DNA of 63,203 nucleotides, from the IMG/VR virus record IMGVR_UViG_3300043436_001856, positions 1 to 63,203 of that record, one strand, 5' to 3'. The notes beneath the pieces are model-generated. The model was given only the letters and a program-made list of their open reading frames with translations, ran no database searches and had not been told where the DNA came from. The stretch's first letter is position 1. Every line of letters starts with the position of its first letter. The stretch comes from a virus. Shown one piece after another: positions 1 through 63,203 of the stretch. The translations under genes were made by a program, and so were the position numbers.

Positions 1-45
1 GTTTCCTATCGTTGTCAGTTCTTTGACTATTTGGTTTAATGTCAT
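1..45 (-). CDS. Tail terminator-like protein, first 15 residues only (cut by window edge)
   Basis: The start codon at 45-43 opens a frame beginning MTLNQIVKEL that runs off the left edge. It matches the start of the 149-residue proteins at 30876-31325 and 62709-63158. If the circle is real, this is the same gene copy as 62709-63158, seen again through the 90-base overlap. It is not a third gene. Confidence 0.8.
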   Translation of the reverse strand, partial: MTLNQIVKELTTIGN

Positions 46-90
46 TCTTTTTTTCTTTTGCCAAATAAACTTTAAGCTTATTTTGGTTTT
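1..90. repeat. Terminal direct repeat, left copy (90 bp)
   Basis: Bases 1-90 are identical to 63114-63203, so the window closes on itself as a circle. The same bases also occur at 31281-31370, the A/B junction. A fixed overlap of this size at contig ends is typical of assembly of a circular molecule rather than of a biological terminal repeat. That interpretation is inference. Confidence 0.9.
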
Positions 91-112
91 TAATGTTTAC
101 TTGTTTACTCAT
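1..112 (-). CDS. Small basic 42-residue protein (cut by window edge)
   Basis: An ATG at 112-110 lies four bases after the stop of the connector gene and opens a Lys-rich frame beginning MSKQVNIKNQ. The left edge cuts it after 37 codons. The complete version is at 31264-31392. It overlaps the start of the tail terminator-like gene in another frame. I do not recognise the family. Confidence 0.5.
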   Translation of the reverse strand, partial: MSKQVNIKNQNKLKVYLAKEKKNDIKPNSQRTDNDRK

Positions 113-115
113 ATT

Positions 116-712
116 TTAGCAACAACCAATATTTCCCTGATAACGTTCTTCAAAGGTCTTTTTACTTTGTCCGTCCCAACCGTCACCACAACAACCATTG
201 TCACCCAACCACATTGAAACCGTGTAACCTTCGTTGTCAGGTTTGATTGAATCAATGCCTGAACCAAAGTTTAAATAATTAGGGTACAAAGCATTGTTTT
301 GCTTTAGGTATTTAATTAGTCTTTGTTTATAGAATTCCGCACGTGCTTGATACCTGTTGGCAATGTCAATCATATCCTGCATTGAAGGGGATTCCTGATT
401 TTCGCCTGTTTTTCTAATTAAACCCTTATTGTAAAACTGATATGATAAACCTTGCGGTAATTCAGACATAACATAATAAATCAAACAATCCACAATGTAA
501 TCATCTAATAATGTTGTCTGCAATGCAGTAAATGCGTTTGCATCAACTGCGTCCTGTAATTCGTTATAAAGCGCCGAACCTAAAGCCGGTAAAATATACA
601 TATCTTGCGCGGTTTTAATTTCCGGTAAAACCAATTTTTCGTCCACGTTCGCGTGTAACCCGGTTCTGTCCTTTATTGACTGTACTGATATAAATAACGT
701 GTTTTTGCTCAT
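116..712 (-). CDS. Head-tail connector-like protein
   Basis: This 198-residue protein begins MSKNTLFISV and contains a middle segment (about residues 35-100) of helices typical of small head-tail connector or head-completion proteins in phages of Bacteroidota. The C-terminal end is Gly/Cys-rich (DNGCCGDGWDG, ending GCC). It lies directly downstream of the portal gene with a 1-base gap, the usual place for a neck protein. The role rests on position and general resemblance. The Cys-rich tail is conserved in unit B and could form disulfides or bind metal. Confidence 0.6.
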   Translation of the reverse strand: MSKNTLFISVQSIKDRTGLHANVDEKLVLPEIKTAQDMYILPALGSALYNELQDAVDANAFTALQTTLLDDYIVDCLIYYVMSELPQGLSYQFYNKGLIRKTGENQESPSMQDMIDIANRYQARAEFYKQRLIKYLKQNNALYPNYLNFGSGIDSIKPDNEGYTVSMWLGDNGCCGDGWDGQSKKTFEERYQGNIGCC

Positions 713-713
713 T

Positions 714-2510
714 TTATTTTCGTGTTACTATGTTTGAAACCCATTGGTGTCTGCAACTTGGTTCGTGTTTGTCAGTTCCCGGTACTGTGTACCAACCGCC
801 ACCCCTATCCCAAACGGAATATCCTAAACGTGCGCTTATTTGCTCAATTTCAGAACGTGAATACATTTTACCCGCGTCCAATAAAGCAACACAGAACGGG
901 CGGCTTGTCTTTTTATCTGTATTATTAAATCCTTGCTTCCATTCGTAAGAATAGCGAATTAATAATTCCTTTGTTGTCGGCTGAACTTTTACCAATATTT
1001 CGTTTAATGGTTCTGTAAGCGTATGTTCAATAATTATATTTTCATCAATTCCTTCGCCAATTGCATATTCATTAATTTGAACGTAACCATTTTCAACCAA
1101 TGTTTTAATTACAGAATTGATTGTGTCAACATTTTGGTCAAGTGTTGTTGCCAATACTTCAGGCGTTATTCTTTTGTCCTTTGAAATTAAATCCAATACG
1201 TTTGCCTGTAATTGACTAACTTCTGCAAACATTTGGTATTCTGAATCGTCGTTAAAGCGTGTTTTTTGCTTCCAAACATTGAATCCGTCCTTTGCTTCAC
1301 CAAAATCATAAAAGGCGCTGAAATCGTCTGCAAATTGCGCTGACTGCACAACCGGAACTGTGTCTTCAGGTGCTTGATATTTAGACATATCAATTCCCGC
1401 CTTTTCAAGTAACCATTCTTTAGGTGCAATTTCCTTCAATAAGTTTTCTGTGAATTCAAACCCAATTGGTTCTGTTGGTATAATGCTTAATTCAGGGTTT
1501 TGTACGCCTCTAAATTTAGCCAACATATTAAATACACTTTCAAGGTGCATTTGCTTACTATTAACGTAAGTATTTTTAAATATTTCGTAACCGTCGCGCA
1601 TTTCAGAACGTGAACCTAATTTACCCGCTTCAGCAATACCAAAGATTGAAGGCGTTGTAATTTGGTGACCACTAAATATATTCGTTTGAATCAAAGAATC
1701 CACACGGTTAAAATCTTCTTTTGTAATATCTGACGCACCTAAATCGTCAATAATTGGCTTACGCGCTGAATCGTTAACGAATGCCAAAATAAACTTTTTA
1801 CCGTCTGAACCGCTAAATCTATTTGAAAAACGCTTTTCAATATTGCGCTTTTCTTCGTCTGAAGGTTCACCGTTAGGCAAAGTAATTAACTTACTTGCAC
1901 TGAATCCTGTCTGTGCGTTACCTAATACGTGTTTAGATATTTCAATATCTGATTCAATGTAATTTAACGCGCCAAAGTAACCCGGTAAACTATAAATACC
2001 CATATTAGGGCGGTATTCCTTTACATAAAGTATTTGTTTGCCAACAGGGTTTGCAGGATTAAACGCTGCATAAACCATTTGTTTTTCGTTTCTGTCACTC
2101 CAATTTTCTTTGTACCAAAATTGCGTATTGTCTTTATTTGTACGAACTTTTGTATAATCCAAATGCCAAATTTCAGCCAATTGTTTTGTAACTGACCAAA
2201 TAATTTCCAAATAATATCCACCAAACAATTCAACGTCCAAACTAACCTTCCTTGTTAGTTCGTCCAAAGATTCCATTCTGTTAACCTTTTCAATAAAAGT
2301 TTCAGCTTCAGGACTTCCCTTCCAACCGTTTGCAGTTATATAATGCACCTTGCTTTTGACAATGGCGTTATGTTTAGCCGACTTATTAAATAGGTCAACC
2401 AAATAATTAGGGTAATCATTGCGGTCGCCGTACTGAATATAACCTTCACCCTTCTTTTCTTTGAATTCAGGCTGACGTGCTTCTGCAAATGTTAATACTC
2501 GTAAATCCAT
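714..2510 (-). CDS. Portal protein with C-terminal fusion
   Basis: This 598-residue protein should form the dodecameric ring at the capsid vertex through which DNA passes. Residues 1 to about 400 look like a portal core: IQYGDRNDYPNYL near the N-terminus, the ELFGGYYLEI segment, and a long helical part near residues 200-330. Beyond that lies an extension. Residues about 425-480 look like a winged helix (ITPEVLATTLDQN), and the last 65 or so residues carry SRPFCVALLDA, RGGGWY and a final SCRHQWV. Portal proteins of 400-500 residues are common, so this one is long. Its start overlaps the previous stop by one base (TAATG type), so the two genes are translationally coupled. Confidence 0.85.
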   Translation of the reverse strand: MDLRVLTFAEARQPEFKEKKGEGYIQYGDRNDYPNYLVDLFNKSAKHNAIVKSKVHYITANGWKGSPEAETFIEKVNRMESLDELTRKVSLDVELFGGYYLEIIWSVTKQLAEIWHLDYTKVRTNKDNTQFWYKENWSDRNEKQMVYAAFNPANPVGKQILYVKEYRPNMGIYSLPGYFGALNYIESDIEISKHVLGNAQTGFSASKLITLPNGEPSDEEKRNIEKRFSNRFSGSDGKKFILAFVNDSARKPIIDDLGASDITKEDFNRVDSLIQTNIFSGHQITTPSIFGIAEAGKLGSRSEMRDGYEIFKNTYVNSKQMHLESVFNMLAKFRGVQNPELSIIPTEPIGFEFTENLLKEIAPKEWLLEKAGIDMSKYQAPEDTVPVVQSAQFADDFSAFYDFGEAKDGFNVWKQKTRFNDDSEYQMFAEVSQLQANVLDLISKDKRITPEVLATTLDQNVDTINSVIKTLVENGYVQINEYAIGEGIDENIIIEHTLTEPLNEILVKVQPTTKELLIRYSYEWKQGFNNTDKKTSRPFCVALLDAGKMYSRSEIEQISARLGYSVWDRGGGWYTVPGTDKHEPSCRHQWVSNIVTRK

Positions 2511-2884
2511 TATTGTCTTATTTTATAAGTGTCTGTTGTTTGGTATTCCGTAAATTCAAAAGGCGTTCCAACCAATTCCATTATCCCTGATTCAACCATA
2601 TTTAAGCCGGTCGGGTTGGTGTTGCTTGTACTTGTTTGCTCGTAAATTTCATAATCATATTGACCATTTAACGCAGTTCCAAAGTTGGTATTCGTCACAA
2701 TGCTAAATTCATTGTAACGGTCTTTGTATTGGCTAATATCCGCAGCATTTAATAAAACAAACTTTACTTCTGTATTGGCACTTCTATTCGTGAAAACAAA
2801 TAAGTAATTTGGGTTTGTCAATAACTGTTTTTCAGTTAGTGTTAAAATTATGCTTTGGGTTGCACCCTTTGTTAACCTAATCAT
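2510..2884 (-). CDS. Conserved structural protein, unknown role (124 aa)
   Basis: I chose the start at 2884 (MIRLTKGATQ) because the protein is colinear with unit B only from here. An upstream in-frame ATG at 2971 in A would add residues that run through the operator-like repeats and differ in B. The protein is rich in beta structure, with EKQLLTNPNYLFVF and a YDYEIYEQ segment. Similar short proteins sit beside portal genes in phages of Bacteroidota. A decoration or neck role is possible but unproven. Confidence 0.6.
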   Translation of the reverse strand: MIRLTKGATQSIILTLTEKQLLTNPNYLFVFTNRSANTEVKFVLLNAADISQYKDRYNEFSIVTNTNFGTALNGQYDYEIYEQTSTSNTNPTGLNMVESGIMELVGTPFEFTEYQTTDTYKIRQ

Positions 2885-2944
2885 ATACGTATATATAGCA
2901 GGAAATGCAATTTGTTGCATATAAAGGACAAATAAGCCTAATAT

Positions 2945-2996
2945 GTAAAGTTTTGCCTTTACTTTATGCAATTTTTAGTAAAGTTTTTGCTTTACT
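2945..2996. promoter_or_regulatory. Paired inverted repeats GTAAAG-N6-CTTTAC
   Basis: Two palindromes with identical arms lie in tandem: GTAAAG (2945-2950) with CTTTAC (2957-2962), and AGTAAAG (2977-2983) with CTTTACT (2990-2996). Their centres are 33 bp apart, about three helical turns. Unit B keeps the arms and the 33-bp spacing while the 6-bp spacers differ. This is the pattern expected for two operator dimers on one face of the helix. Tandem RNA hairpins are the alternative reading. The pair sits between a terminator and the portal operon. Confidence 0.65.
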
Positions 2997-3005
2997 ATAT
3001 AACAC

Positions 3006-3039
3006 AAAAAAAACCGCCGAACGAATTAACGAACGGCGG
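3006..3039 (-). terminator. Intrinsic terminator after the tail tube-like gene
   Basis: On the minus strand CCGCCG (from 3039) pairs with CGGCGG (to 3014) and is followed by eight T (3013-3006). Unit B keeps the outer stem, and one inner pair next to the loop changes from G-C to C-G, which supports the fold. Confidence 0.85.
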
Positions 3040-3070
3040 CAAACCTATAAACCTATGAAAAACAAAGTTG

Positions 3071-3592
3071 TTAAGAACCCGGTGTTTCTAAAGCTAAAGC
3101 AACAACTGAAGAAACGCTTGGCGCTAACGCAGGTTCTGAACCTGTGAAAGTTAAAGTGAATCCGCTTCTGTCACCTTGCGCAGTACCGGTTGAAGCTGCA
3201 TTTGCAGTCATATCAATACCACGTGTTTTTCCTAAATACCAATAAATTCCATTGCTATCTTTTGCAACTGCAACCAAAGAATTCTGTGCTAACAACAACA
3301 ATTCGTTTCGTGTGTTAGTCTGTAATTTGTTAAGGATAATCTGCAATTCCTGTGCATAGAATACAGTTCCGTTTGCAACGGATGCATTCAAAGTTTGGTT
3401 AAACATTGAAGTATCTTTTACCAAAGCATATTTCCAAAAACGTTTTCCCGCAGCTTTAGTTAAAGCAGTTATTACACCACTTGCTTCAGTTGTAGTTGTT
3501 ACGTTTGCAGCTTCAGTAAAATATACCTCAACAATCCCGCCTAAACTATCGCGACAGTCTAAAGTGTAACCCTGTGTTAGTGCGCACGGCAT
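3071..3592 (-). CDS. Probable major tail tube protein
   Basis: This 173-residue protein begins MPCALTQGYT. It has a beta-rich body, a conserved LGKTRGIDMTANAAS segment near residue 120, and an Ala/Ser-rich C-terminus after GFTLTFTGSEP. It is isolated between two strong terminators, which suits a highly expressed structural protein, and follows the capsid gene. Size and composition fit a tail tube subunit. A capsid accessory protein is the alternative. There is no motif that settles it. Confidence 0.5.
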   Translation of the reverse strand: MPCALTQGYTLDCRDSLGGIVEVYFTEAANVTTTTEASGVITALTKAAGKRFWKYALVKDTSMFNQTLNASVANGTVFYAQELQIILNKLQTNTRNELLLLAQNSLVAVAKDSNGIYWYLGKTRGIDMTANAASTGTAQGDRSGFTLTFTGSEPALAPSVSSVVALALETPGS

Positions 3593-3615
3593 ATTTTTAA
3601 ATTTTTAAATTTTAC

Positions 3616-3642
3616 AAAATTGGGGGGATATTTCACCCCCCC
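3616..3642 (-). terminator. Hairpin terminator after the capsid gene
   Basis: On the minus strand GGGGGG, an 8-nt loop (TGAAATAT) and CCCCCC form a strong hairpin just after the capsid stop codon. It is followed by AATTTTG, a weak U-tract. In unit B the same hairpin is followed by TTTTTT, so it is a better terminator there. Partial readthrough would set the ratio of capsid mRNA to downstream mRNA. Confidence 0.7.
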
Positions 3643-3648
3643 TATTAA

Positions 3649-4602
3649 TTAAGCTAATACGAATCTTACCATTTCGTCAGGGAATGCGAAATTCACACCC
3701 ATTTTGAATTCAGAAACAAAACGTACTTGGTCAGCTTCTTTAGCGTAGAAAATTTCAAATTTTTCTTCTTCGTTCAATAAGTCTGTACCGATAAATAAGT
3801 TGCTCAAACGTGTAGCGTAAACTTTGTTAGTACCGTTCAAACCTGCAACTGCAATTACCTTAATCATTGTACCCGGTAAAACAAATTCACCGTCTGCTTT
3901 CGCATCAACTGAATAATGGAAACTGTTTGCGTTCTTTAAAGCAATAGTGTAAGTTCTGAACAAATCCTGACCACAGAAAATTGTCATATCGTCAGCAGCA
4001 ACAACTTTAGCAGGAATTGCAGCGTAAACACCGTCAAAAATGCTGATAACGTTAGCAGCAGTAATTGAACTTAATGGCGCACCTGAAATAAAAGTTGAAG
4101 CGTTAGCAGCAACAACACCTGAAGCAGCACCGATTAATTTTACTAAACCGTCAAACTTGTTTAAGTTAACGTTTACTGAATCTGTGTCACCTTGCCATAA
4201 AGAAGTTTCCAATTGTGCAGCAATTGTTTTCGCTTTTTTATCTGCGAATTCTTGCTCAAAAGGAATTGAATCGTACATTGAACCTGTTGGCAATGCTTTT
4301 TGTAAATACTTCGCTTCTAAATCTTTAGGACATAAAGCTTCGTTTACTTTAATTTTTCCAACAGTCACAGTTCTTTGTGTGAAAGTTGTTGAACCTGAAG
4401 CAGTAAATCCGCAGCTTCCACCGCTTTGAAATATTGCGTCTGTGTCCATAATATTAATCGTTTCAGAAGACTTTACGCCAACCATAACGTTACCTGCACT
4501 TTTAATTAAAGTTGCAGTTTTTGCACCTAATACAGAAGAAGTCACTAAAAGTGCTGCATTTTGTTCTGTATAGTTTGCTAATGCTGATACATTAAATCCC
4601 AT
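3649..4602 (-). CDS. Major capsid protein
   Basis: This 317-residue protein begins MGFNVSALAN. It follows the prohead protease and scaffold genes and precedes a strong terminator, the standard place for the capsid subunit. Its features fit an HK97-type capsid protein: an N-terminal arm, a helix around DKKAKTIAAQLE (about residues 120-132), and a late FEIFYAKEADQVRF strand region. It is among the best conserved proteins between A and B. I see no N-terminal delta domain, which fits the separate scaffold gene. Confidence 0.8.
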   Translation of the reverse strand: MGFNVSALANYTEQNAALLVTSSVLGAKTATLIKSAGNVMVGVKSSETINIMDTDAIFQSGGSCGFTASGSTTFTQRTVTVGKIKVNEALCPKDLEAKYLQKALPTGSMYDSIPFEQEFADKKAKTIAAQLETSLWQGDTDSVNVNLNKFDGLVKLIGAASGVVAANASTFISGAPLSSITAANVISIFDGVYAAIPAKVVAADDMTIFCGQDLFRTYTIALKNANSFHYSVDAKADGEFVLPGTMIKVIAVAGLNGTNKVYATRLSNLFIGTDLLNEEEKFEIFYAKEADQVRFVSEFKMGVNFAFPDEMVRFVLA

Positions 4603-4614
4603 TGTTATCTAATT

Positions 4615-5223
4615 TTAATTGTTTAATAATGCTTGTCTATATTTGCTCAATCTTTCTTCTTTAATATCTTTGTTAGATACAAATTCAGAAAATCCGTTTG
4701 GCTTTTGAATTGGGTCTGCGCTTGGTGTATTTGAAAGCGCCTCAATTAGTTCGGCTACCTGTGCAAATCCTTGCTTAACTTTATTTTCTAATTCCAAAAC
4801 TCTTAATTCAGCCGCTTCTTTAGCTTCAACCAATTCAGCAAATTTTGCTTCAAATTGTTCAGCCATTTCAGCCATTTTTTTGTCTTCTTCTTTTGAAGCT
4901 TCAACTTCTGTGTCAACTTCCGGTAAAACTTCTTCAACTTTAGTTTCAATTGCGATAATAATACCGTTTTCGTCCAAAGTAATTTCTGTACCGTCCATTA
5001 ATTCGTGTTCGCCCATTGGTGCGGTTGTACCGTCTGCCAATGTAACTGAACCGCCAATTTCTAAAGCTGAAATTTCAACTTTAGTCCCGTCCATTAAAGA
5101 ATATTCTGCCATTTCCACCTTTGTTTCTTCAACCATTGGTGCAACTTCAGCTTCAACTTCAACAGGCGCAACATTGTCTTCAAACAATGCCTTAATTTTT
5201 AAAATCGCTTCCTGTGCGTTCAT
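4615..5223 (-). CDS. Scaffold-like acidic protein with DGT repeats
   Basis: This strongly acidic 202-residue protein begins MNAQEAILKI. Residues about 40-90 contain two imperfect copies of a beta-hairpin unit built around LMDGTKVEIS and LMDGTEITLD, with LADGT between them. Residues about 105-165 form a predicted coiled coil (AEQFEAKFAELVEAKEAAEL). The basic C-terminus NKDIKEERLSKYR could bind capsid protein. Position between protease and capsid, acidity and coiled coil point to a scaffolding role. The DGT repeats are an unusual addition. Confidence 0.6.
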   Translation of the reverse strand: MNAQEAILKIKALFEDNVAPVEVEAEVAPMVEETKVEMAEYSLMDGTKVEISALEIGGSVTLADGTTAPMGEHELMDGTEITLDENGIIIAIETKVEEVLPEVDTEVEASKEEDKKMAEMAEQFEAKFAELVEAKEAAELRVLELENKVKQGFAQVAELIEALSNTPSADPIQKPNGFSEFVSNKDIKEERLSKYRQALLNN

Positions 5224-5257
5224 ACTTTTTTTATTATATAGTTAAAAAATAAAATGT

Positions 5258-5854
5258 TTACCACTTAACCTGTGACAATATTTTTTGAATTTCCTCAACC
5301 ATTGAAGCAACTTTATTTACTTCACGTGGTTTGTAGTTAAATAATCCTTCAACGCTGAACCCGGCAATTTCGCCATTTTTAACCTTTTGCCACGCTTCTT
5401 CGTTGTCAACAATCATTGACCCGAACCAACTTCCAACAGGCGCGTCTTCAAATCCTTTCATTGGCATAATGCCACGCGAAGGGTCTGAAATAAAGCTTTC
5501 AAATAATGTAACGCCTTCAAATTGTGCGTTTGAATCGTGCATTAAATTGACGTTACTTTGAAAACCTTTCTTAAAAAACTTCTGAACAATCTTAAGAATA
5601 GTGTCTTTACTAAAAGCAACATAATAATCGCCGTATGTACTATCGCTGCGAAAAATAGGACTGTCAGCCAACATAATAGCACCACTAATAATACGACGGT
5701 CTTCATTTGCAATTTCAAATTTTTGGCTTTTATTAAATGCGTTCCAATTCTTTTGGATTGCCGGACGGTCAACCAATGCAATAAAATCAACCTGTGCGTC
5801 GTCGTTTATGTCTTCTGTAATATCCAACATAAAAATTGGTAAATCTGTATTCAT
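5258..5854 (-). CDS. XkdF-like prohead protease
   Basis: This 198-residue protein begins MNTDLPIFML. It shows features of the XkdF-type phage serine protease family: an N-terminal VDFIALVDRPAI segment, then VNLMHD near residue 103 (likely catalytic His), then SFISDPS, and GSWFGSMIVDNEEAW followed by GFSVEGLF near the end. It would cleave scaffold and capsid during prohead maturation. The scaffold and capsid genes follow it directly, as expected. Confidence 0.7.
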   Translation of the reverse strand: MNTDLPIFMLDITEDINDDAQVDFIALVDRPAIQKNWNAFNKSQKFEIANEDRRIISGAIMLADSPIFRSDSTYGDYYVAFSKDTILKIVQKFFKKGFQSNVNLMHDSNAQFEGVTLFESFISDPSRGIMPMKGFEDAPVGSWFGSMIVDNEEAWQKVKNGEIAGFSVEGLFNYKPREVNKVASMVEEIQKILSQVKW

Positions 5855-5888
5855 AACACTAAATAGTTTAATTTTTAATATTTATCGT

Positions 5889-8225
5889 TTATTCAAATCT
5901 TGCCCTGTTTTGTATTTCGGCGTCACGGCTTTGTGCGTCTGAAATATCGCGTTCAACAACGTAAGCACGAATAGTTTGACCGCCACCACCGTCACCAATT
6001 CCACCGCCGCCACCACCTAAAGAAGGCGTCCCGCCACCGCCTAAAGAAGGCATTGCGCCACCACCACCCAAAGACGGCATTGCACCACCGCCCGTTGCAG
6101 GTGCGCCCGGTGAAGGAATATTAACAAATCCGGGTTCAGAAGAACCGCCCGGAATTTCAGGCGCTTTTACCGCTAAAATGGATTTTACGTTTTTTAAACC
6201 CGCAACAATTGCAGCCGCCGCAGCAACCGCACCCAAAACCGGACCGACAACAGGAATTCCCGCCAAAGACTTAAATGCCGCCGTTGCTGACATATAAGTA
6301 TCAATAGTTGTTGCAGCAATTGCAGCCGCCTTACCGGCAACTGTATGTTCACCAATCGCCTTTGCAGCATTTTTTAATGTCGCACTAATCTTTTGTGCAT
6401 TTTCCGCACGTGCAGCCGCTTCTTTTTTACTAATTTCAACCCTTGCGTCGCTTAATTCTTTTTCTGTTTTATTATATGCGTCCGCATCAATTTTACCTTC
6501 TTTATAAAGCTTTTTATTTAATGCCAAAGCATCATCAACACCTTGCTTCCTTGCTGCGTATGAAAGGTTTTCATTATTAATAATAGAATCTAAACGTTCC
6601 TGTTCTTTGTCGTCAGCTTCTTTTAGATATTTAGCGTCAATTTCAGCAACTTCAGCGCCATATTTTTCACGTAAAGCCGCAACCATTAAACCCTTCTGTT
6701 CTTCTGTGTAATCCGCGTTATCAAGTACCTTTTTAGTTTCAGCAACTAAAGCTTCTTCCAATGCAGTAATTTCCTTTTCTTTGCCTTCCTTTAATTTAGC
6801 AATACGCGTTTCTGATAATGTTGATTGTAATTCTTCTTCAAACTTTTTATCCTTTTCAGCGCGGTCAGCTTTTATTTTATCGTCAATCGTTTTTACTTCT
6901 AATTGATAAGCTTCTTCAGTTGCCTTTTTTAATTCGTTCTTTGTTTTTGTGTCAATATTTAAAGCGTCAATTTCAGCAACACGCGCTTTCATATTTATTT
7001 CAGCCTGTTTCTTTGCCTTTTCTTCTTCTGAAGTAATTTCAGCCAATGCCTTTTCATTTTGTAAATCCAAAAGCATTTTGTCAGCCGTCTTTTTATCTTC
7101 AATGGCTTGTTTATTTGCTTCGTCACGTTTCTTTTTTTCTTCTTGAATCGCCTCGTCACGTTTCTTTTTAGCATCTTCAGCCGCTTTTGCCGCAGCGTCA
7201 GCCGTCTTTTTATTAAATTCAGCCGTTAAAACTAATTGTTCAGTCTTTAAATTACTGAATTGTTTATATTCTTCTTCTGTTAATTTGCCTTTAGTTTTTA
7301 AACTTTCGCGTAAAACATTTAATTCGTTGTTTACACGTTGTTGGCTTAAATCGTAAATTTCCTTTTCTGACCCGCCTTGCGCCTTTAATACTTTAATACG
7401 GTTTTCAATATCTTGATTTGCCCTTGCATTTGCAACTGATAATTTGTTTAAATTACGTTCCGCTTCACTTGTAACCCCAATAAAGTCTGTAAATTGGGTT
7501 ACTAAATTACCAACACCCTTTGCCAAACTTCCCAAAGGACTGTTTTTAATCCAATTTGAAATCGCATCAAAATTATTTATAACTAATCCTAAAGCAACAA
7601 CCAAAGCACCAATACCGGTTGCCACAATAGCACCTTTTAAAACGTTAAATCCTTTTGAAGTCGTTTCAACCGATACGCCAAAAGCACGTTGCACAACCGC
7701 CGCCGTTTTAGTTGCTGCGTTATTTAATTCTTGAAATACTGTTGTACTTTTAATAACCGCACCTAATTGTCTGAATGAATCCACGCTTTCACCAACCGCC
7801 TGTAAACCTTGCGACAATGCCATTGCAGCATTCACCTTCAATAAAGCCTGTTCAACGTCTTTATTCTCATTGCCAAACAATGCCATTGCACCCTGAAGCG
7901 CACTAAATCCACCTGCAACACCTGCCAATGAAGAAGCAACCGCCTTAAATTTGGCGTCAGGATTAAACGCATCTGTCAACGCCTTCGCGTCGCCAATTCT
8001 GTCTTTTAAGTCAGCCGCACGTTTAGCCGCGTTAATAGCTTCTTTTGAAGTCGCACCAAACTTGTCAGCCATTAAAGCAACATTTGCAGTTGCTTCCCTT
8101 AATTGCGTTCTTAAACCTTTAACCGTTTGGTCAGTAGCTTCAAATGCATTATCTAATTTTTGGACGTCCTGTGTCGCCTGTGCGGTGTCTGTGGTGACCT
8201 TTATACCAATAGTTTCTTCTGCCAT
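5889..8225 (-). CDS. Tape measure protein
   Basis: This is a 778-residue protein. Residues 1-110 are helical (ATSKEAINAAKRAADLKDRI). Hydrophobic segments lie near residues 195-215 (VATGIGALVVALGLVINNF) and 635-675 (Ala-rich). Between them is a long charged coiled coil. A Gly-rich linker with MPSLGGGG units follows, then a conserved C-terminus (RAYVVERDISDAQ). This sets tail length; at about 0.15 nm per residue the tail would be near 115 nm (inference). Two in-frame repeat differences explain most of the length gap from the 760-residue B version. Confidence 0.85.
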   Translation of the reverse strand: MAEETIGIKVTTDTAQATQDVQKLDNAFEATDQTVKGLRTQLREATANVALMADKFGATSKEAINAAKRAADLKDRIGDAKALTDAFNPDAKFKAVASSLAGVAGGFSALQGAMALFGNENKDVEQALLKVNAAMALSQGLQAVGESVDSFRQLGAVIKSTTVFQELNNAATKTAAVVQRAFGVSVETTSKGFNVLKGAIVATGIGALVVALGLVINNFDAISNWIKNSPLGSLAKGVGNLVTQFTDFIGVTSEAERNLNKLSVANARANQDIENRIKVLKAQGGSEKEIYDLSQQRVNNELNVLRESLKTKGKLTEEEYKQFSNLKTEQLVLTAEFNKKTADAAAKAAEDAKKKRDEAIQEEKKKRDEANKQAIEDKKTADKMLLDLQNEKALAEITSEEEKAKKQAEINMKARVAEIDALNIDTKTKNELKKATEEAYQLEVKTIDDKIKADRAEKDKKFEEELQSTLSETRIAKLKEGKEKEITALEEALVAETKKVLDNADYTEEQKGLMVAALREKYGAEVAEIDAKYLKEADDKEQERLDSIINNENLSYAARKQGVDDALALNKKLYKEGKIDADAYNKTEKELSDARVEISKKEAAARAENAQKISATLKNAAKAIGEHTVAGKAAAIAATTIDTYMSATAAFKSLAGIPVVGPVLGAVAAAAAIVAGLKNVKSILAVKAPEIPGGSSEPGFVNIPSPGAPATGGGAMPSLGGGGAMPSLGGGGTPSLGGGGGGIGDGGGGQTIRAYVVERDISDAQSRDAEIQNRARFE

Positions 8226-10285
8226 TAATTAGTGTTTATTACTTTTAATAAATTAACCTGTGTTGTATTATAATCCGTTGGGTCGTAAGATTCAATTTTA
8301 TTTAATCTAAATAATACGCCATTAATCCAAATATATTTGCTAAAATCCAAATTGTAAATGTCAACCGCAGTTAAATAAACGCGACAACTCAATAACTTTG
8401 ATTCCATATCTGTAATTTCCAAAATGTACGGTTTATTGTACGTATTGAATAAATTATTTGTCGGATAAATAGACGCAGGAAATTGCAATTCTTTTGGTGC
8501 GCCAAAATTCAAATCAACAGTCGGGTTTGCCGGGTCGTCTAAATGTCCCGCATAACCGTAAGTTGTTATTGTTGCCAAAGTTCCGCCGCCGTCTTCTTGT
8601 ATTTTCCAACTTGAAACACCTGTTATTTTCTTTGCCATTAAAATACGAATTACTGAATCCATAGGGTCTTCAGTTGTATTATTATTTGACAATTTATAAA
8701 TTGAACTATGGTATTTGTCTTGTCCTGAATGTAAAACAATTACAGTTGGCGCAAAAATAATCTGTGTTGAAGCCGTGTCCTTTACAAAATCAAATTCAGA
8801 ATCATAAATAAAATCGCCGTATGATTGACCGTACTTCTTTTTATAGTTTTCATTGTAATAATCCGAATCGTCTGTGTATTTATACGCATAATAACGCGCA
8901 TTCAACTGTGACATTGGTTTAATTGACATTGTTGAACCTGTGTCAATCTTTTGTGACCAATCAATTGAATTAGTTACTGCGTCAGAATAAAAGTCAATAT
9001 ATGGCGCAATATTTATTTGTTTGTCGTTTATGTTATCCTGATAAACGTACAAATTGAACATTTTACAAACTGACAAAAAGAAGTCTTTTTGGAATATACC
9101 CTTTGGTAAATTAGCATTCATTGAAACAGTACCATTATAAGCAACTGAAGTCAACTGCGCAGCCAATTGAGTAAATGTAAAGTTCGCACTTGATACGTTT
9201 ACAATATAAGTATTTGCCGTAATCGGAACGCTTAATTCAATACGCACTTGATTCGTGTTAGCAATTGCGCCTGTCCAATCAAAATTGAATGTAAAAGGAT
9301 TATTTGCTGAAAATGTATTTACTGTCAAAGTCTGAACCGCAACACCGGCAACATATAAAGTCGCAGTAATAGACGAAGCGGCGTCAGTTTGATAAATACC
9401 CGTTATTGAAGCCAATGCATTAACTGTCTTTGTGCCGTCAGTATAAGTAAAAATGCTTTTTCCTGCATTTTCTGTGAAATTAAGTAAAGTCGTAGAATCA
9501 AAAGACAAATTTGCATTTCGCGCCGTTGGTGTATTACTGTTTAAAATTGTTTTTGTTGCATTAATCGTGCCTAATATAAATCTGTCATTCGTACCCTGTA
9601 TTCCCTGACTATTGTTTGGAATTATTAGTTTCTTAAAAAAGTCTGTATTAAAGAAATCGCAATTTAAACTGTACGAAGTACCTTCAAATATCTTTTCAAT
9701 ATATTCCTTTACATATAATGCCGGTCTAAATGCTGAAACGTGGAAATCGTCCTTACCTGTTGAAACGTCGCCGTAATCAATCAATGGATAATAATAACCT
9801 GAACCATTTATTGTGTCCCAACTGTTTTGAATTGTAGTTACATTCCACGTATGGTTGTATTCGCTAAAATCCAAATCTTCTAAACGCTTATTTCCTAATT
9901 CTGTAATAAACCCACCTAATTCACCAAATACGGCGCATTGATATTCAATTACACCTTTATTCATAACAATTTCAAGGATTCTAATAACGCCCTTAAATAT
10001 CTGTATTTTGTCAATATAGACTTCGCACTTTGCCGCCTGTGACGGTGTAAAGTTTGTCGCAACGTTAGGTAAATCCATATTGTGTTCGTGCGCCATTCCT
10101 AAATCAAAAGCAAAACCCAATATTTGATTGTTCTTTGCAGTTGCAGGTATTGAAATTGTACGGCTAAAAGACGTATTACGGCTTCCAAAGTCGCGCACGT
10201 CGTCAATCGTGTACGTGAAATCCGTTCCAATATCCTTGATTAAATCAATAACGTTGTCTTCAATATAAATTTCGGTTCTAATCAT
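8225..10285 (-). CDS. Large tail tip or baseplate-type protein (686 aa)
   Basis: It begins MIRTEIYIED. Residues about 30-60 hold a conserved FGSRNTSFSRTISIPAT segment, which recurs in tail proteins of Bacteroidota phages. A beta-rich central part (residues about 240-390) follows, then KMFNLYVYQDN near residue 410. It shares one base with each neighbour and lies just upstream of the tape measure gene. Tail tip or hub is the best guess from size and context. No enzymatic motif is visible. Confidence 0.5.
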   Translation of the reverse strand: MIRTEIYIEDNVIDLIKDIGTDFTYTIDDVRDFGSRNTSFSRTISIPATAKNNQILGFAFDLGMAHEHNMDLPNVATNFTPSQAAKCEVYIDKIQIFKGVIRILEIVMNKGVIEYQCAVFGELGGFITELGNKRLEDLDFSEYNHTWNVTTIQNSWDTINGSGYYYPLIDYGDVSTGKDDFHVSAFRPALYVKEYIEKIFEGTSYSLNCDFFNTDFFKKLIIPNNSQGIQGTNDRFILGTINATKTILNSNTPTARNANLSFDSTTLLNFTENAGKSIFTYTDGTKTVNALASITGIYQTDAASSITATLYVAGVAVQTLTVNTFSANNPFTFNFDWTGAIANTNQVRIELSVPITANTYIVNVSSANFTFTQLAAQLTSVAYNGTVSMNANLPKGIFQKDFFLSVCKMFNLYVYQDNINDKQINIAPYIDFYSDAVTNSIDWSQKIDTGSTMSIKPMSQLNARYYAYKYTDDSDYYNENYKKKYGQSYGDFIYDSEFDFVKDTASTQIIFAPTVIVLHSGQDKYHSSIYKLSNNNTTEDPMDSVIRILMAKKITGVSSWKIQEDGGGTLATITTYGYAGHLDDPANPTVDLNFGAPKELQFPASIYPTNNLFNTYNKPYILEITDMESKLLSCRVYLTAVDIYNLDFSKYIWINGVLFRLNKIESYDPTDYNTTQVNLLKVINTN

Positions 10286-11499
10286 TATCTGTATTGACTG
10301 TTTAAATATTTACCAATTTCAACTTCTAAATCAAAATTAAATAAGCCGTCAGAAACCTTATATTTATATTGGTAATTCGTGTTTCTAATTGTAACAGGGA
10401 AAAAAGCGCCTTGCACTTCCATATAAACAATCGGTGACGCTATTAATTGCGCCAACCACGCATAATCCATATCATTAACCCAATCGCTTGTCAACATATA
10501 ATAATCCGTATGTTCAATCGCGAAGTTGTATGTCGTTTCATTGTATTTGTTATACGCATCAATGTTAGTCATTTGACCGCCTGACAATTGGTACGGGTTT
10601 CGTCTATATGAAGCACGGTTAAATTCGCTGCGTCGCTTGTTTACCAACCTGAACGCCATTGTATCATATCCGCCCAACCTGTTAAGAAAATGAAGGTTGT
10701 ATTGTCTGTATTTAGGGTTGCAAACTTGTCTGAATTTCAGCGTCCTTGTAACCGCCGCGCCCAATGTAATATAAACGTTGTACCCGTAAGTATTTTGGGT
10801 TATAATATCTGACCCCGCCCACGCATTAATTGCCGCAGCCTGAAAATTGAACAGGTTAAATTGTCCCGCCATTGTAAGGTCACCACTAACCGCAGTCCCA
10901 AAAGTTCCGTCTTCGTTTGTAGGTTGAACCCAAAGTTTATACGAACCGCCGGTAATTTTTAAAAATGTAATAAAAAATTGGTCGCCGTATTCAATTGGAA
11001 TATCTGAATTGTCGCGGTCACTTAACCAATCGTCCGTGTAATTCTCAATTAATAAATTATCATAGTAATTTGACAATACCAAAGGAATGTCGCCGTTTTC
11101 TGTAAATATGTCACCGAACAATGGCGCGTAATAATTGTACGCTGAATAAGAACCTGAAGCCAAATTACCAATAACCGCACCACTTACTTCTTCGCCAATA
11201 CGAACCTGATAATCCACCTTTATTTTGTTATTTGAAGCCATTAAAACCGTCGTACCTGAAGGTTCAAAGTAATTGGTCACGTATGCACGAACCATTGGCG
11301 ACGCATTAAATACGCCATAACTTCCGTCGGCTGAAGGTGAAGGGAATACCTTATTTCGGCTAACCTGTGCGCCATTAATGTAAATATCGTACACGAATTT
11401 AAAGTTTGTAACCCCAACATTTGTTGAAGAAGCCACAAACCAAAGGTCGTCGTGCATACTCGGGAACGTAGCCGGTTGACTATTTATTGTTATTGCCAT
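10285..11499 (-). CDS. Tail protein, possibly distal tail (404 aa)
   Basis: This 404-residue protein begins MAITINSQPA and is beta-rich throughout. Conserved parts include VFNASPMVRAYVTNYF near residue 75 and an Arg/Asn-rich stretch (LVNKRRSEFNRASYRRNPY) near residue 290. Its length is identical in both units. It overlaps the preceding gene by 20 bases and abuts the 686-residue tail gene. A distal tail or tip-associated role is inferred from context only. Confidence 0.45.
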   Translation of the reverse strand: MAITINSQPATFPSMHDDLWFVASSTNVGVTNFKFVYDIYINGAQVSRNKVFPSPSADGSYGVFNASPMVRAYVTNYFEPSGTTVLMASNNKIKVDYQVRIGEEVSGAVIGNLASGSYSAYNYYAPLFGDIFTENGDIPLVLSNYYDNLLIENYTDDWLSDRDNSDIPIEYGDQFFITFLKITGGSYKLWVQPTNEDGTFGTAVSGDLTMAGQFNLFNFQAAAINAWAGSDIITQNTYGYNVYITLGAAVTRTLKFRQVCNPKYRQYNLHFLNRLGGYDTMAFRLVNKRRSEFNRASYRRNPYQLSGGQMTNIDAYNKYNETTYNFAIEHTDYYMLTSDWVNDMDYAWLAQLIASPIVYMEVQGAFFPVTIRNTNYQYKYKVSDGLFNFDLEVEIGKYLNSQYR

Positions 11500-12208
11500 T
11501 GCTTGATTCTATTTTATTTCCAATTTGTCTAATTTGTAATTGAACGTCGCCGCCAAAAGCTTCTGCCATTGTCGTAAAAAAGTCCTTATTAAATACCGTC
11601 TTAACTGCATTGTCAAAATAAGAAGTCGTTTTTAAACCGTCCCTTTTGATTGCTGAAGCGGTTGCGTATGCTAAAGCTTTTAATGAAGTCGCTTTGTTCA
11701 CCGCTTGTTTAAGTTTTTTGCTTTTCCTTTGGGTCTTGCTTAATTTCTTTGTCTGCGTTTCGTTTGTCGTCTTTGCCTTCCCTAATCTGTACCATTGCAA
11801 TATTGACGTTGCCATTTTTTTATTTGGGAATGGCGTTTTGTATTGGTATGGTGAATCTGAAGAAACTTTTTTTGGTCGTGCATTTTCGCCACCAACACCC
11901 TTAACCCCTTTATTTATATATTTGTAATAAACTGAAGCCGGGTTATTTTTGTCGTAACCCAACCACATTTCATAATCATTGCCAAATTTTGTGACCTTTG
12001 GTACAACCAAATCGCCAATTTTACCTGAAGCAATTGAACCGCTTTTATTTAGGTTTTTTTGTACTTCGTCGTTAAATTGTTTACCGTAGAAAATAAGCAT
12101 TTGTTCGGCAACAGGAAATTCAGTCGGGTCAATAACGTTATATTGGTCACCGATTGTTTTTAAAAAACCTTCCTTTAATGCTTTTGCCTGTGCTTTGGCT
12201 TCACTCAT
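11480..12208 (-). CDS. Tail-module protein of unknown role (242 aa)
   Basis: I place the start at 12208 (MSEAKAQAKA), where similarity with unit B begins. A longer frame from 12301 would read through the terminator hairpin. The protein is basic, with a KKLSKTQRKSKKLKQ stretch near residue 165 and FGGDVQLQIRQIGNKI near the C-terminus. Its size and place after the tail chaperone could fit a tail completion protein. I do not recognise a family. Confidence 0.5.
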   Translation of the reverse strand: MSEAKAQAKALKEGFLKTIGDQYNVIDPTEFPVAEQMLIFYGKQFNDEVQKNLNKSGSIASGKIGDLVVPKVTKFGNDYEMWLGYDKNNPASVYYKYINKGVKGVGGENARPKKVSSDSPYQYKTPFPNKKMATSILQWYRLGKAKTTNETQTKKLSKTQRKSKKLKQAVNKATSLKALAYATASAIKRDGLKTTSYFDNAVKTVFNKDFFTTMAEAFGGDVQLQIRQIGNKIESSNGNNNK

Positions 12209-12226
12209 ACCATTAAATAGATAAAA

Positions 12227-12241
12227 TGGTTCTAAATACCA
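12227..12241 (-). promoter_or_regulatory. Small leader hairpin with a covarying pair
   Basis: TGGT and ACCA close a 7-nt loop about 20 bases upstream of the 242-residue gene's start. In unit B the arms are CGGT and ACCG with the same loop, so one base pair has changed on both sides. It may shape the ribosome-binding region. One covarying pair is weak support. Confidence 0.4.
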
Positions 12242-12244
12242 CAG

Positions 12245-12270
12245 AAAAAACCCCGTGTAAAAACACAGGG
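12245..12270 (-). terminator. Intrinsic terminator after the tail chaperone
   Basis: On the minus strand CCCTGTGT, a TTTT loop and ACACGGGG form an 8-bp stem (one G-T pair), followed by six T. It lies 37 bases after the frameshift-frame stop at 12307. Unit B has the same stem. It would reduce transcription into the tail and head genes unless antitermination occurs. Confidence 0.8.
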
Positions 12271-12306
12271 TAATTTCGCTTATTTCAATAAAAAAACACA
12301 ACTTCC

Positions 12307-12579
12307 TTATTTAATGCGCTTCGCCTGTTCCCGGTCGTAAGCATTTTTTGACTTCAGGTACGCCATTGTATTCAAAAATTCAATGGTCTTCATTTCAAAA
12401 GCTTCCGAAGTTCTAATATTTTCGTGTTCGGCAACAAGTTTGGCGGTATAATGCCACCCGTAGATTCGCATAAAAGCAACAACACCGAATCCGCTTGTTC
12501 CGTCGTCATCCCCGCCGTCGTCATTTCCGTTTTCATATAATCCCGCGTAACTTCTATCCAATTTCTGTAAACTTGATAA
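12307..12579 (-). CDS. Minus-one frame extension of the tail assembly chaperone
   Basis: This frame is open from the T9 run to the stop at 12307 and has no convincing start of its own. A -1 slip at the run would join it to residue 162 of the upstream frame, giving about 252 residues, a gpG/gpGT-like pair. The extension contains an Asp/Gly-rich stretch and FMRIYGWHYTAKLVAEHENI. It overlaps the 0-frame end by 190 bases, and both frames are conserved in unit B, which argues against a sequencing artefact. Confidence 0.7.
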   Translation of the reverse strand, partial: LSSLQKLDRSYAGLYENGNDDGGDDDGTSGFGVVAFMRIYGWHYTAKLVAEHENIRTSEAFEMKTIEFLNTMAYLKSKNAYDREQAKRIK

Positions 12580-13064
12580 AAAAAAACCAACGAATGATAA
12601 ACGTGTATAAAATTCGCTTCCTGCATATCCGCAGCGTATTCTTCGTGTTTACTTGCGTCATACTTATCGTCAATCCATTTGCCGTACCAATTTTTTTTCT
12701 GCGGGATTACCATTGACGCAGCTATTTTGTGTAAATTTCCCAACGTGTCTTTGCTAAATACCTTGCTTTCAATATAACGCGCTGACGGCATATTTTTAAT
12801 GTCGTAATTCATACGGTATCGTTTGCCATTAATTGTAATATAGTCAACCGGCTTCCCTTCAATTGGTTCGTCTAAAAAAGCCAAATCTTTTCGCAATTCT
12901 TTTAAGTCTTCAATGCCTAAACTGTCAATTTGATATTCGGTTAAACCTGTGATAATGCACAATAATTTAACTTCCTTGTCCAATTCTGTCCAATCCTTAT
13001 TCGGGTTTGTTATTATTGGCATCAATTGTTGGTATTGCCAAAGGGTCAGTTCGTTCCATTTCAT
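12390..13064 (-). CDS. Tail assembly chaperone (0-frame product)
   Basis: This 224-residue protein begins MKWNELTLWQ. Tail chaperones coat the tape measure protein before tail tube assembly and are often made in two lengths by frameshifting. Residues 156-162 are encoded across TTGGTTTTTTTTTATC. The 0-frame end contains TTEQADSVLLLLCES. The gene's first 68 bases overlap the DUF5522-like gene. Unusually, three tail genes separate it from the tape measure gene. Confidence 0.65.
   Translation of the reverse strand: MKWNELTLWQYQQLMPIITNPNKDWTELDKEVKLLCIITGLTEYQIDSLGIEDLKELRKDLAFLDEPIEGKPVDYITINGKRYRMNYDIKNMPSARYIESKVFSKDTLGNLHKIAASMVIPQKKNWYGKWIDDKYDASKHEEYAADMQEANFIHVYHSLVFFYQVYRNWIEVTRDYMKTEMTTAGMTTEQADSVLLLLCESTGGIIPPNLLPNTKILELRKLLK
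12578..12586 (-). promoter_or_regulatory. Slippery T9 run for -1 frameshift
   Basis: Nine consecutive T on the coding strand include a T TTT TTT heptamer in the 0 frame. A -1 slip connects to the open frame ending at 12307. The same nine-base run occurs at the same codon in unit B (43811-43819). Unaided slippage on such a run could also be transcriptional. Confidence 0.7.
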
Positions 13065-13188
13065 AATTCAAAGTTAAGTCTTTTTTCTGATAAGGACAAT
13101 GCCGACAACCATTTTTGCAGCAATACCCCCTTTTTAAATGATATTCTTCTGTGAATACCTTATAACCGTTTTTTAAATAGTAATCCAT
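12997..13188 (-). CDS. DUF5522-like Cys-rich small protein
   Basis: This 63-residue protein carries the hallmark GYCCKNGCRHCPY at residues about 21-33, typical of the small DUF5522 family widespread in Bacteroidota, probably metal-binding. Its C-terminal 22 codons overlap the start of the tail chaperone in another frame. The 166 bases at 12997-13162 are identical to those in unit B, in line with this double coding constraint. Its function is unknown. Confidence 0.75.
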   Translation of the reverse strand: MDYYLKNGYKVFTEEYHLKRGYCCKNGCRHCPYQKKDLTLNYEMERTDPLAIPTIDANNNKPE

Positions 13189-13535
13189 TTTTTTAATCCG
13201 TTTGCACTTGACATAATTGCGTCAGCGCGTTGCGTTAAGCTTTCAATTTGCCCGTTTAGTTCGTCCGGGTCGTATGATATGTAATAACCGTTTGACGTCC
13301 CAATAACAGGCAATATTCCTTCTGACCTTATAAAGTTAACGATTTTACGTAAACGCGGTTCAGAAAATTGTTTAATTCCGTACCTTTCTTTTTGCCCGTT
13401 AATGGCTGCGACTATTTCCGCGCCTTTAATTGGGTTGGCTTTGCTTTTCAAGTTTAACCCCCTGATAATTACAGGCACTAAACGCTTTTCGTCAGGCGTC
13501 AATTCGCAAGTTATGTCTTCAAAGTTTTTAATCAT
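13173..13535 (-). CDS. Winged-helix-like DNA-binding protein
   Basis: This 120-residue protein begins MIKNFEDITC. Residues about 30-90 look like a winged helix: IKGAEIVAAIN, then FSEPRLRKIVNFIRSEG as recognition helix, then a wing around VIGTSNGYYISYD. A helical tail (IESLTQRADAIMSSANGL) follows. It sits in the morphogenesis operon and could be a regulator or a replication-associated adaptor. It is a candidate ligand for the paired operators or direct repeats described here, but nothing proves that. Confidence 0.6.
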   Translation of the reverse strand: MIKNFEDITCELTPDEKRLVPVIIRGLNLKSKANPIKGAEIVAAINGQKERYGIKQFSEPRLRKIVNFIRSEGILPVIGTSNGYYISYDPDELNGQIESLTQRADAIMSSANGLKKWITI

Positions 13536-13545
13536 TGTATAAATT

Positions 13546-13719
13546 TTAATTAACGTCTGCCATTGCTAAATTAATCATTTTTAATTGAATCCTTAAATCT
13601 TTAATTTCCTTTTCTTTTAATCCCAATTCCTTTTCAATCTTTGCAATCTTTTCAATTAAGCATTCGTTTTCAAGGCGAAGCAAATATTCCTGACCCATTA
13701 AATATTGATTTTTTGACAT
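13546..13719 (-). CDS. Small coiled-coil protein (57 aa)
   Basis: It begins MSKNQYLMGQ and is almost wholly a heptad-patterned helix (LIEKIAKIEKELGLKEKEI). Its N-terminal 20 residues are identical in unit B. Unknown function. The short gap to the next gene and conservation support it as real. Confidence 0.6.
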   Translation of the reverse strand: MSKNQYLMGQEYLLRLENECLIEKIAKIEKELGLKEKEIKDLRIQLKMINLAMADVN

Positions 13720-13805
13720 ACAGTTAGTTTTAAAAAGCCGCCCAAAGTTCCCTAATTACTATTTATTGTTAATTTTAAATATTTAATTCTTCAGGCGGCG
13801 TACGT

Positions 13806-13973
13806 TTAAATTCGGTTTAATTTATCCTGTTCAATTTGATTTTGTGCAGCTTCTTCAGCTTCACGTTCTTCAATGTCTTCTTCGTCTTCCCAATCGCAAT
13901 GGTCACGACATTCAGGGCAAATATCGTATTCCGTATAATTAGTGTGTGCGCCGCAGCAAGTTGAGTATGCCAT
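13806..13973 (-). CDS. Small zinc-finger-like acidic protein (55 aa)
   Basis: The N-terminal half has paired cysteines and histidines (STCCGAH, DICPECRDHCDW), a likely zinc-binding knuckle. The C-terminal half is a very acidic helix. Unit B has a 52-residue version with the same Cys/His pattern and a longer acidic run. Acidic small phage proteins sometimes mimic DNA, but that is speculation here. Confidence 0.6.
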   Translation of the reverse strand: MAYSTCCGAHTNYTEYDICPECRDHCDWEDEEDIEEREAEEAAQNQIEQDKLNRI

Positions 13974-13983
13974 ATTAAAGGTT

Positions 13984-14217
13984 TTAATCGTTACTAATAT
14001 AATTCATAAAATAATATTTACCACCGTCACAATTTGGGTCAGGGTAATTTTTAGCGTCGTTGTACGCAGTTTCTATTTCAGAACGGACTTCCTGTTGCAT
14101 TTCCATTGCCATTTGTTTTGCCCTTAATAATCCGTAATACTGAATTCCCCCTAATGTGTTTCTTCTAATTTCAGCGTCCAATTGATTAATCAATTTTTGC
14201 ATTGTTGTTATATACAT
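13984..14217 (-). CDS. Small helical protein, present only in unit A (77 aa)
   Basis: I chose the ATG at 14217 (MYITTMQKLI), one base after the previous stop, over a TTG at 14232. The protein is helical, with KLINQLDAEIRRN and RAKQMAMEMQQEVRSEIE. No counterpart lies at this place in unit B. Unknown function. Confidence 0.55.
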   Translation of the reverse strand: MYITTMQKLINQLDAEIRRNTLGGIQYYGLLRAKQMAMEMQQEVRSEIETAYNDAKNYPDPNCDGGKYYFMNYISND

Positions 14218-14218
14218 A

Positions 14219-14371
14219 TTATAAGTTTTCAATTAAAGCCGTTAACAATAAAGCTACGCCCATAATAATAAAAAACCAAACTGTACCCAAAGATTCTTTT
14301 TGGTATTCTTTTTGCATTTTTGCGTAATGCTCAATTAATTTGTCTTCTTTTGTTTTTAGTCTGTTTTGCAT
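14219..14371 (-). CDS. Small single-pass membrane protein (50 aa)
   Basis: It begins MQNRLKTKED. A charged N-terminal helix of about 30 residues precedes one transmembrane segment (VWFFIIMGVALLLTALI). The same design and nearly the same sequence occur in unit B at 45568-45720. Unknown function. It is expressed from the promoter at about 14.7 kb. Confidence 0.6.
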   Translation of the reverse strand: MQNRLKTKEDKLIEHYAKMQKEYQKESLGTVWFFIIMGVALLLTALIENL

Positions 14372-14404
14372 TGTATAAGTTTTAAATGTGCGTTGGACAG
14401 TCGC

Positions 14405-14415
14405 ACCCCTGCGGG
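14405..14415. other. Conserved GC hairpin
   Basis: CCCC-TGC-GGGG lies in a 53-base gap inside a sequence conserved in unit B (TCGCACCCCTGCGGGGGATA). There is no U-tract on either strand, so it is a poor terminator. It may be a processing or mRNA-stability element. Confidence 0.35.
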
Positions 14416-14424
14416 GGATAATAA

Positions 14425-14658
14425 TTATGCGTTGTATGTTGTAATAATTGCGTTTTGTAAGTCTTCAACAAATATACCTTTTAATTCAGAAACTTTTAAT
14501 TCGTTCACACCGCGTAAAGTATAAGCTTTTACGTTATATAAATCGTTTACTAAAGTAACGTCAACAAATCTGTTTCTGTTGCAAACTAATTTTGTAAAGT
14601 TTGTTCCGTTAACTTGAAATTTAAAACCGATTGTCATTTGTGTTTTTAAAGTTGTCAT
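14425..14658 (-). CDS. First gene after the 14.7-kb promoter, unit A only (77 aa)
   Basis: The start MTTLKTQMTI lies about 20 bases downstream of the -7 box. Beta-rich residues 5-40 and a helix (VSELKGIFVEDLQNAI) can be seen. The corresponding place in unit B holds an unrelated 67-residue protein, so this is a variable first slot in the operon. Unknown function. Confidence 0.55.
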   Translation of the reverse strand: MTTLKTQMTIGFKFQVNGTNFTKLVCNRNRFVDVTLVNDLYNVKAYTLRGVNELKVSELKGIFVEDLQNAIITTYNA

Positions 14659-14678
14659 TGTTATTTGCTTTTGTTCCA

Positions 14679-14711
14679 CAAATATAACACAGGTTTTACA
14701 CACCTTCCAAA
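14679..14711 (-). promoter_or_regulatory. Bacteroidota-type promoter of the morphogenesis operon
   Basis: On the minus strand TTTG (14711-14708), a 21-bp spacer and TATATTTG (14686-14679) match the Bacteroidota pattern TTTG / TAnnTTTG. The bases upstream of the -7 box (AAAACCTGT) are shared with the promoter at 24.7 kb. Unit B has the same promoter at 46003-46035. Confidence 0.75.
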
Positions 14712-14737
14712 CATTTTGCAAAGTTTTTTTTATAATT

Positions 14738-14772
14738 GTGATGAACGGTAAATAATAAGGATAAACGGTTAA
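14738..14772. promoter_or_regulatory. Paired direct repeats upstream of the promoter
   Basis: GAACGGTAAA (from 14743) and AAACGGTTAA (from 14763) have their cores 20 bp apart, in the sequence upstream of the promoter and reaching into the terL stop codon. The same pair with the same 20-bp spacing precedes all four promoters of this type in the window. They are a likely binding site for a phage activator or repressor. Confidence 0.65.
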
Positions 14773-15920
14773 GCGAAGGCGTAACGACCTGAACCGCGTT
14801 TGATATTGTGATTTTGCCACGCTAAAGCCAAAGCCATAACGGTATCGTCGTGGAATCCTGACGGCGCTGAATACCTTACGCCGTGTGAAGTAAACTGATA
14901 TTCAAACACGTCTAATTCGTCCACAATAACACCTTCCGGGAATCCGATTCGTCCCTGTTGTATTGCTGAAGCCAAACCTTCCATTAATTGCTGCTTTGAT
15001 TGACTTGTAAATTTTAAACCTTCAATGTTTATCCCTTCGCGCAACAAGTCTTCTAATATTGGGTCGCCAACCCCTGTTGAATCCACCACAATTGGCGCAG
15101 GTGGCAACCTTTTAATTGTTTCTTTGGTGTTATGCCAATCCATTTGAAAGCGGTCAAAATACGCCACGTTGCCGTCCTTATCCAATCCAATTATAACTGT
15201 AAAATCCACAGACTTTGCAAGGTCAATGCCATAACAAACAATCGGTTGCGCTGAAATAGGTTTGACGCAGCGTTTAATAAATGCGTTGCCAAAAGGGTTT
15301 GCGCTATTCTCGGACGGGTTCGCCATATATTCCTGTTCAAATACAACTTCAGGTAATTGAATTCGTGCTTCGTCTATTTCGCGCGGGTTAATATGCGGAT
15401 TGTCGTATGTGCTAAATTTAAAGCTTTGCCAATCGTTTTCGCCCATTTTCATAAACAGGGAATAAAAGAAGTTTTTGCCACGTGGCGTTGAAAGGAAAAC
15501 CGCCTTCCCTTCGTAGTCGGTCAGCGTCGGGCGTATGCTATTATTCCAACCGTCTTCAAGGTCAGCAATAAACGCAGCTTCGTCAATAATAACCAAATGA
15601 AATTTACGACCGCGCAAATTATCTAAACGTTCACCTGTAAAAAATTCAATTGACCCTTCATTGGGACAATAGATTTTCAGCTTTGAAATATTGCTTTTAA
15701 ATGGTAATACTTTTGTAAGGCGTTCAAAGAATACTTGCGCCAATCCGTATGTCGGTGTTATGTATGCAACCTGTCCGCCTTTTAATGCTTCTTTGATTAT
15801 AAGTATTTGCGACAATTCAGACTTACCAAAACGACGTCCGCACATAACGACAACAAAACGCCTTTCAGCGTCCAATATCTTTTTTTGGTTTACGTGTGGC
15901 GTTGGTAATTCAATGCGCAT
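14769..15920 (-). CDS. terL: Terminase large subunit
   Basis: This 383-residue packaging motor has Walker A GRRFGKS at residues 28-34, Walker B LVIIDEA at residues 109-115, a coupling-type LSTPRG near residue 144, and an RNase H-type nuclease part. The nuclease acidic residues include YGIDLAKSVDFT near residue 225 and HDDTVMALA near residue 360. It cuts concatemers and pumps DNA through the portal. It abuts the small subunit with no gap and is short for the family. In unit B it is extremely similar. Confidence 0.95.
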   Translation of the reverse strand: MRIELPTPHVNQKKILDAERRFVVVMCGRRFGKSELSQILIIKEALKGGQVAYITPTYGLAQVFFERLTKVLPFKSNISKLKIYCPNEGSIEFFTGERLDNLRGRKFHLVIIDEAAFIADLEDGWNNSIRPTLTDYEGKAVFLSTPRGKNFFYSLFMKMGENDWQSFKFSTYDNPHINPREIDEARIQLPEVVFEQEYMANPSENSANPFGNAFIKRCVKPISAQPIVCYGIDLAKSVDFTVIIGLDKDGNVAYFDRFQMDWHNTKETIKRLPPAPIVVDSTGVGDPILEDLLREGINIEGLKFTSQSKQQLMEGLASAIQQGRIGFPEGVIVDELDVFEYQFTSHGVRYSAPSGFHDDTVMALALAWQNHNIKRGSGRYAFA

Positions 15921-16301
15921 TTATAGGATTGTTTTGCCGTCAACAAATACAACTTCAATTCGTGAATCCTGTTGTACGTCAACCTGTTCTTTTGGTTTGC
16001 CATATACACGTGACAAAAGCGTGTCCATTGAATAAAGACTGCCATTATTCATTGACTTAACCATTGCTTTTGCAACTGTTAATTCAAGTACGGTCGCGGA
16101 CGGGTTCTTTGTAACGGCTTCCAATTCTTTAGGTGTCATTGACATTAACGCCTGAATTGAATCGTTTATTTCAGCTAATTTGTACCCCTGTTCTTTTAAT
16201 AGGCTGACATACTTACGCGGTCGCCCGTTCGGGTTTGCCGTTTCGCCTTTCTGAAGAACCTTTAATGTTCCACCGTGTTTCTGTTTCACTTCTTTTGCCA
16301 T
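15921..16301 (-). CDS. terS: Terminase small subunit
   Basis: This 126-residue protein begins MAKEVKQKHG, with ANPNGRPRKY at residues 22-31, a motif common in small terminases of Bacteroidota phages. Helices follow, including a likely oligomerisation part around KAMVKSMNNGSLYSMDTLLSRVYG. It recognises phage DNA for packaging. Its position immediately before terL supports the call. Confidence 0.8.
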   Translation of the reverse strand: MAKEVKQKHGGTLKVLQKGETANPNGRPRKYVSLLKEQGYKLAEINDSIQALMSMTPKELEAVTKNPSATVLELTVAKAMVKSMNNGSLYSMDTLLSRVYGKPKEQVDVQQDSRIEVVFVDGKTIL

Positions 16302-16316
16302 TGTAATACCTTTGTT

Positions 16317-16439
16317 TTACCTTCCCTGACCTTTGTACGCTTTTGGTCGTGGATTGTGTTTGTTATAACTCTTTTTCGCGTGTCCGCACTTTCTTTTACC
16401 GAAATTAGTCTTTTGACTGTCCCCTTTAATCTTTGCCAT
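16317..16439 (-). CDS. Tiny basic protein (40 aa)
   Basis: It begins MAKIKGDSQK and is rich in Lys/Arg/His with one Cys (KRKCGHAKKSY). The 40 residues are identical in unit B although the DNA has several silent differences, which is good evidence for coding. It overlaps the HNH gene by 14 bases. Possibly nucleic-acid-binding; unknown. Confidence 0.65.
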   Translation of the reverse strand: MAKIKGDSQKTNFGKRKCGHAKKSYNKHNPRPKAYKGQGR

Positions 16440-16683
16440 TTATTGCCTTTTTATGCTTATCTTTTAAATATTCCAAATGTGTCTTTGTGTCCCCCATAAC
16501 GACGTGACAATAACGACAAAGCGCCATTAAATTTTCAATCCTGTCCTTTTCTTTTGTCCCGCCCATTCCCCTTGCTTCAATATGGTGAATGTCAACCGCT
16601 TTTTGTCCGCATACTTCACACGGAATAAAATCTTCAATTCCGTACCCAAAGTAATCCAAATAAATTTTAGTATAATTTTTCAT
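16426..16683 (-). CDS. HNH endonuclease
   Basis: I chose the start MKNYTKIYLD at 16683, since similarity to unit B begins there. It is an 85-residue HNH domain: CEVCG and CRYCH supply zinc ligands, DIHHIEARGMGG holds the catalytic His pair, and IENLMALC carries the Asn. HNH proteins beside terminase genes stimulate terminase cutting in several phages, and the same role is plausible here. Confidence 0.85.
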   Translation of the reverse strand: MKNYTKIYLDYFGYGIEDFIPCEVCGQKAVDIHHIEARGMGGTKEKDRIENLMALCRYCHVVMGDTKTHLEYLKDKHKKAINGKD

Positions 16684-16849
16684 CAAATAGGGTAAAACTA
16701 AATGCGACAAATATTAAGCCAATTGCAACTGAATTATGAAATTGTTTATTTTCGTCAATTGCTTCACCAATGTTTATGCCTAACAATATATTGCGCGGCA
16801 ATAAATGAATTGAAATCCTAAAGTTATAAAACTGAATAAAGTATTCCAT
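16667..16849 (-). CDS. Small hydrophobic protein (60 aa)
   Basis: It begins MEYFIQFYNF. A hydrophobic C-terminal half (NSVAIGLIFVAFSFTLF) suggests one membrane segment. Conserved in unit B. It overlaps its downstream neighbour by 17 bases and shares one base with its upstream neighbour. Unknown function. Confidence 0.5.
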   Translation of the reverse strand: MEYFIQFYNFRISIHLLPRNILLGINIGEAIDENKQFHNSVAIGLIFVAFSFTLFDEKLY

Positions 16850-17274
16850 TATTGGTTGTCAATTTGTTTTAATTTCCTTTGCGCCCATTCAATACCTTCA
16901 GTTCCACCCCACGCGTCCCACATTAAACCGCCGCAACCTTCTTCGTATGGTACGTCCTTATTTTGTTGGTGACGCTGAAAAGACGCCATTCGTGCAATCG
17001 TGTCACGTGAAATTGGTTCTTTGTTTGCTAATTGGTTTGCCCTTGCTTTGCCAACAGGTGTTCCGCATTCACCCCAACCGTTTGTTTCTGCATATTTTAA
17101 CGCCCTTTTTGCGTTGTTTGTTGCTGCTTCAGGATAATCTGTATATGAATCCGCAGCGTAAGCGCCTGAAGCTAATATTGCCGCCCAAACTTTGTTTGCC
17201 TTTTCTTCTGTGTCATAAACACACCCACCTGTCCCAATTCTGTATTTCCCGTTTGAACATTTAATTACCGGCAT
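16849..17274 (-). CDS. Phage protein with TIARMASFQRH domain (141 aa)
   Basis: The N-terminal 40 residues (KCSNGKYRIGTGGCVYDTEEKANKVWAAI) look like a small Gly/Cys motif seen appended to phage structural proteins. The C-terminal half (RDTIARMASFQRH and LMWDAWGGTEGIEWAQRKL) matches a short conserved module in phage prohead proteins, often near WLLWGG. The module's function is not known to me. In unit B the linker between the parts diverges while both ends are kept. Confidence 0.55.
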   Translation of the reverse strand: MPVIKCSNGKYRIGTGGCVYDTEEKANKVWAAILASGAYAADSYTDYPEAATNNAKRALKYAETNGWGECGTPVGKARANQLANKEPISRDTIARMASFQRHQQNKDVPYEEGCGGLMWDAWGGTEGIEWAQRKLKQIDNQ

Positions 17275-18268
17275 TGCTAATTAGTTTATTGTAAATAGCA
17301 AAACGGCGTTTGTTTACTTCGTGCAAGTTGAAGTTCTTATTGCAATAGTCATACAACGCGTTCCCGTAGCTTTTACGGGCGTCAGGGTCTTTGGTTAACA
17401 ACTTAATCCAATAATACCAATCCTTTTGACTGTTGACGTGACAAGCGGGATAAAACCCCCTGTACGGGTCAACATTGCTAACAATTGCAGGGTTCTTCTT
17501 TGCCGCAGTTTCAAGTACCTTCAAATTAGACTTCATTGAATTAAACTTTGAATCAATTAACGGTATTAATGAAATATCGGAATCGCAATAAGCCGCCATA
17601 TATGAAGTCACTTCGTTGTAATTGTATATTTTAGGGTTTAGTTTCAATCCGTTAGTAAATGCCGCAATCATTGAATCCCAAATTGGCTTTTCGCCTTCAT
17701 TGTACCCTGCAATTACAGTTTTAACCGGGAAATTGATTCGCTTCATTGGGTTACGTAATATTTCCATATCCTTCCCGTGCGTTCCCGAACCTGACCAAAA
17801 TAAACGGACAAGGTCTGATTCTGTTTTGTAATCCTTAAATTGTTCTTCGCCGTATGGAATCGCATTTGGCAATATTTCAATATTCTGATTGTATTGGTAA
17901 ACTTCTTCAGCTAATCGTTCGTGCGTAACTGTGCAAAGGTCGGCAATACGAATCCACGCCAATATTTGTTCGGTAACGTTATTTAAAACATAATGTTCGT
18001 AAAGTATATGTGAAGGTTCAAGCTTCCAAAAATCGTCGTTGTCAACTATTAATTTAAACCCGTATTTTTTGCGCCATTCAAACATTTGTTCGGGCGTTAT
18101 GTTTGCCAACATACGATTCATAACAACAATGTCATAATTCCCTTCAAAAGTTTCTTCGCTTATTGTATCGGTCATTAAACAATAATCCTTCTTCATATTT
18201 ACCAACGGCATCATAATTCTATGATAACCAACCCCACTTGTTTTGCTCGTAATTGCTAAAATGCGCAT
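17261..18268 (-). CDS. Glycosyltransferase, GT4-like
   Basis: This 335-residue protein begins MRILAITSKT. Two Rossmann-like halves are visible: SGVGYHRIMMPL with DIVVMNRML and KLIVDNDDFW in the first, and VRLFWSGSGTHGKDMEIL in the second (about residues 150-185), then SNLKVLETAAKKNPAIVSNV near residue 240. That is the usual layout of GT-B enzymes with the donor pocket near the late Glu. It would transfer a sugar to host or virion glycan, target unknown. It overlaps the GT2 gene by 13 bases. Confidence 0.75.
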   Translation of the reverse strand: MRILAITSKTSGVGYHRIMMPLVNMKKDYCLMTDTISEETFEGNYDIVVMNRMLANITPEQMFEWRKKYGFKLIVDNDDFWKLEPSHILYEHYVLNNVTEQILAWIRIADLCTVTHERLAEEVYQYNQNIEILPNAIPYGEEQFKDYKTESDLVRLFWSGSGTHGKDMEILRNPMKRINFPVKTVIAGYNEGEKPIWDSMIAAFTNGLKLNPKIYNYNEVTSYMAAYCDSDISLIPLIDSKFNSMKSNLKVLETAAKKNPAIVSNVDPYRGFYPACHVNSQKDWYYWIKLLTKDPDARKSYGNALYDYCNKNFNLHEVNKRRFAIYNKLISNAGN

Positions 18269-18945
18269 TTAATTTGTTTTTCATTATGATAAATAGGTTG
18301 GTATTTTTCCCAAACTGATTGCGCACGTGCTAAACTTTCGTCCTTCATACGTCTGTATTCTGTCCCGTTGCCAACGTCGTGTCCAATATGTTCTGACCTT
18401 AATTCGGGTAAATAGTAATTAGTAAACCCGGCAATGGTTGCACGTTCTGCGTAATCCCTGTCTTGCATTCCGTACGGGTCATATTCGGTATTATAACCGC
18501 CAATCGTATCAATTAATTCCCTTGTAAAATAGTTATTTCCAAAAGGCGTATGCGTTTTGTGTATTCCGTCAACCAATGGCGGCAATTCTTCAACGCAATG
18601 TATGCCAATAATCCCTGTTTTTGACACACGTTTTGAAAACATAACCCAATTTTTAAGCCAATTTTCGGGCAATAGTATGTCATTTGCCAATATACAAACG
18701 CCGTCGTATTCCTGTGTTATTGATAAACCAAAATTAACCCCTGCGGCAATACCCCTTTTATGAAGTGACCAATTAGCATAATGCCAATTATAATATTTTT
18801 GTATTTGTGAAAATTGTTCTTCGTCACTTCCATTGTCAATAAGAAAACAATGCGCGTCGTGACCGCTATTGTAAAAATTCTTGTCAACAACCTGCTTTGT
18901 CAGGTCTGCCCTATTTTGGGTTAATAATATTACGGCTATATTCAT
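18256..18945 (-). CDS. Glycosyltransferase family 2
   Basis: This 229-residue GT-A fold begins MNIAVILLTQNRADL. It has LIDNGSDEEQ near residue 36, GIAAGVNFGL near residue 65, ILANDILLP near residue 85 as the metal-binding position, and GGYNTEYDPYGMQDRDY near residue 150. These are the standard landmarks of GT2 enzymes. It lies between an acyltransferase and another glycosyltransferase, forming a three-gene surface-sugar cassette. Confidence 0.85.
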   Translation of the reverse strand: MNIAVILLTQNRADLTKQVVDKNFYNSGHDAHCFLIDNGSDEEQFSQIQKYYNWHYANWSLHKRGIAAGVNFGLSITQEYDGVCILANDILLPENWLKNWVMFSKRVSKTGIIGIHCVEELPPLVDGIHKTHTPFGNNYFTRELIDTIGGYNTEYDPYGMQDRDYAERATIAGFTNYYLPELRSEHIGHDVGNGTEYRRMKDESLARAQSVWEKYQPIYHNEKQIKCAF

Positions 18946-19417
18946 TTATTCCAATTTTACGTGCGGGTACACCTGCATATTTTGTAAATTCTTCTGTTGC
19001 GCCTTTAATGAATGCACTTGCGCCAATCATACAACCGCGTTCAATAGTTGTAAATTGATGCAATACTGCGTTTAATCCAATATTTGAATATTGTTTTACA
19101 ATTGAATGTCCGCCAATCTTTGCGCCGCAACTTATTGTCACATTATCCTGAATTAAACAATCGTGTCCGATATGTGCGTGTTTCATAATAAAACAATTAT
19201 TCCCAATAAATGTAATATCTTTTGTCCCTGCGTCAATGGTAACCAATCCTGTTATAACATTGTTATTGCCAATATAAACTTTGCCTTTTTCTTCGTCCCA
19301 ATGCTTTTTGTGTTCAGCCGGGTCGCCTATAATACAATAAGCGCCAATGTAATTGTTGTCGCCTAAAATAACATTTTTGCCAATTATGGCGGTTGGGTGT
19401 ATAATATTATTAGCCAT
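18911..19417 (-). CDS. Hexapeptide-repeat acyltransferase (LpxA-like)
   Basis: This 168-residue protein begins MANNIIHPTAIIGKN. It has left-handed beta-helix hexapeptide repeats throughout (VILGDNNYIGAYC, VYIGNNNVITG, VTISCGAKIGGHS) and the HAHIGHDC segment near residue 79 typical of LpxA-type acyltransferases. The end KYAGVPARKIGINE is the common closing motif. It probably acylates a sugar or amino-sugar made or transferred by the adjacent enzymes. It overlaps the GT2 gene by 35 bases. Confidence 0.85.
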   Translation of the reverse strand: MANNIIHPTAIIGKNVILGDNNYIGAYCIIGDPAEHKKHWDEEKGKVYIGNNNVITGLVTIDAGTKDITFIGNNCFIMKHAHIGHDCLIQDNVTISCGAKIGGHSIVKQYSNIGLNAVLHQFTTIERGCMIGASAFIKGATEEFTKYAGVPARKIGINEYSRNIINPK

Positions 19418-19766
19418 TGTTCTTTGGTTTACGTCCGCGTTTCTTCGGTTCAGGTTTAATTAATTCAACCCCTAATCTTTGGTCATTTTCTGAAGGTGTA
19501 TTTTCAAATACAATGTTTTCTATTGGTAAACTTTTGGGTTGTTGCTCATACCATTTATACAACCTCATAATCATTTCGTACTTACACGAACCGCACCAAA
19601 CAGACAATAAAAAATTAGGGTCTAAATATAATCTGTAAATATGTTCGTACATTTGAAGTTCGGCAAATTCAAGGTTGCGAATATAACCGTTCTTTGCGCT
19701 TTCATAATTTCCAATATTGGCTTCCAACCAATCGCGGTGTTCTGTTTTTATTTCCATAATTTCCAT
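19410..19766 (-). CDS. Conserved protein with AT-hook-like tail (118 aa)
   Basis: It begins MEIMEIKTEH. A conserved YEHIYRLYLDPNFLLSVWCGSCKYEMIMRLY core (shown in parts: DPNFLLSVWCG, CKYEMIMRLY) has two cysteines in CGSC spacing. The last residues KKRGRKPK resemble an AT-hook that binds the minor groove. Unit B keeps core and tail while the linker differs. Function unknown. A DNA-binding accessory is plausible. Confidence 0.55.
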   Translation of the reverse strand: MEIMEIKTEHRDWLEANIGNYESAKNGYIRNLEFAELQMYEHIYRLYLDPNFLLSVWCGSCKYEMIMRLYKWYEQQPKSLPIENIVFENTPSENDQRLGVELIKPEPKKRGRKPKNNG

Positions 19767-19987
19767 ATTAATTTTGAAACAATCGGTGCTAAAAATCCTG
19801 CAATAAAAATTGTTGACGTAATGTTTTGGATTAATTCAGGTGCGAAATAGTGTATTGGTGCAATCCACGCAGCCAAGCAACTTCCGCAATTGAAAGGCTT
19901 GAAATTGATTCGCCATTTAATTGGTAATTGGTGAATATCGTTAAAAAATAGTGATGCACAGACGGCGGTTAAAATTGATAAAATCAT
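19748..19987 (-). CDS. Small membrane protein with CGSC motif (79 aa)
   Basis: It begins MILSILTAVC. An N-terminal membrane segment, then FNCGSCLAAWIAP, then a second hydrophobic segment (STIFIAGFLAPIVSKLI). CxxC next to a membrane helix recalls small membrane proteins found in many Bacteroidota phages. It overlaps both neighbours. Unknown function. Confidence 0.55.
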   Translation of the reverse strand: MILSILTAVCASLFFNDIHQLPIKWRINFKPFNCGSCLAAWIAPIHYFAPELIQNITSTIFIAGFLAPIVSKLIWKLWK

Positions 19988-20484
19988 TTTCTAATATTTG
20001 TTTTCATTAATTTTTTGGTTTTATTTATAGTTCTGACAATGGACATATAAGGAATTCCTGTTTTTCTGCTTAATTCTTTTGCGTTCTTCTTAAAGTCAAT
20101 CGCATACAGTTTCAAAATTTCCTTATTGTACCAATGTAAATCTTCTAAATTCCTTTCAAGTTTTTCAAACAATTCTGTCGGTTCTTCGTTTAGTCGCGTC
20201 AATTCCTTGTTTACTTCATTGCCAACAAATTCCGTGTAATTCCTGTAATTCTTATAAAATGTACTTCTGTCGCTTTTAATCATATTTAACATTATTCGCA
20301 CAATGTAAAATTTTAATTCGCTTCTTTGATACATTCCAACCAACTTTGATTCGTCCATTTCGCAAAGAACTAAAAAAACTTCAGCTTTCAAATCGTACTG
20401 CAATTCTTCAGGTTGCATTTTACCAAAGGCGTCGTTAACTTCCTTTGATTCCCAATATTCAGCTAAAATTTCATTTTTGACCAT
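19984..20484 (-). CDS. Sigma-like / late regulator protein
   Basis: This 166-residue basic protein begins MVKNEILAEY. Residues about 65-80 (LKFYIVRIMLNMIKSD) resemble a sigma region 2-type helix. Residues about 120-160 (YNKEILKLYAIDF, ELSRKTGIPYMSIVRTINKTKKLMK) form a helix-turn-helix like sigma region 4. Many phages of this group encode such proteins in the same place, before the packaging genes. It is the best candidate for an activator of the promoter at about 14.7 kb. That link is inference. Confidence 0.6.
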   Translation of the reverse strand: MVKNEILAEYWESKEVNDAFGKMQPEELQYDLKAEVFLVLCEMDESKLVGMYQRSELKFYIVRIMLNMIKSDRSTFYKNYRNYTEFVGNEVNKELTRLNEEPTELFEKLERNLEDLHWYNKEILKLYAIDFKKNAKELSRKTGIPYMSIVRTINKTKKLMKTNIRK

Positions 20485-20777
20485 TCAATTAAAGTTGGTT
20501 TATTGTCCACTTCAGTACAAATATACACAATTCCACCACATTCGTAAATATCTTTTAATCTGTCTTTTTGTTCCACGCTTAACCGGTCACCAATCTTTTT
20601 GACTTCAACCGCTACATAAACGCCGTTTTCTGTGTACCCTTGTAAATCCGCCCAACCTTTTTGAATTGTACCTTTACGCTTCCCAAATGGAATATTGTTA
20701 ACCCTGTTTAATCTGTACCCAATGTATTCAAGGTTTGATTTTGCCCACTTTGTAAGTTCGTTTGCTGATATGTCCAT
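20463..20777 (-). CDS. VRR-NUC nuclease
   Basis: This 104-residue protein begins MDISANELTK. It has the compact VRR-NUC core: KGWADLQGY near residue 40 supplies the catalytic Asp, VAVEVKKIGDRLS near residue 55 supplies Glu-x-Lys, and a later QKDRLKDIYECGGIVYIC completes the fold. Such enzymes resolve branched DNA or trim ends. It probably acts with the ERF recombinase. It overlaps the upstream gene by 70 bases. Confidence 0.8.
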   Translation of the reverse strand: MDISANELTKWAKSNLEYIGYRLNRVNNIPFGKRKGTIQKGWADLQGYTENGVYVAVEVKKIGDRLSVEQKDRLKDIYECGGIVYICTEVDNKPTLIEWSKMKF

Positions 20778-20923
20778 ATTTTTTCGTAAAATTCTTTTTT
20801 AAATTTCAGCCTATTTATTTTCGGTTCAACTTCAGTATAACAACCATAAAAGTCGGTAAAATTATCGGTATAACAATATTTAATTGTTCCGTAATGCGTA
20901 TATTTAATTTGATAAATTTTCAA
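20708..20923 (-). CDS. Small protein of unknown function (71 aa)
   Basis: It begins MKIYQIKYTH. The N-terminal 28 residues are well conserved in unit B (YCYTDNFTDFY). The C-terminal part varies and overlaps the nuclease gene by 70 bases in another frame. A short beta-rich protein; no family recognised. Confidence 0.5.
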   Translation of the reverse strand: MKIYQIKYTHYGTIKYCYTDNFTDFYGCYTEVEPKINRLKFKKEFYEKIWTYQQTNLQSGQNQTLNTLGTD

Positions 20924-21647
20924 AATATTTAACTAAAGCTAATTTTTTACATTGTGTTTCAATAAAGTCTTCATTTTTTATGTCTTTACTGAATTTTTTT
21001 GCGTCCATAGGGTGCATTTTATTCATTCTTTGTAAATTGTCTTCACGTACAACCTTAATCGTGTATAAAATTTCTTCAGGCGTAAACTTCAACTTCTTTT
21101 GTTTTAATAGGATTGCAAATACTTTGTCCGCATTGAATACCCTGTTAAAGTCCTGACGTTTACCATTTAGCCAATCGTTCTTTGTAAATTCAACAATTTC
21201 GTCGTCTGTCAATTGCGGAACAGGCGGTTCAGGTGGCGGCGGAATATTTTTACGAACTTCGTTTGCTTTGGCTTTATAGGCATTCATTATTTGGGATATG
21301 TATTTAGGTGAAAACTTTTCAAAATGGTCTGTATTACATTCAAAACGACCTTGTACTGCCATTTTAAACGCAATCCTGAATTCATTTATTGTAAAATGCG
21401 GATAAGTTGTACGAATATAGTCTTCAATAATATCCAATTCCATTTTGTCAGGCAAACGTGTTAACCCAATCAAAGTAAAAATATAAGCCAACGTACTTTT
21501 TAAATTATGCACGTCAACAACTGCTAATTTTTCGCCCTTAAAAGCTTCAACAATTGGTAAATCTTCTTTAGCTATTAACCCAATCGGAAAGTCCTTCCAT
21601 TCTTTTGCGACTTGCGGCGGTTGGGTCAGTATTTTTTGTATTTCCAT
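20904..21647 (-). CDS. Replication-associated protein, possible helicase loader (247 aa)
   Basis: It begins MEIQKILTQP. Residues about 40-135 form a conserved helical domain (LAYIFTLIGLTRLPDK, FRIAFKMAVQGRFE, ISQIMNAYKAKANEV), followed by a proline-rich hinge (PPPPEPPVPQ) and a helical C-terminal part. The two-domain layout and place directly after the DUF4373-type gene recall helicase-loading or initiator partners. No Walker motif is present, so it is not an ATPase. It overlaps the upstream gene by 80 bases. Confidence 0.5.
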   Translation of the reverse strand: MEIQKILTQPPQVAKEWKDFPIGLIAKEDLPIVEAFKGEKLAVVDVHNLKSTLAYIFTLIGLTRLPDKMELDIIEDYIRTTYPHFTINEFRIAFKMAVQGRFECNTDHFEKFSPKYISQIMNAYKAKANEVRKNIPPPPEPPVPQLTDDEIVEFTKNDWLNGKRQDFNRVFNADKVFAILLKQKKLKFTPEEILYTIKVVREDNLQRMNKMHPMDAKKFSKDIKNEDFIETQCKKLALVKYFENLSN

Positions 21648-22272
21648 ATTTTATTCGGTTTTGTAACCACGTGTTAACGCGGCGTTTTACGTCAAAAAAC
21701 TTTTCTGATTCATAACGCAATTTACCACTTTTTGACGGTTCGCACCAATAGGCAATAAATTCTTCGTAAGATTCCGACAAGGTATTTTTGTAAGGTTCAA
21801 TTAAAATTAAAAAATTTGTTTGTGGGTCAACCGTAGGTTGAACAGTTATAATACTATTTACTTTACTTTCATTTACTTTACTTTTCTTTTCTTTATGGTC
21901 GTTACGAACACTTTTGTAATGCGTTACATTTTCCGCAATGTCTTGATTTTCACGCCATTGTGAAATTCTTTTAAGGTTTTTTTCTTTTTTTATCTTGTAC
22001 TTTTCACTAAAGTTTAGCAATTGTTTGTTGAAAGTTTCACCATTGTTTGATGAAATTATGTCAATACTTTCCATAAAGTTCCAACATTTATCAAGCTTTT
22101 TGCCAACCTTTAATTGCATTTTTAGCACGTCAGTATTAACAGGTTTTTCCTGTTTAGCTAATTTTTCAAGGATAGTATAAAACAATCCCAAACCCTCATA
22201 TCCGTATTTCATAAAAAGCAAAGCAACCTTTTCATCTTCAAACGCGTTGCTATCGTGCAAAAAATATTTCAT
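21568..22272 (-). CDS. DUF4373-type replication protein (234 aa)
   Basis: It begins MKYFLHDSNA. The first 95 or so residues (EKVALLFMKYGYEGLGLFYTILEKLA) match the N-terminal domain of phage replication proteins of the DUF4373/Lin1244 type, a winged-helix DNA-binding unit. A basic linker (EKNLKRISQWRENQ) and a C-terminal helical part follow. The start codon sits two bases after the U-tract of a conserved RNA structure, so translation or transcript extension is probably controlled there. Confidence 0.7.
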   Translation of the reverse strand: MKYFLHDSNAFEDEKVALLFMKYGYEGLGLFYTILEKLAKQEKPVNTDVLKMQLKVGKKLDKCWNFMESIDIISSNNGETFNKQLLNFSEKYKIKKEKNLKRISQWRENQDIAENVTHYKSVRNDHKEKKSKVNESKVNSIITVQPTVDPQTNFLILIEPYKNTLSESYEEFIAYWCEPSKSGKLRYESEKFFDVKRRVNTWLQNRIKYGNTKNTDPTAASRKRMEGLSDWVNS

Positions 22273-22273
22273 A

Positions 22274-22361
22274 TAAAAAAAGGGTCGCGGGACGCCGGGA
22301 AATGGTACTTCCCGAAAATCCTTTGACCCAATATATTCCTAATTGCGTTGTACCATAACGC
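22274..22361 (-). ncRNA. Two-hairpin leader RNA with complementary loops
   Basis: In the minus-strand transcript the first hairpin is GCGUU / AUGGUAC loop / AACGC (22361-22345). The second is a longer stem: GGGUC with GACCC, GGA with UCC, and CGGGAA with UUCCCG, closing a GUACCAU loop (22329-22282). Seven U follow. The two 7-nt loops are perfectly complementary and invariant in unit B, while one pair in the inner stem changes from G-C to C-G (22299/22311 versus 53921/53933). This supports a real RNA fold and a kissing interaction. It lies between the DnaA-like gene and a replication gene. Confidence 0.75.
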
Positions 22362-22367
22362 GTTTAT

Positions 22368-22799
22368 TTAATTCCTGTCTGCAAATATAATGCTTTTTTC
22401 AATTCTTTTTTCAAGGAATGCAATTTTATTTCTGAACCAATCCGCCGTTTCAATTAAATCCTTTGCCGAATTGATATTATACATAACCGTCGTATGGTCG
22501 CCAACCCCAATAAATTGTCGTATTTCGCTTAATGAAAGTTTGGTATGCTTACGTATTAAATACGCAGCCGCCTTCCTTGCGTCAACAATGTTTTTGGTTC
22601 GGCTTTTAATTGACATATTTGTATCAAAAATTTCCTCAACTAATAAAGCAATCTTTTTGGCTTCACTTGAAATTTCAGGGTCAATAATAACTTCGTCCTG
22701 TTTTATAAGGTTGTTTTCCTTCATTATATTATGCAGCGCCCTTAAACTTTGCCTGTGCATTTTATAAAAGTGAATCATTTCGCTTTGTAATTGTTGCAT
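22368..22799 (-). CDS. DnaA domain IV-like protein
   Basis: This 143-residue protein begins MQQLQSEMIH. Its C-terminal 85 or so residues match DnaA domain IV, the DnaA-box-binding helix-turn-helix: DARKAAAYLIRKHT, LSLSEIRQFIG, then the signature GVGDHTTVMYN near residue 100. It lacks the AAA+ ATPase domain. It could bind the phage origin, or compete with or recruit host DnaA. Its operon continues directly into the structured RNA and replication genes. Confidence 0.85.
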   Translation of the reverse strand: MQQLQSEMIHFYKMHRQSLRALHNIMKENNLIKQDEVIIDPEISSEAKKIALLVEEIFDTNMSIKSRTKNIVDARKAAAYLIRKHTKLSLSEIRQFIGVGDHTTVMYNINSAKDLIETADWFRNKIAFLEKRIEKSIIFADRN

Positions 22800-22802
22800 A
22801 TT

Positions 22803-23045
22803 TTAAAATTCTAAATCGTCGTTATAAATTGGTTGGTTGTTTTGTGGCTTTACAGGCGCATTGTTGGCATCTGTTGGCGCTACGTAAGTATCTTCATATA
22901 TTTTGAAATCCGGGTGTTTTGGGTCTGTTTTGTACGAATTAAACCACATTGAATACTTTTTACCATTGATTGCAAAATTAATTACTTCACCTTTAGCCGT
23001 TTGGCGCTTCCAAGCACCCCAATTTTCTTTTTTTACTTCTGACAT
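22803..23045 (-). CDS. Small protein with SSB-like acidic tip (80 aa)
   Basis: It begins MSEVKKENWG. A compact beta-rich N-terminal half (KGEVINFAINGKKYSMW) and a disordered Pro/Asn linker lead to a final YNDDLEF. That ending resembles the acidic Asp-Asp-x-x-Phe tip of bacterial SSB proteins, which docks many replication proteins. Unit B keeps the tip while the linker changes. With no canonical SSB in the unit, it may be a small single-strand binder or a decoy. Inference. Confidence 0.5.
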   Translation of the reverse strand: MSEVKKENWGAWKRQTAKGEVINFAINGKKYSMWFNSYKTDPKHPDFKIYEDTYVAPTDANNAPVKPQNNQPIYNDDLEF

Positions 23046-23046
23046 T

Positions 23047-23262
23047 TTATATTTGGTTTGTGGAATCTTCTGATTCCGGTTTAAAAAATACTGCTTTAAA
23101 ATTACATTCCTTTTCCCACTTGTTTAAAAATTTTTTTAATTCTTCGTAAGCTTCCGGTGCATACCAACAATAATGGTAAACTTCAGCTAATAACATTTGA
23201 CGTTCCATTGGAAGCAATTTTTGCATTCCGTTTTCAAGGTTTTGATAAGTTTCTTGTTTCAT
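23047..23262 (-). CDS. Small helical protein (71 aa)
   Basis: It begins MKQETYQNLE. Two helices (MERQMLLAEVYHYCWY and YEELKKFLNKWEKEC) and an acidic tail (PESEDSTNQ). Conserved in unit B. One base separates it from its upstream neighbour, so it is co-transcribed with the recombination genes. Unknown function. Confidence 0.55.
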   Translation of the reverse strand: MKQETYQNLENGMQKLLPMERQMLLAEVYHYCWYAPEAYEELKKFLNKWEKECNFKAVFFKPESEDSTNQI

Positions 23263-23263
23263 A

Positions 23264-23659
23264 TTATAGGTTTATTTTGGCTTTTTCCCAACTTAAAATT
23301 GAACGAATTGCGTCTATTTGGTGAACTGAAGAAGCGTTTATTCTGTCAAATGCGTTTTTTAAACGTGACCATTCACGCGCCTTACTTTTAACCCACATAT
23401 TTACAGTTGACGTTGCCAATTTACCTTCCATAATTTCGTGGATTTTGTCGCCAATTTCCATATCAATAACGCATTCAATTTTATATTCTGCGGCGGTTCT
23501 ATATTCGCCTGATTGTGTCATTGCAACGTTTAACGTGTCCAATCGTTTAATCAAAGCGTCGTGGTAATCCGCCGAATCATTTTTAGGCAATGGCTTCTGT
23601 AAATAGTCCAACATTTTTTCCGCCTTATTCGTTAATTCTTCAATTATATATTCGCGCAT
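23264..23659 (-). CDS. Conserved early protein (131 aa)
   Basis: It begins MREYIIEELT and is helical throughout, with KNDSADYHDALIKRLD near residue 26 and VKSKAREWSRLKNAFDRI near residue 90. It shares one base with the ERF gene and is almost identical in unit B. Possibly a partner of the recombinase. No family recognised. Confidence 0.55.
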   Translation of the reverse strand: MREYIIEELTNKAEKMLDYLQKPLPKNDSADYHDALIKRLDTLNVAMTQSGEYRTAAEYKIECVIDMEIGDKIHEIMEGKLATSTVNMWVKSKAREWSRLKNAFDRINASSVHQIDAIRSILSWEKAKINL

Positions 23660-24207
23660 TATTTACTAATTTGGTTTGCTTGTAATACTTTAAATGCTTT
23701 ATTGTAATCGTCTTCTTTTGTAAACGATTCAATTTTAATTGCCATTTTATTCTTTTTTTCTTCTGTGTATGGCGTATTTTCCAATAAAGTCTGTAAATAT
23801 AAACGCTTGTCGTCGCCAACTTCGTCTTTGTGTTCGTTGGTTGCGTCTGCGTCTTTGGTATCGTCAATTGCAAACAATCCATTTAATGCGTATTTACGCG
23901 CATACGAAGAAGCTGACCCGGTTATTTGCGCGGCGTCCATTCCTTTCTTTACTTCTTCTTCACGCGCCCAACCGTGCGCACTAATTGAATTGTCTTCGTC
24001 TGTTAACAATGTCGCAGTTGCTTTGACATAAATTCTGTCGCCAACTTGCACAATTTCGTCGCTAATTATTAAACAGGTTTTTTCTTTTGCCAATATTGGC
24101 TTAACCGCTTCAATAATGTCTTCGGCGCTTCTGTACCTGTAATTGCCGAACTTGTTTAATTGACCCTTTGGCGCTTTTAATTCTGCCTGAATTTTGTAAA
24201 TGTTCAT
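23659..24207 (-). CDS. erf: ERF-family single-strand annealing recombinase
   Basis: This 182-residue protein begins MNIYKIQAEL. It has the family hallmarks: NKFGNYRYRSAEDI near residue 18, the REEEVKKGMDAAQITGSASSYARKYAL block near residues 82-108 (seen in parts: GMDAAQITGSAS, SYARKYAL), and IDDTKDADA near residue 113. It anneals complementary strands for phage recombination. It sits in an early operon with a nuclease and an SSB-tip protein, a standard trio. Confidence 0.9.
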   Translation of the reverse strand: MNIYKIQAELKAPKGQLNKFGNYRYRSAEDIIEAVKPILAKEKTCLIISDEIVQVGDRIYVKATATLLTDEDNSISAHGWAREEEVKKGMDAAQITGSASSYARKYALNGLFAIDDTKDADATNEHKDEVGDDKRLYLQTLLENTPYTEEKKNKMAIKIESFTKEDDYNKAFKVLQANQISK

Positions 24208-24224
24208 AGGTTTATTTTTGGTTT

Positions 24225-24473
24225 TTAAAATTCGTATTCTTCAAATTTTTCTGTCCAATCCGACATTGGTGTAAATGGTATCGGCGGGAACGGGTTTTTT
24301 GGTTGAACTAACATTTCAGGATAATGCTTCTTTTTGAAGTTCTTTAAATTTTCTTTTGCTGAACTTAACATTTCCATACGTTTACGCGCTTCGGCTGCAT
24401 TGCTAATATCAAACAACCATTGAAAATATCGCACGTTTTCCTGAAGTTTAAAAAGTTTCAATTCTAAATTCAT
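24225..24473 (-). CDS. Small early protein (82 aa)
   Basis: It begins MNLELKLFKL. A helical first half (EARKRMEMLSSAKENLKNF), a Pro-rich middle, then an acidic aromatic ending (EKFEEYEF). Four bases overlap with the upstream gene. Conserved in unit B. Unknown function. Confidence 0.55.
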   Translation of the reverse strand: MNLELKLFKLQENVRYFQWLFDISNAAEARKRMEMLSSAKENLKNFKKKHYPEMLVQPKNPFPPIPFTPMSDWTEKFEEYEF

Positions 24474-24679
24474 AATTGGTGTTTAATAAATACGTTTTCA
24501 ATTTCTTCTAAAGCTGAATGCGCAAGTTCTTCAATGCGTTCAATATTGTTTTCTTTTACGTAGTGTAAAATAAGATTCAAAGAACCGCGACTGAATCCCA
24601 ATGCACCGGCATAGTCTGCGGCGCGGCTTAATGGTTTGTGCATTAATTCACCGATTGTGGTTTGTGTTTCTGTATTCAT
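24470..24679 (-). CDS. First gene of the early operon, HTH-like (69 aa)
   Basis: It begins MNTETQTTIG. The segment LSRAADYAGALGFSRGSLNLILHYV could be a helix-turn-helix, and the rest is a helix (IERIEELAHSALEEIE). It is encoded just downstream of the early promoter, so a regulatory job is plausible. Highly conserved in unit B. The DNA-binding role is a guess. Confidence 0.5.
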   Translation of the reverse strand: MNTETQTTIGELMHKPLSRAADYAGALGFSRGSLNLILHYVKENNIERIEELAHSALEEIENVFIKHQL

Positions 24680-24696
24680 TTGGTTTGTTTAGACAA

Positions 24697-24728
24697 CAAA
24701 TATACAGGTTTTGCACAACACAAACAAA
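24697..24728 (-). promoter_or_regulatory. Bacteroidota-type early promoter
   Basis: On the minus strand TTTG (24728-24725), a 20-bp spacer and TATATTTG (24704-24697). A second TTTG at 24724-24721 gives a 16-bp spacer. The AAAACCTGT block next to the -7 box is shared with the promoter at 14.7 kb. Confidence 0.75.
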
Positions 24729-24736
24729 GCTATTTA

Positions 24737-24771
24737 GTGACGAACGGCAAAATAAAATGATAAACGGTAAA
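24737..24771. promoter_or_regulatory. Paired direct repeats upstream of the early promoter
   Basis: GTGACGAACGGCAAA (24737-24751) and GATAAACGGTAAA (24759-24771) repeat the same core 20 bp apart. The first core lies 45 bp from the -7 box, versus 64 bp at the other promoter, a difference of about two helical turns. Confidence 0.65.
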
Positions 24772-24772
24772 T

Positions 24773-25207
24773 CTAATTTATGTCTTTGTGAAAATATAAC
24801 ATTTCGTCCCCGCCGTATGCGTATTCAGGGAAATAAAACTTAAACCCGCAGGAAATTAAGTTATTTGCGGACGGGTAATTGTCCTTTGTAGTATATGTAA
24901 TTGCAACAAATGAATTTTCTTTTGCTGCTTTTAATCTTATTTTAATAAGCTTTTTATGTAATCCCAAACCCCTAAACCTTTTGTCAACCCACGCGCGGTT
25001 GAATATACAAATGCCCTGCGTATAAATAGAACCGCAATAAGCGACAATTGTTTTCTTTTTATCTAATATAACCCACCAATCCCGATTGTGTTTAAACTCG
25101 TTGCCGCAACCCTTAAAATTTGGGTTGGTACGGTCTAATTCCTGAAGCTGAATATAAGCGTCAAAGTTTAGAATTTTACCTTTACTATATATTTTTAAAA
25201 GCTTCAT
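24773..25207 (-). CDS. GNAT-family acetyltransferase
   Basis: This 144-residue protein begins MKLLKIYSKG. The acetyl-CoA-binding motif A is visible as KRFRGLGLHKKLIKIRLKAA near residues 84-103, with VAITYTTKDNYPSANNLISCGF forming the next strand and helix. The substrate is unknown. It ends the long morphogenesis operon, just before the early promoter repeats. Confidence 0.75.
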   Translation of the reverse strand: MKLLKIYSKGKILNFDAYIQLQELDRTNPNFKGCGNEFKHNRDWWVILDKKKTIVAYCGSIYTQGICIFNRAWVDKRFRGLGLHKKLIKIRLKAAKENSFVAITYTTKDNYPSANNLISCGFKFYFPEYAYGGDEMLYFHKDIN

Positions 25208-25395
25208 TATAACCCTTTTAATTCTGCTTCGTCAGGGCGTTCAATTTCCTTGAATTCAAGCCTATTGCCACCACGAATCTTTGCTAAATTTTTGCGAATA
25301 TCCTGTTCAATGGCATATAATTCCTGAAGTTTCTTTGTAAAAAATTCGTCTTGTTGGGACAATGTCCACTTATTGAATCCTTTTGGCATTCGCAT
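25207..25395 (-). CDS. Small charged protein (62 aa)
   Basis: It begins MRMPKGFNKW. One long helix (QQDEFFTKKLQELYAIEQDI) and a charged tail. It overlaps both neighbours. Nearly identical in unit B. Unknown function. Confidence 0.5.
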   Translation of the reverse strand: MRMPKGFNKWTLSQQDEFFTKKLQELYAIEQDIRKNLAKIRGGNRLEFKEIERPDEAELKGL

Positions 25396-25576
25396 CTGTT
25401 TTTAGTTTTATAAGTTTTTTTAAATAAATTGATAAGTCCAACGCTTCTTCGTAGGCGTGTTGTAACCAATCAATTTCCGTTAGGTCTGTTCTGTCCATTG
25501 TTGTACCGTATTCCTTAATTCCTTTGTCTTCACGTGCCAACAGGTCGTCAATAATTGTATATAGGATTTTGCTCAT
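25370..25576 (-). CDS. MazG-like small protein (68 aa)
   Basis: It begins MSKILYTIID. The pattern KEYGTTMDRTDLTEIDWLQ followed by HAYEEALDLSIYLKKLI resembles short phage proteins related to MazG-type nucleotide pyrophosphohydrolases, where the Glu-Glu-x-x-Asp helix binds magnesium. At 68 residues it holds only a minimal half. Nucleotide binding is a fair guess; activity is uncertain. Confidence 0.5.
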   Translation of the reverse strand: MSKILYTIIDDLLAREDKGIKEYGTTMDRTDLTEIDWLQHAYEEALDLSIYLKKLIKLKTDANAKRIQ

Positions 25577-26328
25577 TATTTGTCTGTTTTAGAATGAAAT
25601 TTATTGCAAACTTTACATTTGTATTGAATACGGGTTAAGCCGGTTGCGGTTACAACTGAATTATTTTTTATAAGGTCTTCAGAACCCGCGCCACATTCAG
25701 GACACGAACCCCTGTCCTGACCAAATACAACGCCATAATGCGTCTTTGGTGCAATATGATTGCCTAATAATTTGTAAACTTCTTCTAATAATGAAACGTC
25801 CTTTTTACAGTATTTAATCATTTTTTCCATTGCAACCTTGTCTTTGTTCAATAAAATATCCTTCCAAAGATTGAATTCGGTTTTAATTTTTCCGCCTAAA
25901 CCTAAAAATTCAGCAATGTAATTTAATCTGTTTGATTGAAAACGGAATTTTGAACGGGCAACCTTTAGCGTGTCAATTGTTTGATAATTTGGGAACATAT
26001 CAATCCCGTGAAACAAACAACGGGTTCTAATCCAAGCCAAATCAAATTTGTCGCCATTGTGACCAACCAATTCATTAGCAGTATTTGCAACCGCAATAAA
26101 CTGTTCCAACATTCTTTTATCATTCTGTTTGGCGTCCCATTGTAAAGCATAAACTTCTTTTTCGTCTTCCCATTTATAGCAAATGCAAATAATTGCACGT
26201 TCGCGAATAATGTTGTCTGTTGTAATATTCTTTTTGTAACCGGCTTCCCAAAATAATCCAATATTGGGTGAAGTTTCAATGTCAAAAAATAGTCTGCGGC
26301 GTTTTGTTTTTAGGTTTGTTTTTGTCAT
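25576..26328 (-). CDS. DEDD-type 3'-5' exonuclease with zinc ribbon
   Basis: This 250-residue protein begins MTKTNLKTKR. Exo I is FFDIETSPN (Asp16, Glu18), exo II is VGHNGDKFDLAWI near residue 95, and exo III is MIKYCKKDVSLLEEVY near residue 175, with the Tyr of the DEDDy type. The C-terminus carries two Cys pairs (CPECG, CKVC) forming a zinc ribbon. It may degrade or proofread DNA. Very similar in unit B except around the zinc ribbon. Confidence 0.85.
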   Translation of the reverse strand: MTKTNLKTKRRRLFFDIETSPNIGLFWEAGYKKNITTDNIIRERAIICICYKWEDEKEVYALQWDAKQNDKRMLEQFIAVANTANELVGHNGDKFDLAWIRTRCLFHGIDMFPNYQTIDTLKVARSKFRFQSNRLNYIAEFLGLGGKIKTEFNLWKDILLNKDKVAMEKMIKYCKKDVSLLEEVYKLLGNHIAPKTHYGVVFGQDRGSCPECGAGSEDLIKNNSVVTATGLTRIQYKCKVCNKFHSKTDK

Positions 26329-26335
26329 ATTAGGT

Positions 26336-26842
26336 TTAAATTAGAACGAATCCGTTTTTGTCAACTTTGTTTTGGGTGTGCAACAATTGCAGTTCTTTTA
26401 TTGACTTCCCAAATGTTTTTTGAAAGTGTGGCATATCAATAAACTTCCAATCTCCACCCCATTCGTAACCGTATCGTTTAAAAATATTGACAACTTCAAT
26501 CCAATCCGCTTTGCCGTCCTTGTCAAAATCTGTTTTTGTGTCCCAACTCGCAGTTTCAAAAGTTCCATTTTTATCTTTGTCAACTAACAAAACAATATCA
26601 ATTGCTAAACCGTAATTATGATACGATTGACCGCCTTTTGCATTTGTAACCTTTGCGCCCGGTTTTGTACGACCTTGCGCGTATAACCCGTCCTGTTCTG
26701 CAAATGTTCGTAATGTATAAGCAAAACGACAGGCTGCATAACCTGACAATGAAGAAACAATTTCGTCGTAAATTTCCAAAGCTTCGTCCCTTAATTTAGG
26801 GTGAAGTAATTTAATTCGTTCAAGTGTTTTTTCGTCCTTCAT
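26336..26842 (-). CDS. Endolysin, M15 peptidase with Ca-loop-like insert
   Basis: This 168-residue zinc peptidase of the VanY / L-alanyl-D-glutamate type begins MKDEKTLERI. Zinc ligands are His75 and Asp82 in SYHNYGLAID, and His139 in DMPHFQ. Between them are two Asp-rich loops, DKDKNGTFE (from residue 88) and DFDKDGKAD (from residue 105), resembling EF-hand calcium loops. The phage T5 endolysin of this family is known to be calcium-regulated. It cuts peptidoglycan peptides and lies next to holin-like and spanin-like genes. Confidence 0.85.
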   Translation of the reverse strand: MKDEKTLERIKLLHPKLRDEALEIYDEIVSSLSGYAACRFAYTLRTFAEQDGLYAQGRTKPGAKVTNAKGGQSYHNYGLAIDIVLLVDKDKNGTFETASWDTKTDFDKDGKADWIEVVNIFKRYGYEWGGDWKFIDMPHFQKTFGKSIKELQLLHTQNKVDKNGFVLI

Positions 26843-26844
26843 TT

Positions 26845-27033
26845 TTAATCCTTTTTAAATATTTTTTCCGCCATTGTATATCCAAATGCCGCACCCGCCA
26901 AAGCGCCAACTGTATAAACCAAAGCATCTGTTGGCGTATGTATCAATTTAGCACAAAGCGCAATCGTACATAAAAACCCACAAAGGCGTTTCATACTTAA
27001 ACGGTCGCTATCTTCTGTAAAAAATTGTTTCAT
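26845..27033 (-). CDS. Holin-like membrane protein (62 aa)
   Basis: It begins MKQFFTEDSD. It has two hydrophobic segments (MKRLCGFLCTIALCAKLI, ALVYTVGALAGAAFGYTM) and a basic tail. It sits immediately before the endolysin, a typical holin position. Unit B has a different membrane protein here, so the slot is functionally conserved but replaced. Confidence 0.6.
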   Translation of the reverse strand: MKQFFTEDSDRLSMKRLCGFLCTIALCAKLIHTPTDALVYTVGALAGAAFGYTMAEKIFKKD

Positions 27034-27034
27034 A

Positions 27035-27577
27035 TTAAAACTTTAAATAATATCCTAAAGAATATCCGTTTGTTGTTGCGTTTGCCGTTATAACGCCTTT
27101 TTTTGGCGTCTTAATTGCTATGCCAACACCAACACCCAATTGTCTGTTATCCTGTCGCATATCCCCTAAAAAGCCAAAGTAAACCGCAGTTCTGTCTTTA
27201 GGTTGTATCGTCTTTGTGACGTAAACTGTCTTTTCGCTTAATTTGGCGCTAAATCCACGTCCTAAAATTCTGTTTTGGCTTATTGTGTCCTGAACATATA
27301 CGACATTATTGGTATCAATGTTAATCGTATCTGAATACGCATAAACACGGCTATAATCGGATATTATTTTAACTGTGTCGTGTACGTAATTCTGTACGGA
27401 ATCGGTTTTAATAACATAAGAATAAATATCATTACCCTTTTTGTACTTCGTAAAAGTTTTCTGTTGGTAAACTGTATCGTGTATAAAAGTTACCGAACCT
27501 TTATTATAAACAGGTTTTGTAAATAAAAATAGAATAACCACAACCAATAAAATTGCAATTACTATATTTTTAGTCAT
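27035..27577 (-). CDS. Spanin-like envelope-spanning protein (180 aa)
   Basis: It begins MTKNIVIAIL with one N-terminal membrane helix (residues 4-20), then a periplasmic part with repeated DTVY/DTIN units. About 50 C-terminal residues form alternating beta strands ending GYSLGYYLKF. A terminal Phe after alternating hydrophobic residues is the outer-membrane assembly signal of beta-barrel proteins. The design would link inner and outer membranes, as spanins do, but no known spanin class has this topology to my knowledge. Confidence 0.6.
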   Translation of the reverse strand: MTKNIVIAILLVVVILFLFTKPVYNKGSVTFIHDTVYQQKTFTKYKKGNDIYSYVIKTDSVQNYVHDTVKIISDYSRVYAYSDTINIDTNNVVYVQDTISQNRILGRGFSAKLSEKTVYVTKTIQPKDRTAVYFGFLGDMRQDNRQLGVGVGIAIKTPKKGVITANATTNGYSLGYYLKF

Positions 27578-27749
27578 TTTTTACCTTTTTAGTTGCGTTG
27601 TAATAATAGCGTATCGCCATAATACCCGAAACAATAGCGACCAAACCCGCTAACAATGTGACAACAGGTTGTATTGTTGTAACGCTTACAATTGCACCAA
27701 TTGTGCTAACTAATACATTCAAATCCGCTTGGTCGCTATGTTGTGCCAT
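27570..27749 (-). CDS. Holin-like two-pass membrane protein (59 aa)
   Basis: It begins MAQHSDQADL. Hydrophobic residues 12-50 split into two segments (VLVSTIGAIVSVTTI and VVTLLAGLVAIVSGIMAI), followed by YYYNATKKVKND. The stop overlaps the spanin-like start by 8 bases. Size, topology and context make it the better holin candidate of the two membrane proteins. It is nearly identical in unit B, unlike the other one. Confidence 0.65.
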   Translation of the reverse strand: MAQHSDQADLNVLVSTIGAIVSVTTIQPVVTLLAGLVAIVSGIMAIRYYYNATKKVKND

Positions 27750-27752
27750 ATT

Positions 27753-28148
27753 TTAAAGTTCTTCTTCTGTTATAAATTCAATGCCTGTTAACCAATCCTT
27801 TAGAAAAGTAAATTCTTCTAAACCTGCGGGATTAACAACAGGAATTTTTGTAAATTCAAATTCTTTTTGTCCCAATTCTTTTAATTGAACCATAAGTTTT
27901 TTTAAACCTTCTTTACTAAACTTGTATTCCCCCTTTTCGTCTAATAATAAAACACCTTTTTCGTCTGTTGAAGCATTATCAATACGCAATTCTTCAGCTT
28001 GTTTATTATATTCTTCGTGATTCTTTTTTACTTTTTCGTAAATTTTAGCTAACTTTTTGCCAATCTTTGTTTCTTTGTCTTTAATTGTTGAAACTTTAAT
28101 TGCCGTGTTTAAATTTCCAATAAGTTCATTTAGTTTTTCGTAAGTCAT
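27753..28148 (-). CDS. Conserved acidic protein (131 aa)
   Basis: It begins MTYEKLNELI. The N-terminal half is a coiled-coil-like charged helix. The C-terminal half (KFSKEGLKKLM, then FLKDWLTGIEFITEEEL) is well conserved in unit B. It lies between fibre and lysis genes in phages of this kind. Function unknown. Confidence 0.55.
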   Translation of the reverse strand: MTYEKLNELIGNLNTAIKVSTIKDKETKIGKKLAKIYEKVKKNHEEYNKQAEELRIDNASTDEKGVLLLDEKGEYKFSKEGLKKLMVQLKELGQKEFEFTKIPVVNPAGLEEFTFLKDWLTGIEFITEEEL

Positions 28149-28153
28149 AAATT

Positions 28154-28561
28154 TTATTTAATTATTAATAATATTAGTAAAATTAATACTTTTATCAATG
28201 CCGAAGCATATTCAGGCTTTATTTTTATAAATTCTGCAATCTTACGAATAAATAAGTCTGTTTGCGCCGTTTGACCAACATAAAATGCCGGTCTTTTTAA
28301 AACAATAACATTGCAAAGAATATCAAAGCCAAACCAAAATGCAGTCGCAAAAAATACCATTGAAAAGAACCCATAAAGCGACCATACCAAAACATAAACT
28401 GACAAATGGTTTATACCCTTCCAAATATGCCATTTTTTATTGTGTTCGTATGCATTATGCGAATCGATTGCGTAAAGGTCGCGTTCTAAAAATTGGTGCT
28501 TTTGATATAAGACCCAACTAATTAAGTGAACTAAAAATACTATTGTTAAAAATATTGTCAT
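28154..28561 (-). CDS. Multi-pass membrane protein (135 aa)
   Basis: It begins MTIFLTIVFL and has about four hydrophobic segments (residues 2-20, 50-66, 66-85, and 122-134, LIKVLILLILLIIK). A charged loop at residues 25-45 differs in unit B while the rest is nearly identical. Conserved between fibre and lysis genes. Superinfection exclusion or a lysis accessory are possible roles; neither is shown. Confidence 0.55.
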   Translation of the reverse strand: MTIFLTIVFLVHLISWVLYQKHQFLERDLYAIDSHNAYEHNKKWHIWKGINHLSVYVLVWSLYGFFSMVFFATAFWFGFDILCNVIVLKRPAFYVGQTAQTDLFIRKIAEFIKIKPEYASALIKVLILLILLIIK

Positions 28562-30876
28562 TATTTAGCTTTTAAAATGTTTATTTCAGCTTTTAATTCT
28601 TGAATTGCTTTTGCTAAAATTGGCGTTAACAAAGAATAATCAACACCTTGCGATTTTATATTACCTTCTTCGTCAATATCGTCTTTTTCACCAACAACTG
28701 CGTAAGGTATTACTTCTTTTAATTCGTGAGCAAGTACACCATACATTCTTGAATTATTTAATTTCCAAGAAAAGTCATATAATTTAATATCTGATAATAA
28801 TTTTAAAGCATCAAAATCTTTTAAATCTTCTTTTAATCTATAATCTGAAGAAGTATTAAATTGTGCATTTGTTGTGTTACTTGAAATTGAACCAATAACA
28901 TTACCACCATTTCCAAGAATAACGTGACTTAACCCTGAACCGCTTCCCCTATTCATATAATATATTCCATTAATACCTATTGACGTTGCATTTGCATTAA
29001 CTGTTGCAACAGACGTTTGGTTTAAGAATATATTACCATAATTTATTTGGTTGCCGTCACTTGTTATCTTCATTCTATCTACAAAAGTAGCATTAGAATT
29101 AGCACTTCCACTTTCAGCACTTTGAAATGTAAATTCCTTGTTTACAATTTCTAATTTAGCAGCAAGTCCTGTTGAAATATATTTCCAATTCGTTCCATCA
29201 TAAAATGCATTATTGTTTATGTATAATTCAGGATTACCTGTTCTTACATATAATGATGCATTTTTAAATTGATAACCGGTATAACTTGCACCAACCCCCC
29301 AAGCGGAAGGAATAACACCAAAACCCATATTACCATTACCTTCTATTGTTAAAGCAACCGTGCCACCACCAATACCAAATTTCATATTAGTTTCTGAACG
29401 AATGCCTAAACCTAAACCGCCGCCTGTCATTAATCCATTTTGCGTTCCAATATATCCTACAACAGTAGAATTATTGTAAATTAAAGGAATATTTATGGTT
29501 GTTGCGTTAGATGTTTTAAATGTTACAGATTCAGCAGTTGTACCACTAAATGTTGCAGCACCATTACCCGCTAAAGAAAATGCAGGTGTTGTAAATGTTG
29601 AACCCCCTGAAGTTGTTGAAGGTGTAATATTAAATCCACTTCCGATATATGCAGTATCAATTTGCCAATTTGTTCCACCTGACCAACCTAATAATTGTAA
29701 TGCAGCACCTGCATTTCCTGATGCAATACCTAATTTTAATAATCCATTTGTGGTAACCTGTGAACCCGTACCCATAAAAATAGTACTACTAAATACTGCA
29801 CTTGTTCCATTTAAATTTGAACTAAAACTTTTTACACCACCAATTGATTGTGTTGTTGTTAAATCAACAAAATTTTGCGTTATTGACCCTGTTCCGCCAT
29901 TTGAAATTGACAAAGCATTTGTAAGCGTTAAACTTTTTATTGTCGTAACGCCTGTTGAACGAACAATTGACAAAGGTGTTTCAATTAATGAACCTGCGTC
30001 TGTATATGTACGAATAAACAAATCCGCACCTACATTTGAACCTGATTCTGTTCCACTTACTTCTAAATTTATTCTATTACTATTGTCTGAACGGAAACTA
30101 ATTGATTTTGCAACAGAAACGTTTGCGTCTAAATTAGCAATTAAAGCATTTGCGCCGCCGTCAATATGTATTTTTGTTGTTGGGTTTGCGATACCAATAC
30201 CAAATTCACCTGTTTGTAAAACTGAAACTAATTCGCTTGTTGTTGCTTCATTATAAATTCTAAATCTATGGTCAGACTGAACATTGCCAATTGACCATTT
30301 GTTAGTTCCCGCACTTGCAAAACCTAAAAAAGCGTTGTTTGTTGAAGTTCCGTTTAAACGTCCAATAATGCCTGAACCAAAAACGTCCAATGCAGTTGTT
30401 GGCGCATTTGTGTTAATACCCAATCTGTTATTAGTATCGTCAAAAAACAAGTTTGCATTGTCCTGACTTAATGCACCCGAAGCACCTATAAAAGGTACTG
30501 AACCCGTCGTTAATGCCGTTGTAATTGTCAAAGTTGCAACAGAACCAACCAAACTAATATTACCGTCAAACCCGTTTGCGTCACTAAATACCAATGAATT
30601 GATAATGTTTGGCGATAATTCAACGTAAGAAGTCAAACCTGTGTCCCAACGGTATAAAACGTTTGTATCTAAAGCAATGTAAATTGTGTCAGCAACACCA
30701 ACCAAAGGAAATGCCGCAACGTTTGCGTATTCTTCAACTGTACCTGTAAATAAAGACGCCATTTGTGAAAGCGTAATTTTTTTACTTATACCTGTTGACG
30801 GGTCGCCAATAATTGTCAAGTCAGACAAAGACGGCGTTAATTCGGTCGCTAATTGATTAATTTTCTTTGATTCCAT
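28561..30876 (-). CDS. Tail fibre with S74 intramolecular chaperone
   Basis: This 771-residue protein begins MESKKINQLA. Residues 1 to about 340 are shared with unit B and probably attach to the tail. The middle is Ser/Thr/Gly-rich repeat structure with GGTG motifs. The C-terminal 100 residues are an S74 self-cleaving chaperone: SDYRLKED near residue 677 supplies the Ser/Lys pair, then KLYDFSWK and GVLAHELKEVIPYAV. It recognises the host. The part after residue 340 is unlike that of unit B. Confidence 0.85.
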   Translation of the reverse strand: MESKKINQLATELTPSLSDLTIIGDPSTGISKKITLSQMASLFTGTVEEYANVAAFPLVGVADTIYIALDTNVLYRWDTGLTSYVELSPNIINSLVFSDANGFDGNISLVGSVATLTITTALTTGSVPFIGASGALSQDNANLFFDDTNNRLGINTNAPTTALDVFGSGIIGRLNGTSTNNAFLGFASAGTNKWSIGNVQSDHRFRIYNEATTSELVSVLQTGEFGIGIANPTTKIHIDGGANALIANLDANVSVAKSISFRSDNSNRINLEVSGTESGSNVGADLFIRTYTDAGSLIETPLSIVRSTGVTTIKSLTLTNALSISNGGTGSITQNFVDLTTTQSIGGVKSFSSNLNGTSAVFSSTIFMGTGSQVTTNGLLKLGIASGNAGAALQLLGWSGGTNWQIDTAYIGSGFNITPSTTSGGSTFTTPAFSLAGNGAATFSGTTAESVTFKTSNATTINIPLIYNNSTVVGYIGTQNGLMTGGGLGLGIRSETNMKFGIGGGTVALTIEGNGNMGFGVIPSAWGVGASYTGYQFKNASLYVRTGNPELYINNNAFYDGTNWKYISTGLAAKLEIVNKEFTFQSAESGSANSNATFVDRMKITSDGNQINYGNIFLNQTSVATVNANATSIGINGIYYMNRGSGSGLSHVILGNGGNVIGSISSNTTNAQFNTSSDYRLKEDLKDFDALKLLSDIKLYDFSWKLNNSRMYGVLAHELKEVIPYAVVGEKDDIDEEGNIKSQGVDYSLLTPILAKAIQELKAEINILKAK

Positions 30877-31325
30877 TAATAAGTATAATTTGAAGGTACT
30901 TCACACCTGTTGTTAATAAATGGCACGGTCAAAATTGCGTCTAATTTTACACCTGCTAATAAATCCGGGTCGCTTTCTGTATAAAATGTCACAGGTAAAT
31001 TTTGGTTCAATGTCCAATTCACAATTGAATAATCTGTTGGAAAACGCAACTGCGCAACAATGTCACCGGCAACCTGTGTCATATCTGATAAAACTTCAGT
31101 TTCGTTTGTTTCTTCCATTAACATTCTGTCCATAAAATAAAGACTGAACGAATAACTAATTTCCTTTGCTGCAACGTTCGCACCTGTTAAGGTCATAAAC
31201 ATTGCAGGATAAGTTACTTCGCCGTTACTTAAACGTTCCCAAACGTCACCGAAATAAACAAAATTAATTTGTTCGTGGGCGTTTCCTATCGTTGTCAGTT
31301 CTTTGACTATTTGGTTTAATGTCAT
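30876..31325 (-). CDS. Tail terminator-like protein (149 aa)
   Basis: It begins MTLNQIVKEL. Its size and pattern (helix, then VYFGDVWERLSNGEVTYPAMF, then beta strands with YSFSLYFMDRM) fit small tail terminator or tail completion proteins that cap the tail tube. It is encoded between the connector and fibre genes and overlaps the fibre start by one base. The first 62 bases also code for the end of the small basic protein in another frame. Confidence 0.55.
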   Translation of the reverse strand: MTLNQIVKELTTIGNAHEQINFVYFGDVWERLSNGEVTYPAMFMTLTGANVAAKEISYSFSLYFMDRMLMEETNETEVLSDMTQVAGDIVAQLRFPTDYSIVNWTLNQNLPVTFYTESDPDLLAGVKLDAILTVPFINNRCEVPSNYTY

Positions 31326-31407
31326 TCTTTTTTTCTTTTGCCAAATAAACTTTAAGCTTATTTTGGTTTTTAATGTTTACTTGTTTACTCATATTTTAGC
31401 AACAACC
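31252..31407. repeat. 156-bp block identical at both unit junctions
   Basis: This stretch is A-end plus B-start. The reciprocal B-end plus A-start (63085-63113 joined to 1-127) is identical over all 156 bases. The first differing bases are 31251 on the left and 31408 on the right. It contains the complete 42-codon gene and the overlapping start of the terminator-like gene. It is the point where the two units exchange. Confidence 0.9.
31264..31392 (-). CDS. Small basic protein overlapping the tail terminator-like gene (42 aa)
   Basis: The start ATG at 31392 lies four bases after the connector stop, in a TAAAATATG context typical of starts here. The frame runs 42 codons and ends inside the next gene. 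The protein is very basic, with KNQNKLKVYLAKEKKND and a DNDRKRPRTN end. It is identical in both units, partly because its last 62 bases are double-coded. Unknown function. A nucleic-acid or capsid-binding peptide is possible. Confidence 0.5.
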   Translation of the reverse strand: MSKQVNIKNQNKLKVYLAKEKKNDIKPNSQRTDNDRKRPRTN

Positions 31408-31992
31408 GATATTACCCTGATACCTTTCTTCAAAAGACTTTTTACTTTTGCCGTCCCAACCGTCACCGCAACAACCATTGTCGCCCAACCACATTGAAAC
31501 CGTGTACCCTTCGTTGTCAGGTTTAATTGAATCAATGCCTGAACCAAAGTTTAAGTAATTTGGATATGAAGCGTTGTTTTGTTTTAAGTATTTAATAAGT
31601 CTTTGTTTGTAGAATTCAGCGCGCGCGCGGTATCTATTCGCCACGTCAATCATATCCTGCATTGAAGGGGATTCCTGATTTTCGCCTGTTTTTCTTATTA
31701 ACCCTTTATTGTAAAACTGATATGATAAACCTTGCGGTAATTCAGACATAACATAATAAATCAAACAATCCACAATGTAATCGTCCAATAATGTCGTCTG
31801 TAATGCAGTAAATGCGTTTGCTTCAACTGCGTCCTGTAATTCATTGTAAAGTGCTGAACCTAAAGCCGGCAAAATATACATATCCTGCGCGGTTTTAATT
31901 TCAGGCAAAACCAATTTTTCGTCCACGTTTGCGTGTAAGCCGGTTCTGTCCTTTATTGACTGTACTGATATAAATAACGTGTTTTTGCTCAT
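31396..31992 (-). CDS. Head-tail connector-like protein (unit B)
   Basis: This is the 198-residue counterpart of 116-712. The few changes include IANRYQA to VANRYRA and the C-terminal GKSKKSFEE. The Cys-rich DNGCCGDGWDG segment and the final GCC are unchanged. Its stop lies four bases before the small basic gene. Confidence 0.6.
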   Translation of the reverse strand: MSKNTLFISVQSIKDRTGLHANVDEKLVLPEIKTAQDMYILPALGSALYNELQDAVEANAFTALQTTLLDDYIVDCLIYYVMSELPQGLSYQFYNKGLIRKTGENQESPSMQDMIDVANRYRARAEFYKQRLIKYLKQNNASYPNYLNFGSGIDSIKPDNEGYTVSMWLGDNGCCGDGWDGKSKKSFEERYQGNIGCC

Positions 31993-31993
31993 T

Positions 31994-33790
31994 TTATTTT
32001 CGTGTTACTATGTTTGAAACCCATTGGTGTCTGCAACTTGGTTCGTGTTCGTTAGTTCCCGGCTTTGTGTACCAACCGCCACCCCTATCCCAAACAGAAT
32101 ATCCAAGTCGTGCGCTTATTTGTTCAATTTCAGAACGTGAATACATTTTATTTGCATCTAATAAAGCAACACAAAACGGGCGGCTTGTTTTTTTGTCCGT
32201 ATTATTGAACCCTTGCTTCCATTCGTAAGAATAACGAATTAATAATTCCTTTGTTGTCGGCTGAACCTTAACCAATATTTCATTCAATGGCTGCGTAAGC
32301 GTATGTTCAACAATTATGTTTTCGTCAATACCTTCGCCAATTGCGTATTCATTAACCTGAACGTAACCGTTTTCAACCAATGTTTTAATTACTAAATTGA
32401 TTGTGTCAACGTTCTGATCAAGTGTTGTCGCCAATACTTCAGGCGTTATTCTTTTGTCCTTTGCGATCAAATCCAATACGTTTGCCTGTAATTGACTTAC
32501 GTCTGCAAACATTTGGTATTCTGAATCGTCGTTAAAGCGTGTTTTTTGCTTCCAAACATTGAAGCCGTCCTTTGCTTCGCCAAACTCATAAAAGGCGCTG
32601 AAATCGTCTTTAAACTGCGCTGATTGTACAACCGGAACTGTATCTTCAGGTGCTTCGTATTTAGACATATCAATTCCCGCCTTTTCAAGTAACCATTCTT
32701 TAGGCGCAATTTCCTTCAATAAGTTTTCTGTGAACTCAAATCCAATTGGTTCTGTTGGTATAATAGTCAATTCAGGATTTTGTACGCCTCTGAATTTAGC
32801 CAACATATTAAACACCCCTTCAAGGTGCATTTGCTTACTATTTACGTAAGTATTTTTAAATATTTCGTAACCGTCGCGCATTTCAGAACGTGAACCTAAT
32901 TTTCCCGCTTCTGCAATACCGAATATTGACGGCGTTGTAATTTGGTGACCTGAAAATATATTAGTCTGAATTAAAGAATCCACGCGACCAAAGTCTTCTT
33001 TTGTAATATCTGAAGCGCCTAAATCGTCAATAATTGGTTTACGTTGGCTATCGTTTACAAATGCCAAAATAAACTTTTTACCGTCTGATCCGCTAAACCT
33101 ATTTGAAAAACGCTTTTCAATATTGCGCTTTTCTTCGTCTGAAGGTTCGCCGTTAGGTAATGTAATTAATTTAGACGCTGAAAACCCTGTTTGCGCATTT
33201 CCCAAAACGTGCTTACTAATTTCAATATCTGATTCGATATAATTTAATGCACCAAAGTAGCCGGGCAGGCTATAAATACCCATATTCGGGCGGTATTCCT
33301 TAACATATAGAATTTGCTTACCAACAGGGTTTGCAGGGTTAAATGCAGCGTAAACAGTTTGTTTTTCGTTTCTGTCCTTCCAATCTTCTTTGTACCAAAA
33401 CTGTGTATTGTCTTTATTTGTTCTAATCTTTGTGTAATCCAAATGCCAAATTTCAGCCAATTGTTTTGTAACTGACCAAATAATTTCCAAGTAATACCCA
33501 CCAAACAATTCCGCGTCCAAACTCACCTTCCTTGTAATTTCATCCAAAGATTCCATTCTGTTAACCTTCTGAATAAAGTTTTCAGCTTCAGGACTTCCCT
33601 TCCAACCGTTTGCGGTTATGTAATGCACCTTGCTTTTAACAATGGCGTTATGTTTAGCCGACTTATTGAATAAGTCAACCAAATAATTAGGGTAATCGTT
33701 GCGGTCGCCGTACTGAATATACCCTTCACCCTTCTTTTCTTTGAATTCAGGTTGACGCGCTTCTGCAAATGTTAATACTCGTAAATCCAT
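31994..33790 (-). CDS. Portal protein with C-terminal fusion (unit B)
   Basis: This is the 598-residue counterpart of 714-2510, the same length. Both the portal core and the C-terminal extension are kept, including SRPFCVALLDA, RGGGWY and SCRHQWV. Changes cluster on likely surface positions, for example TEHEP-type loop residues near the end (GTNEHEP against GTDKHEP). Confidence 0.85.
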   Translation of the reverse strand: MDLRVLTFAEARQPEFKEKKGEGYIQYGDRNDYPNYLVDLFNKSAKHNAIVKSKVHYITANGWKGSPEAENFIQKVNRMESLDEITRKVSLDAELFGGYYLEIIWSVTKQLAEIWHLDYTKIRTNKDNTQFWYKEDWKDRNEKQTVYAAFNPANPVGKQILYVKEYRPNMGIYSLPGYFGALNYIESDIEISKHVLGNAQTGFSASKLITLPNGEPSDEEKRNIEKRFSNRFSGSDGKKFILAFVNDSQRKPIIDDLGASDITKEDFGRVDSLIQTNIFSGHQITTPSIFGIAEAGKLGSRSEMRDGYEIFKNTYVNSKQMHLEGVFNMLAKFRGVQNPELTIIPTEPIGFEFTENLLKEIAPKEWLLEKAGIDMSKYEAPEDTVPVVQSAQFKDDFSAFYEFGEAKDGFNVWKQKTRFNDDSEYQMFADVSQLQANVLDLIAKDKRITPEVLATTLDQNVDTINLVIKTLVENGYVQVNEYAIGEGIDENIIVEHTLTQPLNEILVKVQPTTKELLIRYSYEWKQGFNNTDKKTSRPFCVALLDANKMYSRSEIEQISARLGYSVWDRGGGWYTKPGTNEHEPSCRHQWVSNIVTRK

Positions 33791-34164
33791 TATTGTCTGA
33801 TTGTGTAAGTGTCTGTTGTTTGATATTCCGTAAATTCAAAAGGCGTTCCAACCAATTCCATTATCCCCGATTCAACCATATTTAAGCCGGTCGGGTTGGT
33901 ATTGCTTGTACTTGTTTGCTCGTAAATTTCATAATCATATTGACCATTTAACGCAGTTCCAAAGTACGTGTTCGTCACAATGCTAAATTCATTGTAACGG
34001 TCTTTGTATTGGCTTATATCCGTAGCGTTTAACTTAACAAACTTTACTTCTGTGTTCGCGCTTCTATTCGTGAAAACAAATAAGTAATTTGGGTTTGTCA
34101 ATAACTGTTTTTCAGTTAGTGTTAAAATTATGCTTTGGGTTGCGCCCTTCGTTAACCTAATCAT
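33790..34164 (-). CDS. Conserved structural protein, unknown role (unit B, 124 aa)
   Basis: Counterpart of 2510-2884. The start at 34164 (MIRLTKGATQ) is at the same distance from the operator-like repeats as in A, about 60 bases, and the first 40 residues are identical. Differences include FVKLNATDIS and TNTYFGTALN. Confidence 0.6.
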   Translation of the reverse strand: MIRLTKGATQSIILTLTEKQLLTNPNYLFVFTNRSANTEVKFVKLNATDISQYKDRYNEFSIVTNTYFGTALNGQYDYEIYEQTSTSNTNPTGLNMVESGIMELVGTPFEFTEYQTTDTYTIRQ

Positions 34165-34224
34165 ATACGTATATATAGCAGGAAATGCAATTTGTTGCAT
34201 ATAGGGGACAAATAAGCCTAATAT

Positions 34225-34276
34225 GTAAAGCTTTTACTTTACTTTATGCCAATTTTAGTAAAGTTTTGCCTTTACT
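34225..34276. promoter_or_regulatory. Paired inverted repeats GTAAAG-N6-CTTTAC (unit B)
   Basis: GTAAAG (34225-34230) with CTTTAC (34237-34242), and AGTAAAG (34257-34263) with CTTTACT (34270-34276). Centres are again 33 bp apart. The 6-bp spacers are CTTTTA and TTTTGC, compared with TTTTGC and TTTTTG in unit A, so arms and spacing are selected rather than the spacers. Confidence 0.65.
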
Positions 34277-34285
34277 TTGTGACAT

Positions 34286-34318
34286 AAAAAAACCGCCGAA
34301 CCAATTAAGGAACGGCGG
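34286..34318 (-). terminator. Intrinsic terminator after the tail tube-like gene (unit B)
   Basis: The outer stem CCGCCG / CGGCGG is as in A and is followed by a run of seven T on the minus strand. The inner bases next to the loop are CC paired with GG, against CG paired with CG in A. Confidence 0.85.
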
Positions 34319-34347
34319 CAAACCTATAAACCTATTGAAAAACAAAC

Positions 34348-34866
34348 CTATCCTGCGGTTGTTAAGGCGTCTGCAACAACTGAAGAAACGCTTGGTGCTA
34401 ACGCAGGTTCTGAACCTGTGAAAGTTAAAGTGAATCCGCTTCTGTCACCTTGCGCAGTACCTGTTGAAGCTGCATTTGCAGTCAAATCAATACCGCGTGT
34501 TTTTCCTAAATACCAATAGATACCGTTGCTATCTTTTACAACTGCAACTAAAGAATTTTGCGCTAACAACAACAATTCGTTGCGTGTGTTAGTCTGCATT
34601 TTGTTAAGGACAATCTGAAGTTCTTGACCGTAGAAAACAGTTCCGTTTGCAACAGAAGCGTTTAATGTTTGGTTGAACATTGAAGTATCTTTTACTAATT
34701 CGTATTTCCAAAAACGTTTGCCTGTTGCCTTAGTCAAAGCGGTAATTACACCACTTGCTTCAGTTGTAGAACTTACGTTTGCGGCTTCAGTAAAATAAAC
34801 TTCAACGATTCCGCCTAAACTGTCACGGCAATCTAAAGTATATCCTTGTGTTAAAGCACAACTCAT
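34348..34866 (-). CDS. Probable major tail tube protein (unit B)
   Basis: The 172-residue counterpart of 3071-3592 begins MSCALTQGYT. The LGKTRGID and GFTLTFTGSEP segments are kept, and only the last few residues differ (VADALTTAG). It is bracketed by terminators on both sides, as in A. Confidence 0.5.
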   Translation of the reverse strand: MSCALTQGYTLDCRDSLGGIVEVYFTEAANVSSTTEASGVITALTKATGKRFWKYELVKDTSMFNQTLNASVANGTVFYGQELQIVLNKMQTNTRNELLLLAQNSLVAVVKDSNGIYWYLGKTRGIDLTANAASTGTAQGDRSGFTLTFTGSEPALAPSVSSVVADALTTAG

Positions 34867-34889
34867 TGTTAATAATTTAAATAATTTTT

Positions 34890-34915
34890 AAAAAAGGGGG
34901 GATATTTCACCCCCC
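34890..34915 (-). terminator. Intrinsic terminator after the capsid gene (unit B)
   Basis: GGGGGG-N8-CCCCCC on the minus strand with the same 8-nt loop as in A, followed by TTTTTT. This is a stronger terminator than the A version because of the better U-tract. Confidence 0.85.
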
Positions 34916-34921
34916 GAATAA

Positions 34922-35875
34922 TTAAGCCAATACGAATTTCACTACTTCGTCAGGGAATGCGATATTCACACCCATTTTGAATTCAGAAACAAAACGTACT
35001 TGGTCAGCTTCTTTAGCGTAGAAAATTTCAAACTTTTCTTCTTCGTTCAACAAGTCTGTAGCTAAGAACAAGTTGCTTAAACGAGCAGCGTAAACTTTGT
35101 TAGTTCCGTTTAATCCTGCAACTGCAATTACCTTGATCATTGTACCCGGTAAAACAAACTCACCGTCTGCCTTCGCGTCAACTGAATAATGGAAACTGTT
35201 TGCGTTCTTTAACGCGATTGTGTAAGTTCTGAAAGTGTCCTGACCACAGAAAATTGTCATATCTTCAGCAGCAACAACTTTAGCAGGAATAGCCTGATAA
35301 ACGCCGTCGAAGATTGAAATTACGTTAGCAGCAGTAATTGAACTCAATGGTGCGCCTGAAATGTAAGTTGAAGCGTTAGCAGCAACAACACCTGAAGCAG
35401 CGCCGATTAATTTCACTAAACCGTCAAACTTGTTTAAGTTAACGTTTACGCTATCTGTGTCACCTTGCCAAATAGAAGTTTCTAATTGTGCAGCGATTGT
35501 TTTTGCCTTTTTGTCTGCAAATTCTTGCTCAAAAGGAATAGAATCGTACATTGAACCGGTAGGTAATGCCTTTTGTAAATACTTTGCTTCTAAGTCTTTA
35601 GGACATAAAGCTTCGTTTACTTTGATTTTACCAACAGTCACAGTTCTTTGAGTGAAAGTAGTTGAACCTGATGCAGTAAATCCGCAGCTACCACCGCTTT
35701 GGAAAATTGCGTCTGTGTCCATAATATTGATCGTTTCAGAAGACTTTACGCCTACCATAACGTTACCCGCGCTTTTAATTAAAGAAGCGGTTTTTGCTCC
35801 TAATACAGAAGAAGTAACCAATAAGGCTGCGTTTTCTTCAGTATAGTTTGCCAATGCTGATACATTAAATCCCAT
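34922..35875 (-). CDS. Major capsid protein (unit B)
   Basis: This is the 317-residue counterpart of 3649-4602 with no length change and few substitutions, for example FLATDLLNEE and MGVNIAFPDEVVKF near the C-terminus. Such conservation beside a divergent fibre tip is expected if the shell is shared and host range evolves. Confidence 0.8.
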   Translation of the reverse strand: MGFNVSALANYTEENAALLVTSSVLGAKTASLIKSAGNVMVGVKSSETINIMDTDAIFQSGGSCGFTASGSTTFTQRTVTVGKIKVNEALCPKDLEAKYLQKALPTGSMYDSIPFEQEFADKKAKTIAAQLETSIWQGDTDSVNVNLNKFDGLVKLIGAASGVVAANASTYISGAPLSSITAANVISIFDGVYQAIPAKVVAAEDMTIFCGQDTFRTYTIALKNANSFHYSVDAKADGEFVLPGTMIKVIAVAGLNGTNKVYAARLSNLFLATDLLNEEEKFEIFYAKEADQVRFVSEFKMGVNIAFPDEVVKFVLA

Positions 35876-35880
35876 TGTTA

Positions 35881-36495
35881 TTAATTTTTAGTGTTTAAAA
35901 TTGCGTTTCTATATTTGCTCAATCTTTCTTCCTTAATATCTTTGTTAGATACAAATTCAGAAAATCCGTTTGGCTTTTGAATTGGGTCTGCGCTTGGTGT
36001 ATTTGAAAGTGCTTCTATTAATTCAGCTACCTGTGCAAATCCTTGCTTAACTTTATTTTCTAATTCCAAAACTTTTAATTCAGCCGCTTCTTTAGCTTCA
36101 ACCAATTCAGCAAATTTTGCTTCAAATTGTTCTGCCATTTCAGCCAACTTTTTGTCTTCTTCTTTAGAAGCTTCAACTTCAGTGTCAACCACCGGTGTAA
36201 CTTCTTCAACTTTAGCTTCAATTTCGATAATGATACCGTTTTCGTCCAAAGTAATTTCTGTGCCGTCCATTAATTCGTGGTCGCCCGCCGGTGCATTTGT
36301 ACCGTCAGCCAACTTTACTGAACCGCCAATTTCTAAAGCTGAAATTTCAACCTTAGTACCGTCCATTAAAGAATATTCTGCCATTTCCACCTTAGTTTCT
36401 TCAACCATTGGTGCAACTTCAGCTTCAACTTCAACAGGCGCAACATTGTCTTCGAACAATGCCTTAATCTTTAAAATCGCTTCCTGTGCGTTCAT
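35881..36495 (-). CDS. Scaffold-like acidic protein with DGT repeats (unit B)
   Basis: The 204-residue counterpart of 4615-5223. The LMDGT and LADGT repeat region is kept, with PAGDHELMDG replacing PMGEHELMDG. The C-terminus RNAILNTKN is two residues longer. Coiled-coil residues are nearly unchanged. Confidence 0.6.
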   Translation of the reverse strand: MNAQEAILKIKALFEDNVAPVEVEAEVAPMVEETKVEMAEYSLMDGTKVEISALEIGGSVKLADGTNAPAGDHELMDGTEITLDENGIIIEIEAKVEEVTPVVDTEVEASKEEDKKLAEMAEQFEAKFAELVEAKEAAELKVLELENKVKQGFAQVAELIEALSNTPSADPIQKPNGFSEFVSNKDIKEERLSKYRNAILNTKN

Positions 36496-36532
36496 ACTTT
36501 TTTTATTATATAGTTAAAAAATAAAATGTTTA

Positions 36533-37126
36533 TCACTTAACCTGTGACAATATTTTTTGGATCTCCTCAACCATTGAAGCAACCTTATTTACTTCACGTG
36601 GTTTGTAGTTAAATAAACCTTCAACGCTAAACCCGGCAATGTCGCCGTTTTTAACCTTTGTCCAAGCTTCTTCGTTGTCAACAATCATTGATCCGAACCA
36701 ACTTCCAACCGGTGCGTCTTCAAATCCTTTCATTGGCATAATACCACGCGAAGGGTCTGAAATAAAGCTTTCAAATAATGTAACGCCTTCAAATTGTTGG
36801 TTTGAATCGTGCATTAAATTGACGTTACTTTGAAAACCCTTCTTAAAAAACTTCTGTACAATTTTAAGAATAGTGTCCGCACTAAAAGCAACATAATAAT
36901 CGCCGTATGTGCTATCGCTGCGAAAAATAGGAGTGTCAGCCAACATAATAGCACCACTAATAATGCGACGGTCTTCATTTGCAATTTCAAATTTTTGGGT
37001 TTTATTAAATGCATTCCAATTCTTTTGGATTGCCGGACGGTCAACCAATGCAATAAAATCAACCTGTGCGTCGTCGTTTATGTCTTCTGTAATATCCAAC
37101 ATAAAAATTGGTAAATCTGTATTCAT
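36533..37126 (-). CDS. XkdF-like prohead protease (unit B)
   Basis: The 197-residue counterpart of 5258-5854, lacking the last Trp. VDFIALVDRPAI, VNLMHDSN and GFSVEGLF are all kept. Substitutions such as FSADTIL against FSKDTIL are conservative for the fold. Confidence 0.7.
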   Translation of the reverse strand: MNTDLPIFMLDITEDINDDAQVDFIALVDRPAIQKNWNAFNKTQKFEIANEDRRIISGAIMLADTPIFRSDSTYGDYYVAFSADTILKIVQKFFKKGFQSNVNLMHDSNQQFEGVTLFESFISDPSRGIMPMKGFEDAPVGSWFGSMIVDNEEAWTKVKNGDIAGFSVEGLFNYKPREVNKVASMVEEIQKILSQVK

Positions 37127-37160
37127 AGTACTAAATAGTTTAAATTTTAATATTTATCGT

Positions 37161-39443
37161 TTATTCAAATGTTGCTCTGTTCTGTATTTCCGCTTCGCGT
37201 CTTTGAGAATCTGAAATGTCGCGTTCAACAACGTATGCACGGACTGCGCCACCGCCACCGCCGCCACCTGTTGCACCACCACCGCCGCCACCGCCTAAGT
37301 CAGGCGTTCCGCCACCACCTAAAGACGGCATTGCGCCACCACCTGTTGAAGGTGCGCCCGGCGAAGGAATGTCAACAAATCCGGGTTCAGCCGATCCGCC
37401 CGGAATTTCAGGCGCTTTAACCGCTAAAATGGCTTTAACGTTCTTTAAACCCGCAGCAATCGCAGCCGCCGCAGCAACCGCACCCAAAACCGGACCGACA
37501 ATTGGAATACCAGCTAAAGACTTAAATGCCGCAGTTGCCGACATATATGTATCAATAGTCGTTGCAGCAATTGCAGCCGCTTTACCCGCAACCGTATGTT
37601 CACCAATAGCCTTTGCAGCGTTCTTTAATGTAGCGCTAATCTTTTGTGCATTTTCTGCCCTTGCCGCCGCTTCTTTTTTGCTAATTTCAACCCTTGCGTC
37701 GCTTAATTCCTTTTCAGTTTTGGTATATGCGTCGGAATCAATTTTACCTTCTTTGTATAGCTTTTTATTTAATGCTAAAGCGTCGTCAACGCCTTGTTTC
37801 CTTGCTTCGTATGAAAGGTTTTCATTATTAACAATAGAATCTAAACGCGCCTGTTCTTTTTCATCCGCTTCTTTTACATATTTAGCGTCAATTTCAGCAA
37901 CTTCAGCGCCATATTTTTCGCGTAATGCGGCAACCATTAACCCCTTCTGTTCTTCTGTATAATCCGCGTTGTCAAGTACCTTTTTTGTTTCAGCAACTAA
38001 AGCTTCGTCCAATGCGGCAACTTCCTTTTCTTTGCCTTCCTTGAATTTAGCAATACGTGCTTCTGATAATGTTTGTTGTAATTCTTCTTCAAACTTTTTA
38101 TCATTTTCAGCGCGCTTTTCTTTTATCTTATCGTCAATTTCCTTTACTTCTAATTGATAAGCTTCTTCTGTTGCCTTCTTTAATTCGTTCTTTGTTTTTG
38201 TGTCAACCTTTAAAGCGTCAATTTCAGTAATACGGGCATTCATATTTATTTCAGCCTGTTTCTTTGCTTTGTCGTCTTCAGAAGTAATTTCAGCCAATGC
38301 CTTTTCATTCTGTAAATCCAAAAGCATTTTGTCAGCCGTCTTTTTATCTTCAATGGCTTGTTTACTTGCTTCGTCGCGTTTCTTTTTAGCATCTTCAGCC
38401 GCCTTTGCCGCTGCGTCTGCGCTTTTTTTATTATAGTCAGCCGTCAAAACCAATTGTTCAGTCTTTAAATCCCTGAATTGCTTTGATTCTTCTTCTGTTA
38501 ATTTGCCTTTTGTTTTTAAGCTTTCACGTAAAGTTGACAATTCGTTTTCAACTCTTTTTTGGCTTAAATCATAAATTTCCTTTTCAGAACCGCCTTGCGC
38601 CTTTAATACTTTAATACGATTTTCAATGTCTTCGTTTGCGCGCTTATTTGCACCTGATAATTTATTTAAATTACGTTCCGCCTCACTTGTAACCCCAATA
38701 AAGTCTGTAAATTGTTCAACCAATTTGCCAACGCCATTTGCTAAAGCGCCTAAAGGACTGCTTTTAATCCATTTTGAAATGGCATCAAAGTTATTTATTA
38801 CCTCACCTAATAAAACAACCAAAGCACCAATACCGGTTGCAACAATTGCGCCTTTTAAAACCTTAAACCCTGTTGAAGTAGTTTCAACCGATACGCCAAA
38901 CGCCTTTTGAACCGCCGCCGCCGTTTTAGTTGCAGCGTTGTTTAATTCCTGAAACGTTGTTGTACTTTTAATTACCGCACCCAATTGTTTGAATGAATCC
39001 ACGCTTTCACCAACCGCCTGTAAACCCTGCGACAATGCCATTGCAGCATTCACCTTCAATAATGCCTTTTCAACGTCTTTATTCTCATTACCAAACAAAG
39101 CCATTGCACCCTGAAGCGCACTAAATCCGCCGGCAACACCTGCCAATGAAGAAGCAACCGCCTTAAACTTTGCATCCGGGTTGAATGCATCCGTCAACGC
39201 CTTCGCGTCGCCAATACGGTCTTTTAAGTCAGCCGCCTTTTTAGCCGCATTAATAGCTTCCTTTGAAGTTGCACCGAACTTGTCAGCCATTAAACCAACT
39301 TCTGCCTGTGCTTCCTTTAGTTGGGTTCTTAAACTTTTAACCGACTTGTCTGTATCCTCAAACGCCTTGTCTAATTTTTGTACGTCTGCGGTCGCCTGCG
39401 CGGTGTCTGTGGTGACCTTTATACCAATAATTTCTTCTGCCAT
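37161..39443 (-). CDS. Tape measure protein (unit B)
   Basis: The 760-residue counterpart of 5889-8225. It lacks one charged repeat unit (A has KKKRDEAIQEEKKKRDEA where B has a single KKKRDEA) and has one MPSLGGGG unit where A has two. The end RAYVVERDISDSQRR is conserved. It may measure a slightly shorter tail than A. Confidence 0.85.
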   Translation of the reverse strand: MAEEIIGIKVTTDTAQATADVQKLDKAFEDTDKSVKSLRTQLKEAQAEVGLMADKFGATSKEAINAAKKAADLKDRIGDAKALTDAFNPDAKFKAVASSLAGVAGGFSALQGAMALFGNENKDVEKALLKVNAAMALSQGLQAVGESVDSFKQLGAVIKSTTTFQELNNAATKTAAAVQKAFGVSVETTSTGFKVLKGAIVATGIGALVVLLGEVINNFDAISKWIKSSPLGALANGVGKLVEQFTDFIGVTSEAERNLNKLSGANKRANEDIENRIKVLKAQGGSEKEIYDLSQKRVENELSTLRESLKTKGKLTEEESKQFRDLKTEQLVLTADYNKKSADAAAKAAEDAKKKRDEASKQAIEDKKTADKMLLDLQNEKALAEITSEDDKAKKQAEINMNARITEIDALKVDTKTKNELKKATEEAYQLEVKEIDDKIKEKRAENDKKFEEELQQTLSEARIAKFKEGKEKEVAALDEALVAETKKVLDNADYTEEQKGLMVAALREKYGAEVAEIDAKYVKEADEKEQARLDSIVNNENLSYEARKQGVDDALALNKKLYKEGKIDSDAYTKTEKELSDARVEISKKEAAARAENAQKISATLKNAAKAIGEHTVAGKAAAIAATTIDTYMSATAAFKSLAGIPIVGPVLGAVAAAAAIAAGLKNVKAILAVKAPEIPGGSAEPGFVDIPSPGAPSTGGGAMPSLGGGGTPDLGGGGGGGATGGGGGGGAVRAYVVERDISDSQRREAEIQNRATFE

Positions 39444-41521
39444 TAATTAGTGTTTATTACTTTTAATAAATTTACAAGGGTTGTCCTGTAATCTGTTGGG
39501 TCGTATGAATCAATCCTGTTCAATCTAAACAATACGCCGTTAATCCAAATATATTTGCTGAAATCCAAATTGTAAATGTCAACCGCCGTTAAATAAACGC
39601 GACAGGTCAACAACTTTGATTCCATATCTGTAATTTCCAAAATGTACGGTTTATGATACGTATTGAATAAGTTATTCGTCGGGTATGTTGTCGCAGGAAA
39701 TTGTAATTCCTTTGGTGCGCCAAAATTCAAATCAATTGTTGGATTCGTTGGATCGTCCAAATGTCCCGCATATCCATAAACGTACAAATTAGCTAAATCT
39801 GAACCACCGCCCGTTGCACCTGATTTGATATGCCAAAGGTGGTCAATAGGTAATTTTTTAGCCATTAAAATACGAATAACAGAATCCATTGAATCTTCCT
39901 GTGTGTTATTATTTGACAATTTAAAAATTGTTGTATAATATTTATCTGAATGTCCGTGTCCTGTTGGTTGGTATAATACAGAAGGCGCAAAGATAATTTG
40001 CGTTGAAGCCGTATCTTTTACGAAATCAAATTCTGAATCATAAATAAAGTCGCCATAGGTTTGACCGTACTTCTTTTTATAGTTTTCATTATAATAATCT
40101 GAATCTTCTGAATATCTGTACGCATAATAACGGGCGTTCAACTGTGACATTGGTTTAATTGACATTGTTGAAGCCGTGTCAATCTTTTGTGACCAATCAA
40201 TTGAATTTGTAACCGCATCTGAATAAAAATCAATATATGGTGCAATATTAATTTGCTTTTCATTTATGTTATCCTGATAAACGTACAAATTGAACATTTT
40301 ACATACTGACAAAAAGAAGTCTTTTTGGAAAATACCCTTTGGTAAATTATTATTCATTGAAACAGTACCATTGTAAGCAACAGTTGCCAACTGTGCAGCC
40401 AATTGGGTAAATGTAAAATTCGCACTTGAAACGTTTACAATATAAGTATTCGCCGTTGCCGGAACGCTTAATTCAATACGCACTTCGTTCGTGTTTGCAA
40501 TATCCCCCGTCCAATTTATATTGAATGTGAAAGGGTTATTTGCTGAAAATGTATTTACTGTCAATGTCTGAACCGCAACACCTGCAACATATAAAGTCGC
40601 AGTAATTGATGAAGCGGCGTCGGTTTGATAAATGCCGGTTATTGTAGCCAATGCATTAACTGTCTTTGTGCCGTCAGTATAAGTAAAAATGCTTTTTCCT
40701 GCATTTTCTGTGAAATTAAGTAAAGTCGTATTATCAAAAGACAAATTTGCATTTCGCGCCGTTGGTGTATTACTGTTTAATATTGTTTTGGTTGCATTAA
40801 TCGTGCCTAAAATAAATCTGTCATTCGTTCCCTGAATTCCTTGACTATTGTTTGGAATAATTAATTTTTTAAAAAAGTCAGTATTAAAAAAGTCACAATT
40901 TAAACTGTACGAAGTACCTTCAAATATCTTTTCAATATATTCCTTTACGTATAATGCCGGTCTAAATGTATAAACGCTGAAATTATCTTTATTTGTTGAA
41001 ACATTGCCGTAATCAATTAAAGGGTAATAATAACCTGAACCGTTTATTGTGTCCCAACTATCTGTAATAGCGTCAACGTTCCAAGTATGGTTGTATTCGC
41101 TAAAATCAAGGTCTTCTAAGCGCTTATTCCCCAATTCGGTAATAAACCCTGACAACTCACCGAAAACCGCGCATTGGTATTCAATTGTACCTTTATTCAT
41201 TACAATTTCAAGGATTCTGATAACCCCCTTAAAAATCTGTATTTTATCAATATATACTTCGCACTTTGCAGCCTGTGACGGCGTAAAGTTTGTATTAACG
41301 TTGGGTAAATCCGCATTATATTCGGTTGACGTTCCCAAATCAAAAGCAAAACCCAATATTTGGTTATTCTTCGCAGTTGCAGGAATTGATATTGTACGGC
41401 TAAAAGAAGTATTGCGGCTTCCAAAATCGCGCACGTCGTCAATCGTGTACGTGAAATCCGTTCCAATATCCTTCAATAAGTCAATTGCGTTGTCTTCAAT
41501 ATAAATTTCGGTTCTAATCAT
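39443..41521 (-). CDS. Large tail tip or baseplate-type protein (unit B, 692 aa)
   Basis: Counterpart of 8225-10285, six residues longer. FGSRNTSFSRTISIPAT and KMFNLYVYQDN are kept. The segment near residues 535-585 (YQPTGHGHSDKYYTTIFK and HIKSGATGGGSDLANLYV) differs from A and includes a His-rich turn, suggesting a variable exposed loop. Confidence 0.5.
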   Translation of the reverse strand: MIRTEIYIEDNAIDLLKDIGTDFTYTIDDVRDFGSRNTSFSRTISIPATAKNNQILGFAFDLGTSTEYNADLPNVNTNFTPSQAAKCEVYIDKIQIFKGVIRILEIVMNKGTIEYQCAVFGELSGFITELGNKRLEDLDFSEYNHTWNVDAITDSWDTINGSGYYYPLIDYGNVSTNKDNFSVYTFRPALYVKEYIEKIFEGTSYSLNCDFFNTDFFKKLIIPNNSQGIQGTNDRFILGTINATKTILNSNTPTARNANLSFDNTTLLNFTENAGKSIFTYTDGTKTVNALATITGIYQTDAASSITATLYVAGVAVQTLTVNTFSANNPFTFNINWTGDIANTNEVRIELSVPATANTYIVNVSSANFTFTQLAAQLATVAYNGTVSMNNNLPKGIFQKDFFLSVCKMFNLYVYQDNINEKQINIAPYIDFYSDAVTNSIDWSQKIDTASTMSIKPMSQLNARYYAYRYSEDSDYYNENYKKKYGQTYGDFIYDSEFDFVKDTASTQIIFAPSVLYQPTGHGHSDKYYTTIFKLSNNNTQEDSMDSVIRILMAKKLPIDHLWHIKSGATGGGSDLANLYVYGYAGHLDDPTNPTIDLNFGAPKELQFPATTYPTNNLFNTYHKPYILEITDMESKLLTCRVYLTAVDIYNLDFSKYIWINGVLFRLNRIDSYDPTDYRTTLVNLLKVINTN

Positions 41522-42735
41522 TATCTGTATTGACTGTTTAAATATTTACCAACTTCAACTTCTAAATCAAAATTAAATAAGCCGTCCGAAACCCTGTATT
41601 TGTATTGGTAATTCGTGTTTCTAATTGTAACCGGGAAATACGCGCCTTGAACTTCCATATAAACAATCGGTGACGCCATTAATTGCGCCAACCAAGCGTA
41701 ATCCTGTTCGTTTACCCAATCGCTTGTTAACATATAATAGTCAGTATGCTGAATTGCGAAGTTGTACGTCGTTTCGTTGTATTTGTTGTAAGCATCAATA
41801 TTTTTCATTTGACCGCCTGACAATTGGTACGGGTTGCGTCTATATGAAGCACGGTTAAATTCGCTGCGTCGCTTGTTTACCAATCTAAACGCCATTGAAT
41901 CATAACCGCCCAATCTGTTAAGGAAATGAAGGTTGTATTGTCTGTATTTAGGGTTGCAAACGTGTCTGAAATTCAATACCCTTGTAACCGCAGCGCCTAA
42001 CGTAATGTAAACTTTGTACCCGTAGGTATTTTGTGTAATTATATCTGATCCCGCCCACGCATTAATTGCCGCAGCCTGAAAATTGAACAGGTTAAATTGC
42101 CCGGTCATTGTAAGGTCACCGCTTACCGCAGTTCCAAAAGTTCCGTCTTCGTTTGTAGGTTGTACCCAAAGTTTATAAGCGCCGCCTGTAATCTTTAAGA
42201 ATGTAATAAAAAATTGGTCGCCGTATTCAATCGTAATATCTGAATTGTCGCGGTCGCTTAACCAATCGTCCGTGTAATTCTCAATAAGTAAATTATCGTA
42301 GTAATTAGACAATACCAAAGGTACTTCGCCGTTTTCCGTAAATATGTCACTAAATAAAGGTGCGTAATAATTGTAAGCTGAATAAGAACCTGAAGCCAAA
42401 TTAGGAATAACCGCGCCGCTTACTTCTTCGCCAATACGAACCTGATAATCAACCTTTATTTTGTCGTTTGATGCCATTAAAACGGTTGTACCTGAAGGTT
42501 CAAAATAGTTTGTCACGTATGCGCGCACCATTGGGGATGCGTTAAATACGCCGTAACTTCCTTCAGCCGACGGCGAAGGGAATACCTTATTTCGGCTTAC
42601 CTGTGCGCCATTTATGTAAATATCATATACGAATTTAAAATTTGTCACCCCAACATTTGTTGAAGAAGCCACAAACCAAAGGTCTTCGTGCATACTCGGA
42701 AACGTAGCCGGTTGACTATTTATTGTTATTGCCAT
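41521..42735 (-). CDS. Tail protein, possibly distal tail (unit B)
   Basis: The 404-residue counterpart of 10285-11499, same length, with scattered conservative changes (PNLASGSYSA, VNEQDYAWLAQLMA). The Arg-rich LVNKRRSEFNRASYRRNPY stretch is identical, suggesting a contact surface. Confidence 0.45.
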   Translation of the reverse strand: MAITINSQPATFPSMHEDLWFVASSTNVGVTNFKFVYDIYINGAQVSRNKVFPSPSAEGSYGVFNASPMVRAYVTNYFEPSGTTVLMASNDKIKVDYQVRIGEEVSGAVIPNLASGSYSAYNYYAPLFSDIFTENGEVPLVLSNYYDNLLIENYTDDWLSDRDNSDITIEYGDQFFITFLKITGGAYKLWVQPTNEDGTFGTAVSGDLTMTGQFNLFNFQAAAINAWAGSDIITQNTYGYKVYITLGAAVTRVLNFRHVCNPKYRQYNLHFLNRLGGYDSMAFRLVNKRRSEFNRASYRRNPYQLSGGQMKNIDAYNKYNETTYNFAIQHTDYYMLTSDWVNEQDYAWLAQLMASPIVYMEVQGAYFPVTIRNTNYQYKYRVSDGLFNFDLEVEVGKYLNSQYR

Positions 42736-43444
42736 TACTTGATTCTATTTTATTGCCAATTTGTCTAATTTGTAATTGAACGTCGCCGCCAAAAGCTTCT
42801 GCCATTGTTGTAAAGAATTCCTTATTGAAAACCGCCTTAACTGCGTTATCAAAATACGAAGTCGTACGTAAACCGTCCCTTTTTATTGCTGAAGCGGTTG
42901 CGTAAGCCAATGTTTTTAATGAAGGCGCTTTATTTACGGTCTGTTTAAGCTTTCTGTTTTTCCTTTGTGTCGTGCTTAGTTTCTTTGTCTGTGTTTCGTT
43001 TGTCGTCTTTGCTTTACCTAATCTGTACCATTGCAATATTGACGTTGCCATTTTCTTATTTGGGAACGGCGTCTTATATTGGTAAGGTGAATCTGAAGCA
43101 ACCTTTTTTGGCTTTGCATTTGCACCGCCCGCACCACGTACCCCCTTATTAACGTACTTATAATAAACTGAAGCCGGGTTATCCTTATCGTAACCCAACC
43201 ACATTTCGTAATCATTGCCAAATTTGTTGACCTTTGGTACAACTAAGTCGCCAATTTTACCTGAAGCAATTGAACCGCTTTTTGCAAGGTTCTTCTGTAC
43301 TTCGTCGTTGAATTGTTTACCGTAGAATATAAGCATTTGTTCGGCAACAGGAAATTCAGTCGGGTCAATAAGGTTGTATTGATCACCGATTGTTTTTAAA
43401 AAACCTTCCTTTAATGCTTTTGCCTGTGCTTTGGCTTCACTCAT
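42716..43444 (-). CDS. Tail-module protein of unknown role (unit B, 242 aa)
   Basis: Counterpart of 11480-12208, same length from the chosen start MSEAKAQAKA at 43444. The basic stretch differs (KKLSTTQRKNRKLKQ) but keeps its charge. The C-terminal FGGDVQLQIRQIGNKI is identical. Confidence 0.5.
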   Translation of the reverse strand: MSEAKAQAKALKEGFLKTIGDQYNLIDPTEFPVAEQMLIFYGKQFNDEVQKNLAKSGSIASGKIGDLVVPKVNKFGNDYEMWLGYDKDNPASVYYKYVNKGVRGAGGANAKPKKVASDSPYQYKTPFPNKKMATSILQWYRLGKAKTTNETQTKKLSTTQRKNRKLKQTVNKAPSLKTLAYATASAIKRDGLRTTSYFDNAVKAVFNKEFFTTMAEAFGGDVQLQIRQIGNKIESSNGNNNK

Positions 43445-43462
43445 AACCTTAAATAGATAAAA

Positions 43463-43477
43463 CGGTTCTAAATACCG
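43463..43477 (-). promoter_or_regulatory. Small leader hairpin (unit B)
   Basis: CGGT and ACCG close the same 7-nt loop (TCTAAAT on the plus strand) as in A, where the arms are TGGT and ACCA. The outermost pair has changed on both sides. Confidence 0.4.
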
Positions 43478-43480
43478 CAC

Positions 43481-43506
43481 AAAAAACCCCGTGTAAAAAC
43501 ACAGGG
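43481..43506 (-). terminator. Intrinsic terminator after the tail chaperone (unit B)
   Basis: CCCTGTGT / ACACGGGG with a TTTT loop, then six T on the minus strand, identical to the A version. It lies 30 bases after the frameshift-frame stop at 43537. Confidence 0.8.
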
Positions 43507-43536
43507 TAATTTTCGCTTATTACAATAAAACCAAAT

Positions 43537-43812
43537 CTAATATTTTATGCGCTTTGCCTGTTCGCGGTCGTAAGCGTTCTTTGACTTTAAATATGCCATT
43601 GTATTTAAAAACTCAATCGTTTTCATTTCAAAAGCTTCTGAAGTTCTAATATTTTCGTGTTCGGCAACAAGTTTGGCGGTATAATGCCATCCATAGATTC
43701 GCATAAAAGCAACAGAACCGAATCCGCTTGCTCCGTTGTCATCCCCGCCGTCGTCATTTCCGCCCTCATATAATCCCGCGAAACTTCGATCCAATTTTTG
43801 TAAACTTGATAA
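43537..43812 (-). CDS. Minus-one frame extension of the tail assembly chaperone (unit B)
   Basis: Counterpart of 12307-12579, with one more residue at the end (KRIKY). Fused at the T9 run it gives about 253 residues. The segment from FMRIYGWHYTA to the end is identical to A although the same DNA also codes the conserved 0-frame end. Confidence 0.7.
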   Translation of the reverse strand, partial: LSSLQKLDRSFAGLYEGGNDDGGDDNGASGFGSVAFMRIYGWHYTAKLVAEHENIRTSEAFEMKTIEFLNTMAYLKSKNAYDREQAKRIKY

Positions 43813-44297
43813 AAAAAAACCAACGAATGATAAACGTTCACAAAGTTTGCTTCCTGCATATCCGCAGCGTATTGTTCGTGCTTGCTCGCGTCGTACTTAT
43901 CGTCAACCCATTTGCCAAACCAATTCTTTTTCTGCGGTATTACCATTGAAGCCGCTATTTTATGAAGATTCGCCAAAGTTTCCTTACTGAAAACCTTGCT
44001 TTCAATGTAACGCGCCGCCGGCATATTCTTAATGTCGTAGTTTATACGGTATTGTTTGCCGTTTGTTTTAATATAGTCAACCGGTTTACCTTCAATTGGT
44101 TCGTCTAAAAATGCCAATTCTTTGCGCAGTTCTTTTAAGTCTTCAATGTTTAAACTGTCAATTTGGTATTCTGTCAACCCTGTAATAATCGTCAACAATT
44201 TAATGTCAACGTCCAATTCTGTCCAATCTTTATTCGGGTTTGTTATTATTGGCATCAATTGTTGGTATTGCCAAAGGGTCAGTTCGTTCCATTTCAT
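43623..44297 (-). CDS. Tail assembly chaperone, 0-frame product (unit B)
   Basis: The 224-residue counterpart of 12390-13064. The start MKWNELTLWQ and the TTEQADSVLLLLCES end are kept. More substitutions occur in the singly coded middle (for example INYDIKNMPAARYI) than in the two double-coded ends. Confidence 0.65.
   Translation of the reverse strand: MKWNELTLWQYQQLMPIITNPNKDWTELDVDIKLLTIITGLTEYQIDSLNIEDLKELRKELAFLDEPIEGKPVDYIKTNGKQYRINYDIKNMPAARYIESKVFSKETLANLHKIAASMVIPQKKNWFGKWVDDKYDASKHEQYAADMQEANFVNVYHSLVFFYQVYKNWIEVSRDYMRAEMTTAGMTTEQADSVLLLLCESMDGIIPPNLLPNTKILELQKLLK
43811..43819 (-). promoter_or_regulatory. Slippery T9 run (unit B)
   Basis: Nine T on the coding strand at the same codon as in A (codons 160-163). 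Its exact preservation beside changed neighbouring bases supports a functional slip site. Confidence 0.7.
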
Positions 44298-44427
44298 AAT
44301 TCAAAGTTAAGTCTTTTTTCTGATAAGGACAATGCCGACAACCATTTTTGCAGCAATACCCCCTTTTTAAATGATATTCTTCTGTGAATACCTTAAATCC
44401 GTTTTCAATATAATAATCTTTATTCAA
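44230..44427 (-). CDS. DUF5522-like Cys-rich small protein (unit B)
   Basis: The 65-residue counterpart of 12997-13188. The N-terminus differs (MNKDYYIENGFK) and everything from VFTEEYHLKRGYCC onward is identical. It overlaps the inserted 97-residue gene upstream by 8 bases and the chaperone start downstream by 68 bases. Confidence 0.75.
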   Translation of the reverse strand: MNKDYYIENGFKVFTEEYHLKRGYCCKNGCRHCPYQKKDLTLNYEMERTDPLAIPTIDANNNKPE

Positions 44428-44713
44428 ACCCGTTTTGCTTTAATAGATTATAAATTTCTTCGTCTTCTTTATAATCTTCAATTGTTATTTCGCCGTCAAC
44501 ATCAAAATTAATCCAAATTTTAGCTTCTGTAAAATCTTGACAGTTTTCAAATTGTTTATAAAATTGTTTTTCTTCCCATTCGTAAGAATCTTCAATGTTT
44601 TTAAATTTTCCTTTTAAACAAGTATTATGAACTTCCAATACCGTCCAATTGGAATATCCTGAATCCTGCGTTGCAAAATATTTGCAGTTTTGGCATTTAT
44701 TAATCATATCCAT
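44420..44713 (-). CDS. Unit B-specific acidic protein (97 aa)
   Basis: It begins MDMINKCQNCKYF. Two N-terminal cysteines (CQNC) and two more (NTCLKG, ENCQDF) could bind zinc. The C-terminus is very acidic (FDVDGEITIEDYKEDEEIY). It is inserted between the winged-helix and DUF5522-like genes, with short overlaps to both, and is absent from A. Unknown function. Confidence 0.6.
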   Translation of the reverse strand: MDMINKCQNCKYFATQDSGYSNWTVLEVHNTCLKGKFKNIEDSYEWEEKQFYKQFENCQDFTEAKIWINFDVDGEITIEDYKEDEEIYNLLKQNGFE

Positions 44714-45060
44714 TTTTTTAATCCGTTAGCACTTGACATAATCGCGTCGGCGCGTTGTGTTAAGCTTTCAATTTGCCCGTTTAATTCGTCCGCGTCGTAT
44801 GATACATAATAACCATTTGACGTCCCAATAACCGGCAATATTCCTTCTGACCTTATAAAGTTAACGATTTTACGCAAACGCGGTTCAGAAAATTGTTTAA
44901 TTCCGTACTTTTCTTTTTGCCCGTTAATGGCTGCGACTATTTCAGCGCCTTTAATTGGGTTGGCTTTGCTTTTCAGGTTTAAACCCCTGATAATTACAGG
45001 CACTAATCTTTTTTCGTCCGGCGTTAATTCGCAGGTAATTTCTTCAAAGTTTTTAATCAT
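44704..45060 (-). CDS. Winged-helix-like DNA-binding protein (unit B)
   Basis: The 118-residue counterpart of 13173-13535. The recognition part FSEPRLRKIVNFIRSEG and the wing VIGTSNGYYVSYD are kept, so any DNA target should be shared. It ends two residues earlier (KKWI) because of the insertion downstream. Confidence 0.6.
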   Translation of the reverse strand: MIKNFEEITCELTPDEKRLVPVIIRGLNLKSKANPIKGAEIVAAINGQKEKYGIKQFSEPRLRKIVNFIRSEGILPVIGTSNGYYVSYDADELNGQIESLTQRADAIMSSANGLKKWI

Positions 45061-45143
45061 TGTATAAGCTTTTAAATATCCCCGCCCGTGACATAACTAA
45101 CACCCCTGTTAATAATTGATTGTTGAATTGGACGGGGACAGTA
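45061..45143. other. Unit B-specific gap with long-range inverted repeat
   Basis: CCCCGCCC (from 45080) and GGACGGGG (to 45137) can pair around a loop of about 45 bases. Unit A has only 10 bases at this place. No U-tract follows on the minus strand, so termination is unlikely. Its role is unknown. Confidence 0.35.
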
Positions 45144-45320
45144 TTATTGGTTGACGTCTGCCATTGCTAAGTTAACCATTTTTAATTGAATTCTTAAATC
45201 TTTAATTTCCTTTTCCTTAAACCCCAATTCCTTTTCCAATTTCGTAATCCTTTCAATTAAGCATTCGTTTTCAAGGCGAAGCAAATATTCCTGACCCATT
45301 AAATATTGATTCTTTGACAT
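45144..45320 (-). CDS. Small coiled-coil protein (unit B, 58 aa)
   Basis: Counterpart of 13546-13719; start MSKNQYLMGQ at 45320 chosen by similarity over an upstream ATG. One extra C-terminal Gln. The heptad core reads RITKLEKELGFKEKEI. Confidence 0.6.
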   Translation of the reverse strand: MSKNQYLMGQEYLLRLENECLIERITKLEKELGFKEKEIKDLRIQLKMVNLAMADVNQ

Positions 45321-45407
45321 AAGGTTTGTTTTAAAAAGCCGCCCAAAGTTCCCCAAATTACTATCTTTGTTTTTTTAATATTAAAAAATGCTTCAGGCGG
45401 CGTACGT

Positions 45408-45566
45408 TTATAATCGGTTTAATTTATCCTGTTCAATTTTATTGTCGGCTTCTTCTTCGTCTTCGTCTTCGTCTTCTTCTTCCCAATCGCAATGTTCTAA
45501 GCAATCCGGGCAAATGTCAATTTCAGGGTAATTGGTGTGCGCACCACAACAAGTTGAATATGGCAT
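45408..45566 (-). CDS. Small zinc-finger-like acidic protein (unit B, 52 aa)
   Basis: Counterpart of 13806-13973. STCCGAH and DICPDCLEHCDW keep all Cys and His positions. The acidic part is an uninterrupted Glu/Asp run of 14 residues (EEEDEDEDEEE core). Confidence 0.6.
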   Translation of the reverse strand: MPYSTCCGAHTNYPEIDICPDCLEHCDWEEEDEDEDEEEADNKIEQDKLNRL

Positions 45567-45567
45567 A

Positions 45568-45720
45568 TTAAATGTTTTCAATTAAAGCGGTTAATAATAA
45601 AGCTGCGCCCATAATAATAAAGAACCAAACCATACCCAAAGAATCTTTGGTGTATTGCTTTTGCATTGCTGCATAATGTTCTAATTGTTTTTCTTCTTTG
45701 GTTTTTAGTCTGTTTGCCAT
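45568..45720 (-). CDS. Small single-pass membrane protein (unit B, 50 aa)
   Basis: Counterpart of 14219-14371, with start MANRLKTKEE at 45720. Membrane segment VWFFIIMGAALLLTALI. In A another small gene (77 residues) intervenes before the zinc-finger-like gene. Here the two are separated by one base. Confidence 0.6.
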   Translation of the reverse strand: MANRLKTKEEKQLEHYAAMQKQYTKDSLGMVWFFIIMGAALLLTALIENI

Positions 45721-45779
45721 TGTATAAGTTTTAAAATGTGCGTTGAACAGTCGCACCCCTGCGGGGGATAGGTTAATAA

Positions 45780-45983
45780 TTATTTATTTATAATTGCTAT
45801 ATCAAAAAAATCGCTTTCAGGATAAGAAGCAAAATTAAAATTCTTATTCCAATAGTTTGCGTTTTTTTGTGCGTTTTCTAATTTTACGCTGCCATTACCA
45901 TATTGAGAAAAAGAACCGTCTTTTTTAACCAATACAACTGTGTAATTGTATTTTGTTGGTTTTAATTCGTTAATTGTTTTCAT
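45780..45983 (-). CDS. First gene after the 46.0-kb promoter, unit B only (67 aa)
   Basis: It begins MKTINELKPT. Beta-rich middle (YTVVLVKKDGSFSQYGNG) and an aromatic second half. It replaces the unrelated 77-residue gene at the same slot in A. Unknown function. Confidence 0.55.
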   Translation of the reverse strand: MKTINELKPTKYNYTVVLVKKDGSFSQYGNGSVKLENAQKNANYWNKNFNFASYPESDFFDIAIINK

Positions 45984-46002
45984 TGTAATTGCTTTGTTTC
46001 CA

Positions 46003-46035
46003 CAAATATAACACAGGTTTTATACAACTTCCAAA
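46003..46035 (-). promoter_or_regulatory. Bacteroidota-type promoter of the morphogenesis operon (unit B)
   Basis: TTTG (46035-46032), 21 bp, TATATTTG (46010-46003) on the minus strand, the same spacing as in A. The promoter is kept although the gene behind it is different. Confidence 0.75.
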
Positions 46036-46061
46036 CATTTTGCAAAGTTTTTTCTAAAATT

Positions 46062-46096
46062 GTGACGAACGGTAAATAATAAGGATAAACGGTTAA
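46062..46096. promoter_or_regulatory. Paired direct repeats upstream of the promoter (unit B)
   Basis: GTGACGAACGGTAAA (46062-46076) and GATAAACGGTTAA (46084-46096), cores 20 bp apart. The first core lies 64 bp from the -7 box, as in A. Confidence 0.65.
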
Positions 46097-47244
46097 GCGA
46101 AGGCGTAACGCCCTGAACCGCGTTTGATATTATGGTTTTGCCACGCTAAAGCCAAAGCCATTACGGTATCGTCGTGGAATCCTGAAGGCGCTGAATACCT
46201 TACGCCGTGCGAAGTAAACTGATATTCAAACACGTCCAATTCGTCCACAATAACCCCTTCAGGGAATCCGATTCGTCCCTGTTGGATCGCTGAAGCCAAA
46301 CCTTCCATTAACTGTTGTTTGGATTGACTTGTAAATTTCAAACCTTCAATATTTACCCCTTCGCGAAGTAAGTCTTCAAGTATCGGGTCGCCAACCCCTG
46401 TTGAATCCACTACAATTGGCGCAGGCGGCAACCTTTTAATTGTTTCTTTGGTGTTATGCCAATCCATTTGAAAGCGGTCAAAATACGCCACGTTGCCGTC
46501 CTTATCCAACCCAATAATAACTGTGTAATCCACAGACTTTGCAAGGTCAATGCCATAACAAACAATCGGTTGCGCTGAAATAGGTTTGACGCAGCGTTTA
46601 ATGAATGCGTTGCCAAAAGGGTTTGCGCTATTCTCGGACGGGTTCGCCATATATTCCTGTTCAAATACAACTTCAGGTAATTGAATTCGTGCTTCGTCTA
46701 TTTCGCGCGGGTTAATATGCGGGTTGTCGTACGTACTAAATTTAAAGCTTTGCCAATCGTTTTCGCCCTGTTTCATAAACAAAGAATAAAAGAAGTTTTT
46801 CCCACGTGGCGTTGAAAGGAATACCGCCTTCCCTTCGTAGTCGGTCAACGTTGGGCGTATGCTATTATTCCAACCGTCTTCAAGGTCAGCAATAAACGCG
46901 GCTTCGTCCACAATAACCAAATGAAACTTACGACCGCGCAAGTTGTCTAAACGTTCACCTGTAAAAAATTCAATTGACCCTTCGTTGGGACAATATATTT
47001 TAAGCTTTTTAATATTGCTTTTAAATGGAAGTACCTTTGACAATCGTTCAAAAAATACTTCAGCCAATCCGTATGTTGGCGTAATGTATGCAACCTGTCC
47101 GCCTTTTAATGCTTCTTTGATTATTAGTATTTGCGACAATTCAGACTTCCCAAAACGACGTCCGCACATAACAACGATATAACGCTTATCGGCGTTCAAA
47201 ATCTTTTCCTGATTCGCGTGAGGTGTTGGAAGTTCTATGCGCAT
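46093..47244 (-). CDS. terL: Terminase large subunit (unit B)
   Basis: The 383-residue counterpart of 14769-15920, with unchanged Walker A (GRRFGKS), Walker B (VIVDEAA) and nuclease residues (GIDLAKSVDYT, HDDTVMALA). Unlike A it is separated from the small subunit by an inserted coiled-coil gene. Confidence 0.95.
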   Translation of the reverse strand: MRIELPTPHANQEKILNADKRYIVVMCGRRFGKSELSQILIIKEALKGGQVAYITPTYGLAEVFFERLSKVLPFKSNIKKLKIYCPNEGSIEFFTGERLDNLRGRKFHLVIVDEAAFIADLEDGWNNSIRPTLTDYEGKAVFLSTPRGKNFFYSLFMKQGENDWQSFKFSTYDNPHINPREIDEARIQLPEVVFEQEYMANPSENSANPFGNAFIKRCVKPISAQPIVCYGIDLAKSVDYTVIIGLDKDGNVAYFDRFQMDWHNTKETIKRLPPAPIVVDSTGVGDPILEDLLREGVNIEGLKFTSQSKQQLMEGLASAIQQGRIGFPEGVIVDELDVFEYQFTSHGVRYSAPSGFHDDTVMALALAWQNHNIKRGSGRYAFA

Positions 47245-47448
47245 TTATTTATTTTCCGTATCGTGTAAAGCAATAAATTGTTTAACTTCTTTTTGTTCTT
47301 CAATAAGTTTATCCCTTTTATTTATAATTTCTAAAAGTTCTTCTTTTTCTTCTTCTAATCTGTTAGTTATTTTTACAATTTCAGATTCTAAATATCTTAA
47401 TTCGTCGTGTCGTGTCGCCCATTTTAAAGCTTTAATTACGTGTTTCAT
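47245..47448 (-). CDS. Unit B-specific coiled-coil protein (67 aa)
   Basis: It begins MKHVIKALKW. The middle is a strong heptad coiled coil (EIVKITNRLEEEKEELLEII). It is inserted between the two terminase genes with no gap to terL. Absent from A. It could modulate the terminase; that is speculation. Confidence 0.6.
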   Translation of the reverse strand: MKHVIKALKWATRHDELRYLESEIVKITNRLEEEKEELLEIINKRDKLIEEQKEVKQFIALHDTENK

Positions 47449-47469
47449 AGGTTTGTTTTTATAAAGATA

Positions 47470-47850
47470 CTACAAAATTGTTTTGCCGTCAACAAATACG
47501 ACTTCAATCTTCGTGTCCTGTTGAACGTCAACCTGTTCTTTTGGTTTACCATAAACGCGTGACAATAAAGTGTCCATTGAATAAAGACTTCCATTATTCA
47601 TTGACTTAATGATTGCCTTTGCAACTGTCATTTCAAGTACAGTCGCGTCAGGGTTCTTTGTAACGGCTTCCAATTCTTTTGGTGTCATTGACATAAGCGC
47701 CTGAATTGAATCGTTTATTTCGGCTAATTTGTAACCCTGTTCTTTTAATAGGCTGACATATTTACGCGGTCGCCCGTTCGGGTTTGCCGTTTCGCCTTTC
47801 TGAAGAACCTTTAATGTCCCACCGTGTTTTTGTTTAACTTCCTTTGCCAT
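47470..47850 (-). CDS. terS: Terminase small subunit (unit B)
   Basis: The 126-residue counterpart of 15921-16301. ANPNGRPRKY and the helical core are identical; differences are minor (DATVLEMTVAKAIIKS, DTKIEVV). Confidence 0.8.
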   Translation of the reverse strand: MAKEVKQKHGGTLKVLQKGETANPNGRPRKYVSLLKEQGYKLAEINDSIQALMSMTPKELEAVTKNPDATVLEMTVAKAIIKSMNNGSLYSMDTLLSRVYGKPKEQVDVQQDTKIEVVFVDGKTIL

Positions 47851-47982
47851 TGTAATACCTTTGTTTTTAAAGATACCATTTTTAAGGACGCCAACGATAT
47901 AAATACCTTATTTGGTTGTAAATGGTCAAACCTGTGCTTATTTTAAGATACTTGTCGTTCTTATTCACCCAACGACAAAAAT
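47851..47982. other. Unit B-specific intergenic insertion with palindrome
   Basis: Unit A has 15 bases between these two genes, B has 132. It contains TTGTCGTT and AACGACAA, an 8-bp inverted repeat around 11 bases (about 47952-47978). I see no convincing promoter or U-tract. A protein-binding site or remnant of a lost gene are possibilities. Confidence 0.4.
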
Positions 47983-48105
47983 TTACCTTCCCTGACCTTT
48001 GTACGCCTTTGGTCGTGGATTGTGTTTGTTATAACTTTTCTTCGCGTGTCCGCACTTTCTTTTTCCGAAATTAGTCTTTTGACTGTCGCCTTTAATCTTT
48101 GCCAT
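47983..48105 (-). CDS. Tiny basic protein (unit B, 40 aa)
   Basis: The counterpart of 16317-16439, with no amino-acid change. The DNA differs only at synonymous positions (for example GGG to GGC for Gly, AAA AAG to AAG AAA), so purifying selection on the peptide is evident. Confidence 0.65.
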   Translation of the reverse strand: MAKIKGDSQKTNFGKRKCGHAKKSYNKHNPRPKAYKGQGR

Positions 48106-48349
48106 TTAATGCCTTTTTATGCTTATCTTTTAAATATTCCAAATGTGTCTTTGTGTCCCCCATTACGACGTGACAATAACGGCAAAGCGCCATTAAATTT
48201 TCAATCCTGTCCTTTTCTTTAGTTCCCCCCATTCCCCTTGCTTCTATGTGGTGAATGTCAACCGCCTTGTTCCCGCATACTTCGCAGGGAATAAAATCTT
48301 CTATTCCGTACCCAAAGTAATCCAAATAAATCTTAGTATAGTTTTTCAT
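48092..48349 (-). CDS. HNH endonuclease (unit B)
   Basis: The 85-residue counterpart of 16426-16683 with all catalytic and zinc residues kept (CEVCG, DIHHIEARGMGG, CRYCH). Start MKNYTKIYLD at 48349. Confidence 0.85.
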   Translation of the reverse strand: MKNYTKIYLDYFGYGIEDFIPCEVCGNKAVDIHHIEARGMGGTKEKDRIENLMALCRYCHVVMGDTKTHLEYLKDKHKKALNGKD

Positions 48350-48515
48350 CAAATAGTACAAAGGTGAAAGCAACAAATATTAAGCCAATTGCAACTGAAT
48401 TATGGAATTGTGTATTTTCGTCAACCGCTTCGCCTATGTTTATGCCGAACAATATATTGCGCGGTAATAAATGAAACGAAATCCTAAAGTTGCCAAACTG
48501 AATAAAATATTCCAT
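48333..48515 (-). CDS. Small hydrophobic protein (unit B, 60 aa)
   Basis: Counterpart of 16667-16849. The hydrophobic NSVAIGLIFVAF segment is identical. Substitutions lie in the first half. Same overlaps with neighbours as in A. Confidence 0.5.
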   Translation of the reverse strand: MEYFIQFGNFRISFHLLPRNILFGINIGEAVDENTQFHNSVAIGLIFVAFTFVLFDEKLY

Positions 48516-48928
48516 TATTGGTTGTCAATTTGTTTTAGTTTTCTTTGCGCCCATTCAATACCTTCGTCGCCACCCCACGCCAACCACATTAACGCACCGC
48601 AGTCTGTTTTAGGGTCACCCTTTGAATTCTGTCTATGCCTTTCAAACGACGCCATTCGTGCTATTGTGTCACGTGTTATGTTTTCGCCACTTGCTAATTG
48701 GTTTGCACGCGCCCAACCGACAGGTGTACCGCAAGTTGACTTGTTTTCGTTTCTAATATTTAACGCCTTTTGTGCGTTTAGTATTGCCGCTTTTGGGTAA
48801 TCGTTGTATGAATTGACCATTGAAACCCTAATTGCCGCCCACGCCCTTTGCGCGCTTTCTTCTGTATCATAAATACAAGCACCTGACCCAATTCTGTATT
48901 TCCCGTTTGAACATTTAATTACCGGCAT
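48515..48928 (-). CDS. Phage protein with TIARMASF domain (unit B, 137 aa)
   Basis: Counterpart of 16849-17274, but clearly more divergent than the genes around it. The Cys/Gly start (KCSNGKYRIGSGACIYDTEE) and the end (TIARMASFERHRQN, LMWLAWGGDEGIEWAQ) are kept. The middle is rearranged (ILNAQKALNIRNEN). It may be adapting to a variable partner. Confidence 0.55.
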   Translation of the reverse strand: MPVIKCSNGKYRIGSGACIYDTEESAQRAWAAIRVSMVNSYNDYPKAAILNAQKALNIRNENKSTCGTPVGWARANQLASGENITRDTIARMASFERHRQNSKGDPKTDCGALMWLAWGGDEGIEWAQRKLKQIDNQ

Positions 48929-49922
48929 TGCTAATTAGTTTATTATAAATAGCAAAACGGCGCTTGTTTACTTCGTGTAAGTTGAAGTTCTTATTGCAGT
49001 ACTCGTATAACGCATTTCCGTAGCTTTTACGGGCGTCTGCGTCTTTGGTTAACAACTTGATCCAATAATACCAATCCTTTTGGCTATTGACGTGACAGGC
49101 AGGATAAAACCCCCTGTACGGGTGAACGTTGCTAACAATTGCCGGGTTCTTCTTTGCTGCGGTTTCAAGTACCTTCAAATTAGACTTCATTGAATTAAAT
49201 TTGGAATCCGCCAAAGGTATTAACGAAATGTCCGAATCGCAATAAGCCGCCATATATGAAGTCACTTCGTTGTAATTGTATATTTTAGGGTTCAGTTTCA
49301 ACCCGTTAGTAAATGCCGCAATCATTCCGTCCCAAATTGGCTTTTCGCCTTCGTTGTACCCTGCAATAACAGTTTTAACCGGGAAATTGATTCGCTTCAT
49401 TGGGTTGCGCAGTATTTCCATATCCTTACCGTGCGTTCCCGATCCTGACCAAAACAAACGAACAATGTCTGATTCTGTTTTAAAGTCTTTAAATTGTTCT
49501 TCACCGTATGGAATCGCATTTGGTAATATTTCAACATTCTGATTGTATTGGTAAACTTCATCCGCCAATCGTTCGTGCGTAACTGTGCAAAGGTCGGCAA
49601 TCTTAATCCAATTTATGATCTGTTGCGGTACGTTATTTAGAACATATCGTTCGTAAAGTATATGCGAAGGGTCTAAATGCCAATAATCGTCGTTGTCAAC
49701 TATTAATTTAAAACCGTACTTTTTTCGCCATTCAGACATTTGTTCGGGCGTTATGTTTGCAAGCATACGATTCATAACCACAATATCATAATTACCTTCA
49801 AATGTTTCTTCGCTTACTGTATCGGTCATTAAACAATAATCCTTCTTCATATTTACCAACGGCATCATAATTCTATGATAACCAACCCCACTTGTTTTGC
49901 TCGTAATTGCTAAAATTCGCAT
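48915..49922 (-). CDS. Glycosyltransferase, GT4-like (unit B)
   Basis: The 335-residue counterpart of 17261-18268. VRLFWSGSGTHGKDMEIL and SNLKVLETAAKKNPAIVSNV are identical, so donor binding is likely the same. Changes cluster near residues 80-110 (DDYWHLDPSHILYERYV), in the probable acceptor-binding half. Confidence 0.75.
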   Translation of the reverse strand: MRILAITSKTSGVGYHRIMMPLVNMKKDYCLMTDTVSEETFEGNYDIVVMNRMLANITPEQMSEWRKKYGFKLIVDNDDYWHLDPSHILYERYVLNNVPQQIINWIKIADLCTVTHERLADEVYQYNQNVEILPNAIPYGEEQFKDFKTESDIVRLFWSGSGTHGKDMEILRNPMKRINFPVKTVIAGYNEGEKPIWDGMIAAFTNGLKLNPKIYNYNEVTSYMAAYCDSDISLIPLADSKFNSMKSNLKVLETAAKKNPAIVSNVHPYRGFYPACHVNSQKDWYYWIKLLTKDADARKSYGNALYEYCNKNFNLHEVNKRRFAIYNKLISNAGN

Positions 49923-50599
49923 TTAATCTTTTTTTCTTTATGATAAATTGGTTGGTATTTTTCCCAAACCGCCTGTGCGCGCATTAAACTTTCGTCCTTC
50001 ATTCTTCTGTATTCTGTGCCATTACCAACGTCGTGTCCGATATGTTCAGAACGTAATTCCGGTAAATAGTAATTAGTAAACCCGGCAATGGTTGCGCGTT
50101 CGCCGTAATCCCTGTCCTGCATTCCGTACGGGTCGTATTCTTTGTTATATCCCCCGATCGTGTCAATTAGTTCCCTTGTAAGGAAGTTATTCCCAAAAGG
50201 TGTATGCGTTTTATGTATTCCATCAACCAATGGCGGCAATTCTTCAACGCAATGTATTCCAATAATCCCTGTTTTTGACACACGTTTTGAAAACATAACC
50301 CAATTTTTAAGCCAATTGTCAGGAAGTAGTATGTCATTTGCCAATATACAAACGCCGTCGTATTCCTGCGTAATGGCTAAACCTAAATTAACACCTGCGG
50401 CAATCCCCCTTTTATGTAGTGACCAACTTGCAAAATGCCAATTGTAATATGATTGTATTTCAGAAAACTGTTCGTCGTCGCTTCCATTGTCAATAAGATA
50501 ACAATGCGCGTCGTGACCGCTATTGTAAAAATTCTTGTCAATAACCTGTTTCGTCAGGTCTGCCCTATTTTGGGTTAATAATATTACGGCTATATTCAT
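49910..50599 (-). CDS. Glycosyltransferase family 2 (unit B)
   Basis: The 229-residue counterpart of 18256-18945. All GT2 landmarks are kept (LIDNGSDDEQ, ILANDILLP, GMQDRDY). Its start overlaps the acyltransferase end by 35 bases as in A. Confidence 0.85.
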   Translation of the reverse strand: MNIAVILLTQNRADLTKQVIDKNFYNSGHDAHCYLIDNGSDDEQFSEIQSYYNWHFASWSLHKRGIAAGVNLGLAITQEYDGVCILANDILLPDNWLKNWVMFSKRVSKTGIIGIHCVEELPPLVDGIHKTHTPFGNNFLTRELIDTIGGYNKEYDPYGMQDRDYGERATIAGFTNYYLPELRSEHIGHDVGNGTEYRRMKDESLMRAQAVWEKYQPIYHKEKKIKCEF

Positions 50600-51068
50600 T
50601 TATTCCAATTTTACGTGCGGGAACTCCTGCGTATTTAGTAAATTCTTCTGTTTCACCTTTTATAAATGCACTTGCGCCAATCATACAACCGCGTTCAATT
50701 CTCGTAAATTGATGCAATACTGCGTTTAATCCAATGTTTGAATATTCATTAATAATTGAATGTCCGCCTATTTTAGCGCCGCAACTTATTGTCACATTAT
50801 TCATAATAAAACAATCGTGACCAATATGCGCGTGCTTCATAATAAAACAATTATTTAGAATTGTCGTATTGTCTTCTGTACCTGCATCAATTGTAACCAA
50901 TCCTGTAATAATATTATTGTAACCAATATAAACTTTGCCTTTTGGCTTGTCCCAATGCTTTTTGTGTTCAGCCGGGTCACCAATAATGCAATAAGCGCCA
51001 ATGTAATTATTGTCGCCTAAAATAACGTTGTCGCCAATTATGGCGGTTGGGTGTATAAAATTTGCCAT
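50565..51068 (-). CDS. Hexapeptide-repeat acyltransferase (unit B)
   Basis: The 167-residue counterpart of 18911-19417. HAHIGHDC and the closing KYAGVPARKIGINE are kept. Several turn residues in the beta-helix vary (NNTTILNNCF, IINEYSNIG), as usual for this fold. Confidence 0.85.
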   Translation of the reverse strand: MANFIHPTAIIGDNVILGDNNYIGAYCIIGDPAEHKKHWDKPKGKVYIGYNNIITGLVTIDAGTEDNTTILNNCFIMKHAHIGHDCFIMNNVTISCGAKIGGHSIINEYSNIGLNAVLHQFTRIERGCMIGASAFIKGETEEFTKYAGVPARKIGINEYSRNIINPK

Positions 51069-51388
51069 TATTTTTTTGGTTTACGTCCACGTTTTTTTGG
51101 TTCTTCAACTATAAAAGTAATAATTACTTCTTCGTTGTTTTCTATTGGTAAACTTTTTGGTTGTTGCTCGTACCATTTGTACAAACGCATAATCATTTCG
51201 TACTTACAAGCGCCGCACCAAACAGACAATAAAAAATTAGGGTCTAAATACAATCTGTAAATGTGTTCGTACATTTGAAGTTCTGACAATTCAAGGTTTC
51301 TAATAAACCCGTTCTTTGCAGTTTCATAATTACCAATATTGGCTTCCAACCAATTGCGGTGTTCTTCTTTTATTTCCATAAATTCCAA
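51068..51388 (-). CDS. Conserved protein with AT-hook-like tail (unit B, 106 aa)
   Basis: Counterpart of 19410-19766, 12 residues shorter in the linker. The core DPNFLLSVWCG, CKYEMIMRLY and the final KKRGRKPKK are kept, so the hook and core matter and the linker does not. Confidence 0.55.
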   Translation of the reverse strand: MEFMEIKEEHRNWLEANIGNYETAKNGFIRNLELSELQMYEHIYRLYLDPNFLLSVWCGACKYEMIMRLYKWYEQQPKSLPIENNEEVIITFIVEEPKKRGRKPKK

Positions 51389-51609
51389 ATTAATTTTGAT
51401 AAAATTGGCGCTAAAAATCCGGCAATAAACATTGTTGAAGTAATGTTTTGGATTAATTCAGGTGCGAAATAGTGTATTGGTGCAAGCCACGCAGCCAAGC
51501 AACTTCCGCAATTAAATGGCTTGAAATTTGCCTTCCATTTAAAGGGAAGGTTATGTATATCGTTAATAAATAGTGATGCACAGACGGCGGTTATAATTGA
51601 TAAAATCAT
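51370..51609 (-). CDS. Small membrane protein with CGSC motif (unit B)
   Basis: The 79-residue counterpart of 19748-19987. FNCGSCLAAW and the second membrane segment are kept. Confidence 0.55.
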   Translation of the reverse strand: MILSIITAVCASLFINDIHNLPFKWKANFKPFNCGSCLAAWLAPIHYFAPELIQNITSTMFIAGFLAPILSKLIWNLWK

Positions 51610-52106
51610 TTGCGTATGTTTGTTTTCATTAATTTTTTGGTTTTATTTATAGTCCTTACGATTGACATATACGGAATGCCTGTTTTACGGCTTAATTCTT
51701 TAGCGTTCTTCTTAAAGTCAATCGCATAAAGCTTCAATATTTCCTTATTATACCAATGTAAATCATCTAAATTCCTTTCAAGTTTTTCAAACAATTCTGT
51801 CGGTTCTTCATTTAATCGTGTCAACTCCCTGTTTACTTCGTTACCTACAAACTCCGTGTAATTCCTGTAATTTTTAAAAAATGTACTTCTGTCGCTTTTG
51901 ATCATATTTAACATAGTTCGCACAATGTAAAATTTTAATTCGTTTCGTTCGTACATTCCAACCAACTTTGATTCGTCCATTTCACAAAGAACTAAAAAAA
52001 CTTCAGCTTTCAAATCGTACTGCAATTCTTCAGGTTGCATTTTTCCAAAGGCGTCGTTTACTTCCTTTGAATCCCAATATTCCGCTAAAATTTCATTTTT
52101 GACCAT
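51606..52106 (-). CDS. Sigma-like / late regulator protein (unit B)
   Basis: The 166-residue counterpart of 19984-20484. The helix-turn-helix end ELSRKTGIPYMSIVRTINKTKKLMK is identical (seen in parts), so both phages should read the same DNA sites, in line with the shared promoter repeats. Confidence 0.6.
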   Translation of the reverse strand: MVKNEILAEYWDSKEVNDAFGKMQPEELQYDLKAEVFLVLCEMDESKLVGMYERNELKFYIVRTMLNMIKSDRSTFFKNYRNYTEFVGNEVNRELTRLNEEPTELFEKLERNLDDLHWYNKEILKLYAIDFKKNAKELSRKTGIPYMSIVRTINKTKKLMKTNIRK

Positions 52107-52399
52107 TCAATTAAAGTTGGTTTATTATCCACTTCAGTACAAATATACACTATTCCGCCACATTCGTAAATATCTTTTAACCTTTCTTTTTGTTCGACGC
52201 TTAAACGATCGCCAATCTTTTTAACTTCAACCGCTACATAAACGCCGTTTTCTGTGTATCCTTGTAAGTCCGCCCAACCTTTTTGAATCGTCCCTTTACG
52301 TTTACCAAATGGAATATTGTTTACCCTGTTCAACCTGTACCCGATACATTCAAGGTTTGTTTTTGCCCATTTTGTAAGATCGTTTGCTGATATGTCCAT
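52085..52399 (-). CDS. VRR-NUC nuclease (unit B)
   Basis: The 104-residue counterpart of 20463-20777. The catalytic KGWADLQGY and VAVEVKKIGDRLS are identical; only four or so residues differ. Confidence 0.8.
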   Translation of the reverse strand: MDISANDLTKWAKTNLECIGYRLNRVNNIPFGKRKGTIQKGWADLQGYTENGVYVAVEVKKIGDRLSVEQKERLKDIYECGGIVYICTEVDNKPTLIEWSKMKF

Positions 52400-52545
52400 A
52401 CTTTTTGGTAAAATTCTTTTTTTAATTCGAGCCTGTTTTGCCTTGTTTGCACTTCAGGATAATTTGCATAAAAGTCGGTAAAATTATCGGTATAACAATA
52501 TTTTACAGTACCAAAGTGAGTATATTTAATTTGATAAGTTTTCAA
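52330..52545 (-). CDS. Small protein of unknown function (unit B, 71 aa)
   Basis: Counterpart of 20708-20923. The first 28 residues are kept (YCYTDNFTDFY), the rest varies (PEVQTRQNRLELKKE). It keeps the 70-base overlap with the nuclease gene. Confidence 0.5.
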   Translation of the reverse strand: MKTYQIKYTHFGTVKYCYTDNFTDFYANYPEVQTRQNRLELKKEFYQKVWTYQQTILQNGQKQTLNVSGTG

Positions 52546-53269
52546 AATATTTAACTAAAGCTAATTTTTTACATTGTGTTTCAATAAAATCTTCGTTTTT
52601 TATGCTTTTGCTGAACTGTTTTGCATCCAACGGGTGCATCTTATTAAGCCTTTGCAAATTGTCTTCGCGCACTACCTTAATTGTGTACAAAATTTCTTCA
52701 GGCGTAAAGTTTAACTTCTTCTGTTTCAATAAGATAGCAAAAACCTTATCCGCATTAAATACCTTGTTAAAATCCTCACGCTTACCATTTAACCATTCGT
52801 TCTTTGTAAACTCAACAATCTGATCGTCTGTTAATTGCGGAACGGGCGGTTCATGCGGCGGTGGAATATTTTTACGTACTTCGTTTGCTTTAGCTTTATA
52901 GGCATTCATTATTTGGGATATGTATTTAGGTGAAAACTTTTCAAAATGGTCTGTATTGCAATCAAAACGACCTTGTACTGCCATTTTAAACGCAATCCTG
53001 AATTCATTTATTGTAAAATGCGGGTAAGTTGTACGAATATAGTCTTCGATAATATCCAATTCCATTTTGTCCGGCAACCTTGTTAATCCAATCAAAGTGA
53101 AAATATATGCCAATGTGCTTTTCAAATTATGCACGTCAACAACTGCTAATTTTTCGCCTTTAAATGCTTCAACAATTGGTAAATCTTCTTTAGCTATTAA
53201 CCCAATCGGATAGTCCTTCCATTCGTTTGCGGCTTGCGGCAGTTGGGTCAGTATTTTTTGTATTTCCAT
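52526..53269 (-). CDS. Replication-associated protein (unit B, 247 aa)
   Basis: Counterpart of 20904-21647. The domain from LAYIFTLIGLTRLPDK to ISQIMNAYKAKANEV is identical. The proline hinge reads PPPHEPPVPQ. Confidence 0.5.
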   Translation of the reverse strand: MEIQKILTQLPQAANEWKDYPIGLIAKEDLPIVEAFKGEKLAVVDVHNLKSTLAYIFTLIGLTRLPDKMELDIIEDYIRTTYPHFTINEFRIAFKMAVQGRFDCNTDHFEKFSPKYISQIMNAYKAKANEVRKNIPPPHEPPVPQLTDDQIVEFTKNEWLNGKREDFNKVFNADKVFAILLKQKKLNFTPEEILYTIKVVREDNLQRLNKMHPLDAKQFSKSIKNEDFIETQCKKLALVKYFENLSN

Positions 53270-53894
53270 ATTTTATGCGATTTTGTAACCACGTATTCAC
53301 GCGGCGTTTAATATCAAAAAACTTTTCTAATTCATAACGCAATTTACCACTTTTTGACGGTTCGCACCAATAGGCAATAAATTCTTCGTAAGATTCAGCT
53401 AAAGTATTTTTATAAGGTTCAATTAAAATTAAAAAGTTTGTTTGTGGGTCAACCGTAGGTTGAACAGTTATAATACTATTTACTTTACTTTCTTTTACTT
53501 TACTTTTCTTTTCTTTATGGTCGTTACGAACACTTTTGTAATGCGTTACATTTTCCGCAATGTCCTGATTTTCACGCCATTGTGAAATTCTTTTAAGGTT
53601 TTTTTCTTTTTTTATCTTGTACTTTTCACTAAAGTTTAGCAATTGTTTGTTGAAAGTTTCACCATTGTTTGACGAAATTATGTCAATACTTTCCATAAAG
53701 TTCCAACATTTTTCAAGTTTTTTGCCAACCTTTAATTGCATTTTTAGCACTTCAGTATTAACAGGTTTTTCCTGTTTAGCTAACTTTTCAAGGATCGTAT
53801 AGAACAATCCTAAACCTTCATATCCGTACTTCATAAAAAGCAAAGCAACCTTTTCGTCTTCAAATGCATTGCTATCGTGTAAAAAATATTTCAT
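53190..53894 (-). CDS. DUF4373-type replication protein (unit B)
   Basis: The 234-residue counterpart of 21568-22272, with only a handful of changes. Its start codon again follows the U-tract of the structured leader, here at a distance of three bases (TTTTTT-ATT-ATG). Confidence 0.7.
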   Translation of the reverse strand: MKYFLHDSNAFEDEKVALLFMKYGYEGLGLFYTILEKLAKQEKPVNTEVLKMQLKVGKKLEKCWNFMESIDIISSNNGETFNKQLLNFSEKYKIKKEKNLKRISQWRENQDIAENVTHYKSVRNDHKEKKSKVKESKVNSIITVQPTVDPQTNFLILIEPYKNTLAESYEEFIAYWCEPSKSGKLRYELEKFFDIKRRVNTWLQNRIKYGNTKNTDPTAASRKRMEGLSDWVNS

Positions 53895-53895
53895 A

Positions 53896-53983
53896 ATAAA
53901 AAAGGGTCGCGGGACGCCGGCAAATGGTACTTGCCGAAAATCCGTTGACCCAATATATTCCTAACTGCGTTGTACCATAACGC
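53896..53983 (-). ncRNA. Two-hairpin leader RNA with complementary loops (unit B)
   Basis: First hairpin GCGUU / AUGGUAC / AACGC (53983-53967). Second hairpin GGGUC, GGA, CGGCAA / GUACCAU / UUGCCG, UCC, GACCC (53951-53904), then six U. The loops and outer stem match A. The inner stem is CGGCAA/UUGCCG instead of CGGGAA/UUCCCG, a compensated G-C to C-G swap. The unpaired AAC against AAA in the internal loop is the only other stem-region change. Confidence 0.75.
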
Positions 53984-53989
53984 TTTTAA

Positions 53990-54421
53990 TTATTTCCTGT
54001 CTGCAAATATAATGCTTTTTTCAATTCTTTTTTCAAGGAATGCAATTTTATTTCTGAACCAATCTGCGGTGTCAATTAAATCCTTTGCTGAATTGATATT
54101 GTACATTACTGTCGTATGATCGCCAACCCCAATGTATTGCCTTATTTCGCTTAATGACAAAGTCGTGTATTTTCTGATTAAATACGCAGCCGCCTTCCTT
54201 GCGTCAACAATATTTTTGGTTCGGCTTCTTACTGACATATTAACGTCAAAAATTTCCTCAACAATCAAAGATATTTTCTTTGCTTCATTTGACAATTCAG
54301 GGTCAATAATAACTTCTTCCTGTTTTATTAAATTGTTTGCCTTCATTATATTGTGCAACAGTCTTAAACTTTGTCTGTGCGACTTATAAAAGTCTAAAAT
54401 TTCGCTTTGTAATGTTTGCAT
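53990..54421 (-). CDS. DnaA domain IV-like protein (unit B)
   Basis: The 143-residue counterpart of 22368-22799. The signature GVGDHTTVMYN is identical, while the N-terminal 60 residues vary (MQTLQSEILD, FDVNMSVRSR). DNA-box preference should be the same. Confidence 0.85.
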   Translation of the reverse strand: MQTLQSEILDFYKSHRQSLRLLHNIMKANNLIKQEEVIIDPELSNEAKKISLIVEEIFDVNMSVRSRTKNIVDARKAAAYLIRKYTTLSLSEIRQYIGVGDHTTVMYNINSAKDLIDTADWFRNKIAFLEKRIEKSIIFADRK

Positions 54422-54424
54422 AAT

Positions 54425-54673
54425 CTAAAATTCTAAATCGTCGTTATAAGGTTTGAATCCGGTTGTTTCGTTATTTACAGGCTTATTTTGCGCATCTGTC
54501 GGCGCAACGTAAGTATCTTCATAAATTTTGTAATCAGGGTGTTTTGCCTCTGTTTTGTACGAATTAACCCACATATTGTAACGTTTACCGTTAATTGCGA
54601 AATTAATTACTTCTTTCCCATCTTTTGTGGTCTTTTTCCAAGCACCCCAATTTTCTTTTTTTACTTCTGACAT
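54425..54673 (-). CDS. Small protein with SSB-like acidic tip (unit B, 82 aa)
   Basis: Counterpart of 22803-23045. The linker changes to PVNNETTGFKP but the last seven residues YNDDLEF are the same. Selective retention of the tip supports a docking role. Confidence 0.5.
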   Translation of the reverse strand: MSEVKKENWGAWKKTTKDGKEVINFAINGKRYNMWVNSYKTEAKHPDYKIYEDTYVAPTDAQNKPVNNETTGFKPYNDDLEF

Positions 54674-54678
54674 TATGT

Positions 54679-54888
54679 TTAGTTTGTGGAATCTTCTGAT
54701 TCCGGTTTAAAAAATACGGCTTTAAAATTACATTCTTTTTCCCATTTATTTAAGAATGTTCTTAATTCGCTATAAGCTTCGTGCGAATACCAACAATAAT
54801 GGTAAACTTCAGCTAATAACATTTGACGTTCCATTGGAAGCAATTTTTGCATTCCGTTTTCTAAGTCTTGATAAGTTTCTTGTTTCAT
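54679..54888 (-). CDS. Small helical protein (unit B, 69 aa)
   Basis: Counterpart of 23047-23262, two residues shorter at the C-terminus. MERQMLLAEVYHYCWY is identical. Confidence 0.55.
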   Translation of the reverse strand: MKQETYQDLENGMQKLLPMERQMLLAEVYHYCWYSHEAYSELRTFLNKWEKECNFKAVFFKPESEDSTN

Positions 54889-54889
54889 A

Positions 54890-55285
54890 TTATAGGTTTA
54901 TTTTGGCTTTTTCCCAACTAAGGATTGAACGAATTGCGTCTATTTGGTGAACTGAAGAAGCGTTTATCCTGTCAAATGCGTTTTTTAAACGTGACCATTC
55001 ACGCGCCTTACTTTTAACCCACATATTTACAGTTGACGTTGCCAATTTGCCTTCCATTATTTCGTGTATTTTGTCGCCAATTTCCATATCAATAACGCAT
55101 TCAATTTTATATTCTGCGGCGGTTCTATATTCGCCTGATTGTGTCATTGCAACGTTTAGCGTGTCCAATCGTTTTATCAATGCGTCGTGGTAATCCGCCG
55201 AATCATTTTTAGGTAATGGCTTCTGTAAAAAGTCCAACATTTTTTCCGCCTTATTCGTTAATTCTTCAATTGTATATTCGCGCAT
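54890..55285 (-). CDS. Conserved early protein (unit B, 131 aa)
   Basis: Counterpart of 23264-23659 with only two amino-acid differences (YTIEELTN, LDFLQ). One of the most conserved genes in the window, which suggests a demanding role in replication or recombination. Confidence 0.55.
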   Translation of the reverse strand: MREYTIEELTNKAEKMLDFLQKPLPKNDSADYHDALIKRLDTLNVAMTQSGEYRTAAEYKIECVIDMEIGDKIHEIMEGKLATSTVNMWVKSKAREWSRLKNAFDRINASSVHQIDAIRSILSWEKAKINL

Positions 55286-55836
55286 TATTTACTAATTTGG
55301 TTGTTTTGTAATACTTTCAAAGCTTTGTTGTAATCGTCTTCTTTTGTAAACGATTCAATTTTGATCGCCATTTTATTCTTTTTGTCTTCTGTGAATGGCG
55401 TATTCTCTAATAAAGTTTGCAAATATAAACGTTTATCGTCACCAACTTCGTCTTTGTGTTCGTTGGTTGCGTCTGCGTCTTTTGTATCGTCGATCGCAAA
55501 CAGTCCGTTTAATGCAGATTTGCGGGCGTATGAAGAAGCTGACCCGGTTATTTGTGCGGCGTCCATTCCTTTCTTTACTTCTTCTTCGCGTGCATAACCT
55601 GAAGTACGAACAATTACTTCGTTTTGCTCATTTACTAACGCAGCAACCGCCTTTACATAAAATCGGTCGTCGTAATGTTCAATCGCGTCTGAAATAACTA
55701 AATAATAACCGTACTTCGCAATAATAGGTTTAACGGCTTCAATAATGTCTTCGGCGCTTCTGTACCTGTAATTGCCGAACTTATTTACTTGACCCTTTGG
55801 CGCTTTTAATTCTGCCTGAATTTTTACAATACTCAT
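55285..55836 (-). CDS. erf: ERF-family single-strand annealing recombinase (unit B)
   Basis: The 183-residue counterpart of 23659-24207. Residues about 40-85 differ strongly (KYGYYLVISDAIEHYDDRFY), while GMDAAQITGSAS and the C-terminus are nearly identical. One likely core residue differs: SYARKSAL here against SYARKYAL in A. The patchy divergence looks like recombination within the gene. Confidence 0.9.
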   Translation of the reverse strand: MSIVKIQAELKAPKGQVNKFGNYRYRSAEDIIEAVKPIIAKYGYYLVISDAIEHYDDRFYVKAVAALVNEQNEVIVRTSGYAREEEVKKGMDAAQITGSASSYARKSALNGLFAIDDTKDADATNEHKDEVGDDKRLYLQTLLENTPFTEDKKNKMAIKIESFTKEDDYNKALKVLQNNQISK

Positions 55837-55853
55837 ATAGGTTTTTTTTGGTT

Positions 55854-56102
55854 TTAAAATTCGTATTCTTCAAATTTTTCTGACCATTCCGACATTGGCG
55901 TAAATGGTTCTTTTGGGAAATTGTTTTTTGGTTGCTCCAATAGTTGTGGGTAATGTTTCTTTTTAAAGTTCTTCAAATTTTCTTTTGCTGAATTTAACAT
56001 TTCCATACGTTTTCGCGCATCTGTCGCGTTGCTAATATCAAATAACCATTGGAAATAACGTACGTTTTCCTGAAGTTTAAAAAGCTTTAATTCTAAATTC
56101 AT
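55854..56102 (-). CDS. Small early protein (unit B, 82 aa)
   Basis: Counterpart of 24225-24473. The EKFEEYEF ending is kept, the Pro-rich middle varies (NNFPKEPFTPM). Confidence 0.55.
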   Translation of the reverse strand: MNLELKLFKLQENVRYFQWLFDISNATDARKRMEMLNSAKENLKNFKKKHYPQLLEQPKNNFPKEPFTPMSEWSEKFEEYEF

Positions 56103-56311
56103 TGTACTTGGTGTTTAATAAATACGTCTTCAATATGTTCTAAAGCTGAATGCGCAAGTTCTTCAATTCGTTCAATATTGTTTTCTTTTACATAATGTAA
56201 AATAAGATTCAAAGAACCGCGACTGAATCCCAATGCGCCTGCATAGTCTGCGGCGCGGCTTAATGGCTTATGCATTAATTCACCGATTGTTGTTTGTGTT
56301 TCTGTATTCAT
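56099..56311 (-). CDS. First gene of the early operon, HTH-like (unit B, 70 aa)
   Basis: Counterpart of 24470-24679, with the first 56 residues identical and one extra residue at the end (KHQVQ). Confidence 0.5.
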   Translation of the reverse strand: MNTETQTTIGELMHKPLSRAADYAGALGFSRGSLNLILHYVKENNIERIEELAHSALEHIEDVFIKHQVQ

Positions 56312-56328
56312 TTGGTTTGTTTAGACAA

Positions 56329-56360
56329 CAAATATACAGGTTTTACACAATGTAAACAAA
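56329..56360 (-). promoter_or_regulatory. Bacteroidota-type early promoter (unit B)
   Basis: TTTG (56360-56357), 20 bp, TATATTTG (56336-56329) on the minus strand. The alternative upstream TTTG seen in A is lost here, which favours the 20-bp spacing as the functional one. Confidence 0.75.
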
Positions 56361-56368
56361 GTTATTTA

Positions 56369-56402
56369 GTGACGAACGGTAAAATAAACTGATGAATGGT
56401 AA
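56369..56402. promoter_or_regulatory. Paired direct repeats upstream of the early promoter (unit B)
   Basis: GTGACGAACGGTAAA (56369-56383) and GATGAATGGTAA (56391-56402), cores 20 bp apart and 45 bp from the -7 box. The second core is the weakest of the eight (GAATGG). Confidence 0.6.
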
Positions 56403-56404
56403 AA

Positions 56405-56839
56405 TTAACCCAAATTTTTGTGGAAATACAACATTTCGTCCCCGCCGTAAGCGTATTCAGGGAAATAAAACTTAAATCCGCAGGCAATTAGATTGTTTGC
56501 CGACGGGTAATTGTCCTTTGTAGTGTATGTAATTGCAATATAGCAGCTTTCTTTAGCCGCTTTCAATCTTATTTTAATAAGCTTCTTTTGTATTCCTAAA
56601 CCCCTAAACCTTTTGTCAACCCACGCGCGGTTGAATATGCAAATTCCCTGCGTATAAATAGAACCGCAATAAGCAACAATTGTTTTCTTTTTATCTAATA
56701 TAACCCACCAATCCCGGTTCTGTTTAAACTCGTTACCGCAACCCTTGAAATTTGGGTTGGTACGATCTAATTCCTGAAGCTGAATATAAGCGTCAAAGTT
56801 TAGAATTTTGCCTTTGCTATATATTTTTAAAAGTTTCAT
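56405..56839 (-). CDS. GNAT-family acetyltransferase (unit B)
   Basis: The 144-residue counterpart of 24773-25207. Motif A reads KRFRGLGIQKKLIKIRLKAA. Differences lie mainly in the next strand (SCYIAITYTT). Confidence 0.75.
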   Translation of the reverse strand: MKLLKIYSKGKILNFDAYIQLQELDRTNPNFKGCGNEFKQNRDWWVILDKKKTIVAYCGSIYTQGICIFNRAWVDKRFRGLGIQKKLIKIRLKAAKESCYIAITYTTKDNYPSANNLIACGFKFYFPEYAYGGDEMLYFHKNLG

Positions 56840-57027
56840 TATAAACCTTTTAACTCCGCTTCGTCCGGGCGTTCTATTTCCTTGAATTCAATTCTGTTTC
56901 CGCCGCGAATCTTTGCCAAATTGCGCCTAATATCCTGTTCAATTGCGTATAATTCCTGAAGCTTCTTTGTGAAAAATTCGTCTTGTTGGGACAAAGTCCA
57001 TTTATTAAATCCCTTTGGCATTCGCAT
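56839..57027 (-). CDS. Small charged protein (unit B, 62 aa)
   Basis: Counterpart of 25207-25395 with two substitutions (IRRNLAK, GNRIEF). Confidence 0.5.
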   Translation of the reverse strand: MRMPKGFNKWTLSQQDEFFTKKLQELYAIEQDIRRNLAKIRGGNRIEFKEIERPDEAELKGL

Positions 57028-57208
57028 CTTTTTTTAGTTTTATAAGTTTTTTCAAATATATTGATAAGTCCAAAGCTTCTTCGTAAGCGTGTTGCAACCA
57101 ATCAATTTCCGTTAGGTCTGTTCTGTCCATTGTTGTACCGTATTCCTTAATCCCTTTGTCTTCACGTGCCAACAAGTCGTCAATAATTGTATATAGGATT
57201 TTGCTCAT
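57005..57208 (-). CDS. MazG-like small protein (unit B, 67 aa)
   Basis: Counterpart of 25370-25576, identical through the HAYEEALDLSIYLKKLIKL helix. The last residues differ (KKDANAKGI). Confidence 0.5.
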   Translation of the reverse strand: MSKILYTIIDDLLAREDKGIKEYGTTMDRTDLTEIDWLQHAYEEALDLSIYLKKLIKLKKDANAKGI

Positions 57209-57960
57209 TATTTGTCTGTTTTTGTATGAAATTTATTACAAACTTTACATTGATATTGTATTTTAACAACACCTGTTGCAGTTGTACGTGACATATTTTT
57301 TATTAAGTTTTCAGAATCCGCGCCACATTCCGGGCAACTTCCCCTGTCTTGACCAAATACAACTCCGTAATGCGTCTTTGGCGCGATATGGTTGCCTAAT
57401 AACTTGTAAACTTCTTCTAATAATGAAACGTCCTTTTTACAGTACTTAATCATTTTTTCCATTGCAACCTTATCTTTGTTCAATAGAATATCCTTCCAAA
57501 GATTAAATTCGGTTTTAATTTTACCGCCTAAGCCTAAAAATTCAGCAATGTAATTTAACCTGTTTGATTGAAAACGGAATTTAGAACGGGCAACCTTTAG
57601 CGTATCAATTGTTTGATAATTTGGAAACATATCGATACCGTGAAATAAACAACGGGTTCTGATCCAAGCCAAATCAAATTTGTCGCCATTGTGACCAACC
57701 AATTCGTTAGCAGTATTTGCAACCTTAACAAACTGTTCCAACATTCTTTTGTCATTCTGTTTGGCGTCCCATTGTAAAGCATAAACTTCTTTTTCGTCTT
57801 CCCATTTATAACAAATGCAAATAATTGCACGTTCCCGAATAATGTTATCTGTTGTAATATTCTTTTTGTAGCCGGCTTCCCAAAATAATCCTATGTTTGG
57901 CGAAGTTTCAATATCAAAGAATAGTCTGCGGCGTTTTGTTTTTAGGTTTGTTTTTGTCAT
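57208..57960 (-). CDS. DEDD-type 3'-5' exonuclease with zinc ribbon (unit B)
   Basis: The 250-residue counterpart of 25576-26328. The exonuclease part has almost no changes. The zinc-ribbon part has about ten in 40 residues (CGADSENLIKNMSRTTATG), with all four cysteines kept. Confidence 0.85.
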   Translation of the reverse strand: MTKTNLKTKRRRLFFDIETSPNIGLFWEAGYKKNITTDNIIRERAIICICYKWEDEKEVYALQWDAKQNDKRMLEQFVKVANTANELVGHNGDKFDLAWIRTRCLFHGIDMFPNYQTIDTLKVARSKFRFQSNRLNYIAEFLGLGGKIKTEFNLWKDILLNKDKVAMEKMIKYCKKDVSLLEEVYKLLGNHIAPKTHYGVVFGQDRGSCPECGADSENLIKNMSRTTATGVVKIQYQCKVCNKFHTKTDK

Positions 57961-57967
57961 ATTAGGT

Positions 57968-58474
57968 TTAAATTAGAACGAATCCGTTTTTGTCAACTTT
58001 GTTTTGGGTGTGCAACAATTGCAGTTCTTTTATTGATTTTCCAAACGTTTTTTGGAAATGCGGCATATCTATAAACCGCCAATCGCCACCCCATTCGTAA
58101 CCGTATCGTTTAAAAATATTGACAACTTCAATCCAATCCGCTTTGCCGTCTTTGTCAAAATCTGTTTTTGTGTCCCAACTTGCAGTTTCAAAAGTTCCGT
58201 TTTTATCTTTGTCAACCAATAAAACAATGTCAATTGCTAAACCGTAATTATGATATGATTGACCGCCCTTTGCATTTGTAACCTTTGCGCCCGGCTTTGA
58301 CCGCCCTTGCGCATATAACGCGTCCTGTTCTGCGAAGGTTCTTAAAGTGTACGCAAAACGACAGGCTGCATAACCTGACAATGCCGAAACAATGTCGTCG
58401 TACATTTCCAAAGCTTCGTCCCTTAATTTAGGGTGCAATAGCTTAATTCGTTCAATTGTTTTTTGATCCTTCAT
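57968..58474 (-). CDS. Endolysin, M15 peptidase with Ca-loop-like insert (unit B)
   Basis: The 168-residue counterpart of 26336-26842; start MKDQKTIERI at 58474 chosen by alignment over an upstream ATG inside the holin-like gene. Zinc ligands and both Asp loops (DKDKNGTFE, DFDKDGKAD) are unchanged. Confidence 0.85.
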   Translation of the reverse strand: MKDQKTIERIKLLHPKLRDEALEMYDDIVSALSGYAACRFAYTLRTFAEQDALYAQGRSKPGAKVTNAKGGQSYHNYGLAIDIVLLVDKDKNGTFETASWDTKTDFDKDGKADWIEVVNIFKRYGYEWGGDWRFIDMPHFQKTFGKSIKELQLLHTQNKVDKNGFVLI

Positions 58475-58664
58475 TTTCTGCGCTAAAAAAGTTTGATAAA
58501 AATTTTGCCACAAACGTCGTTACCAATGTAATATATGCAAATAATTTGTAATCCGACATAAAAGAATAAGCCGAAATTGCCAAAGACGCAGCGCTTAAAG
58601 CGTCCGCGAATTTCCTAATATTCTTAGGCGTAGGCTTCCAATATTGTTTCCAACCAAATGCCAT
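58452..58664 (-). CDS. Holin-like membrane protein, unrelated to the A gene (70 aa)
   Basis: It begins MAFGWKQYWK. A basic N-terminus, then two hydrophobic segments (ALSAASLAISAYSFM and LFAYITLVTTFVAKFLSNFF) and a polar tail. It overlaps the endolysin start by 23 bases. It fills the slot of 26845-27033 without visible similarity. Confidence 0.6.
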   Translation of the reverse strand: MAFGWKQYWKPTPKNIRKFADALSAASLAISAYSFMSDYKLFAYITLVTTFVAKFLSNFFSAENEGSKNN

Positions 58665-58665
58665 A

Positions 58666-59208
58666 TTAAAATTTTAAATAATATCCTAACGAATATCCGT
58701 TTGTTGTCGCGTTTGCCGTTACAATCCCTTTTTTAGCCGTTTTAAATGCGCCACCAATACCAACACCCAATTGTCTGTTATCCTGTCTTAAATCAAACAT
58801 AAAGCCGAAATAAAGCGCACTTTTGTCTTTGGGTATTATTGTTTCTTTGACTAAAATTGTCTTTTCGCTTATTTTAGCCGTAAAACCCCTGCCAACAATC
58901 TTATTTTGGCTTATTGTGTCCTGAACATATACGTAATTATTCGTATCTATCCGTAAACTATCCGAATACGCTTTTACTTCAAAATAACGCTTCAGTATTT
59001 CAGCCGTGTCAACCTTTTGCGCCTCAACCCTAAACGTGTCAATTACCTTGTATGGTATTGAATCGCCTTTGTACCATTTTTTAATTACAGTATCTTTGTA
59101 AAGCGTGTCCGTTACAATCGTAATACTTGCGCCTTTGTATTGCGGTTGCGTTGTTAAAAATAAAACGACAATTGCCAATAAAACAACTATCAAAATATTT
59201 TTAATCAT
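58666..59208 (-). CDS. Spanin-like envelope-spanning protein (unit B)
   Basis: The 180-residue counterpart of 27035-27577. The membrane helix and periplasmic half have diverged widely (YKDTVIKKWYKGD, KVIDTFRVEAQKV), while the C-terminal strands (QDNRQLGVGIG, TTNGYSLGYYLKF) are nearly identical. That contrast fits a conserved outer-membrane insertion part. Confidence 0.6.
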   Translation of the reverse strand: MIKNILIVVLLAIVVLFLTTQPQYKGASITIVTDTLYKDTVIKKWYKGDSIPYKVIDTFRVEAQKVDTAEILKRYFEVKAYSDSLRIDTNNYVYVQDTISQNKIVGRGFTAKISEKTILVKETIIPKDKSALYFGFMFDLRQDNRQLGVGIGGAFKTAKKGIVTANATTNGYSLGYYLKF

Positions 59209-59380
59209 TCTTTACTTTTTTCGTGGCATTGTAATAATAGCGAATCGCCATAATACCGGAAACAATAGCGACCAAACCCGCTATTAATGTGACAACAGGT
59301 TGTATTGTTGTAACGCTTACAATCGCACCGATCGTGCTAACTAATACACCAAAATCCGCTTGGTCGCTATGTTGTGCCAT
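59201..59380 (-). CDS. Holin-like two-pass membrane protein (unit B, 59 aa)
   Basis: Counterpart of 27570-27749 with three substitutions (ADFGVLV for ADLNVLV, TLIAGL for TLLAGL). Same 8-base overlap with the spanin-like gene. Confidence 0.65.
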   Translation of the reverse strand: MAQHSDQADFGVLVSTIGAIVSVTTIQPVVTLIAGLVAIVSGIMAIRYYYNATKKVKND

Positions 59381-59383
59381 ATT

Positions 59384-59779
59384 TTAAAGTTCTTCTTCTG
59401 TTATAAATTCAACGCCTGTTAACCAATCCTTTAGAAAAGTAAATTCTTCTAAACCTGCGGGATTAACAACGTTTATTGGTTCGTATTTAAATTCCTTTTC
59501 AGTTAATTCTTTGACTTGCTTCATTACTTTTTTCAACCCTTCTTTGCTAAACTTATACCCGCCTTTTTCTTCTTTTAAAATTACCCCTTTGTCGTCTGTT
59601 GAAGCGTTATCAATTCTTATTTCCTCAACTTGTTCATTGTATTCGTTAATATATTTTTCAAGTTTTTTAGCAACTTTCCCAAGTTTTTGCGAAATTTTAG
59701 TATCCTGTCCTTTTACTTGTTGGTTTACAACTTCATTGTTCAAGTTGTTTACTAATTCCAATAGGTTTTTGTAAGTCAT
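59384..59779 (-). CDS. Conserved acidic protein (unit B, 131 aa)
   Basis: Counterpart of 27753-28148. The N-terminal 45 residues are quite different (LVNNLNNEVVNQQ), the C-terminal AGLEEFTFLKDWLTG block is identical. Confidence 0.55.
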   Translation of the reverse strand: MTYKNLLELVNNLNNEVVNQQVKGQDTKISQKLGKVAKKLEKYINEYNEQVEEIRIDNASTDDKGVILKEEKGGYKFSKEGLKKVMKQVKELTEKEFKYEPINVVNPAGLEEFTFLKDWLTGVEFITEEEL

Positions 59780-59784
59780 AAATT

Positions 59785-60192
59785 TTATTTAATAATTAAT
59801 AATATTAGTAAAATTAATACTTTTATCAATGCCGAAGCATATTCAGGCTTTATTTTTATAAATTCTGCAACCTTACGAATAAATAAATCTGTTTGCGCCG
59901 TTTGACCAACATAAAATGCCGGTCTTTTTAGAACAATAATATTGCAAAGAATGTCAAAACCAAACCAAAATGCAGTCGCAAAAAATACCATTGAAAAGAA
60001 GCCATAAAGCGACCAAACTAATACGTAAACTGACAAATGGTTTATTCCCTTCCAAATATGCCATTTTTTATTCTCAATATATGATTCTTCTTTGCTTATT
60101 GCATAATAATCACGTTCATTAAATTGGTGCTTTTGGTATAAAACCCAACTAATTAAGTGAACTAAAAATACTATTGATAAAAATATTGTCAT
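59785..60192 (-). CDS. Multi-pass membrane protein (unit B, 135 aa)
   Basis: Counterpart of 28154-28561. Only the loop at residues 24-42 (NERDYYAISKEESYIENKK) differs much. A localised change in one loop suggests an exposed or partner-binding site. Confidence 0.55.
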   Translation of the reverse strand: MTIFLSIVFLVHLISWVLYQKHQFNERDYYAISKEESYIENKKWHIWKGINHLSVYVLVWSLYGFFSMVFFATAFWFGFDILCNIIVLKRPAFYVGQTAQTDLFIRKVAEFIKIKPEYASALIKVLILLILLIIK

Positions 60193-60446
60193 TATTCTGC
60201 TATTAATTCTAAATTTAATTTTTTAGCCGCCCAATTCCAAGCATATTCATCTGTTTTCCAATCTTGATAATCTTTGCCTTCCATAAATAAGTTTCCTTCA
60301 TTCAATTTAATATTATCATCTGAAAATAAAGCAAAATAAAAAATTGCTGAAGTTTTTAAATTAACATTAATAGCCTGTAATTGAAATTGTGTTGCTTCAA
60401 TTAATTTACCATTATCCCAAATTTGTATTGATTTTATTTTTTTCAT
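60192..60446 (-). CDS. Unit B-specific fibre-adjacent protein (84 aa)
   Basis: It begins MKKIKSIQIW. WDNGKLIEATQFQLQ, LKTSAIFYFALFSDDN and a Trp-rich end (DYQDWKTDEYAWNWAAKKLN) resemble short proteins found just after tail fibre genes in phages of Bacteroidota. It is absent from A, where fibre and membrane protein genes touch. It likely travels with this fibre tip as a partner or chaperone. Confidence 0.6.
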   Translation of the reverse strand: MKKIKSIQIWDNGKLIEATQFQLQAINVNLKTSAIFYFALFSDDNIKLNEGNLFMEGKDYQDWKTDEYAWNWAAKKLNLELIAE

Positions 60447-60447
60447 T

Positions 60448-62709
60448 TTATTTATTTATTAATGCTTTTAATTCTTCAATTTGTTTTTGTTGTTCTTGTA
60501 CTGATTTTACTAATGCTGCAATAATTGGTCTATCTTGCAAACCTATAAACTTATTATTATCATCACCACTTTCAACATATGCTTGAGGAATAAAATGTTT
60601 AACTTCTTGCGCAATAAATCCTAATTGCTTTTGCATAGATTCATCATCATTTTTCATTCTATACAAAGTAGGTTTTAAATTTAAAATTTCGTTTAATCCA
60701 ATTGTAGATTCTTCAAAATCTTTCTTTTTATTAATATCAGATAATGCAGTATAAACACCTGTTGTTGCACTTATTTCAGCTAAAAAAGCAGGTGTGCCAT
60801 CATTATACAAACGTAAACCTGCATTATAACCAATCCATAAATAATTAAATGACCCTTCTCTATTTTGAGTACCTAAAGCTGCACTTGTACCTAATGCAAA
60901 AAGCACACCTGTAACACTTGCAAAACCATTAACTTGCAATTTATAACCATTGTCTGTTGTAGAATTTATTAATAAATTTCCTGAACTTGTCATTAACATT
61001 TTAGTTACAGGTGTACCACTTGCACCACTATTTGAAGTGTACCATTCAAAACCGTGATATGCATTAAATCTCATTCTATCACCAAAAGGTGCATTGATTG
61101 CACCAAAAGTGTCTGAAGCAGTTGTACCAAGTCCTATAAAAGGATTATCCCCTGTTGTATATCCACCGGCTGCACCAAAAATAGTATGTCCTATTCTATT
61201 TGTTAAAGTATTTATTAATGTAGTAGCGCCAAGATAATTTAATATTAATGCATCTGTTAAAGTATTTGTAGAACTTGAAACTTGAACAGTTAAACCACCT
61301 CTTTCTCCGTCAAAATTATTTGTTTTTAAAGCATAATATCCTAATCCTGAAGCCGGAAAAGAAGAATTTGCTCTACCATAAATTAAACCATTTACTACTA
61401 AACTGCTTGAAAAAACACCAACACCTGCGCTGCTTAAAGTAAATTTAGGTGCTGATAAATCAAAATTTGATGAAAAATATAAAGTTCCGTCACTTGGCTT
61501 TGTACCAATTGCCCACCTATCCGCAACACCATTTTCAGTAAATGAAATAACACCATTTCTTGTTGAAGTATGTCTAATATTTGCTTCAATTTGTGTACTT
61601 CCATTATCTCTAATTAAGACAGACCCATTTGTTAAAGAAACTGTTAAAATATTTGTAAAAGTTTTAGCACCACCAATTGATTGTGTTGTTGTTAAGTCAA
61701 CAAAATTTTGCGTTGTTGAACCCGTACCACCATTTGCAATTGACAAAGCATTTGTAAGCGTTAAACTTTTTAATGTCGTAACACCTGTTGAACGAACTAT
61801 TGAAAAAGGTGTTTCTAATAAAGAACCTGCATCTGTGTATGTTCTTAAAAAAAAGTTAGCACCTGCATTTGAACCTGATTCTGTACCTGAAACTTCTAAG
61901 TTAATTCTATTACTATTGTCTGAACGGAAACTAATTGATTTTGCAACAGAAACGTTTGCGTCTAAGTTAGCAATCAAAGCACTTGAACCGCCGTCAATAT
62001 GAAGTTTTGTTGTTGGGTTTGCAATACCAATTCCAAATTCGCCTGTTTGTAAAACTGAAACTAATTCGCTTGTTGTTGCTTCATTATAAATTCTAAATCT
62101 ATGGTCTGACTGAACATTACCAACTGACCATTTATTAGTTCCTGCGCTTGCAAAACCAATAAATGCGTTGTTTGTTGAAGTACCGTTTACGCGCGTAATA
62201 ATTCCTGACCCAAAAGTATCAATTGCAGTTGTTGGCGCGTTTGTACCAATACCCAATCTGTTGTTTGAATCGTCCCAAAATAAGTTTGCGTTATCCTGTA
62301 ATAAAGCGCCTGAAGCACCAATAAAACCAATTGAACCTGTCGTTAATGCGGTTGTAATTGTAAGCGTTGCAACTGAACCAACTAAACTAATAGTTCCGTC
62401 AAATCCGTTTGCGTCGTTAAATACCAATGAATTGATAATGTTAGGTGACAATTCAACGTAAGAAGTTAAACCCGTGTCCCAACGATATAAAACGTTTGTA
62501 TCTAAAGCAATATAAATAGTGTCAGCCGCACCAACCAAAGGAAACGAAGCAAGGTTTGCGTATTCCTCAACAGTACCCGTAAATAAAGACGCCATTTGTG
62601 AAAGCGTAATTTTTTTACTTATTCCTGTTGTCGGGTCGCCTATAATTGTCAAGTCTGACAACGCCGGCGTAAGTTCTGTCGCTAATTGGTTTATTTTCTT
62701 TGATTCCAT
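60448..62709 (-). CDS. Tail fibre with S74 intramolecular chaperone (unit B)
   Basis: This is 753 residues from the start MESKKINQLA at 62709; a longer frame from 62739 is not supported by A. The first 340 or so residues match A. After TTTQSIGG the sequence is unrelated in detail (for example NFDGERGGLTVQ). The S74 domain is also of a different lineage: LSDINKKKD near residue 658, then LGFIAQEVKHFIPQAY. It implies a different receptor. Confidence 0.85.
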   Translation of the reverse strand: MESKKINQLATELTPALSDLTIIGDPTTGISKKITLSQMASLFTGTVEEYANLASFPLVGAADTIYIALDTNVLYRWDTGLTSYVELSPNIINSLVFNDANGFDGTISLVGSVATLTITTALTTGSIGFIGASGALLQDNANLFWDDSNNRLGIGTNAPTTAIDTFGSGIITRVNGTSTNNAFIGFASAGTNKWSVGNVQSDHRFRIYNEATTSELVSVLQTGEFGIGIANPTTKLHIDGGSSALIANLDANVSVAKSISFRSDNSNRINLEVSGTESGSNAGANFFLRTYTDAGSLLETPFSIVRSTGVTTLKSLTLTNALSIANGGTGSTTQNFVDLTTTQSIGGAKTFTNILTVSLTNGSVLIRDNGSTQIEANIRHTSTRNGVISFTENGVADRWAIGTKPSDGTLYFSSNFDLSAPKFTLSSAGVGVFSSSLVVNGLIYGRANSSFPASGLGYYALKTNNFDGERGGLTVQVSSSTNTLTDALILNYLGATTLINTLTNRIGHTIFGAAGGYTTGDNPFIGLGTTASDTFGAINAPFGDRMRFNAYHGFEWYTSNSGASGTPVTKMLMTSSGNLLINSTTDNGYKLQVNGFASVTGVLFALGTSAALGTQNREGSFNYLWIGYNAGLRLYNDGTPAFLAEISATTGVYTALSDINKKKDFEESTIGLNEILNLKPTLYRMKNDDESMQKQLGFIAQEVKHFIPQAYVESGDDNNKFIGLQDRPIIAALVKSVQEQQKQIEELKALINK

Positions 62710-63158
62710 TAATAAGTATAATTTGAAGGTACTTCGCACCTGTTGTTAATAAATGGTACTGTCAAAATCGCATCTAATTTAACGCCCGCTAATAAATCCG
62801 GGTCGCTTTCTGTATAAAATGTCACAGGTAAATTTTGGTTCAATGTCCAAGTAACCTTTTGGTAATCCATTGGAAACCTTAATTGCGCAACAATGTCGCC
62901 TGCAACCTGTGTCATATCTGATAATACTTCAGTTTCGTTTGTTTCTTCCATTAACATACGATCCATAAAGTAAAGACTAAACGAATAACTAATTTCCTTT
63001 GCAGCAACATTCGCACCGGTTAAGGTAAAAAACATTGCAGGATAAGTTACTTCGCCGTTACTTAAACGTTCCCAAACGTCCCCAAAATAAACAAAATTAA
63101 TTTGTTCGTGGGCGTTTCCTATCGTTGTCAGTTCTTTGACTATTTGGTTTAATGTCAT
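62709..63158 (-). CDS. Tail terminator-like protein (unit B end)
   Basis: The 149-residue counterpart of 30876-31325 with few changes (MFFTLTGAN, MDYQKVTWTL). Its start region lies in the 156-base identical block. Confidence 0.55.
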   Translation of the reverse strand: MTLNQIVKELTTIGNAHEQINFVYFGDVWERLSNGEVTYPAMFFTLTGANVAAKEISYSFSLYFMDRMLMEETNETEVLSDMTQVAGDIVAQLRFPMDYQKVTWTLNQNLPVTFYTESDPDLLAGVKLDAILTVPFINNRCEVPSNYTY

Positions 63159-63203
63159 TCTTTTTTTCTTTTGCCAAATAAACTTTAAGCTTATTTTGGT
63201 TTT
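63097..63203 (-). CDS. Small basic protein (cut by right window edge)
   Basis: The last 36 or so codons of the 42-residue frame described at 31264-31392, ending at 63097. Its start would lie past the edge, at the position seen as 112 on the left. This is one gene across the circle's closure. Confidence 0.5.
   Translation of the reverse strand, partial: NQNKLKVYLAKEKKNDIKPNSQRTDNDRKRPRTN
63114..63203. repeat. Terminal direct repeat, right copy (90 bp)
   Basis: Identical to 1-90. Removing one copy gives a circle of 63113 bp made of units of 31280 and 31833 bp. Confidence 0.9.

Follow-up and report, generated by a model that had tools for sequence, protein, structure and literature searches.

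Introduction

Structured RNA that controls replication is well known in plasmids; to our knowledge, it has rarely been described at the head of the replication operons of lytic phages. In the IncI-alpha/IncB plasmids (ColIb-P9, pMU720), loop pairing activates the translation of repZ and an antisense RNA competes. The phage leader RNA analyzed here, with two hairpins (HP1 and HP2) and complementary loops, resembles these plasmids in placing an initiator under the putative control of leader loop pairing, and one class of its relatives (class 2 below) has a rep-coupled leader ORF similar to theirs, whereas the leader type found in the window (the whole 63,203-nt stretch of DNA analyzed) includes a terminator and lacks any clear leader ORF.

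In plasmid pT181 the leader of the replication initiator gene repC combines a 5' sensing hairpin with an intrinsic terminator, and kissing controls termination (PMC4878617), a layout that the phage leader shares; the pT181 antisense RNA, however, complements its 5' hairpin, whereas here the complement is the terminator loop, antisense promoter boxes are almost entirely lacking, and a long antiterminator duplex was not noticed. In the guanidine-IV (mepA) riboswitch a kissing loop makes it harder for the terminator stem to close fully, and the linker becomes shorter as P2 grows (PMC11611296). Two hairpins, kissing loops and a terminator stem with poly-U are common to that riboswitch (PMC11611296) and the phage leader, which differs in having no known ligand, in loops that are free to change while they keep matching, and in heading replication operons of Bacteroidota phages; Rfam scans of the leader against the library as a whole were empty. 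An upstream loop also kisses an expression-platform hairpin in corrinoid riboswitches (L5-L13; PMC10653944), but these have a large aptamer and a cofactor, in the repressing example their kiss works in the direction opposite to the one we prefer, and Rfam scans of the leader were empty. Among phages, the CI RNA of P4 pairs with its own leader and terminates transcription of the replication genes (PMC4825925), but the processed CI RNA has two target sites and no kissing terminator loop, and P4 is temperate. The put RNA of HK022 is a cis-acting phage RNA that alters termination in early genes (PMC9378689), and differs from the leader in binding RNA polymerase directly and working on downstream terminators.

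An earlier note on this DNA knew of no described family with such an arrangement, and the searches agree: Rfam 15 gave no match in the window or in 20 diverse loci and no credible sub-threshold match at the site, and open-licence papers contained related principles but no description of the element, and none in Bacteroidota phages. We file it as a kissing-loop attenuator without a known ligand or antisense RNA.

Results

Two copies of the leader in a tandem phage record

The source record consists of two related phage genomes head to tail, of ~31.3 and ~31.9 kb (positions 1-31280 and 31281-63203), which are ~81-94% identical by segment; single relatives of the phage are ~32 kb, and the tandem record is most likely an assembly that fused two co-occurring strains. 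The first 90 bases of the record are the same as its last 90. Longer genes lie essentially all on the minus strand and make up a siphophage-like set (portal, large terminase, tape measure, endolysin, exonuclease and ERF annealing protein). The window genes scanned included neither an integrase nor a repressor, from which the phage looks lytic. Features of the leader, which occurs in copies A and B, are collected in Table 1.

Table 1. Positions of the leader features and of related loci; coordinates are those of the window except for phage JQ
Feature	Position	Strand	Basis or remark
Source record IMGVR_UViG_3300043436_001856	63,203 nt		IMG/VR
DnaA domain IV (Bac_DnaA_C) gene, upstream of leader	22368..22799	-	Pfam 9.1e-15
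Bacteroidota -7 promoter box TATATTTG	22382..22389	-	sequence; within 3' end of DnaA-domain-IV gene
HP1, 5-bp stem GCGUU/AACGC, 7-nt loop	22345..22361	-	sequence, fold; stem co-varies across A8
Loop 1, AUGGUAC	22350..22356	-	exact complement of loop 2
Linker HP1-HP2, 15 nt	22330..22344	-	reach ~96 Å vs ~90 Å coaxial length (coarse estimate)
HP2, intrinsic-terminator-like hairpin	22282..22329	-	outer GGGUC/GACCC, middle GGAU, inner CGGGAA/UUCCCG
Loop 2 GUACCAU, apical hairpin CGGGAA[GUACCAU]UUCCCG	22302..22308	-	sequence, A8 alignment
U7 tract of terminator	22275..22281	-	sequence; U-tract in nearly all relatives
AU spacer, then rep AUG	AUG at 22272	-	sequence
Replication gene (rep), Lin1244_N (PF14297)	21568..22272	-	Pfam 3.2e-07; PHROG replication initiation protein 2e-09
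Copy B -7 box TATATTTG	54004..54011	-	sequence
Copy B HP1	53967..53983 (loop 53978-53972)	-	sequence
Copy B HP2, then U6	53904..53951 (loop 53930-53924)	-	sequence
Tenacibaculum phage JQ (L423, MT002873.2; isolated; host T. geojense), similar leader	~35942-36090		

On the minus strand (22361-22282) the loops are exact complements, as the earlier note had stated, and it was likewise right that both loops are the same in A and B while one inner-stem pair is G-C in A and C-G in B. Two of its distances required correction: the U-tract does precede the start of the replication gene but does not abut it, two bases (AU) lying between, and HP1 begins 6 nt, not seven, past the stop of the DnaA domain IV gene, a gene that is not kept upstream of the leader at other loci. 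Although the plus strand at the site also folds well (z -3.5), the transcript was assigned to the minus strand because the promoter, the U-tract and the gene direction fix the strand. The G+C-rich hairpin stands directly before the U-tract and between the promoter box and the gene, the arrangement of an intrinsic terminator or attenuator, and loop 2 lies ~30 nt 5' of the rep AUG. When the window was scanned for the complete pattern (box, HP1, a loop complement of at least 7 nt, and a hairpin plus T-run), of which shuffles yield 0-2 matches, copies A and B were recovered together with one match made of A/T only (52494-52543). A uORF is not claimed for the window copies, in which the only candidate is a TTG frame that ends on the rep ATG and that one extra T breaks in the relative L030.

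Loop complementarity is maintained through paired changes

Taken alone, the window is weak evidence, because a 7-nt match between loosely defined loops is not rare in shuffled sequence; with loose hairpins it arose in 44 of 150 shuffles of site A (135 nt). Since a single site was unconvincing, relatives were collected from IMG/VR through the downstream gene, yielding 124 distinct upstream regions, ~70 of them with a two-hairpin leader. Across 23 independent leader types, the complement between a leader's own loops averaged 5.2 nt, compared with 2.76 nt across leaders, and complements of at least 6 nt were present in 13 of the 23 own pairs and in 6 of 506 cross pairs. None of 100,000 permutations of the loops, which were taken automatically from MFE folds, was as good. 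Two other statistics were dropped: a loose hairpin-pair statistic on single sequences did not separate real leaders from shuffles and was replaced by the cross-leader permutation and covariation, and a half-versus-half permutation was inflated by A/T runs, so that the loop-only version was relied on.

The ~70 leaders contain 16 different hairpin-hairpin loop pairs, every one complementary through paired changes, and a second class adds 11 looser pairs. In alignments A6, A7 and A8, the last of which takes in the window type, the kissing helix was paired at 97.6%, 86.6% and 100%, respectively; two-sided changes affected four pairs in A6, one in A7 and 5 of 7 in A8, and no one-sided changes were found in A6 or A8. 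The inner stem of HP2 was also 100% paired in A8, with two-sided changes at five of its six pairs. The lower A7 figure arises because MAFFT misplaced four rows (L192, L243, L253 and L256), whose own loops are perfect (GTTGTGAG/CTCACAAC and GTAGTGAG/CTCACTAC). Compensation in place is evident in close pairs, such as L038 (GTCGCAT/ATGCGAC) and L039 (GTCGTAT/ATACGAC), or L040 (GTCGTAT/ATACGAC) and L044 (GTCGGAT/ATCCGAC). The claim of a conserved two-hairpin RNA, to which loops changing without keeping their complementarity would have been fatal, thus held when it was confronted with the ~70 leaders, and their loops co-vary.

A separate scan of IMG/VR for the terminator of one leader type (type I) alone, with loop positions left free, returned 69 contigs, of which 66 carried an exact 8-nt complement upstream and two (L400 and L403) a 7/8 match. 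An ordinary terminator with loop complementarity by chance would account for the single 7-nt match, which is common in shuffles, but is opposed by the permutation result, by two-sided changes unaccompanied by one-sided ones in A6 and A8, and by the 66 of 69 pattern matches that keep 8/8; we consider it extremely improbable. Complementary loops are also an inverted repeat in DNA, and the element is located in the replication region, as would be expected of the inverted repeats of a replication origin, which the earlier note had offered as one reading. Conserved U-G stem pairs (A6 columns 76-93 in 21 sequences; A7 columns 83-103 and 84-102 in 11/17 each) and the layout of promoter box and one-sided U-tract argue instead for RNA, leaving a DNA element very improbable.

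Mapped onto the rep-gene tree, the 70 leaders require at least 23 loop switches. The rep genes of L310 and L311, like those of L192 and L203, are near-identical and their leader loop types are different. Since L310 and L311 combine near-identical rep genes with different leaders, some of the switches are exchanges of the whole leader, and the sequences of both pairs suggest that the leader is exchanged as a cassette.

The leader heads replication operons with different first genes

In the type-I terminator scan, the next gene was MKYxLHD (Lin1244_N) in 40 contigs; other next genes were a second Lin1244_N branch, an HTH_36 initiator, a replisome organizer followed by a DnaB helicase gene, a small ORF, and an HNH endonuclease gene, after which one of the organizers usually came next. 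The organizer before the DnaB gene has relatives among the annotated replisome organizers of other phages. Because the first gene varies, the leader is a feature of the head of the operon and is not tied to one protein. In L354 and L409 the leader is separated from the replication gene by inserted HNH endonuclease genes.

The element is present on >100 distinct contigs. Close relatives of the rep protein are all but lacking in 395 Bacteroidota genomes, nine of which gave a match, eight of them a weak one; six weak matches to the type-I covariance model (R1) come from Bacteroidota genomes (L416-L421, E 2e-4 to 7e-4). The proteins of the window type had no match in 50,697 phage records, nor did searches of the phage database return one, whether they used DNA of the window, DNA of type I or the Lin1244 protein, and the isolated Tenacibaculum phage JQ was reached only through more distant organizers. 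In JQ the order is TATATTAG, HP1, terminator, replisome organizer and helicase gene, with a perfect 10-nt loop complement (AGCATCCTAC/GTAGGATGCT) that, taken alone, 8 of 500 shuffles equaled. By annotation, Flavobacterium phage 1/32 has no room for a leader, and the Firmicutes relatives L424-L427 have little or no gap before rep and hence no leader room.

Leader classes and a possible translational contribution

Leaders of class 1 (the window type, type I, type J and others) consist of a -7 box, HP1 with a loop of 7-10 nt, the terminator hairpin and a U-tract, with 38-53 nt between the paired segments; types I and J carry an extra small middle hairpin. A -7 box no more than 45 nt 5' of loop 1 was found in 20 of 28 leader types against 1.5 expected, whereas an antisense -7 box occurred in 1 of 34 types and in none with a -33 element (consensus scan only). 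The U-tract, seen in nearly all relatives, is weak in L038. The leader of L142 has two nested complementary pairs, GTATGTTAT/ATAACATAC and AGCGACAAA/TTTGTCGCT, instead of one.

In class 2 (L055, L095, L141, L151-L154, L158 and L263; gaps of 51-70 nt) the 5' segment, loop 1, immediately precedes the start codon of a uORF of 31-44 codons. This uORF reads across the terminator hairpin to a stop codon at or next to the rep start, mostly with a 4-nt ATGA overlap. Because loop 1 is so close to the uORF start, loop pairing in this class may act on translation. In L048, L051, L059 and L152 the loop-1 sequence recurs within the last 15-25 nt, right up against the rep ATG. In L048 the repeat forms the loop of a third hairpin (HP3), and HP1 could thus have a competitor for the terminator loop.

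A translational switch with a leader peptide, of the ColIb-P9 repY-repZ type, in which uORF translation and loop pairing together set rep translation, would make sense of these repeats and the third hairpin beside the rep ATG, and of the uORFs that end at or near it (14 of 34 types against 5.7 expected, concentrated in class 2). The window type, however, has no ATG uORF ending on the rep start and types I and J mostly have none, and the leader is kept where other genes separate it from rep, so that as a general account we regard this switch as rather improbable. Control at the level of transcription is favored because one and the same leader is found ahead of first genes that are not related to one another, as well as ahead of inserted HNH genes. 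Of the earlier note's 'attenuator or translational switch', the first part is matched by the attenuator-like layout of promoter box, HP1, terminator and replication operon, whereas a purely translational switch acting on one start codon is unlikely in general; in the uORF subclass translation may contribute.

Discussion

The evidence points to the element being an RNA switch that turns transcription of the replication genes on or off. To the specific proposal that the leader RNA is a transcription attenuator of the phage replication operon, in which the kiss gives read-through, we assign an even chance. From the -7 box we infer that a Bacteroidota promoter of its own, just 5' of HP1, starts the transcript. 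Because HP2 plus the U-tract is an intrinsic terminator, the operon would be attenuated by default, with much of the transcription stopping before the replication genes and an RNA of ~100 nt being released. The HP1 loop pairs with the terminator loop, as the covariation shows, and the kiss presumably forms while the upper part of HP2 is emerging from the polymerase; since the linker is short, the kiss would then oppose the zipping up of the lower terminator stem, resulting in read-through. A factor that frees or captures the HP1 loop would tune read-through, candidate signals being the same loop on terminated leaders acting in trans, a ribosome on the class 2 uORF, or a protein. Inspection of type I by eye for an antiterminator pairing between the HP1 arm and the terminator arm gave only a weak, bulged 5-bp match.

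The sign of the kiss was considered with a rod-and-string estimate that ignores bends. In this estimate the HP1-kiss-HP2 coaxial stack is mostly 81-98 Å long (up to 109 Å in some folds and 70 Å in L257), and the linker reaches 78-108 Å, or, in most of the types that possess a middle hairpin, 54-84 Å once it is formed. Given the coaxial length relative to the linker reach, the kiss and the complete terminator would strain each other; the leader has complementary loops and, on this coarse estimate, a tight linker geometry, and its kiss may compete with the full terminator stem as in the guanidine-IV riboswitch. The opposite sign, in which the kiss stabilizes HP2 and promotes termination and a kiss-breaking factor turns the operon on, has a precedent in the corrinoid riboswitch, where the L5-L13 kiss stabilizes P13 and promotes the terminator (PMC10653944), and in the uORF class pairing would mask the region around the uORF start. 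In the coarse geometry, the kiss, the middle hairpin and a complete terminator nevertheless fit together poorly, and we regard this sign as the less likely, if serious, possibility. Read-through was chosen because of the geometric strain and the guanidine-IV precedent, and on this analysis it would stand clearly, if not decisively, ahead of the opposite sign.

The candidate signal in trans can be extended to self-antisense copy control or immunity, in which terminated leaders act on nascent leaders and replication falls as copies rise. This would resemble control in pT181, ColE1 and P4, except that a single RNA carries both the sense and the antisense loop; because the two loops are joined in this way, capture in trans is attractive as a copy-number sensor. 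Replication genes lie downstream, an antisense promoter box is essentially absent, the 7-8 nt loops are fully paired, and loop types diversify and leaders swap between near-identical rep genes as specificity determinants do. On the other hand, pairing in cis should normally win, and the phage looks lytic, the scanned genes including no integrase or repressor; overall we judge self-antisense control unlikely. The corresponding protein-free dosage sensor, in which terminated leaders would accumulate with genome copies, capture nascent HP1 loops and close the replication operon, is a similarly tentative proposal.

The leader is modular, and at the kissing site its sequence strictly obeys one rule only, that the loops match, a rule that allows a direct and cheap break-and-restore test of the loops. 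The similar leader in the isolated Tenacibaculum phage JQ, whose host is named, makes the system bench-testable, and the 16 interchangeable kissing pairs on related scaffolds constitute a natural library for RNA engineering. If the dosage-sensor reading, unlikely as we consider it, were true, the diversified loop types would define incompatibility or immunity groups among Bacteroidota phages.
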